Positions 1 through 20,073 of a stretch of DNA of 20,073 nucleotides are shown here, one piece after another. The number at the start of each line of letters is the position of its first letter. Within the stretch, counting starts at the first letter, position 1. Under the pieces are notes generated by a model that saw only the letters and a list, made by a program, of their open reading frames with translations, did no database searches and was not told the DNA's origin. This DNA comes from a virus: positions 1 through 20,073 of the IMG/VR virus record IMGVR_UViG_3300046820_000882; one strand, 5' to 3'. Made by a program: the position numbers and the translations under genes.

Positions 1-179
1 TTATCTCCGAATCGATGACTGCTATCAAATAAAGTAAAAGGTTGAGATACTCTCAATCTACCAAATGCATCAGTTAAGGTACCACTTGGAGATAATCTAT
101 CAGACAACATAAACACTTCATATCGTGTCTTGTTGTTTGTGAAATCTAATTTATGTTGATCTGTTCTAAACTGAGCCAT
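1..179 (-). CDS. Virion structural protein, N-terminal part (cut by window edge)
   Basis: An open frame begins at an ATG at 179-177 and runs off the left edge, giving 59 codons with no stop. The ATG overlaps the TAA of the upstream o-spanin gene in a TAATG arrangement. The visible segment DAFGRLRVSQPFTLFDSSHR resembles a motif (DAFGR.RVS.P.T.FDS) that I know from large virion structural proteins of cyanophages and other marine T4-like phages, usually near the start of the protein. The role in tail, baseplate or fibre cannot be told from this fragment. Position next to spanins and a fibre-like gene fits the late structural region. Confidence 0.75.
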   Translation of the reverse strand, partial: MAQFRTDQHKLDFTNNKTRYEVFMLSDRLSPSGTLTDAFGRLRVSQPFTLFDSSHRFGD

Positions 180-439
180 TATTTAACCTCATCAAATATC
201 TTCTTCTGTTCATCATACCACTCAACCCATGACTCAACCTTTAGCGAACACTCATGGTAAAGTGCATAGTTGCTACTGACATTCTTAGCAACATCACTTA
301 GCTTTGTCTCTTCTGGCAACTGGTTTAACTGAACACACTTTGTTTTCATTATATCAGGAACAGATGGAAACTTCCTTGCAACAGGAACTGGCTGAGCACA
401 TCCAGCTAATAGTAATAATAATAATACTAGCGCTCTCAT
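179..439 (-). CDS. Outer-membrane spanin lipoprotein (Rz1-like o-spanin)
   Basis: This 86-aa protein starts with a leucine-rich signal peptide and a lipobox, LLLAGC, at residues 8-14, so Cys14 should be lipidated and anchored in the outer membrane of a Gram-negative host. The mature part contains two further cysteines (Cys35 and the Cys of YHEC) that could form disulfides. It is followed by a charged C-terminus (WVEWYDEQKKIF). The gene overlaps the end of the upstream i-spanin by ATGA (436-439) and has a good AGGAG site about 8 nt before its ATG. Order, overlap, size and lipobox match the two-component spanins that fuse inner and outer membranes in the last step of lysis. The assignment is by architecture, since spanins diverge strongly in sequence. 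Confidence 0.8.
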   Translation of the reverse strand: MRALVLLLLLLAGCAQPVPVARKFPSVPDIMKTKCVQLNQLPEETKLSDVAKNVSSNYALYHECSLKVESWVEWYDEQKKIFDEVK

Positions 440-864
440 TTTGATTCTCCTGCAGCATCATTTACTGCTTTCACAAACTCTTTTGGAATCTCACACTTGG
501 TGTCATACTTGACTACTTCTCTATCAATGTACTGAACAATAGCATCAGCTTTTTCTTTGATTACTTTTTCTTTTGTAACTATCTTTGTTACTAACTTGAC
601 GTTAGCTTTTTCTGACTTAACTTCAGATTCTGAAACCTTCTTCTCCAACTCTGCAACTCTTGCTAACCATTTCTCTTCATTAGCAGCACCACCAAGCATC
701 CATGTTGATCCAATAAGGATTAGTGTGAATACGATTCTGATAGGAAGGACGTACTGTCCAAAGAAGGGTAGGAATTTGAGGAAGAAAGATAAAACTAGGC
801 CTGCAAGGCCTAGTAAGAATGTTGCGCTAAAGAACCACCCAGGTAGAAAATTAAGTAACCACAT
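436..864 (-). CDS. Inner-membrane spanin (Rz-like i-spanin)
   Basis: This 142-aa protein has two hydrophobic segments (about residues 5-30 and 40-60). A charged Lys/Glu-rich helix of about 70 residues follows (about 63-125) with coiled-coil character and a Cys near the end. The C-terminal motif CEIPKEFVKAVNDAA resembles the C-x-(V/I)-P-x-x-F-V end of lambda Rz-family proteins. That topology places the rod in the periplasm, where it would pair with the lipoprotein encoded directly downstream. Its start overlaps the end of the preceding gene by 14 nt. Two membrane spans instead of the usual single N-terminal anchor is slightly unusual. A perfect 8-bp inverted repeat lies within the second-half codons of the first membrane segment (see 794-814). 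Confidence 0.75.
   Translation of the reverse strand: MWLLNFLPGWFFSATFLLGLAGLVLSFFLKFLPFFGQYVLPIRIVFTLILIGSTWMLGGAANEEKWLARVAELEKKVSESEVKSEKANVKLVTKIVTKEKVIKEKADAIVQYIDREVVKYDTKCEIPKEFVKAVNDAAGESK
794..814 (-). other. Perfect hairpin followed by T-rich tract inside the i-spanin gene
   Basis: Arms ACTAGGCC and GGCCTAGT (8 bp) are separated by 5 nt. On the transcribed strand the second arm runs straight into TTTATCTTTC. The shape resembles a weak intrinsic terminator or attenuator, but it lies in the codons of the first transmembrane segment (LLGLAGLVL), where repeated GGC/CTA codons could generate it by chance. Confidence 0.35.
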
Positions 865-1378
865 TAGGCTTCTTTCTTCTCAATACTCTTGGCTTCTTGA
901 TTAGTATAGGATCAAACCCGTCCACATCACCTGAACCCATATTATTAGTAGGGAGAGCATCTCCGGAATTCAAACCAGAGATCTCTTCGTATAGTTGCAT
1001 GAACTTAACTTCAAAATAAACTTCATTGAGTAGTGCTTCACTCTTACTTTCTTTCATCATCAAATATGAAGCAATGTTAGATGCAATCATTGAATCACCA
1101 GCTGGAACTTTTGCTAACAACTTTTTTAGATTAGTTGTAAGGATATCGAAGTATCCCCAAGCTGCTCTTTCGTTATCATCTTTGAGGTCTTTCTTCTTCT
1201 TTAGGACCTTACCATTCTTATCGATAATACCGAGCTTATATGCATCCCACTCTTTGAAAGGTGTATTAATTCTTTTTAGGAATTGATATGTCAAGAACAT
1301 ATCGACCATCGGATTTCTTGTCATCGATGGGACATTCTTAATATTTGAAGGGATCTGATTATTGTTTGGTTTGGTCAT
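851..1378 (-). CDS. Conserved T4-like phage protein of unknown function
   Basis: This 175-aa soluble protein has no signal peptide. The N-terminal third is Asn/Pro-rich. The best-conserved part is around residues 24-95, with VDMFLTYQFLKRINTPFKEW, AYKLGIIDKNGKVLKKK and AWGYFDILTTNLKKLLAKVP. I recognise this pattern from many marine T4-like phage genomes, where the protein is annotated as hypothetical. The C-terminus is basic (LIKKPRVLRRKKP). It overlaps both neighbours (20 nt upstream, 14 nt downstream) within the structural and lysis run, so it is probably expressed late. A structural or assembly role is possible but nothing in the sequence proves it. An alternative start at Met19 cannot be excluded. 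Confidence 0.75.
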   Translation of the reverse strand: MTKPNNNQIPSNIKNVPSMTRNPMVDMFLTYQFLKRINTPFKEWDAYKLGIIDKNGKVLKKKKDLKDDNERAAWGYFDILTTNLKKLLAKVPAGDSMIASNIASYLMMKESKSEALLNEVYFEVKFMQLYEEISGLNSGDALPTNNMGSGDVDGFDPILIKKPRVLRRKKPNVVT

Positions 1379-1766
1379 CTATTTTTCTCAGCTTATCTAC
1401 TATGTTACTATCCATTAATATTTCGGAAGTCTTTATATTGGAGCCCTGAACATTATATACTACCTCTGGACAGTAATTTAAGAATAATAAAAACGGCTTC
1501 AAATATGAGCCGTAATTATTCATTTTGAGGAACAGTAATCTCGTGGCTGCTTCAACACCAAATACATTGTATATAACTGTCAGGTGATTAAGAACAAGAC
1601 GTTCGTTAATATCACCCGACTCTTCATATCTTCCAAATAACTTCTTTAAGTATTTGAATCTACTTAGATCTTCGTAAAACTCAATCGTATCAAAAAAGTG
1701 GGGATTATCATAGTGTTTCGCAGCATAAATTAAAGCATTGTGCTCAGTCAAATCATCATATTGCAT
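1359..1766 (-). CDS. Conserved phage protein, possible DUF7207-type family
   Basis: I chose the ATG at 1766, giving 135 aa (MQYDDLTEHNALIYAAKHYD). It has a GGAA-type site just upstream and starts 6 nt beyond the stop of the preceding fibre gene, whereas the longest frame (to 1826) would overlap that gene. The segment FYEDLSRFKYLKKLFGRYEESGDINERLVLNHLTV, continuing into NVFGVEAATRLLFLKM and LKPFLLFLNYCP, is a pattern I recall from a small, mainly helical family common in T4-like marine phages (annotated, I believe, as DUF7207). Its function is not known to me. Neighbours are a fibre-like gene and another conserved unknown, so a late or structural role is likely but unproven. Confidence 0.75.
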   Translation of the reverse strand: MQYDDLTEHNALIYAAKHYDNPHFFDTIEFYEDLSRFKYLKKLFGRYEESGDINERLVLNHLTVIYNVFGVEAATRLLFLKMNNYGSYLKPFLLFLNYCPEVVYNVQGSNIKTSEILMDSNIVDKLRKIDDQTKQ

Positions 1767-1771
1767 ATTTT

Positions 1772-3337
1772 TTAGTTCCAAGTATTGTCGTACGCAATCC
1801 TCTTCCAAACTCCATCGCCAGCACAAACATAGAAGTAATCATTGTCAATAGCAAACTCTCCTTTAATACCTGTTGCATCTGGTGCTGTAGGAGGAGTAGT
1901 TCTATACATGAACGCTGTGTTTTGTACTGAATTATCTGGGAATAATATAGTGCCGTTAGCTCTAAAATCCCACTCTGACTCATTGACTAAAATTGATACT
2001 GTATTATTAGATACTGATACTGATCTTGTTTGTGTGTTATTGGCCCAGCGTAATGATACACCCGTATTTGATCTAGTAGATATTGATGTAGTATTAATAG
2101 TAGTATTAACAGTAGTGTTGCCAATAGAAATAGCAACATCGGTACTTGGAACTACAATAGTGTTTGCTGGGAAGGTTGTTGTACCCGATCTATCAAACTT
2201 CCAATTGACAGTACCAAAGTCTGTAGACTTGACATTAATGTAAGCACTATTATTAGTTCTAACACCTACTGTGCTTGAATGGAATGCACCATCTAAATCT
2301 TCTGCTTTGATCTCAACAACTCCACCAGAGAATAGTTCAACTGTTGTGTTGGTTATTGATTGAAGGTGGTTGTTAGTACCAGGGAGGTATATATCACCAG
2401 GTACAGTAACTCTACCATCAGCTTCTGATATACTAACAATAAATCCATTGCTTTCTAGTTGACTTGCAGACCCTACATTTGCAGCTGATACGTTAGCATT
2501 AAGGAAACCAGTAGCATTGATTGTAAGTTGATTACCTACCTTAATGATACCAGCAGACGTCGTATTTGCAATTCTGATGTTAGCACTCAGCTGGTACGTC
2601 TCATCATCCATATGAAGCTGATCACCAACAAATATAATACCTGGAGATGTTGTATTAGCAAAGTTGGTATTAACGTTGAGTACTCCAAGCTCATTGATAG
2701 CCATGGTATTACCAGCTATAATCATACCTGCTGAGGTTACATTTGCAATTGGTAATACTGCACTCAAATGACCGCTGGTATTGATACTTAAATTATTACC
2801 AACCCTAACTACACCTGCTGATGTAGTGTTAGCCTGATTAATGTTAGCACTCAAAAATCCAGTGGCATTTATTGACAACTGATTACCAACACCAACTTTA
2901 CCCAATATTGTGCTGTTAGCAATGAATACATTGGCACTTAAAAAGCCGGTTGAATTAATAGTAAGATTATTACCAACTGCAACGATACCAGCTGTAGAGT
3001 TTGATGCAGTAACGATGTTAGCAACTAAGAAACCATTTTGGTCAATAGCTAACTGACTTCCAATCTTAACAGTACCAAATGATGTTGTGTTAGCTGTTCT
3101 GATATTAGCAGTAAGAAGACCATCGACGGTGACAGCAAGCTGACTTCCAATCTTAACAATACCTGCATATGTTGTGTTAGCATAGTCAGGAAAGGTAACC
3201 GTATCTCTAAACGTACTAACAGTCAACTTCCTTGTTGTCAACGTACCTGCAACGTTAGCAACAAGGATGAAGAAGTCACCGTTGTTTATAGTATTAGCGG
3301 TTGTTAACTCGCTGATCTTCTTAGCTCGATTGCTCAT
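1772..3337 (-). CDS. Repetitive tail-fibre or virion-surface protein
   Basis: This 521-aa protein is rich in Asn, Thr, Ser, Ala, Gly and Val. Residues 1-52 form a unique head with a typical adaptor sequence (KISELTTANTINNGDFFILV). Residues 53-285 are eight tandem units of 29 residues (the seventh has 30), consensus ANTTSAGIVKVGNQLSINATGFLSANI. Residues about 290-475 look like beta-structured fibre. The tail (about 483-521) has PPTAPDATGIKGEFAIDNDY and CAGDGVWKRIAYDNTW, a terminal domain I know from many marine phage fibre and structural proteins. The repeats suggest a trimeric beta-rich shaft, and the protein may help recognise the host. No enzymatic motif is seen. The start lies 6 nt after the preceding stop, without an obvious Shine-Dalgarno site, so coupled translation is likely. 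Confidence 0.8.
   Translation of the reverse strand: MSNRAKKISELTTANTINNGDFFILVANVAGTLTTRKLTVSTFRDTVTFPDYANTTYAGIVKIGSQLAVTVDGLLTANIRTANTTSFGTVKIGSQLAIDQNGFLVANIVTASNSTAGIVAVGNNLTINSTGFLSANVFIANSTILGKVGVGNQLSINATGFLSANINQANTTSAGVVRVGNNLSINTSGHLSAVLPIANVTSAGMIIAGNTMAINELGVLNVNTNFANTTSPGIIFVGDQLHMDDETYQLSANIRIANTTSAGIIKVGNQLTINATGFLNANVSAANVGSASQLESNGFIVSISEADGRVTVPGDIYLPGTNNHLQSITNTTVELFSGGVVEIKAEDLDGAFHSSTVGVRTNNSAYINVKSTDFGTVNWKFDRSGTTTFPANTIVVPSTDVAISIGNTTVNTTINTTSISTRSNTGVSLRWANNTQTRSVSVSNNTVSILVNESEWDFRANGTILFPDNSVQNTAFMYRTTPPTAPDATGIKGEFAIDNDYFYVCAGDGVWKRIAYDNTWN
2483..3181 (-). repeat. Eight tandem 87-90 bp coding repeats in the fibre-like gene
   Basis: Each unit encodes 29 residues beginning ANTTS (one unit has an extra codon and reads HMDDETYQLSANI). 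The units have drifted at synonymous and non-synonymous positions, so the repeat is far clearer in protein than in DNA. Units 4, 5 and 8 are closest to one another. Confidence 0.85.
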
Positions 3338-3343
3338 ATTTTA

Positions 3344-3667
3344 TTATGCGTCTGGTAATGGTGTATCGTCAGCTGTACCAGTTGAATTAGCAACAGCGGC
3401 TGTTGAAGTATTAGAGAAGCTAGTTGCATCACCGGTGATACCACCAGCTACCATTACTTCGTAGAATGTACGGTTCGAACGACCACCTGAACCAGTAGTG
3501 ATTCTGACCCAACCTGAATGAGGAATCTTACGGTTAACACCTACCTCGGTAGAATCTGCACCGAAGATTGTGTTACCAAATTGTTCTTGACCTGTATCAC
3601 CAGTGACTGAGTCAACGATGAATTTAGGTGCGTCTGAATATTGGTCTCTTACGCCAAATAGTGACAT
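3344..3667 (-). CDS. Small virion structural protein
   Basis: I chose the ATG at 3667 (107 aa, MSLFGVRDQYSDAPKFIVDS) because it has a strong AAGGAG site 8 nt upstream. The longer frame would run into a likely late promoter and the neighbouring gene. The central motif IPHSGWVRITTGSGGRSNRT, leading into FYEVMVAGG, resembles a short structural protein widely found in cyanophages and marine T4-like phages, typically next to fibre or tail genes. The C-terminal third is Ser/Thr/Ala-rich and low in complexity. There is no enzymatic motif. The gene lies 6 nt before the fibre gene, so the two are probably co-transcribed. Exact position in the particle is unknown. Confidence 0.8.
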   Translation of the reverse strand: MSLFGVRDQYSDAPKFIVDSVTGDTGQEQFGNTIFGADSTEVGVNRKIPHSGWVRITTGSGGRSNRTFYEVMVAGGITGDATSFSNTSTAAVANSTGTADDTPLPDA

Positions 3668-3698
3668 TTTTTGTACTCCTTGAGTTACGTTATTATAG

Positions 3699-3905
3699 TT
3701 ATTTATGTTTGCTTGAACGAAGCATATCAGCATGGAAAGCTGACTGTCTGTGTTCAATTAATGGTTCATCAACCACTCTTTGTTTCTTCACACTTTGCTG
3801 TCTAGCCATGGATCTTATATCTTCCATGGTACGAACAGGTTCACCATCAGGATCCCTTGTTTTGGGATCCCCTTGTACGATGATGTTGGCTGCTGAAATG
3901 CCCAT
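3699..3905 (-). CDS. Small hypothetical phage protein (68 aa)
   Basis: This 68-aa reading frame fills exactly the space between two supported genes. Its ATG overlaps the preceding stop (TAATG at 3903-3907), it has an AGGAA site, and its stop lies just before the next late promoter. The protein is hydrophilic and basic in the second half (MARQQSVKKQRVVDEPLIEH), with no membrane segment or recognisable domain. Fit, overlap and ribosome binding site argue that it is real. I do not recognise the family. The codons for DPKTRDPDG form a GGGATCC inverted repeat, which looks incidental. Confidence 0.6.
   Translation of the reverse strand: MGISAANIIVQGDPKTRDPDGEPVRTMEDIRSMARQQSVKKQRVVDEPLIEHRQSAFHADMLRSSKHK
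3700..3707 (-). promoter_or_regulatory. Probable T4-type late promoter (CATAAATA)
   Basis: On the minus strand the octamer CATAAATA lies 33 nt before the ATG at 3667, one mismatch from the T4 late consensus TATAAATA. Spacing leaves room for the strong Shine-Dalgarno site in the leader. It would drive the structural protein and the fibre gene independently of the cargo block upstream. Confidence 0.55.
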
Positions 3906-4678
3906 TATTTTCCTGCTATCAATCTATGAACAGATACGAGGTTGTCGTAAGATTGATGAATCTCGTCGTGAACATTCTTTCTATGCTCTGGCTTCAGTCT
4001 CTCAGTAGCATTGAGAACAGTCTTTGCCATGCTCTGAGATACTGGATACTTCTTACCATTCTTGAATGTTACGTGAAATGGCTTTTGATCTGAATCAGCT
4101 GCTTTCTTTAGCTGAACATGAATATGTTGGTCTGCTTCCATACCATTATCACTCTCATGCTCTTCGTGCTCTTCAGAATCATCATCGTCACTGCGAATAG
4201 ACATCTTCTTAGGACGACCACGAGCCTCGTCAAGACCAACCTCTTCTTTAACTTCGCTCTGCATATAATCTGATACGGTAGTAATGTAGTCAGCAGCTAA
4301 AGTAATCTTGCTCTGTACCCACTCAGCCATATTAGTGTTATCTTTTAACATATCATGGACACGTTGAGAGTTAGCTATGATAGAGCGTAACTGGCTCTTG
4401 GCCATGTCACCTTCATAGTCATACTCTCTAGCATCACTAGCTTCAGTGAAGCTAAGTGGTTTGGCTTCTGAACCTTTAACCTGAGCATTCTTTGCAGTAG
4501 CTGCAATTTGCTTTAGACGTTTCTTGTTCTCGATCTCATAGCCCAGTGCTTCACTAATACCATCGTAAGGATTACCACCCATAACTCTACGATGAGCTTT
4601 GTAGCGCTTGCCACTGCTGCTTAATTTGTAATCGGAAGAGGCTACAACCCCTTCCTGTAATTGTTTAAGTGTTTTCAT
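3905..4678 (-). CDS. Putative internal head protein with AT-hook-like motif
   Basis: This 257-aa protein opens with MKTLKQLQE followed by Gly10, which fits a capsid-targeting peptide with an L-x-E cleavage site (compare T4 MKTYQEFIAE). Residues 85-142 (EYDYEGDMAKSQLRSI into WVQSKITLAADYITTV) are a conserved helical segment I know from internal or unknown proteins of marine T4-like phages. Residues 153-158 (RGRPKK) form an AT-hook-like DNA-binding patch. An acidic stretch (DDDDSEEHEEHE, 164-175) and a conserved basic C-terminal domain (about 195-255) follow. No catalytic motif is visible. It overlaps the previous gene as TAATG. A role in condensing or accompanying capsid DNA is inferred from the leader, the DNA-binding patch and the cluster. 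Confidence 0.65.
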   Translation of the reverse strand: MKTLKQLQEGVVASSDYKLSSSGKRYKAHRRVMGGNPYDGISEALGYEIENKKRLKQIAATAKNAQVKGSEAKPLSFTEASDAREYDYEGDMAKSQLRSIIANSQRVHDMLKDNTNMAEWVQSKITLAADYITTVSDYMQSEVKEEVGLDEARGRPKKMSIRSDDDDSEEHEEHESDNGMEADQHIHVQLKKAADSDQKPFHVTFKNGKKYPVSQSMAKTVLNATERLKPEHRKNVHDEIHQSYDNLVSVHRLIAGK

Positions 4679-7431
4679 TAGTAATCCGTCCCTACCATAC
4701 CTTGTCCTTGATAGCTAGTAGCTAGCGCTGGTTTCTTTTGCGCAGCTGCTTTTCTTGCCTTCTCTTCTGGAGACTCCACTGGCTGAGGAGCTGGTACTGA
4801 TGAAGCCTGTCTAGTTACAGGAGCATTACCACTACCACTTGGGTTAGCTGCTAATTGTTTGTTCTTGTAATCATAGTTGCCAACAGTCTTGTCGCCTTGT
4901 GGATATGCTTGATCCTGCTTGCTTACTACTCTGGCAGCAGGAGCATTGCCTGCCATATTTTGCTTAGCAGCTGCATCAGCTGATGGTGTACCAGCTACTG
5001 GTTTACCACCTGCCTCTTGTCTAGCCTGAGCAATAGTCTTACCACCACCACCTGGCATTGGAGCAGCTACACCAGCTGCACCTGCTGCTTGTTCTCTTGC
5101 ACGGGCATTAGATTTGAAACTAGATATTCTCTGATTTGGTTGTGTGTAGCCAGCTTCCTTGGCACCATCAGAAGTACTTACTACTCTTGCTGCTGGAGCA
5201 TTGGCTGCAATACCTTGCTTAGCATCTCTAGGAGTATTGCTATATGACATCTGTGATGTACCAATAGAACCACCTGAAATAGCATCCATAGCATCGGATT
5301 TAGGAGCTGCTGGTTTTGGAGTAGCTGCTGCTTGTGTCGTAGAAGACCCACCAGTAAGTGCATCAGCACCTGCTACATTCGTTGCTTGCCCTTGAATACC
5401 AACAGCATTTCTAACACCTGGCTCAAATGTTTTTGCTGGTTCAGCAGCAGAAGCAGCTGGCTTAGACGTAGAAGATGCTTGATTAGTATCTTGCTTCTGA
5501 TCCTCATCGCTACTCACATTAAAGCCCTTACCTTCTGCATTACGTTGGCGCATCTTCGCTAATGCTTTTTCTGTTCTAGCATCATTCTCTGCTCTATCTG
5601 TTGCAGCATCTTCACGCATAGTTTTCTTACGCTTGGAGTGCATATGCATTTCGGAAACAAGAATCTCTAGGTCGCTAGTAGGTACGTACTTCTCAATACC
5701 GTGCTCAAACATAACATCATACCAAGCAATATAACCATCGTGATCTGGTTCAGCGTGCTGAGTAGTAACTGTACGGCCTTCACCAAACGATTCACTCTTT
5801 ACGTGAATAGCACATTGATGCTCGTAGCTGTTGCCTGGAGTGTCTTTATTCTCTTTAACAGATGTTTTCTTCTTGTTGTAGAGACCAAGCTTCATTTTCA
5901 TCTTGGAAGACATCTCTTGAATATTATCTTCTTCAACATCCATTGATTCTTTTTGTGTTGATTGAGATTTCTTACCAGACTTCTTACTATCAACAGGAGT
6001 GTATAATGGCTTACCTACACCTCTGTAACCTTCATCAGGAGAAGGAACTTCATTGGTACCTGGACGAGGAGCATCATCAACATACTTACCATTTCTCATG
6101 GTACCTTCTTCAACCTTCTTTGGTTTAATAACACCACGAGCAACTAATACATCACCATGAGTGATACGTTTTGGATCTCCGTAGTGAGCAGCAAGATCTT
6201 GCTCTTTATCAGTACGAGGAGTTGAGCTTTCTTTCTTCTTCATTACTTCCATGATATCAGCAACTAGATCACGTGATACGCCAAATGTCTTATTAACGTA
6301 AGCTTCTTTTGCAGTTACCTTACCGTTAACATCACCCTTGCCTCTGATCTTATTGACGAAATCACCAATCGAAGCATATGAACGATTTTCTGTATCTGGA
6401 CCACCCATAACACCTTTTTGACGAACATATGTTCTACCATCTGCATCTGTTCTAGTATTACCCTTACCGTATTTGTCATCAAGTTCTTTGTCAGCAGGAC
6501 GACCAGTGCTGTAGTCTTTATCTGAAGCTGCTGGCTTTTCTGTCTTTGATGCTTCTTTTGGTGCTTCTGGCTCTTCTTGTTTACCTTGTGGAGTAGTAGC
6601 TGACTTTAGACCGACTGGAGTCTTATCTTCATCATCATTACCCATCATGTTATCTAAATTCTTTCTTGCTCGATCCAAGTTCTTCTGTATAGTGTCAGCT
6701 GGGAGAATGGATGCTCTCTTTTGCATTGTAGGAACTTTAGATCCTCCGGAAAACACGTTATCTGTTGGATCTGCTTTTGGAGTCTCTACTGCTTTTGGAG
6801 TATCTACTGCTTTTGTTTCTGTTTCTTTACCCTGAGCTTTTGCTAAAGATGAAGCATCAGTAGCTGCTGGCTTTGGAGCATCATTCGATGTAGGAGCAGC
6901 AGCTGGAGTTTCTGGTTTCTTAACCGTAGTAGCAGCTGCAGCAGCAGGTGCTTTAAGTGCTTTAGAAGTACCAGGTTTTGATATCTGAGCTGCATCTGTC
7001 TTATTTTTACCAGGAGCTGGATCATATGAACCAGGACCTGCTCTACCAGAAGGTTGGTTGACACCAGTAGCCTGTTGCTTAGCAACCATCTCTCTATTCT
7101 TTGCAATTACAGGATTCAATGTCCTTGGATTGCCCCATGTACCTGGTTTAGCTGCGTCACCAGAATCACTAGCTTTTGGAGCTGGTACTGTAGCTGCACT
7201 TGCTTTGCTAGAGTCACCTTTAAAGAAGTCCTTGATAGCTTGACCTCTTTCTTGAGATTTAGCAGCAGGAGATCCAGGAGCTGGTTGCTTAGCAGCACTA
7301 GAAGCAGCAGGTTTAGGAGCAGCAGGTTTAGGAGCTACTGCAGGCTGTGTTTTATTTTTAGCCTGAGCTTGAGCAGCTCCTCCACTACCACCTTCCATGA
7401 TGTTCTTGATTGATTCATAAAGTGACTTCAT
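4678..7431 (-). CDS. Large low-complexity putative internal head protein
   Basis: This 917-aa protein begins MKSLYESIKNIME followed by Gly14, consistent with a capsid-targeting leader and an I-x-E cleavage site. Most of it (15-300, 610-917) is disordered and rich in Ala, Pro, Lys, Ser and Gln. Two more ordered islands stand out: about 305-440, and about 500-605 with MSSKMKMKLGLYNKKK, CAIHVKSESFGEG and YDVMFEHGIEKYVPTSDLEI. The second island resembles a domain seen in cyanophage and marine phage unknowns. A motif NAPxxRxxS occurs three times (744-752, 829-837, 869-877). The start has an AAGGA site 9 nt upstream. No enzymatic motif is seen. A precursor cut into several internal peptides is possible but unproven. 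Confidence 0.65.
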   Translation of the reverse strand: MKSLYESIKNIMEGGSGGAAQAQAKNKTQPAVAPKPAAPKPAASSAAKQPAPGSPAAKSQERGQAIKDFFKGDSSKASAATVPAPKASDSGDAAKPGTWGNPRTLNPVIAKNREMVAKQQATGVNQPSGRAGPGSYDPAPGKNKTDAAQISKPGTSKALKAPAAAAATTVKKPETPAAAPTSNDAPKPAATDASSLAKAQGKETETKAVDTPKAVETPKADPTDNVFSGGSKVPTMQKRASILPADTIQKNLDRARKNLDNMMGNDDEDKTPVGLKSATTPQGKQEEPEAPKEASKTEKPAASDKDYSTGRPADKELDDKYGKGNTRTDADGRTYVRQKGVMGGPDTENRSYASIGDFVNKIRGKGDVNGKVTAKEAYVNKTFGVSRDLVADIMEVMKKKESSTPRTDKEQDLAAHYGDPKRITHGDVLVARGVIKPKKVEEGTMRNGKYVDDAPRPGTNEVPSPDEGYRGVGKPLYTPVDSKKSGKKSQSTQKESMDVEEDNIQEMSSKMKMKLGLYNKKKTSVKENKDTPGNSYEHQCAIHVKSESFGEGRTVTTQHAEPDHDGYIAWYDVMFEHGIEKYVPTSDLEILVSEMHMHSKRKKTMREDAATDRAENDARTEKALAKMRQRNAEGKGFNVSSDEDQKQDTNQASSTSKPAASAAEPAKTFEPGVRNAVGIQGQATNVAGADALTGGSSTTQAAATPKPAAPKSDAMDAISGGSIGTSQMSYSNTPRDAKQGIAANAPAARVVSTSDGAKEAGYTQPNQRISSFKSNARAREQAAGAAGVAAPMPGGGGKTIAQARQEAGGKPVAGTPSADAAAKQNMAGNAPAARVVSKQDQAYPQGDKTVGNYDYKNKQLAANPSGSGNAPVTRQASSVPAPQPVESPEEKARKAAAQKKPALATSYQGQGMVGTDY

Positions 7432-7454
7432 TTTAGTTCCTTTTTTATTTAATG

Positions 7455-8030
7455 TTAGTCGGTATCGTAGATTTTAAGTTTTCTTTGCGCTTTTAGATTT
7501 CTGGATAAGATAAACTTAGAGCTATCGATATCACTATCCTTTGGTCCAGCCTTTGCAGATGTAGGAGGAGTTTGTAGTCTCTTCATTATTTCTGGTGTTA
7601 TCTTATCAACTGGTCCTGAGTCAGACTGCTCATATGATTTAATATCACCCAAGTGACCATCAAGGTATCCAAGTTTATCACTGATACCCATACGGTCACC
7701 AAGCATGCGAATCTTTTCAACAATATGACTAGCTTCTTTCGAGTCATCACTTGTTGATCTTTCTGCAGCAACAGTGTGCTTTTTGATACCAAATAACTGA
7801 TCATGAAGAATAGCCATCTTCTCTGCTAAATCAGGGTTGGTATTACGCGGTAGGCTTACAAACAACTTTTGTGCCTTTGGGCACATCTCAAAATTCTTTG
7901 TACGATAGGTACCAGCAGCGATTTGATCCGCTTGGTCTTTTTCTATCTTACTACGCTGCTCAAACAAACCTTTTCTAGATTTGCGAACAATATCTCTAAT
8001 TCTGTTTTCTAGTGTAACGTACTTTTTCAT
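7455..8030 (-). CDS. Conserved phage protein, possible internal head protein
   Basis: I chose the ATG at 8030, giving 191 aa (MKKYVTLENRIRDIVRKSRK). It forms an ATGA overlap with the stop of the Dps gene, while the longer frame to 8063 would lie inside that gene. The basic amphipathic N-terminus ends in LFEQ at residues 22-25, which could be an L-x-E cleavage site of an extended capsid-targeting leader, though the match is weaker than in its neighbours. The rest is hydrophilic and helical, with CPKAQKLFVSLPRNTNPDLA and a C-terminal basic segment (RNLKAQRKLKIYD). I have seen similar LENRIRDIVR openings in marine phage unknowns but know no function. Confidence 0.6.
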   Translation of the reverse strand: MKKYVTLENRIRDIVRKSRKGLFEQRSKIEKDQADQIAAGTYRTKNFEMCPKAQKLFVSLPRNTNPDLAEKMAILHDQLFGIKKHTVAAERSTSDDSKEASHIVEKIRMLGDRMGISDKLGYLDGHLGDIKSYEQSDSGPVDKITPEIMKRLQTPPTSAKAGPKDSDIDSSKFILSRNLKAQRKLKIYDTD

Positions 8031-8473
8031 TGTCTTCTCTTTAGTAGAGAGTTTAACATCCATGCATGCTTCTTATGGGCATCATATCTATCTTGTATGA
8101 AATTAGATAGTCCAATCTCATCAAATTCTTCTGCCAACTCATATGCTTCTCTTAAAGAAGCTAGAACTATTTGATTATCACCTAACAAAGTATTGAACAT
8201 CTCTCCAGCTGATGGAGCACCGGTGCTATCTGCAATACTTGATAATTCTTTGAATCTTGAAAATGATCCTGGAGCATATTCTCCAAGAGCTCTAATCTCT
8301 TCTGCAATCTTATCAATTGCTCCGTACACTTCTTCATACAGATTACCAAGGAATTCATGGTACTGAGGAAAGTCGGGACCTTCTACATTCCAATGAAACT
8401 GATGTGCTTTCAAATAGAAAGCAAAGCTATCAGCAAGTACAACCTTCATCTTTTCTGTTAATTGTTCTCTCAT
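8027..8473 (-). CDS. dps: Dps-like ferritin (DNA-protection / ferroxidase protein)
   Basis: This 148-aa protein is close to the usual Dps length. The signature FYLKAHQFHWNVEGPDFPQY followed by HEFLGNLYEEVYGAIDKIAEE matches the Dps family. His27, His39, Asp54 and Glu58 have the same spacing (12, 15, 4) as the inter-subunit ferroxidase residues of Listeria Dps (31, 43, 58, 62), so the iron-oxidising site looks intact. The family forms hollow dodecamers that oxidise Fe(II) with peroxide, and some members bind DNA. The N-terminus is short and lacks the Lys-rich tail of E. coli Dps. Its opening (MREQLTE) is only weakly like the capsid-targeting leaders around it. It overlaps both neighbours (TAATG upstream, ATGA downstream). 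It may protect phage DNA from Fenton chemistry in the host or in the capsid. Confidence 0.9.
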   Translation of the reverse strand: MREQLTEKMKVVLADSFAFYLKAHQFHWNVEGPDFPQYHEFLGNLYEEVYGAIDKIAEEIRALGEYAPGSFSRFKELSSIADSTGAPSAGEMFNTLLGDNQIVLASLREAYELAEEFDEIGLSNFIQDRYDAHKKHAWMLNSLLKRRQ

Positions 8474-8898
8474 TATATGTCTCTATCTCTAATAGGTCCA
8501 CCAGCAATCCATGCATCACAAGTTCTGTCTCCAGCACATTTAAAGTGGAGTATGTTGCAGTATCCTAAGTTTGCCTTTTTAATAGTAGTATCAAAATGAT
8601 CTACCTCATCACTCTCGCCTTTGCCATGGTTTCTTCCGTTCGTAATACAATCAATCATATCTGATGTGACTACAAAGGCTGCGCAGTTACTACATTTGGA
8701 TGCCTTGGCTTCATCAACACTAACCATCCACATATTGGCTTTGTCTTTCCAAAAGTCTGTAGAAGGCTCATATGGATTCAAAGGACCGTATCCATACTCA
8801 TCTATAGCGTGCTGTCTATTTTCTAAATTGACAGATAAATCATATGTTGATTTTGGGCACGTATTTTTTGCCTCGAATAAGAATGTTGAGTATTTCAT
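8473..8898 (-). CDS. Cys-rich HiPIP-like protein with capsid-targeting-like leader
   Basis: This 141-aa protein begins MKYSTFLFE followed by Ala10, a good match to a capsid-targeting peptide with an L-x-E site. Seven cysteines follow (14, 69, 72, 84, 114, 121, 127). The arrangement C69-x2-C72AAF, C114 and C127-D-A-W recalls high-potential iron-sulfur proteins, where CxxCxF, a third Cys and C-x-x-W near the end bind a 4Fe-4S cluster (x13 in Chromatium HiPIP between the last two, x12 here). Conserved GYCNILHFKCAGDRTCDAW is familiar from many marine phage unknowns. It overlaps both neighbours as TAATG. An iron-sulfur or zinc site is equally consistent with the Cys pattern, so the cofactor is inference. 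Confidence 0.65.
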   Translation of the reverse strand: MKYSTFLFEAKNTCPKSTYDLSVNLENRQHAIDEYGYGPLNPYEPSTDFWKDKANMWMVSVDEAKASKCSNCAAFVVTSDMIDCITNGRNHGKGESDEVDHFDTTIKKANLGYCNILHFKCAGDRTCDAWIAGGPIRDRDI

Positions 8899-9167
8899 TA
8901 CCAGGCCTTACATGACCAATATCTTGGTGTTGTTTTATCAGAAGCAGTGTCGCAATTGTGACGAGCTCTGAAACTCTTACGACGTGCAGGAATATTCTTT
9001 TTGATGGTCATATTCTTATCTCCGAAGTTTACCTTCTGAGCCTTACCATCTCCATCAGGATCAACAAATACTTTAGACTTCTTAACATCGCCAGCCATTG
9101 GCTTATTAAGAGTTACTTTCTTACCTTGATACTCGGCTTCTGTGATGAACTCTAAAAAACTTAGCAT
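8898..9167 (-). CDS. Small conserved phage domain (possible DUF6321) with capsid-targeting-like leader
   Basis: This 89-aa protein starts MLSFLEFITE followed by Ala11, one of the closest matches in the window to the T4 leader MKTYQEFIAE with cleavage after I-x-E. The rest is a compact basic domain: GKKVTLNKPMAGDVKKSKVF, KVNFGDKNMTIKKNIPARRK, SFRARHNC and a terminal TPRYWSCKAW. I recognise the RARHNC...RYWSCKAW pattern from a widespread family in tailed phages (I believe DUF6321), sometimes found attached to head-related proteins. Two conserved cysteines and an adjacent His could bind metal. If the leader is cleaved, the mature protein is about 79 residues. Function is unknown. The start overlaps the preceding gene by 7 nt. 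Confidence 0.75.
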   Translation of the reverse strand: MLSFLEFITEAEYQGKKVTLNKPMAGDVKKSKVFVDPDGDGKAQKVNFGDKNMTIKKNIPARRKSFRARHNCDTASDKTTPRYWSCKAW

Positions 9168-11308
9168 TGATTGTTCGCCTTTCTTTTAGCTCTCATCATT
9201 CTAACAAAAGCTTCAACAGCTTCACCTGGAGTATCTTTTTTATATTTATTTGTTAGTTTATCTGTGCCTTCGTCACCAGCGCCACCTTCTTCCATTACAG
9301 AAGGATGCAACTCAAACCCACCTTGTATCTTCATACCTAAATCAGCTGCAGTATAAACTCCACTATAACCTGATGCACGATCAACTACGAAGCTTTCATC
9401 AATAGATTCTTTAGTAACACCAGATGCTTGCTTCTTTGTCTTTACTCTATCTTGATAAGACTTCTCATCAAAAGGTCTAAAGTTACTAGCAACATCGGAT
9501 AATGCTTTTCTTGCTGTAGCACCTGCACTTACAATTTTATCAGCAACAGATGGTTCTGTTGGTTGAGTAGCTTCTGCATATAAATGAGCATACTTCTTCT
9601 CATGCTCTTCACGCTGCTTCTTCTGCTTAGCAATTAGATTTAGTAAACGGTCAGCACCTTTGTCAGCATCGTACCCATGTTTCTTTAAGCTGTCTTTAAA
9701 CTTATCACGTGGTGACTTTGGTTGTACTGCTTCTTGAGCATCAATAAAGTTTTGTTTTGTTGGAGCACCCTCTGAACCAGGCTTTCTCATCTTCTCACCA
9801 GATCCACGAGCAATACGCTTACGCTTGGCGTGAATGTTATCCCATAGTCCACCTTCTGCTAGATGAGAGTTGACTCTCTGCATTGCAAACTGATGAGCAG
9901 TAGCGTTGTTTCTACCATCATAGTCAGCTAGACCTTGTTCAAAAACATTTTTAACTTCTTCGAAAGTAACTCCATACTTCTCTGCCTTCTTAGCAAGAGC
10001 AGCATTGGCCTTTTCTTGTAGATATGCTCCATGATCCCACTCTCTATGAGATACGATGGTTGTAGCTGGGCTCGGAGTCTTTGTCTTGTATGTTTGAGGA
10101 ATAATAATAGAAGAGGATGTATTAGCAGTAGAAGTCTGCTTAGCTGGCATTGAACCTACTTTGGTGTAAGTTGCTATCTGTGACTTACCTTTGTTCTTTT
10201 TATTAAAGTCACCAATCTTCTGATTAACAGTCTTTTTAATATCACCCAGAGCATTTGCTTTATCTTGATCAGCCTTCTGTTGATCTTTTGGATTTAAAGA
10301 CTGCTTTGCTTTTGCTATTGAGATCTTTCCTAACTCAGTCTTTTGTTTAGACTGGATAACAGCTTGCTTTTGAAGTTCTTTTTGATTCTTAGATAGCTCT
10401 GGTGCTTTGGAACTTGTTGTTGATTTTGAATTATCAATCTTACCAACTTTAGATAGTTTATTAGCAGCTAAAGCAGATCCAGCTAGAGTAGCTCCAAGAG
10501 CTCCTCTGGGAGTTGACATAGTATGAGCTAAAGCACCAGCTGCCAACCCTGCCTTAGCTATATTACCAGCTACACGGAAAGGAGCACCTGCTATTGACTT
10601 CAAGTTTTGGCCAATAGTGGCTTCATACATTGAGAAGAAGTTGTTCAGATCTTCAGCTGATATGTGCTCACCTAAAAGGTTGCTGTATATTGGAAGATAT
10701 TCTGAATTGATATTTCTAGCAGCACTGTATACACCTTTTGTAGATCTACCAGTCTGAACCGCATACAGTCTCTTCTGCTCACCTTTTCTAACAGTTGGCA
10801 TCATTCTACGAGCCATATTTCTGATCTGAGCTTCACGACCCTTCAAACGGTTATCAATATTAATCTTCTCAGCAGCAGATAACGAATTATATTTTACACC
10901 GCGAGCACCAGCGATTCTTCTTCTGAGATTCTGCTTAGCCATTCTCATAGCTCTCTGCTTCAACTTATCATTTGATGCGAGTCTAGTTCTGAGAATCTTA
11001 CGCTTCATCTTCATCTTAGGCATTCTACGTCTTAGAGCCATAGCGCGCTTACGACGCTGAATGAGATTTACAGTGCGTTCAATTAAAGTTTGTTCTGTTT
11101 GAAACTTCGTTGGTTTTTCTTCTGGATTAACGACAATCTTGTCAAGTCTACTACCAGTCAACGAAGCTAATCCCTGCTGAGCACGCAATTGTTGCTGCTG
11201 CTGTTCTATTTGCTCAGGAGTAAGAGGAGCTGGTTGCGCAGGCGCAACTCCAGCTGGAGGTGGGGGTGGTGGCAAGGCTTGCTCGCCGAATTCTTTAAAT
11301 GTAATCAT
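9161..11308 (-). CDS. Large basic putative internal head protein
   Basis: This 715-aa protein begins MITFKEFGE followed by Gln10, similar to a capsid-targeting leader but with F-G-E in place of (L/I)-x-E. A run of six prolines and a Gln-rich stretch come next. Residues 85-182 are extremely basic and helical (RRKRAMALRRRMPKMKMKRK, then NSLSAAEKINIDNRL and RRMMPTVRKGEQKRL), a pattern known from cyanophage and marine phage unknowns. Residues 240-285 are Ala/Gly-rich and hydrophobic. A Lys-rich linker leads to residues about 425-530, with YGVTFEEVKNVFEQGL, MQRVNSHL and GLWDNIHAKRKRIARGSGEK, again common in marine phage proteins. No catalytic motif is seen. It has its own consensus late promoter. 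A DNA-binding, co-packaged protein is the best guess. Confidence 0.7.
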   Translation of the reverse strand: MITFKEFGEQALPPPPPPAGVAPAQPAPLTPEQIEQQQQQLRAQQGLASLTGSRLDKIVVNPEEKPTKFQTEQTLIERTVNLIQRRKRAMALRRRMPKMKMKRKILRTRLASNDKLKQRAMRMAKQNLRRRIAGARGVKYNSLSAAEKINIDNRLKGREAQIRNMARRMMPTVRKGEQKRLYAVQTGRSTKGVYSAARNINSEYLPIYSNLLGEHISAEDLNNFFSMYEATIGQNLKSIAGAPFRVAGNIAKAGLAAGALAHTMSTPRGALGATLAGSALAANKLSKVGKIDNSKSTTSSKAPELSKNQKELQKQAVIQSKQKTELGKISIAKAKQSLNPKDQQKADQDKANALGDIKKTVNQKIGDFNKKNKGKSQIATYTKVGSMPAKQTSTANTSSSIIIPQTYKTKTPSPATTIVSHREWDHGAYLQEKANAALAKKAEKYGVTFEEVKNVFEQGLADYDGRNNATAHQFAMQRVNSHLAEGGLWDNIHAKRKRIARGSGEKMRKPGSEGAPTKQNFIDAQEAVQPKSPRDKFKDSLKKHGYDADKGADRLLNLIAKQKKQREEHEKKYAHLYAEATQPTEPSVADKIVSAGATARKALSDVASNFRPFDEKSYQDRVKTKKQASGVTKESIDESFVVDRASGYSGVYTAADLGMKIQGGFELHPSVMEEGGAGDEGTDKLTNKYKKDTPGEAVEAFVRMMRAKRKANNQC

Positions 11309-11352
11309 GTTTTCTTCCGCAGGTTTACCTAGGCCTTACTGCCGGGACTTAC

Positions 11353-11360
11353 TATTTATA
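11353..11360 (-). promoter_or_regulatory. T4-type late promoter (TATAAATA)
   Basis: A perfect TATAAATA octamer on the minus strand lies in the 54-nt gap between the FkbM methyltransferase stop and the ATG at 11308, about 45 nt before that ATG. In T4 this element alone directs sigma-gp55/clamp-dependent late transcription. It would start a second late transcript covering the 715-aa protein and the genes down to at least 3905. The leader also contains a GC-rich stretch (CCCGGCAG...CTGCGG) able to form only a bulged 6-bp stem. Confidence 0.75.
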
Positions 11361-11362
11361 AA

Positions 11363-11998
11363 TTATTTTACTGCAAACAGCTTGTCGGCATGGCCAAAAT
11401 GTCCATCAATCCTTTTATAGCCGAGTGGAGATAATAACATATTTATCTCTTCGTTTACTGTCTCAAGTGTAATTACCGGTAGAAACTTTGCTATAGTTTC
11501 CATAGCTCCTGCAATTACATTTGGTTCATATCCTTCGCAATCCAGACTAATATAGTCACATTTATCAAGTGCCAGCTGATCAATAGTAAATGTTGGTATA
11601 AATGTATCACCTATATCAGATACTTTATGTCCACCTACATTGGTCATTGATACTCTCTGCATACGCACGAGCTTATTAGTCTCACCAAGCGCTGCATTCA
11701 TTTTATAGATATTGTCTCTTTGACAATTGTAAGATAGGCAGTGGAAGTTTAGAGGATCTGGTTCGAATGTGTATACTCGTCTAAACATATCAGAAAGGAG
11801 TCTTGGATACATTCCACAATTACCACCAGCCTGAACAACCACGTCAAAGTTTTTGACATGATCAAGTATACCCCTCTTCAATGGTCCCCAGTCTGATTTA
11901 GGACCATCAAAAGCACCATTATCTTCTGTTACCCATAACCAACTAGAGACTTCCTCTACACTATTATTTCTAATGGATACTAATTCACTATAATCCAC
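11363..11998 (-). CDS. FkbM-family SAM-dependent methyltransferase
   Basis: This 211-aa protein has a Rossmann-type SAM-binding motif VVVQAGGNCGMYPRLLSDMF (about 54-73), an acidic strand end YTFEPDPLNFHCL, and the later DYISLDCEGYEPNVIAGA with LPVITLETVNEE. That set is typical of FkbM-type O-methyltransferases, which marine phages often carry and whose substrates are mostly sugars or other small molecules. The start is GTG (11998-11996), overlapping the TAG of the preceding gene, with GGGAG 8 nt upstream. No internal ATG would preserve the fold. Unlike most neighbours it has no capsid-targeting-like leader, so it probably acts in the infected cell, possibly on glycan or a modified nucleotide. 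Substrate is unknown. Confidence 0.85.
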   Translation of the reverse strand: MDYSELVSIRNNSVEEVSSWLWVTEDNGAFDGPKSDWGPLKRGILDHVKNFDVVVQAGGNCGMYPRLLSDMFRRVYTFEPDPLNFHCLSYNCQRDNIYKMNAALGETNKLVRMQRVSMTNVGGHKVSDIGDTFIPTFTIDQLALDKCDYISLDCEGYEPNVIAGAMETIAKFLPVITLETVNEEINMLLSPLGYKRIDGHFGHADKLFAVK

Positions 11999-12606
11999 TA
12001 GTCAACTCCCATTCCAGATCTAACATCTTTATATATTTCTCTTGAATGTGATTCATTCTTTTTAATCTTGCTTGGAAGACCAGCTTTGAATTTACCGTAG
12101 TTGCCACTAGATGCATGGTTACGCATATCGGTACCACTTACACCTGCTTTACGCTCACCAGTGTTTGCTACGGATATAGAATCAAAATGATACTCACCGT
12201 GTGGCTTACCCTTCACTCCATTATACTTGTGGAGTAAAGTCTTATACTCTTCTGCTCTATCACTACCACCAGCGATAACTAAATGCTTAGCACCAGTCTT
12301 AGCAATCTCTGCTGCATGATGCATGATAGTGGGGTGTGCTTTAGAAGCTGTAGAGATGGTTGTATTATCAAGATGACCAAAAGCACGTTGTAGATGCTTT
12401 TGCTTTTGTTCTGGAGATAGTGGGTTCTTCTTTGCATCATGAGATCCACTTGCTACTACGTGAAGGTGAGCGTCATGCTTGGTTGCAAGATCGTGAGCTG
12501 CGCTTACATTCTCTTCATGGCCACTAGTAATAGGGTTCATTCTACCAAATAGTAGAACAGCGGACTTAGCCTTTTCTTCTAATAGAAAACTTCCGAATGA
12601 TTTCAT
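11998..12606 (-). CDS. Cytidylyltransferase-like nucleotidyltransferase (NMNAT-like) with capsid-targeting-like leader
   Basis: This 202-aa protein opens MKSFGSFLLE followed by Glu11, then enters an HxGH-superfamily nucleotidyltransferase. LLFGRMNPITSGHEENV (18-34) corresponds to the GRFNPxHxGH signature with T27-S-G-H30. AGGSDR (112-117) and VSGTDMRNH (156-164) correspond to the later substrate loop and the ISSTxxR-like nucleotide-binding motif. The family includes NMN adenylyltransferases, pantetheine-phosphate adenylyltransferases and glycerol- or choline-phosphate cytidylyltransferases. The overall pattern looks nearest to phage NMNAT-like proteins, but the substrate cannot be fixed. The first His of HxGH is Thr here, as in some relatives. 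It overlaps the HAD phosphatase gene by ATGA, suggesting coupled synthesis and perhaps a shared pathway. Confidence 0.8.
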   Translation of the reverse strand: MKSFGSFLLEEKAKSAVLLFGRMNPITSGHEENVSAAHDLATKHDAHLHVVASGSHDAKKNPLSPEQKQKHLQRAFGHLDNTTISTASKAHPTIMHHAAEIAKTGAKHLVIAGGSDRAEEYKTLLHKYNGVKGKPHGEYHFDSISVANTGERKAGVSGTDMRNHASSGNYGKFKAGLPSKIKKNESHSREIYKDVRSGMGVD

Positions 12607-13214
12607 TTGCTTGTCGTTTTCGATATTCCATCACCATCAACATGGTGTGCATGGAATGTTGTATTTGGATGGTGATCCTTCAATCCCAAAAAGGAGTGTA
12701 GGTTTGTTTTACTATCATCGTACATATGAACATCGTTATACTTATGCTTGGCAACATAGCCATGAATCACTTTAGCTTTCTTATCAGCTGGTAAACTATC
12801 TTGATTAATGTTGCCAGCTCTGATCACATGGATGTTTTTCATATTGATACCATGCTTCTTGAATGTGTGTAAGAATTTATTCTTATCATCGAAGTTAGCA
12901 CGAGCAGTATTAAAGATGACATGGTTGTGAGGGTTAGCAGATACTCTCTTTAGGTGGTTAACCATGTTAGGCATCGGCTTTGATTCTTTATTAAACTTCT
13001 CAGCATTTCTAAATTCACCAAAGTCATAGCTATGGCCTTTTGGTAACTTGTGATTATTAAACTCTTGATTACTAAGAGTCTTAACTACTTTACCATGTGG
13101 ATCTTTAACATGGATCTGAGCTGTGGTATGCATTAGTGTATCATCAATATCAAACACATGAAGAGACTTTTTCTGTGTAACACCTTCTGTGATGAATTCT
13201 TTAAAGCTAATCAT
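12603..13214 (-). CDS. HAD-superfamily phosphatase with capsid-targeting-like leader
   Basis: This 203-aa protein begins MISFKEFITE followed by Gly11, an excellent match to a capsid-targeting leader cut after I-x-E. The HAD core follows directly. Motif I is FDIDDTLM (nucleophile Asp22, acid/base Asp24, Thr26), motif II is FNTAR (Thr103), motif III is a Lys around 145-148, and motif IV is MYDDSKTN (Asp166, Asp167). All catalytic positions appear present. Phage proteins of this type resemble the 3'-phosphatase half of T4 polynucleotide kinase, but there is no kinase P-loop here, so the substrate (nucleic-acid end, nucleotide or other phosphate ester) is open. Its gene is tightly coupled to a nucleotidyltransferase and a ligase-like gene, which makes a nucleic-acid end-processing role attractive. 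Confidence 0.8.
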   Translation of the reverse strand: MISFKEFITEGVTQKKSLHVFDIDDTLMHTTAQIHVKDPHGKVVKTLSNQEFNNHKLPKGHSYDFGEFRNAEKFNKESKPMPNMVNHLKRVSANPHNHVIFNTARANFDDKNKFLHTFKKHGINMKNIHVIRAGNINQDSLPADKKAKVIHGYVAKHKYNDVHMYDDSKTNLHSFLGLKDHHPNTTFHAHHVDGDGISKTTSK

Positions 13215-14404
13215 TATTGTCTCGCTGCAAAGTTTTGTCTACTGAATTCTGCTCTATCAACAACCTTTGTTGGTCTATTATTTACCACAGCAACATATCC
13301 CTCTGGTTTAGAAGGCTGGCCATTGATTGTGGTTGTAAACTTAGGACTAACCGCCATAGCATGATTCTGGATATCTTTAGCCTGCTGTAGGTGATGATGA
13401 ATTTGAAATACTTTATCGATAGTATCAGAGTGTGCTCTAACTGTACCAAGCTGGGTATTCATTGCCTGAGTCTTACGATCAATAGCTCCTTGGGTCTTTA
13501 CCTTGGCTATTTCTTTTTGATGTTGACTCTGTACATGATCATACAAATCAGTGGCATTAGGAGTAGTGCCTTCTCTAACTGTCTTATTAATATAGGTCTT
13601 GATATGATCTAAGTGAGGTTCCACCTTCTTATAATCTTCTGGCTTCATACTTCTATGAAGCTCATCTGCCTGAGCCATGTGTTCTTGAAAGTCTGCTTGA
13701 CGAGCAGGATTATAATCTGCCTTAGTTGAATCAAATTTATTATTAATTACATGCACATCTGGATGTTCATTAAAGTGAGAAAGATCTGGATCGTAATCTG
13801 CTTTCATTGATTCAAAGTTACCACCCTTATATCCTGTATGAACTGCAATACCAAATTGCGACTGAGCTACTTTCTGACCTTCTTCTGAATTAGCAGGTGC
13901 ATGATACTCGACTAGATTTGGTTTAAAGCTGTGGACTTTACCATTAGTGGTTACATCACCATGTAGGTTTGTTTCAGAGTTGATACCAGAATGCATGACA
14001 TCTCCCTGAAATATTCCTGTCTTAGGAGTTACCTTTGGAAGATGGAATAATGCAAGATTCAACTTATTGACAAGACCTGGAGCATGGCCATGATTCTTTT
14101 GAACATCGTCATAATCATAATTCAACTTAGGCTCTTTATTGAAAGCTGATTTAGTAGCAACAAAGAACTGACCTGTAGCTGGATGATGACCAAATACAAT
14201 AGAAGGACTTCCATCCATCTTCTCATATAAAGCTGCACCACCCTTTTGACCTGTCAGTGTTTTGTGTACTGCGTTAAGTGTATTCTTGGCATGCTGATAT
14301 CCTTCAGCACCAGCATTAAGTACATGGTCTTCGGCATGCTCAAGATGAGTCAGCTTTTCTTCATTGGCAGCTGATTCTCTTAACAAAGTAAATATGTGAC
14401 GCAT
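13214..14404 (-). CDS. Ligase-like nucleotidyltransferase with KxDGS motif (DUF6267-type)
   Basis: This 396-aa protein begins MRHIFTLLRE followed by Ser11, fitting a capsid-targeting leader with an L-x-E site. HLEHAEDHVLNAGAEG (20-35) and YEKMDGSPSIVFG (60-72) match a phage family I recall as DUF6267. K62-M-D-G-S66 is motif I of covalent nucleotidyltransferases (DNA/RNA ligases, capping enzymes), where Lys takes the AMP or GMP. FFVATKSAFNKEPKLNYD and GIFQGDVMHSG (about 154-164) are further family motifs. The second half is helical, His- and Gln-rich, without an obvious OB-fold signature. Overlap with the HAD gene is TAATG. Actual ligase activity is not established for this family to my knowledge. 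Confidence 0.8.
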   Translation of the reverse strand: MRHIFTLLRESAANEEKLTHLEHAEDHVLNAGAEGYQHAKNTLNAVHKTLTGQKGGAALYEKMDGSPSIVFGHHPATGQFFVATKSAFNKEPKLNYDYDDVQKNHGHAPGLVNKLNLALFHLPKVTPKTGIFQGDVMHSGINSETNLHGDVTTNGKVHSFKPNLVEYHAPANSEEGQKVAQSQFGIAVHTGYKGGNFESMKADYDPDLSHFNEHPDVHVINNKFDSTKADYNPARQADFQEHMAQADELHRSMKPEDYKKVEPHLDHIKTYINKTVREGTTPNATDLYDHVQSQHQKEIAKVKTQGAIDRKTQAMNTQLGTVRAHSDTIDKVFQIHHHLQQAKDIQNHAMAVSPKFTTTINGQPSKPEGYVAVVNNRPTKVVDRAEFSRQNFAARQ

Positions 14405-14405
14405 T

Positions 14406-15425
14406 TTAATGTCCTAGTGTTTTCTTTAGCTTTTGTGCACCCTCATCTGTACCGATGTTAGTATGCGACTGATCTAATTTTGTGAGAGAGAATTGCACAG
14501 TACGCTTGTCAGGATTATCAGTCTTCTGACGAGTACGGAAACGACCTTCACCATGCATTACTGGTAGTCCAAGTTTATGTGTATCACTATGCTCACTTGC
14601 ACCAGCTCTGTAAGTACCATGTGTATCTACATGAGCAACATCGACACCATGATCACGCATATAAGCATGAGCCGGTGATGCACTTGTGTGATCTGAATAG
14701 AATCCACCTTTGTTAGTTGTTCCAGATGGTTCAGTTTCATTTAGATGCTGTAATAGTGATTTTGTCTTACCATTTACAGTGACAGTAGCCTTCTCAACAT
14801 GGGCAGCATACTCAGGTCGTTTTGCACGTGCCTTATCATCGATATGCCACTGCCCTGTTTCAGGATGGCGAGAAAGAGTTATCTGACCAAAAGCTGTACT
14901 CTTGATATCAGACTTATGCTCGCCTTGTATTGCTCCCTTGGCCCCCTCTGTACCACCGATTCTCTTTTCTTTGATACCTCGTTTATCAATTAGATGGAAG
15001 TCATTATCGCCAGTAAAACCAGCACCACTACCTCTCATCAATCCATGCTTATTGAGGTGCTGAGCTAACTCACCTTCTCGTTCAAAGCCTTTATTCTTTC
15101 GGGCAGAAGATGATGGCTTTAGTAACTTGCTAGTTGGTATTACATGGTCGTGATCAGATCCCTGTGCTCGAACAACGGCATGGTGTACATCTTTACCAGA
15201 AGCACTCTGCTTCACCTGATGTCCAACAATCGTTACCTTCTCACCAGCTTTCAATGGTCCGTGCTCACTTGCCATCTCATGACTACCAACAGAATGCTTA
15301 GCACCACCTGGCAAATAAGGTGTTATGTATTGTTTAGTATGACGAGCAGCACTCATACCTGAAGCCTTCATGGTAGATGCCTGCATAGTCGCTTGTTCGA
15401 TAATATATCTTTTAAATGTTTTCAT
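14406..15425 (-). CDS. Putative PD-(D/E)XK-type nuclease with capsid-targeting-like leader
   Basis: This 339-aa protein begins MKTFKRYIIE followed by Gln11, very close to T4 MKTYQEFIAE. The N-terminal part (about 55-105) looks like a small beta domain (GEKVTIVGHQVKQSASGKDV, VIPTSKLLKP). Residues 113-185 carry a nuclease-like pattern: GFEREGELAQHLNKHG with Glu115/Glu117, GFTGDNDFHLID with Asp140/Asp142, GEHKSD with Glu169-x-Lys171, and AFGQITL with Gln181. This D...ExK...Q order is characteristic of PD-(D/E)XK endonucleases. The C-terminal half is His-rich and conserved-looking (HAYMRDHGVDVAHVDTHGTY, PVMHGEGRFRTRQ). The assignment is by motif only and could be wrong. The gene lies 4 nt downstream of the preceding stop. 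Confidence 0.6.
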   Translation of the reverse strand: MKTFKRYIIEQATMQASTMKASGMSAARHTKQYITPYLPGGAKHSVGSHEMASEHGPLKAGEKVTIVGHQVKQSASGKDVHHAVVRAQGSDHDHVIPTSKLLKPSSSARKNKGFEREGELAQHLNKHGLMRGSGAGFTGDNDFHLIDKRGIKEKRIGGTEGAKGAIQGEHKSDIKSTAFGQITLSRHPETGQWHIDDKARAKRPEYAAHVEKATVTVNGKTKSLLQHLNETEPSGTTNKGGFYSDHTSASPAHAYMRDHGVDVAHVDTHGTYRAGASEHSDTHKLGLPVMHGEGRFRTRQKTDNPDKRTVQFSLTKLDQSHTNIGTDEGAQKLKKTLGH

Positions 15426-15429
15426 ATTA

Positions 15430-15852
15430 TCACCAGTCGTTATCGTTTGGGTTGCGTTTTACAATATCAGGATTGACTTTCTTCCTAGCAGCATTGGCAG
15501 CATCAATCTCTTTACGAGCATTAGGATATTTGTTAAACTTTGGATCAACCTCAATATCATCATCCCATTCAGGACTCTTGCTCTTTGTTGTGGTTACAGT
15601 TCTAGAACTCTTGTCCGGTGACTCAATACGACTAACCTCGGTACGTGTACCTGGATCTTTCCCAGCATCCTCACCGCGCTTCTTTTTAGCAAGATATTCA
15701 GCACGACCTGGATTATCAACGCTTTTAGAAATAGTTACACCACCGCCTGACTCTTCGTCATCGGTGGTGGTTTTTGAACTTGAAAAAGAGGATGAGCGAG
15801 ATCTTTCCCACTCATGAAGAGATATAAAACTTGAGAATTTACGAACAGCCAT
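15430..15852 (-). CDS. Small hydrophilic putative head protein, first gene of the cargo block
   Basis: I chose the ATG at 15852 (140 aa). It has AGGAG 6 nt upstream and lies just downstream of a consensus late promoter, while the longer frame (to 15891) would begin upstream of that promoter and inside the ClpP gene. The N-terminus MAVRKFSSFISLHE resembles an extended capsid-targeting leader with L-H-E before Trp. The remainder is disordered and rich in Ser, Asp, Lys and Thr (SRSSSFSSSKTTTDDEES), with a conserved-looking C-terminus (EVDPKFNKYPNARKEIDAAN). No domain is recognised. Its start codon lies in the 3' arm of a hairpin with the Shine-Dalgarno site in the loop, so translation should depend on which promoter made the transcript. 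Confidence 0.65.
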   Translation of the reverse strand: MAVRKFSSFISLHEWERSRSSSFSSSKTTTDDEESGGGVTISKSVDNPGRAEYLAKKKRGEDAGKDPGTRTEVSRIESPDKSSRTVTTTKSKSPEWDDDIEVDPKFNKYPNARKEIDAANAARKKVNPDIVKRNPNDNDW

Positions 15853-15876
15853 AGTGTCTCCTAATATACTATGGCT
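15847..15876 (-). promoter_or_regulatory. Start-codon-sequestering hairpin
   Basis: Two perfect 9-nt arms (AGCCATAGT and ACTATGGCT) flank a 12-nt loop. In the mRNA the 3' arm contains the ATG at 15852 and the loop contains AGGAG. Read-through transcripts from upstream would contain both arms and could block initiation. Transcripts from the adjacent late promoter should start near 15870 and keep only about 3 nt of the 5' arm. The same arrangement is known for T4 e, soc and I-TevI. Confidence 0.7.
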
Positions 15877-15883
15877 ATTTATA
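15876..15883 (-). promoter_or_regulatory. T4-type late promoter (TATAAATA) heading the cargo block
   Basis: A perfect TATAAATA on the minus strand begins immediately after the TGA of the ClpP-like gene and ends at the first base of the hairpin. By T4 spacing (octamer at about -13 to -6) the start site would be close to 15870, an A on the transcribed strand. Confidence 0.8.
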
Positions 15884-16441
15884 TCAGCCAAATATTGCGT
15901 CAGCTACTCCCAAATCTACACATTCCTGCGCAGTTAACCAAACATCTGAAGGAGGAAGTAGCTTACGCTTAATCACTTTCTCATCCATAGAGCAGCTCTC
16001 TTTTACAATATCCAGCATACGCTGTTTAATGTACTTGGTCTCTTTCTCATATGCTTTGGCGTCATGCTCTTTGCCTTCATAATACGTAGAAAACTGATGG
16101 CACATCACACTTGTGTTTTTAGTAACTCTACGACGGCCTTTGGCACCAGTAATGAATATCAAGAATGCAGCACTCATTAGTGAGCCTACACCGATCGTTG
16201 TAACAGGTATCTTACTAGCCCTGATCATATCAATCAAACCAAATGCACTATAGAGATCACCGCCAGGACTGTTAATTACAAGAGTGAGCTCTTTACGCTT
16301 ACCCTCACAATTCTCAGCCATAATCCATCTAATACAATCACCTATGTTATCATCGTTAATTTCACCAGAGAGATAGAACGTGCCACTCTCATATAGTACC
16401 ATGTCGATACTATCAAAAACATTTGAAGCTTCGCTAGTCAT
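15884..16441 (-). CDS. ClpP-like serine protease
   Basis: I chose the ATG at 16441 (185 aa, MTSEASNVFDSIDMVLYESG), because AGGA lies 7 nt upstream and it begins after the preceding gene's stop. The longer frame to 16483 would overlap that gene. The ClpP/crotonase fold is clear: FYLSGEINDDN, LVINSPGGDLYSAFGLIDMI, GVGSLMSAAFLI, GAKGRRR and VMCHQFS. Aligning on GAKG places the triad at Ser90, His115 and Asp166 (SDVWLTAQECVDLGVAD), all present, so it should be active. Length is slightly below bacterial ClpP (about 195). Phage ClpP-like proteins act as head-maturation proteases in HK97-type phages or as host-type peptidases. Here the gene is directly upstream of the putative capsid-cargo block. 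Whether it needs a host ClpX/ClpA partner is unknown. Confidence 0.88.
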   Translation of the reverse strand: MTSEASNVFDSIDMVLYESGTFYLSGEINDDNIGDCIRWIMAENCEGKRKELTLVINSPGGDLYSAFGLIDMIRASKIPVTTIGVGSLMSAAFLIFITGAKGRRRVTKNTSVMCHQFSTYYEGKEHDAKAYEKETKYIKQRMLDIVKESCSMDEKVIKRKLLPPSDVWLTAQECVDLGVADAIFG

Positions 16442-16451
16442 AAAATTCCTA

Positions 16452-16934
16452 TCAAGGAGGGCAGTTAATATTCTTAGCGGCATCAGTCACAACTTTGTCA
16501 CTGCTGCCTTGTTTACGGAGATATGAAGCTTGTAGGTCATACGCTTCACGCTCTTTCTTGTACCAAACATCACAGGTTTTAGTACCACCCTGTCTTACAT
16601 ACTGAACATGATGCACCATCTCGTGGAAAAGAATAGATCTCCAAACAGGATGCTTAGCATCATAGTCTTCGTCAAAATAAATTGCACCGTCTTTATATAT
16701 GGCGGTTACTGTATCACACTTAGATGCACCTTCGCAGTATAATGCTTGCAGATCTTTCTCGTTAAGCGAATACATACGTGGCATAGGAACAGCACCTTCA
16801 TATTTCATCATCTTTCTAGCTTCTTCCAGCAACGACATCATCGCGGGGGAAGGAGTAATAGTATGCTGCGTCTTAGGAGCAGCAGCTGTTAGTGTTGATA
16901 TGCATAATAAAATAGTAACTAAAAGGCGTGTCAT
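16452..16934 (-). CDS. Exported HExxH zinc metalloprotease-like protein (possible DUF6647)
   Basis: I chose the ATG at 16934 (160 aa): a GGGAA-type site precedes it and a sigma70-like promoter lies between it and the end of the longer frame. Residues 1-19 (MTRLLVTILLCISTLTAAAP) form a typical signal peptide with cleavage near TAAA. The mature protein has HEMVHHVQY (His104, Glu105, His108), the zinc-binding HExxH motif, and a downstream acidic stretch KEREAYDLQASYL that can supply the third ligand. Cysteines at 67, 73, 121 and 158 suggest disulfides in the periplasm. The pattern resembles a family I recall as DUF6647. It may act on periplasmic or envelope proteins during infection. It is separate from the neighbouring SprT-like gene, which has no signal peptide. 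Confidence 0.8.
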   Translation of the reverse strand: MTRLLVTILLCISTLTAAAPKTQHTITPSPAMMSLLEEARKMMKYEGAVPMPRMYSLNEKDLQALYCEGASKCDTVTAIYKDGAIYFDEDYDAKHPVWRSILFHEMVHHVQYVRQGGTKTCDVWYKKEREAYDLQASYLRKQGSSDKVVTDAAKNINCPP

Positions 16935-16964
16935 AGATATTCCCAATGAGTTGTCAGTATTGTA

Positions 16965-16993
16965 ATTATACGGGAATGGTGAAAAAAGGTCAA
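16965..16993 (-). promoter_or_regulatory. Sigma70-type promoter for the exported metalloprotease
   Basis: On the minus strand TTGACC (16993-16988) and a perfect TATAAT (16970-16965) are separated by exactly 17 nt. The start site should fall around 16958, leaving a leader of about 24 nt before the ATG at 16934. It lies in the 93-nt gap upstream of the gene. It would allow host RNA polymerase to transcribe the exported protease, and possibly clpP, early in infection. Confidence 0.75.
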
Positions 16994-17027
16994 CGGTTAA
17001 ACACCGCATAGAACGTGGTATTTATTA

Positions 17028-17477
17028 TTAATTGAACTGCAATCTACCTGTCGCATAACACTCAGAAAGGAAGTCGTGATATAAGTCTTCATCCATACTA
17101 AACGCTTCTTGTTCCCACGGCTGATCGTAGTACTTCACATTACGATACCGCTTGCCCATCCACACATCGACAAAATCATCTTTCACATATATTATCTTGA
17201 GCTCCTTTTGTACATACTGTTTAACATGAACTATTTCATGAGCCAATGTGATGAGTGCTAGCTCAAGTGACATGCCTTTCTTGAGTTCAATTAAATACTT
17301 AGAAGCACTAACTCTTTCACATGATCCATCTGATTCCATAGAGTCAAGTCCAATGATATCTATTTGGAGTTTAGATCTTTTATCAGATGGTATGAGCTGC
17401 TGAAGATAGAAGTCAGCAGCTTCACGGATATATCTAATCAGTGTCCTGTCTTTGAACTTTCTTGTCTTTATTTTCAT
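17028..17477 (-). CDS. SprT-like / HExxH metallopeptidase (cytoplasmic)
   Basis: This 149-aa protein has no signal peptide. Residues 72-88 (ELALITLAHEIVHVKQY) contain HExxH (His80, Glu81, His84). WEQEA (121-125), after KYYDQP, supplies a likely third ligand and matches phage SprT-like proteins that carry a YYDQPWE element. WMGKRYRNVKYYDQPWEQEA as a whole is familiar from marine T4-like phages. SprT/Spartan proteins of cells cut proteins crosslinked to DNA, but phage members have not been assigned a substrate that I know of. The gene overlaps the preceding small membrane-protein gene by 44 nt and has only a weak ribosome binding site, so coupled translation is likely. Proximity to the helicase and uvsX fits a replication-associated role. 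Confidence 0.8.
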   Translation of the reverse strand: MKIKTRKFKDRTLIRYIREAADFYLQQLIPSDKRSKLQIDIIGLDSMESDGSCERVSASKYLIELKKGMSLELALITLAHEIVHVKQYVQKELKIIYVKDDFVDVWMGKRYRNVKYYDQPWEQEAFSMDEDLYHDFLSECYATGRLQFN

Positions 17478-17646
17478 TTTGTGCTTTAATTTCTCGCATT
17501 GCTAGGATTACATCAACAGGAAGGTCAAATAGTTTCCTTAGATATACATAAACTGTTTTTATAGTCAGTAGAATGATTGAGAGGAAAAGTACCCATGTAA
17601 AGTTTATTAGGAAGCCGATCATATTAACTAAATGTGCTAAACGCAT
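17434..17646 (-). CDS. Small inner-membrane protein (70 aa)
   Basis: The protein has one long hydrophobic stretch (about 9-37, MIGFLINFTWVLFLSIILLT) followed by a charged C-terminal tail (REIKAQNENKDKKVQRQD). It would sit in the host inner membrane with a basic hydrophilic tail. The start is uncertain: the ATG at 17646 overlaps the helicase end by 23 nt, and a second ATG at 17622 begins just before the membrane segment. Neither has a strong Shine-Dalgarno site. The family is not recognised. Its place between helicase and SprT-like genes suggests early or middle expression. Confidence 0.55.
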   Translation of the reverse strand: MRLAHLVNMIGFLINFTWVLFLSIILLTIKTVYVYLRKLFDLPVDVILAMREIKAQNENKDKKVQRQDTD

Positions 17647-19012
17647 CTTTGAATTTACTCTTTTCAGATTTCAGTCGTAGTCCAGTATCCGACTTATCAA
17701 ACACAGGACCATCATCAACTACATCTTCTTGAGCGCTCTGTTCTACATCATACAGCTTCATTTTGGATCTGTCAACACCTATAACAAATCTTCTATGAAT
17801 ACCCGGATCACCAAAACGGTTCTTTAACTGTTTAACCATGAACTGATTTAGATCTTGTAACTCTTCTGAACTTATTAGTGCAACCATAAAGTCAGCAGTA
17901 GCTGGTAAACCAAAAGACTCCGATGTATCTTCTAATCCAAGATCACTACTTGTAAAACCACTTCTGGTAGTCTGAGTTGCAGTAACTATAGGTACATCAA
18001 ACTCAACAGCAAGACCACGAAGTTCTTCTGCAATGGCTTTGATGTATGTGTAAGAGTTCACATTTGCACCATACTTCAATCTTGAAGATACACAAATATT
18101 TAGATAATCAATATAAATGATGTCTGGTTTGAAGTTTCGCTTCAGCTTTAACTCATTGAGGAGGTGGCGCATGTGACCAGCACCAGCTGATGCTGTTGGA
18201 TATTCTTTGATGATTAACTTACCATTAGTCTTTTCACGAACACGATCAATCTTCTTCTGATATGAATCACGTGGTAGTAGTGATAACTCATCCACTGTGA
18301 CATTTAACATATTTGCATCGATACGTTCTGCAATACGCTCTTCAGCCATCTCCATGGTTACGTAAAGAACATTAAGCCCTTTGGAAAGGTTAGATGCAGC
18401 ACAATGACACATGAAGAGAGACTTACCAACACCAGTACCAGCAAGTACCACATTAAGGGTTTTATTTGGCAATCCACCTTTAGTAATCTTATTAAAGTAC
18501 TCCAAGTCAAAAGGAACACGTTTTTCTTTCTTGTGGTAAAAGTCGTATCGAGAATCATAATCTTCTAAGAAGTCATGTCCGATGTGTGAATCGAATGATA
18601 CAGCAAGAGCATCAGACAATAGTTGAGGTATTGCTCCCTTACTATGTGCATCCTTATCACCATCAAGAATCTGAATCGATTTCATGACAGCATTGTAGAT
18701 TGCTTTATCTTGACAGAACTTCTCTGTCTGATTAACTAGCCACTCCATATTAGTGTTTGGAGTATCATCTAACTCACCAACCATTGTTTCCAACTCACTA
18801 AAGTAACCAGCTATCTCTCTATTATTATCAAGTTCAATAATGAGAGCTTCTTTTGTTGGGAATTTATTATACTCTTTAACAAACCCATCGATGCCTTCAT
18901 ATAGAGCTCTTACAGTTTTATCCTGAAAGTACTCAGACTTTAAAAAAGGAATGGCCTTGCGGCCATACTCCTCATTGTTTAATAGGCTGGAAAGTATTAG
19001 TTTCTCTATCAT
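17624..19012 (-). CDS. Replicative DNA helicase, T4 gp41/DnaB type
   Basis: This 462-aa protein is close to T4 gp41 in length (475 aa). Residues about 1-150 form the helical N-terminal domain. The RecA-like core has Walker A AGTGVGKS (191-198), the catalytic Glu221 in VTMEMAEERIAERIDANM (H1a), the Walker B strand DIIYIDYLNIC (297-307) with Asp302, and the sensor region VPIVTATQTTRSGF with Gln347. A conserved Arg-rich end of the core (KQLKNRFGDPG) can provide the arginine finger. It unwinds DNA 5' to 3' as a hexamer and works with a primase encoded elsewhere. The order uvsX, small gene, helicase resembles the T4 uvsX-40-41 arrangement. A GNRA-loop hairpin with a T tract lies 46 nt into the gene (18951-18966). 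Confidence 0.93.
   Translation of the reverse strand: MIEKLILSSLLNNEEYGRKAIPFLKSEYFQDKTVRALYEGIDGFVKEYNKFPTKEALIIELDNNREIAGYFSELETMVGELDDTPNTNMEWLVNQTEKFCQDKAIYNAVMKSIQILDGDKDAHSKGAIPQLLSDALAVSFDSHIGHDFLEDYDSRYDFYHKKEKRVPFDLEYFNKITKGGLPNKTLNVVLAGTGVGKSLFMCHCAASNLSKGLNVLYVTMEMAEERIAERIDANMLNVTVDELSLLPRDSYQKKIDRVREKTNGKLIIKEYPTASAGAGHMRHLLNELKLKRNFKPDIIYIDYLNICVSSRLKYGANVNSYTYIKAIAEELRGLAVEFDVPIVTATQTTRSGFTSSDLGLEDTSESFGLPATADFMVALISSEELQDLNQFMVKQLKNRFGDPGIHRRFVIGVDRSKMKLYDVEQSAQEDVVDDGPVFDKSDTGLRLKSEKSKFKDAFSTFS
18951..18966 (-). terminator. Terminator-like hairpin near the start of the helicase gene
   Basis: On the transcribed strand ATGGCC-GCAA-GGCCAT forms a 6-bp stem with a GNRA tetraloop, followed by TCC and six T. 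It lies inside codons for YGRKAIPF. It could attenuate transcription into the helicase or be coincidental. Confidence 0.3.
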
Positions 19013-19157
19013 ATTGTTCCAATTTAATTACACGAGCACCGTTAGGTCTTTTTCCAAGATAGTCAAGTAAATCTCTATCGTTAAAGAAGTACCTGAATCC
19101 TACAACCTCATTCTGATTCTGAAACGTGATCTTGTACTGCTCCGACTTGGGATCCAT
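18972..19157 (-). CDS. Small overlapping protein between uvsX and helicase (61 aa)
   Basis: This 61-aa frame fills the 95-nt space between uvsX and the helicase and overlaps both, by 50 nt at uvsX and 41 nt at the helicase. A strong AAGGAG site lies 8 nt before its ATG, within the uvsX C-terminal codons, which strongly supports translation. The sequence reads like a real small acidic/basic mixed protein ([20 protein letters not shown], then [12 protein letters not shown]). In T4 a small gene (40) also sits between uvsX and 41, but I see no convincing similarity to gp40. Function is unknown. Translational coupling with the helicase is likely. Confidence 0.65.
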
Positions 19158-20073
19158 AGCTGTACTCCTTCTTTGCGCATTCTTCTAATTGATCTAAGAT
19201 TTCTTGTGTAAAGTAGTTAGCGGGGTTAGTGTTGATCTCTTTACCAAATACTTTACGACCATCAGGAAGCTCATACCGTGTTGATACTTTCTTAATGACA
19301 TTATACTTCTCTGCCAGCTCTAATAAACCAAAGTAGCGATCTAAGCCTTTGTCGTAAGTAAGTAACACAGTTGCGTCTTGGTTCTCTTTTGAGAGTCTGG
19401 ACTTGTATGTTTTGATTTTAATCTGGTTACCGATGATGTCGCCATCTCCATCCTTTTCTTTCTTCTTGGAGAGCATAGCAATAGTGCTGGCTGCATACTT
19501 GAGACCTGTTCCGCCTCCAAGTTCTTTTGTGGGTACATAGGATCCAATCACCTCATAGACATGGTTAGTAACTAGCATTGGTACTTTCACCTTTGCCAAC
19601 TTCAATGTCAGAACACGGAAAGCAGCTTTAATGACTTGCGACTTTGTCATGTCCCTAACATCCTTACCATCAAGAGAATCTTCCATCTCTTTTGATGTTG
19701 ATAGTAATCCTAAGCTATCCAGAACGAACATCATCTTTGGACGACTATCTACTGGCTGCTTTTCATACGCCTCTAACAACTTCAAGGCATGAGTCTTAAA
19801 CTTTTGAATTGTATCTGGTTCCGCAATAATGACACGTGTAGTATCAATACCACGTGACTCCATCATTGCTTTCGTGACCGCTGCTTCGGTGTCGTAATAG
19901 ACGACGACTCCTGTGTCGTTCTTGTCAAGGAAGGCTCTAACGATACCAAGTATGAAGAAAGTTTTACCAGTAGCGGACTCTCCTGCAAAAGCAGTAATCT
20001 TGTTATCAGGTACGCCGCCATAGATGCTACCAGAGAGAAGAGCGTTGAGAATATAGCTGCCAGTATCAATACA
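19108..20073 (-). CDS. uvsX: UvsX recombinase (RecA-like), C-terminal 321 residues
   Basis: The frame is open to the right edge, so the true start lies outside. The ATG at 19866 is internal. Visible residues begin [20 protein letters not shown] and reach Walker [10 protein letters not shown] (30-38), then YYDTEAA (the catalytic Glu strand), Walker [13 protein letters not shown] and the DNA-binding loop region ([20 protein letters not shown] with [12 protein letters not shown]). This is the canonical RecA-like core of T4 UvsX, which polymerises on single-stranded DNA and drives strand exchange for recombination-dependent replication. Full T4 UvsX is 391 aa, so about 60-70 residues are missing. 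The C-terminus ([18 protein letters not shown]) is acidic as in T4. It overlaps the small downstream gene. Confidence 0.95.

Follow-up and report, generated by a model that had tools for sequence, protein, structure and literature searches.

Do proteins with unrelated bodies, encoded side by side in a virus genome, share a short N-terminal peptide that directs them into the phage head? The question is raised by a 20,073-base IMG/VR virus record (hereafter the window, meaning this whole stretch), whose main genes lie on the minus strand. A block at positions 3905–15852 encodes 13 proteins, and is flanked by a ClpP-like protease gene and by tail-fibre-like and lysis genes; helicase genes lie on one side of it, and the lysis genes on the other. 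In a DNA-level search against phage records, the window showed similarity in the helicase/primase stretch only. An earlier note on this DNA had proposed that nine or more of the 13 proteins begin with a leader resembling the capsid-targeting sequence (CTS) of T4, and all the N-termini that it quoted are indeed found where it had placed them.

Mutagenesis of the T4 CTS has assigned residues 4 and 7 to targeting, and residues 8 and 10 to processing (PMC9026906). I used the pattern M-x(1,2)-[FYIL]-x2-[FYIL]-[ILVFM]-x-E, whose fixed positions are these T4 determinants (4, 7, 8 and 10), and which was drawn up with the leaders already seen. It fits six of the 13 block proteins, five in the ten-residue form and one, starting at 8898, a residue shorter; these six carry the large hydrophobic or aromatic residue at positions 4 and 7, the aliphatic residue at 8 and the glutamate at 10. 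The matching CTS-like leaders are listed below, with a slash at the predicted cut.

15396–15425, minus strand: MKTFKRYIIE/Q, on a 339-aa protein (body 14406–15425)
14375–14404, minus strand: MRHIFTLLRE/S, on a DUF6267 protein (body 13214–14404)
13185–13214, minus strand: MISFKEFITE/G, on a HAD-superfamily phosphatase-like protein (body 12603–13214)
12577–12606, minus strand: MKSFGSFLLE/E, on a cytidylyltransferase/NMNAT-like protein of 202 aa (body 11998–12606)
9138–9167, minus strand: MLSFLEFITE/A, on an 89-aa protein (body 8898–9167)
8872–8898, minus strand: MKYSTFLFE/A, on a 141-aa Cys-rich protein (body 8473–8898)

Four further proteins carry looser candidate leaders, which fall outside the pattern and were left out of the solid count.

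15811–15852, minus strand: MAVRKFSSFISLHE/W, on a 140-aa protein (body 15430–15852)
11282–11308, minus strand: MITFKEFGE/Q, on a 715-aa protein (body 9161–11308)
7393–7431, minus strand: MKSLYESIKNIME/G, on a 917-aa Pro/Ala-rich protein (body 4678–7431)
4652–4678, minus strand: MKTLKQLQE/G, on a 257-aa protein (body 3905–4678)

The first of these has a counterpart at the equivalent place in the relative L064, starting MSIKKYSEYITLHE/Q. The leader of the 715-aa protein lacks a hydrophobic residue at position 8, and an identical start is found in L001. Relatives of the 917-aa protein start MKKIYESAKEILSE and MKNIYETIKGIMADS, so the glutamate of its leader is not always kept, and the counterpart of the 257-aa protein in the relative G002 starts MKTLKQIIE/G. 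The assignment of these four as capsid-targeting sequences is uncertain, and "nine or more" was thus an overcount, of which six proteins stand as solid. Two of the eight leaders quoted as examples in the earlier note, MKTLKQLQE and MKSLYESIKNIME, fail the T4-determinant pattern, and two of the looser candidates (those at 11308 and 15852) were missing from its list.

When residues 2–18 of the same proteins were shuffled, the mean number of matches was 0.04, and six were reached in none of 20,000 trials. The background of the pattern is 4 of 347 non-block genes in the close relatives G001 and G002, and 1 of 520 genes in non-T4 contigs (those with neither gp20 nor gp21). Other patterns were less useful: the strict profile suggested in the earlier note found one gene in the cyanophage S-SCSM1 (P = 0.15), too few for testing, and a loose pattern matched ∼8% of all genes of that phage and had no discriminating value. 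The leader is too short for a secretion or membrane signal, ends in glutamate and fits the T4 CTS, and such a signal was ruled out.

Several neighbours bear no leader.

11363–11998, minus strand: FkbM methyltransferase (PF05050, E 3.5e-10), an internal negative
8027–8473, minus strand: Dps/ferritin-like protein (PF00210, E 3.5e-26), an internal negative
15884–16483, minus strand: ClpP-like (S14) protease (phrog_94 head maturation protease, E 2.4e-27)

The Dps/ferritin-like family has a leader in 0/15 homologues. The ClpP-like protease gene lies immediately upstream of the block, and its lineage has gp21 as well. Of the proteins that the earlier note named as untagged, FkbM and the ClpP-like protein bear no leader; the start of UvsX lies outside the window, and in relatives UvsX begins MSFLKSLIKE and fits the pattern, presumably by chance.

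Non-conservation of the leaders in homologues had been named as a finding that would speak against them. Relatives were gathered from IMG/VR with three block proteins as queries, the larger ones being read whole, and conservation alignments were made from whole proteins, with the motif playing no part in selection. In the 339-aa family (12 homologues), M1, K2, F4 and E10 are each present in at least 90% of sequences; in the DUF6267 family, E10 is invariant across 17 homologues; and in the HAD family, F4 and E10 are present in at least 90% of the alignment, most homologues keeping the leader. Body identity falls to 22–24% in the DUF6267 and 339-aa families. Counterparts of the 89-aa protein start MLSFLEYIAE/A (G002) and MFTFKQYILE/A (G009). 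The leaders are thus retained in the three aligned families while the bodies differ. From 64 distinct peptides of six families, chosen by motif, the consensus M-K-[ST]-F-x-x-[FY]-[LI]-x-E/[ASE] was obtained. The leader codons differ synonymously (F as TTT or TTC, E as GAA or GAG, L/I with many codons), from which it follows that the constraint acts on the peptide, not on the DNA; a translation-start DNA element is ruled out by the same variation. In an AlphaFold model of the DUF6267 protein (mean pLDDT 89), residues 1–16 have pLDDT below 50, as would be expected of a detachable tail. In some homologues position 10 is D or has no acid; the HAD homologue at L027:10001, for instance, has the leader MKTFKQHLDD. 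In T4, D at this position blocks cutting and still allows packaging (PMC9026906).

I then considered what the tagged bodies may be. The DUF6267 protein (PF19782, E 6.6e-91) has KxDG and PEGFVA motifs, as in covalent nucleotidyltransferases, which correspond to motifs I (KxDG) and IV (EGxV) of ATP-dependent polynucleotide ligases, and its Foldseek matches to DNA ligases are weak (best E 0.058); on its motifs, it may be a ligase-like nucleotidyltransferase. A literature search for DUF6267 found no paper. The HAD protein matches phrog_415 polynucleotide kinase (E 8e-8), and gave no match by tblastn against GenBank phages, for which reason its homologues were drawn from IMG/VR. The cytidylyltransferase/NMNAT-like protein matches phrog_3041 (E 4e-44). 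The 339-aa protein resembles HhaI endonuclease weakly by Foldseek (E 0.011), and its family shows a D...ExK pattern, with D142 invariant and GE(H/V/T)K in 9/12 homologues, making a PD-(D/E)xK nuclease possible. Sequence searches of the PDB with these four proteins gave no convincing match. The family of the 141-aa protein (8473–8898) has conserved cysteines and is present in many unrelated phages, where it is untagged outside the block-bearing ones.

The same body can occur with and without the tag. DUF6267 bears the leader in the window and in Stenotrophomonas phage DLP6 (MMKFTQFLAE), whereas the S-SZBM1, S-RIM2 and P-HM1 versions are untagged and start straight at the domain. The cytidylyltransferase carries a tag in this phage, S-RIM2 (MKKFSAFLTE), S-SCSM1, S-SZBM1 and S-CREM2; its homologues in 121Q, K64-1, Cassandra and P-HM1 have none. 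For the 141-aa family, a leader-like start was found in L064, L065 and L072 only, where the gene order matches the block of the window; the other homologues start differently, and on their contigs no T4 portal or gp21 is detectable. No gp21 was found on the L064 and L065 fragments either, so for this family the link to the leader comes from gene order, plus gp21 in L072. Conversely, several different bodies encoded in a gene run of L063 have one leader in common, MISFKQFxxE, and this further bears out the view of unrelated bodies under one conserved leader. From these comparisons of sequence, the tag is a swappable module that varies independently of the body.

The L063 run (L063:3313–8375) lies near tail-tube and head-closure genes, and most of its genes start MISFKQF(L/I)xE, MISFKEFISE or MKFKDFLKE, a denser tagged array than that of the window. 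Several of its proteins have YRG/WRG and SRSxSFI-type motifs and are ADP-ribosyltransferase (ART)-like, with no Pfam confirmation of ART; the run also encodes a weak GNAT domain on one ART-like protein, a kinase-like protein and a P-loop start. In G002 (118629–123511), two genes are inserted between those for the cytidylyltransferase and FkbM, compared to the window: a fibre-like one of 1509 aa and a short one resembling it.

Processing of a T4-type leader would call for a gp21-type protease, and the lack of one in the genome was also to count against the idea. A search of the 20 kb window for gp21 found nothing, and it is absent from the 63 kb record of the closest relative as well; both records are fragments. 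Six relatives (G002, G003, G004, G006, G007 and G009) encode gp21 (S77, PF03420), among them the 162 kb G002, in which the block has the same order as in the window, and the idea is therefore not refuted on this count. Proteins matching the profile of the 257-aa protein adjoin gp21 at G003:25062–27317 and G007:97573–98403, and the 257-aa protein may be a prohead-core component.

Published virion proteomes of three cyanophages bear on whether tagged proteins reach the head. That of S-CREM2 holds 52 proteins (PMC10665884, Table 3), including, on annotated starts, these five tagged ones.

gp6, SAM hydrolase: MKDFDSFLEE, in the virion proteome
gp13, hypothetical protein: MKDLHSFLTE, in the virion proteome
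gp14, kinase (APH-like), non-ATG start: MKRFDAFLTE, in the virion proteome
gp136, hypothetical protein: MQTFSMFFSE, in the virion proteome
gp154, cytidylyltransferase: MKNFSSFLTE, in the virion proteome

Tagged genes make up 5/52 of the detected against 2/167 of the undetected genes (gp37 and the 55-aa gp175; Fisher P = 0.009), where gp136 and gp154 had been seen before the pattern was fixed, and gp6, gp13 and gp14 were found afterwards. In S-SCSM1 an NMNAT with leader MKSFLQFLKE, and in S-SZBM1 a cytidylyltransferase with leader MRFRQFIIE, were detected in virions. Pooling the three phages gives 7/130 detected versus 6/589 others (P = 0.004), with the virion set of S-SCSM1 taken as the 48 genes flagged in the record (the paper's own figure is 45). 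Small tagged proteins of 105–165 aa (MKTFKQFMSE in S-SCSM1; MKSFKSFLSE and MKTFKQYITE in S-SZBM1) were undetected in virions, as were one further S-SZBM1 match, probably due to chance, and the untagged DUF6267 protein of S-SZBM1. All three phages have an annotated prohead protease that was detected by mass spectrometry (MS).

The adjacent S-CREM2 genes gp12–gp15 (OR473000; L181:7704–13331) encode a Cas9-like nuclease, the kinase and two small proteins with leader or leader-like starts, all detected. Two of them lie outside the pattern and the test: the Cas9-like gp12, where LRFASFMAE/A stands near residue 17, and gp15, which starts MNFSEFNE/S. The S-SCSM1 protein gp93 (L173:31627–31836), a 69-aa virion protein, has a leader-like C-terminus, RTFKEFLEYIE.

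Taken together, the leaders described here are very probably T4-type capsid-targeting sequences, with six solid cases, as judged from sequence. I consider it likely, with good confidence, that they act as those of the T4 internal proteins do, the cargo staying in the head and being injected with the DNA. During prohead assembly, leader residues 4 and 7 would dock the protein onto the scaffold core; a gp21-type protease would cleave behind the (L/I)-x-E, whose glutamate is residue 9 or 10, and the leader would depart; and the mature protein would remain in the head amid the DNA and enter the host together with it. The carriers in this phage would be the ligase-like DUF6267 protein, the HAD phosphatase-like and cytidylyltransferase/NMNAT-like proteins, the possible PD-(D/E)xK nuclease and two small proteins. 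For this phage, I infer packaging, cleavage after the glutamate, injection and the enzyme activities. My guess is that the cargo might be directed, during the first minutes, at damage that host defences inflict on nucleic acids or NAD. The capsid-cargo proposal of the earlier note is thus supported, for a strict set of six, by conservation in homologues, gp21 in relatives and enrichment in the relatives' virion proteomes. Since tagged enzymes occur in the virions of three related phages, the tag probably marks enzymes injected with the DNA.

Other explanations have to be weighed against this one. The leader could be an amphipathic peptide with a general docking function, by which late enzymes are brought together around another phage structure in the cell, detection of tagged homologues in virions then being carry-over. 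MS of CsCl-purified phage can indeed pick up carried-over abundant proteins; the available part of the S-CREM2 paper raises this for such enzymes, and proposes no targeting signal (PMC10665884), and the untagged, non-structural RegA of S-SCSM1 is also flagged as a virion protein. However, the tag fits all four T4 positions, the (L/I)-x-E cut site included, and the tag is over-represented in the detected set, although most non-structural genes of these phages go undetected; this explanation is unlikely. I regard it as slightly less probable still that the tag recruits assembly factors (scaffold or core components) to the prohead core, rather than injected cargo. The position of the 257-aa protein's profile relatives beside gp21 would suit this, as would the influence of T4 IPIII on head assembly (PMC9026906), but the strict set is mostly of known enzyme families, family members are untagged in other phages, as fits accessory cargo, and tagged homologues are still present in mature virions by MS.

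That the adjoining ClpP-like protease processes the leaders instead of gp21 is suggested by its location and its match to head-maturation protease families; it is very improbable, given the gp21 consensus at the end of the leader (PMC9026906) and the annotated prohead protease, detected by MS, of all three cyanophages with tagged virion proteins. Least credible of all is chance, or a composition bias at start codons (M-K-S/T, A-rich codons): the pattern was written post hoc and ∼1% of other genes fit it, but the shuffling result, the conservation of F4 and E10 and the single match in non-T4 contigs leave it next to no room.

Returning to capsid targeting with injection of the cargo, several groups have puzzled over how cyanophage virion enzymes enter the particle and whether they are contaminants, and a tag that follows the T4 rule offers a mechanism. 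Ten residues would help to tell cargo from contamination, and would let capsid cargo be predicted from genome sequence. Hundreds of T4-like phage records contain the cytidylyltransferase and DUF6267; delivery with the DNA is suggested for the former, and for the latter in some phages, which would alter the reading of such "auxiliary metabolic genes". I lean, by a narrow margin, towards a broader proposal, that the swappable tag defines across aquatic T4-like phages a wide class of injected enzymes: a preloaded repair and counter-defence kit, with members predictable from their first ten residues. It would include ligase-like, phosphatase, NMNAT-like, SAM hydrolase, kinase, Cas9-like and ADP-ribosyltransferase-like proteins.

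The mechanism itself is known from T4; what appears new, relative to the literature searched, is its application to an enzyme set by aquatic T4-like phages, together with the connection to enzymes already detected in virions. The capsid-targeting literature that was found does not treat cyanophage cargo, and a T4 review suggests in general terms that the CTS may allow T4-like phages to package varied proteins (PMC9026906). The virion enzymes of S-SCSM1, S-SZBM1 and S-CREM2 include a homologous cytidylyltransferase with a like leader, found by MS, and the available portions of the corresponding papers mention neither a targeting leader nor a route into the head. In the giant phages phiKZ and SPN3US, a gp21-related protease similarly cleaves N-terminal head propeptides behind an E, but those of SPN3US are mostly longer than 100 residues with A/S-x-E cut sites, unlike the short leaders here (PMC5694885). 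The ADP-ribosyltransferase Alt of T4, and the polyvalent and MuF-fused effectors, are also head-packaged enzymes for immediate use after injection; these are recognised from a fusion to head proteins or from the surrounding genes, whereas here a short detachable peptide is involved (PMC5512222, PMC9503650). The closest likeness is to the T4 internal proteins: a ten-residue N-terminal peptide in which positions 4 and 7 are aromatic or large and hydrophobic, 8 is L/I and 10 is E, on unrelated bodies, in a T4-like phage, with a gp21 protease (here in relatives). For T4, its own leader by itself has been shown to package a foreign protein (PMC9026906). In T4 the tag is found on Alt and three small internal proteins, whereas the tag here is borne mainly by families of nucleotide and nucleic-acid enzymes.

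Follow-up and report, generated by a model that had tools for sequence, protein, structure and literature searches.

In bacteriophage T4, the leaders of the genes e, soc, 49 and I-TevI hide the Shine-Dalgarno sequence (SD) and/or the AUG start codon inside an RNA helix, and late promoters immediately upstream of e and I-TevI give rise to RNA without the 5' part of this structure, as set out in the accounts cited here (PMC3014915, PMC2988022). Described cases of this lock comprise a lysis gene, a capsid decoration gene and genes for nucleases, homing endonucleases among them. We studied a junction of similar layout in an uncultured T4-like phage, using a virus record of 20,073 bases that was analysed as a whole (the window; Table 1), and propose with a probability of roughly 0.6 that it carries a T4-type translational lock, i.e., a further example of the known T4 trick and not another type of switch. 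Our best reading is that this lock confines a probably capsid-targeted operon to late RNA.

Table 1. Features at and around the junction of the ClpP-like protease gene and gene 1.
Feature	Position	Strand	Basis or remark
ClpP-like protease gene	15884..16483	minus	upstream of promoter
T4-type late promoter TATAAATA	15883-15876	minus	sequence; conserved at junction in relatives
Hairpin 5' arm AGCCATAGT	15876-15868	minus	inverted-repeat coordinates
Hairpin loop ATATTAGGAGAC	15867-15856	minus	contains Shine-Dalgarno AGGAG 15862-15858
Hairpin 3' arm ACTATGGCT	15855-15847	minus	contains gene 1 ATG 15852-15850
Gene 1 (140 aa), N-terminus MAVRKFSSFISLHE	15430..15852	minus	no family match
10-bp intragenic hairpin, then CCTCTTTTTC	15792..15815	minus	starts 37 nt after A of gene 1 ATG
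Genes 2-6, abutting or overlapping	11363..15425	minus	no exact TATAAATA until 11360
Second late promoter, before gene 7	11353..11360	minus	sequence

Anatomy of the junction and its late promoter

All recognisable genes of the window lie on the minus strand, from a UvsX-like recombinase and a DnaB-like helicase over small genes and the ClpP-like protease to the promoter and a mostly unassigned block, with close packing between the recombinase and the ClpP-like gene. No Rfam match and no tRNAs were found within the window. At the junction, the minus strand reads TGA (the ClpP-like stop), TATAAATA, GCCATAGT, ATATTAGGAGAC and ACTATGGCT, the last of which includes the ATG of gene 1. The first base of TATAAATA directly follows the ClpP-like stop codon (15886-15884), and its last base is the first of a perfect 9-bp inverted repeat with a 12-nt loop. 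These coordinates bear out the original prediction of a promoter abutting such a repeat, with AGGAG in the loop and the start codon in the 3' arm.

An exact TATAAATA occurs twice in the window compared to 1.36 expected occurrences, a count that is not significant on its own, and we call the promoter at 15883-15876 not because of this count but because T/CATAAATA is kept at the ClpP junction in all six distinct relatives. These were found through the ClpP-like gene as 11 loci with ClpP identities of 64-96%. The late sigma factor gp55 is encoded in five of six large related records (the exception being the 63-kb G002) and in four of eight further ones; its presence in the large records suggests that T4-type late transcription is likely in the related group, and the window itself is too short to show gp55 in its phage. 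The T4 late promoter box lies at -13 to -6 (PMC1524935), which puts the predicted late +1 of the window at 15870, so that late RNA would be without six of the nine bases of the 5' arm and positions 15876-15871 would be confined to RNA reading through from upstream. There is no exact TATAAATA between 15884 and 20073, the upstream end of the window, suggesting that RNA arriving from this side is probably early or middle. The gene order fits read-through into gene 1, in line with the earlier suggestion that such RNA comes from the replication and protease region.

A terminator scan also lists the site as an intrinsic terminator for plus-strand transcription, with 11 pairs and the tail ATTTATATCA, but the T run of this tail is poor and falls short of an unbroken U run, the plus strand has no assigned gene here, and the scan yields 7 such sites where 3.1 are expected, which makes this explanation hardly credible.

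Predicted folding and comparison with T4 leaders

In a 49-nt read-through RNA, the arms are predicted to form a helix of 12 consecutive pairs (including G-U pairs) and three more at -15.6 kcal/mol, a stability reached by none of 200 dinucleotide shuffles, and the computed probability of the AUG being unpaired in the long RNA is ~0. RNA starting at the predicted +1 of 15870 retains -2.1 kcal/mol, a difference of -13.5 kcal/mol. The folds thus agree with what had been proposed for this site, namely that the full hairpin masks the ATG in read-through RNA and that a late start near 15870 removes the 5' arm.

The hairpin might be a product of chance that has no regulatory effect, at a late promoter that is genuine; a short spacer would then be complementary by accident to the common ATGGC start, and 41 of 206 leaders indeed begin with ATGGC. 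Yet the energy difference was matched by only 2 of 5000 shuffled leaders in which the promoter and the coding start were fixed and dinucleotides kept, and only 3 of all 1024 possible 5-nt spacers equal the observed lock, so that we regard chance as unlikely. The number of paired positions, a looser measure, was matched by 715 of 5000 shuffles and is a poor discriminator. The same calculation yielded differences of -10.5 for T4 e, -5.2 for soc, -11.5 for 49 and -11.6 for I-TevI; the difference of the window exceeds these four proven cases, which further argues against a chance repeat.

The window shares several features of a T4 lock, with a late promoter directly against the 5' arm, the AUG inside the helix of the long RNA and, as computed for a +1 at 15870, a late RNA that would be short of the 5' arm needed to fold. 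The closest geometry is that of the soc leader: its repeat is also perfect, the SD lies in the loop and the ATG in the 3' arm, and the 5' arm begins in the promoter spacer. There, however, just three bases of the arm precede the predicted +1, and the energy difference (-5.2) is smaller than the -13.5 of the window. T4 e resembles the window in the late promoter directly upstream, the helix in read-through RNA and the 5' strand missing from late RNA, as described in the account cited (PMC3014915), and differs in that its SD is in the stem, that it has two late promoters, and that it is a lysis gene with a lock proven by experiment. At I-TevI and 49, the 5' arm similarly follows directly after the promoter (there AATAAATA), but these genes encode homing or recombination nucleases and the SD, not the ATG, is in the predicted helix. 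In anatomy, energetics and comparison, the likeness to the logic of e, soc and I-TevI that had been noted for this site therefore fits.

The same junction in relatives

The hairpin itself is private to the window, and its arms are not conserved at the ClpP junction, a point that favors the chance explanation. Four of the six distinct relatives (L001, L007, L008-L010 and L011) instead have a strong terminator (ACCCACTTCGGTGGGT and a T run) directly upstream of the promoter. In L007, this terminator is combined with an unrelated SD-hiding hairpin with different arms (difference -10.8), and L001 has a weaker SD-hiding hairpin that is also unrelated to that of the window (-7.7). L008 (-0.1) and L011 (-2.4) are without a lock, and both a terminator and a comparable lock are lacking in L002-L005 (-0.5) and L006 (-4.3). 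Of the set, the window has the strongest lock, with no terminator beside it, so that a terminator or a lock is found in five of seven distinct sequences with the window counted. Loss of arm complementarity in close relatives, named beforehand as an outcome that would speak against a timing switch, is thus partly what we observed: the promoter is kept in 6/6, and no such lock exists in L002-L005, L006, L008-L010 and L011. Taken as a whole, the original prediction of a timing switch is partly supported, in its anatomy, its energetics and its likeness to T4, and not in the conservation of the lock among close relatives.

The terminators of the relatives raise the alternative that the lock serves insulation and not timing, i.e., that it uncouples gene 1 from any upstream RNA, including late RNA, as the strong terminator does in those 4/6 relatives. 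However, the lack of an exact TATAAATA from the upstream end of the window to the junction promoter makes it more likely that the arriving RNA is early or middle, and we consider insulation improbable.

In gene 2 and the ClpP-like gene, L001 matches the window at 96% identity; it is without gene 1 and has a terminator, an own promoter and an SD directly in front of gene 2. In the layout of the window, gene 2 appears to rely on gene 1, because the L001 version comes with its own promoter and SD and that of the window has no recognisable SD. Relative to L001, the stretch 15430-15883 of the window may record the gain or the loss of a gene, through which one barrier was exchanged for another.

In L011, a late promoter, a terminator and another late promoter follow each other in series at the ClpP junction (5236-5287). 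At 30 distant ClpP loci (L174-L203), no TATAAATA was seen by eye in the ~110 nt past the match, and the junction showed no DNA similarity to phage records.

Start-codon hairpins at gp13 and in other leaders

A GCCATAG/CTATGGC lock is found at the neck gene gp13 in many uncultured T4-like phages. Scanning viral contigs for TATAAATAGCCATAG gave 110 stretches that reduce to 14 distinct leaders with SD and ORF, in nine of which CTATGGC, the exact partner, stands at the start codon. Such starts occur in only 2 of 206 nonredundant late-promoter leaders from other sources, neither with the arm, a difference (Fisher p 4e-11) that is overstated since seven of the nine are related gp13 genes, as judged by their N-terminus; the other two, L096 and L116, belong to other genes. 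Two genes of the gp13 type were matched to the head-tail adaptor Ad2. Like the window, these leaders combine TATAAATA with GCCATAG/CTATGGC and have the ATG in the 3' arm; as putative locks newly found here, they differ in the gene and in a longer loop region. The presence of the same design at gp13, L096 and L116 argues against a chance repeat in the window.

Among the best 80 of 571 gp13 relatives, a lock that reaches at least -5 kcal/mol in strength is present at 21 loci; 50 have the promoter without a lock and 9 have no promoter. At 19 of these 21 hairpin loci, an upstream ORF on the same strand has its end no more than 250 nt away, which would again fit insulation, as such upstream genes may be late. 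The gp13 locks include G-U variants as well as other arms and registers (L288, L256). In 15 chosen gp13 leaders, 90.3% of pair cells are kept compared to 37-52% when the arms are slid, and 7 of the 15 rows have G-U variants at one pair with the RNA pairing kept. Covariation is thin, given that 29 of 500 shuffles reach the score of these leaders; the retained pairing moderately supports RNA pairing at the gp13 locks.

The G-U variants also bear on the possibility that the inverted repeat is a DNA operator, occupied by a dimeric repressor that would cover the promoter. The repeat does overlap the promoter, and autorepression of I-TevI at its own late promoter is described in the account cited (PMC2988022). 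But the gp13 variants keep the RNA pair and spoil the DNA palindrome, which favors an RNA structure, and arms and registers differ in L288 and L256, as do the arms of L007 at the ClpP junction, so that an operator appears very improbable. The open-access T4 reviews and comparative papers searched, as far as their text was covered, mention no such lock, whether for gp13 or for the junction of ClpP and late genes, which does not prove its absence from the literature.

Two side observations concern other leaders. In L116, a permuted tmRNA predicted by ARAGORN (2559-3220) spans ORF 2687-3016, which has the TATAAATA start-codon hairpin; this ORF shows a Cys/His pattern like that of an HNH nuclease by eye and no Pfam match above the cut-off. 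In L215 (G001), L222 (G002) and L224 (G004), a hairpin of high stability comes directly after another late promoter, away from the start codon; it has a CCTTCGGG-type loop and folds at ~-24 kcal/mol with the promoter and -13 to -14.5 in late RNA.

Complementarity to the ribosome site is not established as a general property of late-promoter spacers, since control octamers show a similar excess of weak pairing. A first test gave 14 of 246 leaders at -7 or better where 2.1 were expected, in a set that included loci fetched for the motif, and 6 of 206 compared to 0.9 expected remained upon their removal. With pairing to the SD or start required, 4 of 206 were found at -7 compared to 0.46 expected (1/500 permutations), one of them T4 e, and 12 of 206 at -4 compared to 5.0 (3/500 permutations). 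Behind control octamers, 9 of 112 reached -4 compared to 3.8 expected and none reached -7 (0.5 expected); weak spacer-start pairing is thus not specific to late promoters, as the chance explanation would have it. Leaving out the T4 and ClpP/gene-2 loci, we obtained 7 of 163 at -4 (3.2 expected; 18/500 permutations) and 2 of 163 at -7 (0.35 expected; 25/500 permutations). Strong locks are thus uncommon, though they may exceed expectation.

The gene block behind the promoter

No full-length relative of gene 1 was detected by DNA pattern and tblastn in viral contigs or by tblastn in phages, and the first genes of L002 and L006 resemble it by eye at the N-terminus only. Gene 2 starts 4 nt past the stop of gene 1 without a recognisable SD, so that coupling of its translation to gene 1 is plausible, and genes 2-6 are presumed to share the late transcript of gene 1. 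As genes 3 and 6 carry their own SD-like sequences, the lock may not reach them; the coupling that had been proposed for the genes behind gene 1 is thus plausible for gene 2 and may not extend to these two.

About ten ORFs in 15852-4678 (minus strand) start by eye with a short hydrophobic stretch that ends in E, among them MKTFKRYIIEQ, MISFKEFITEG, MKSFGSFLLEE and MLSFLEFITEA, and we take these starts to resemble the capsid-targeting sequence of T4 internal proteins. The operon behind the lock is probably capsid-targeted. Such a targeting sequence in T4 internal proteins is described in the source cited (PMC3012670).

The late block also includes a gene for a ferritin/Dps-like protein (8473-8027, minus strand; Pfam PF00210, phrog_3636). 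The leader of the second late promoter (11360-11309, minus strand) contains a 19-mer, GGCCTAGGTAAACCTGCGG, that is identical in three lineages with differing flanks (L217, L220, L174) and that may resemble helix 45 of 16S rRNA.

The hairpin inside gene 1 folds at -11.8 kcal/mol, and neither 300 synonymous recodings nor 316 other ORFs (within 110 nt of the start) contain one as stable. A role as strong terminator is rejected, as its U tract is weak and its tail begins with CCTC; by classical score it is presumably a poor terminator. It is possible that the hairpin acts as a translation-gated terminator. In such a two-step barrier, the hidden AUG would leave the RNA untranslated, the hairpin at 15815-15792 would terminate early polymerases before the six-gene operon, and late ribosomes would prevent termination, a scenario that we regard as doubtful. 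A comparable hairpin is missing from the first 300 nt in 12 of 13 hairpin-type gp13 genes, and L288 has one at +253.

Proposed mechanism and implications

For the T4-type lock that we favor, RNA that enters from the replication genes and continues beyond the ClpP-like gene would carry both arms and fold, which would enclose the gene 1 AUG in the helix and make for poor ribosome binding. Late in infection, a gp55-type polymerase would start at ~15870 and drop most of the 5' arm, so that gene 1 could be translated from RNA without a competing structure of similar strength, and gene 2 would probably be reached by coupling. Two further points speak against this lock. Once a ribosome has finished the ClpP-like gene, it would halt 8 nt short of the 5' arm, where it should interfere with the hairpin, and the SD is in the loop and not in the stem.

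If this reading is true, a block of genes whose products probably go to the capsid joins those protected by the lock known from T4. The repeated occurrence of the design at gp13 in uncultured phages then suggests that phages have reinvented start-codon locks at late promoters. The spacer from TATAAATA to +1 would then hold information that is present in read-through RNA only, and locks could replace terminators as barriers between early and late gene blocks. Should the two-step barrier be true as well, the lock and a conditional terminator together would be an evolutionary replacement for the plain terminator that relatives have upstream of the same promoter.
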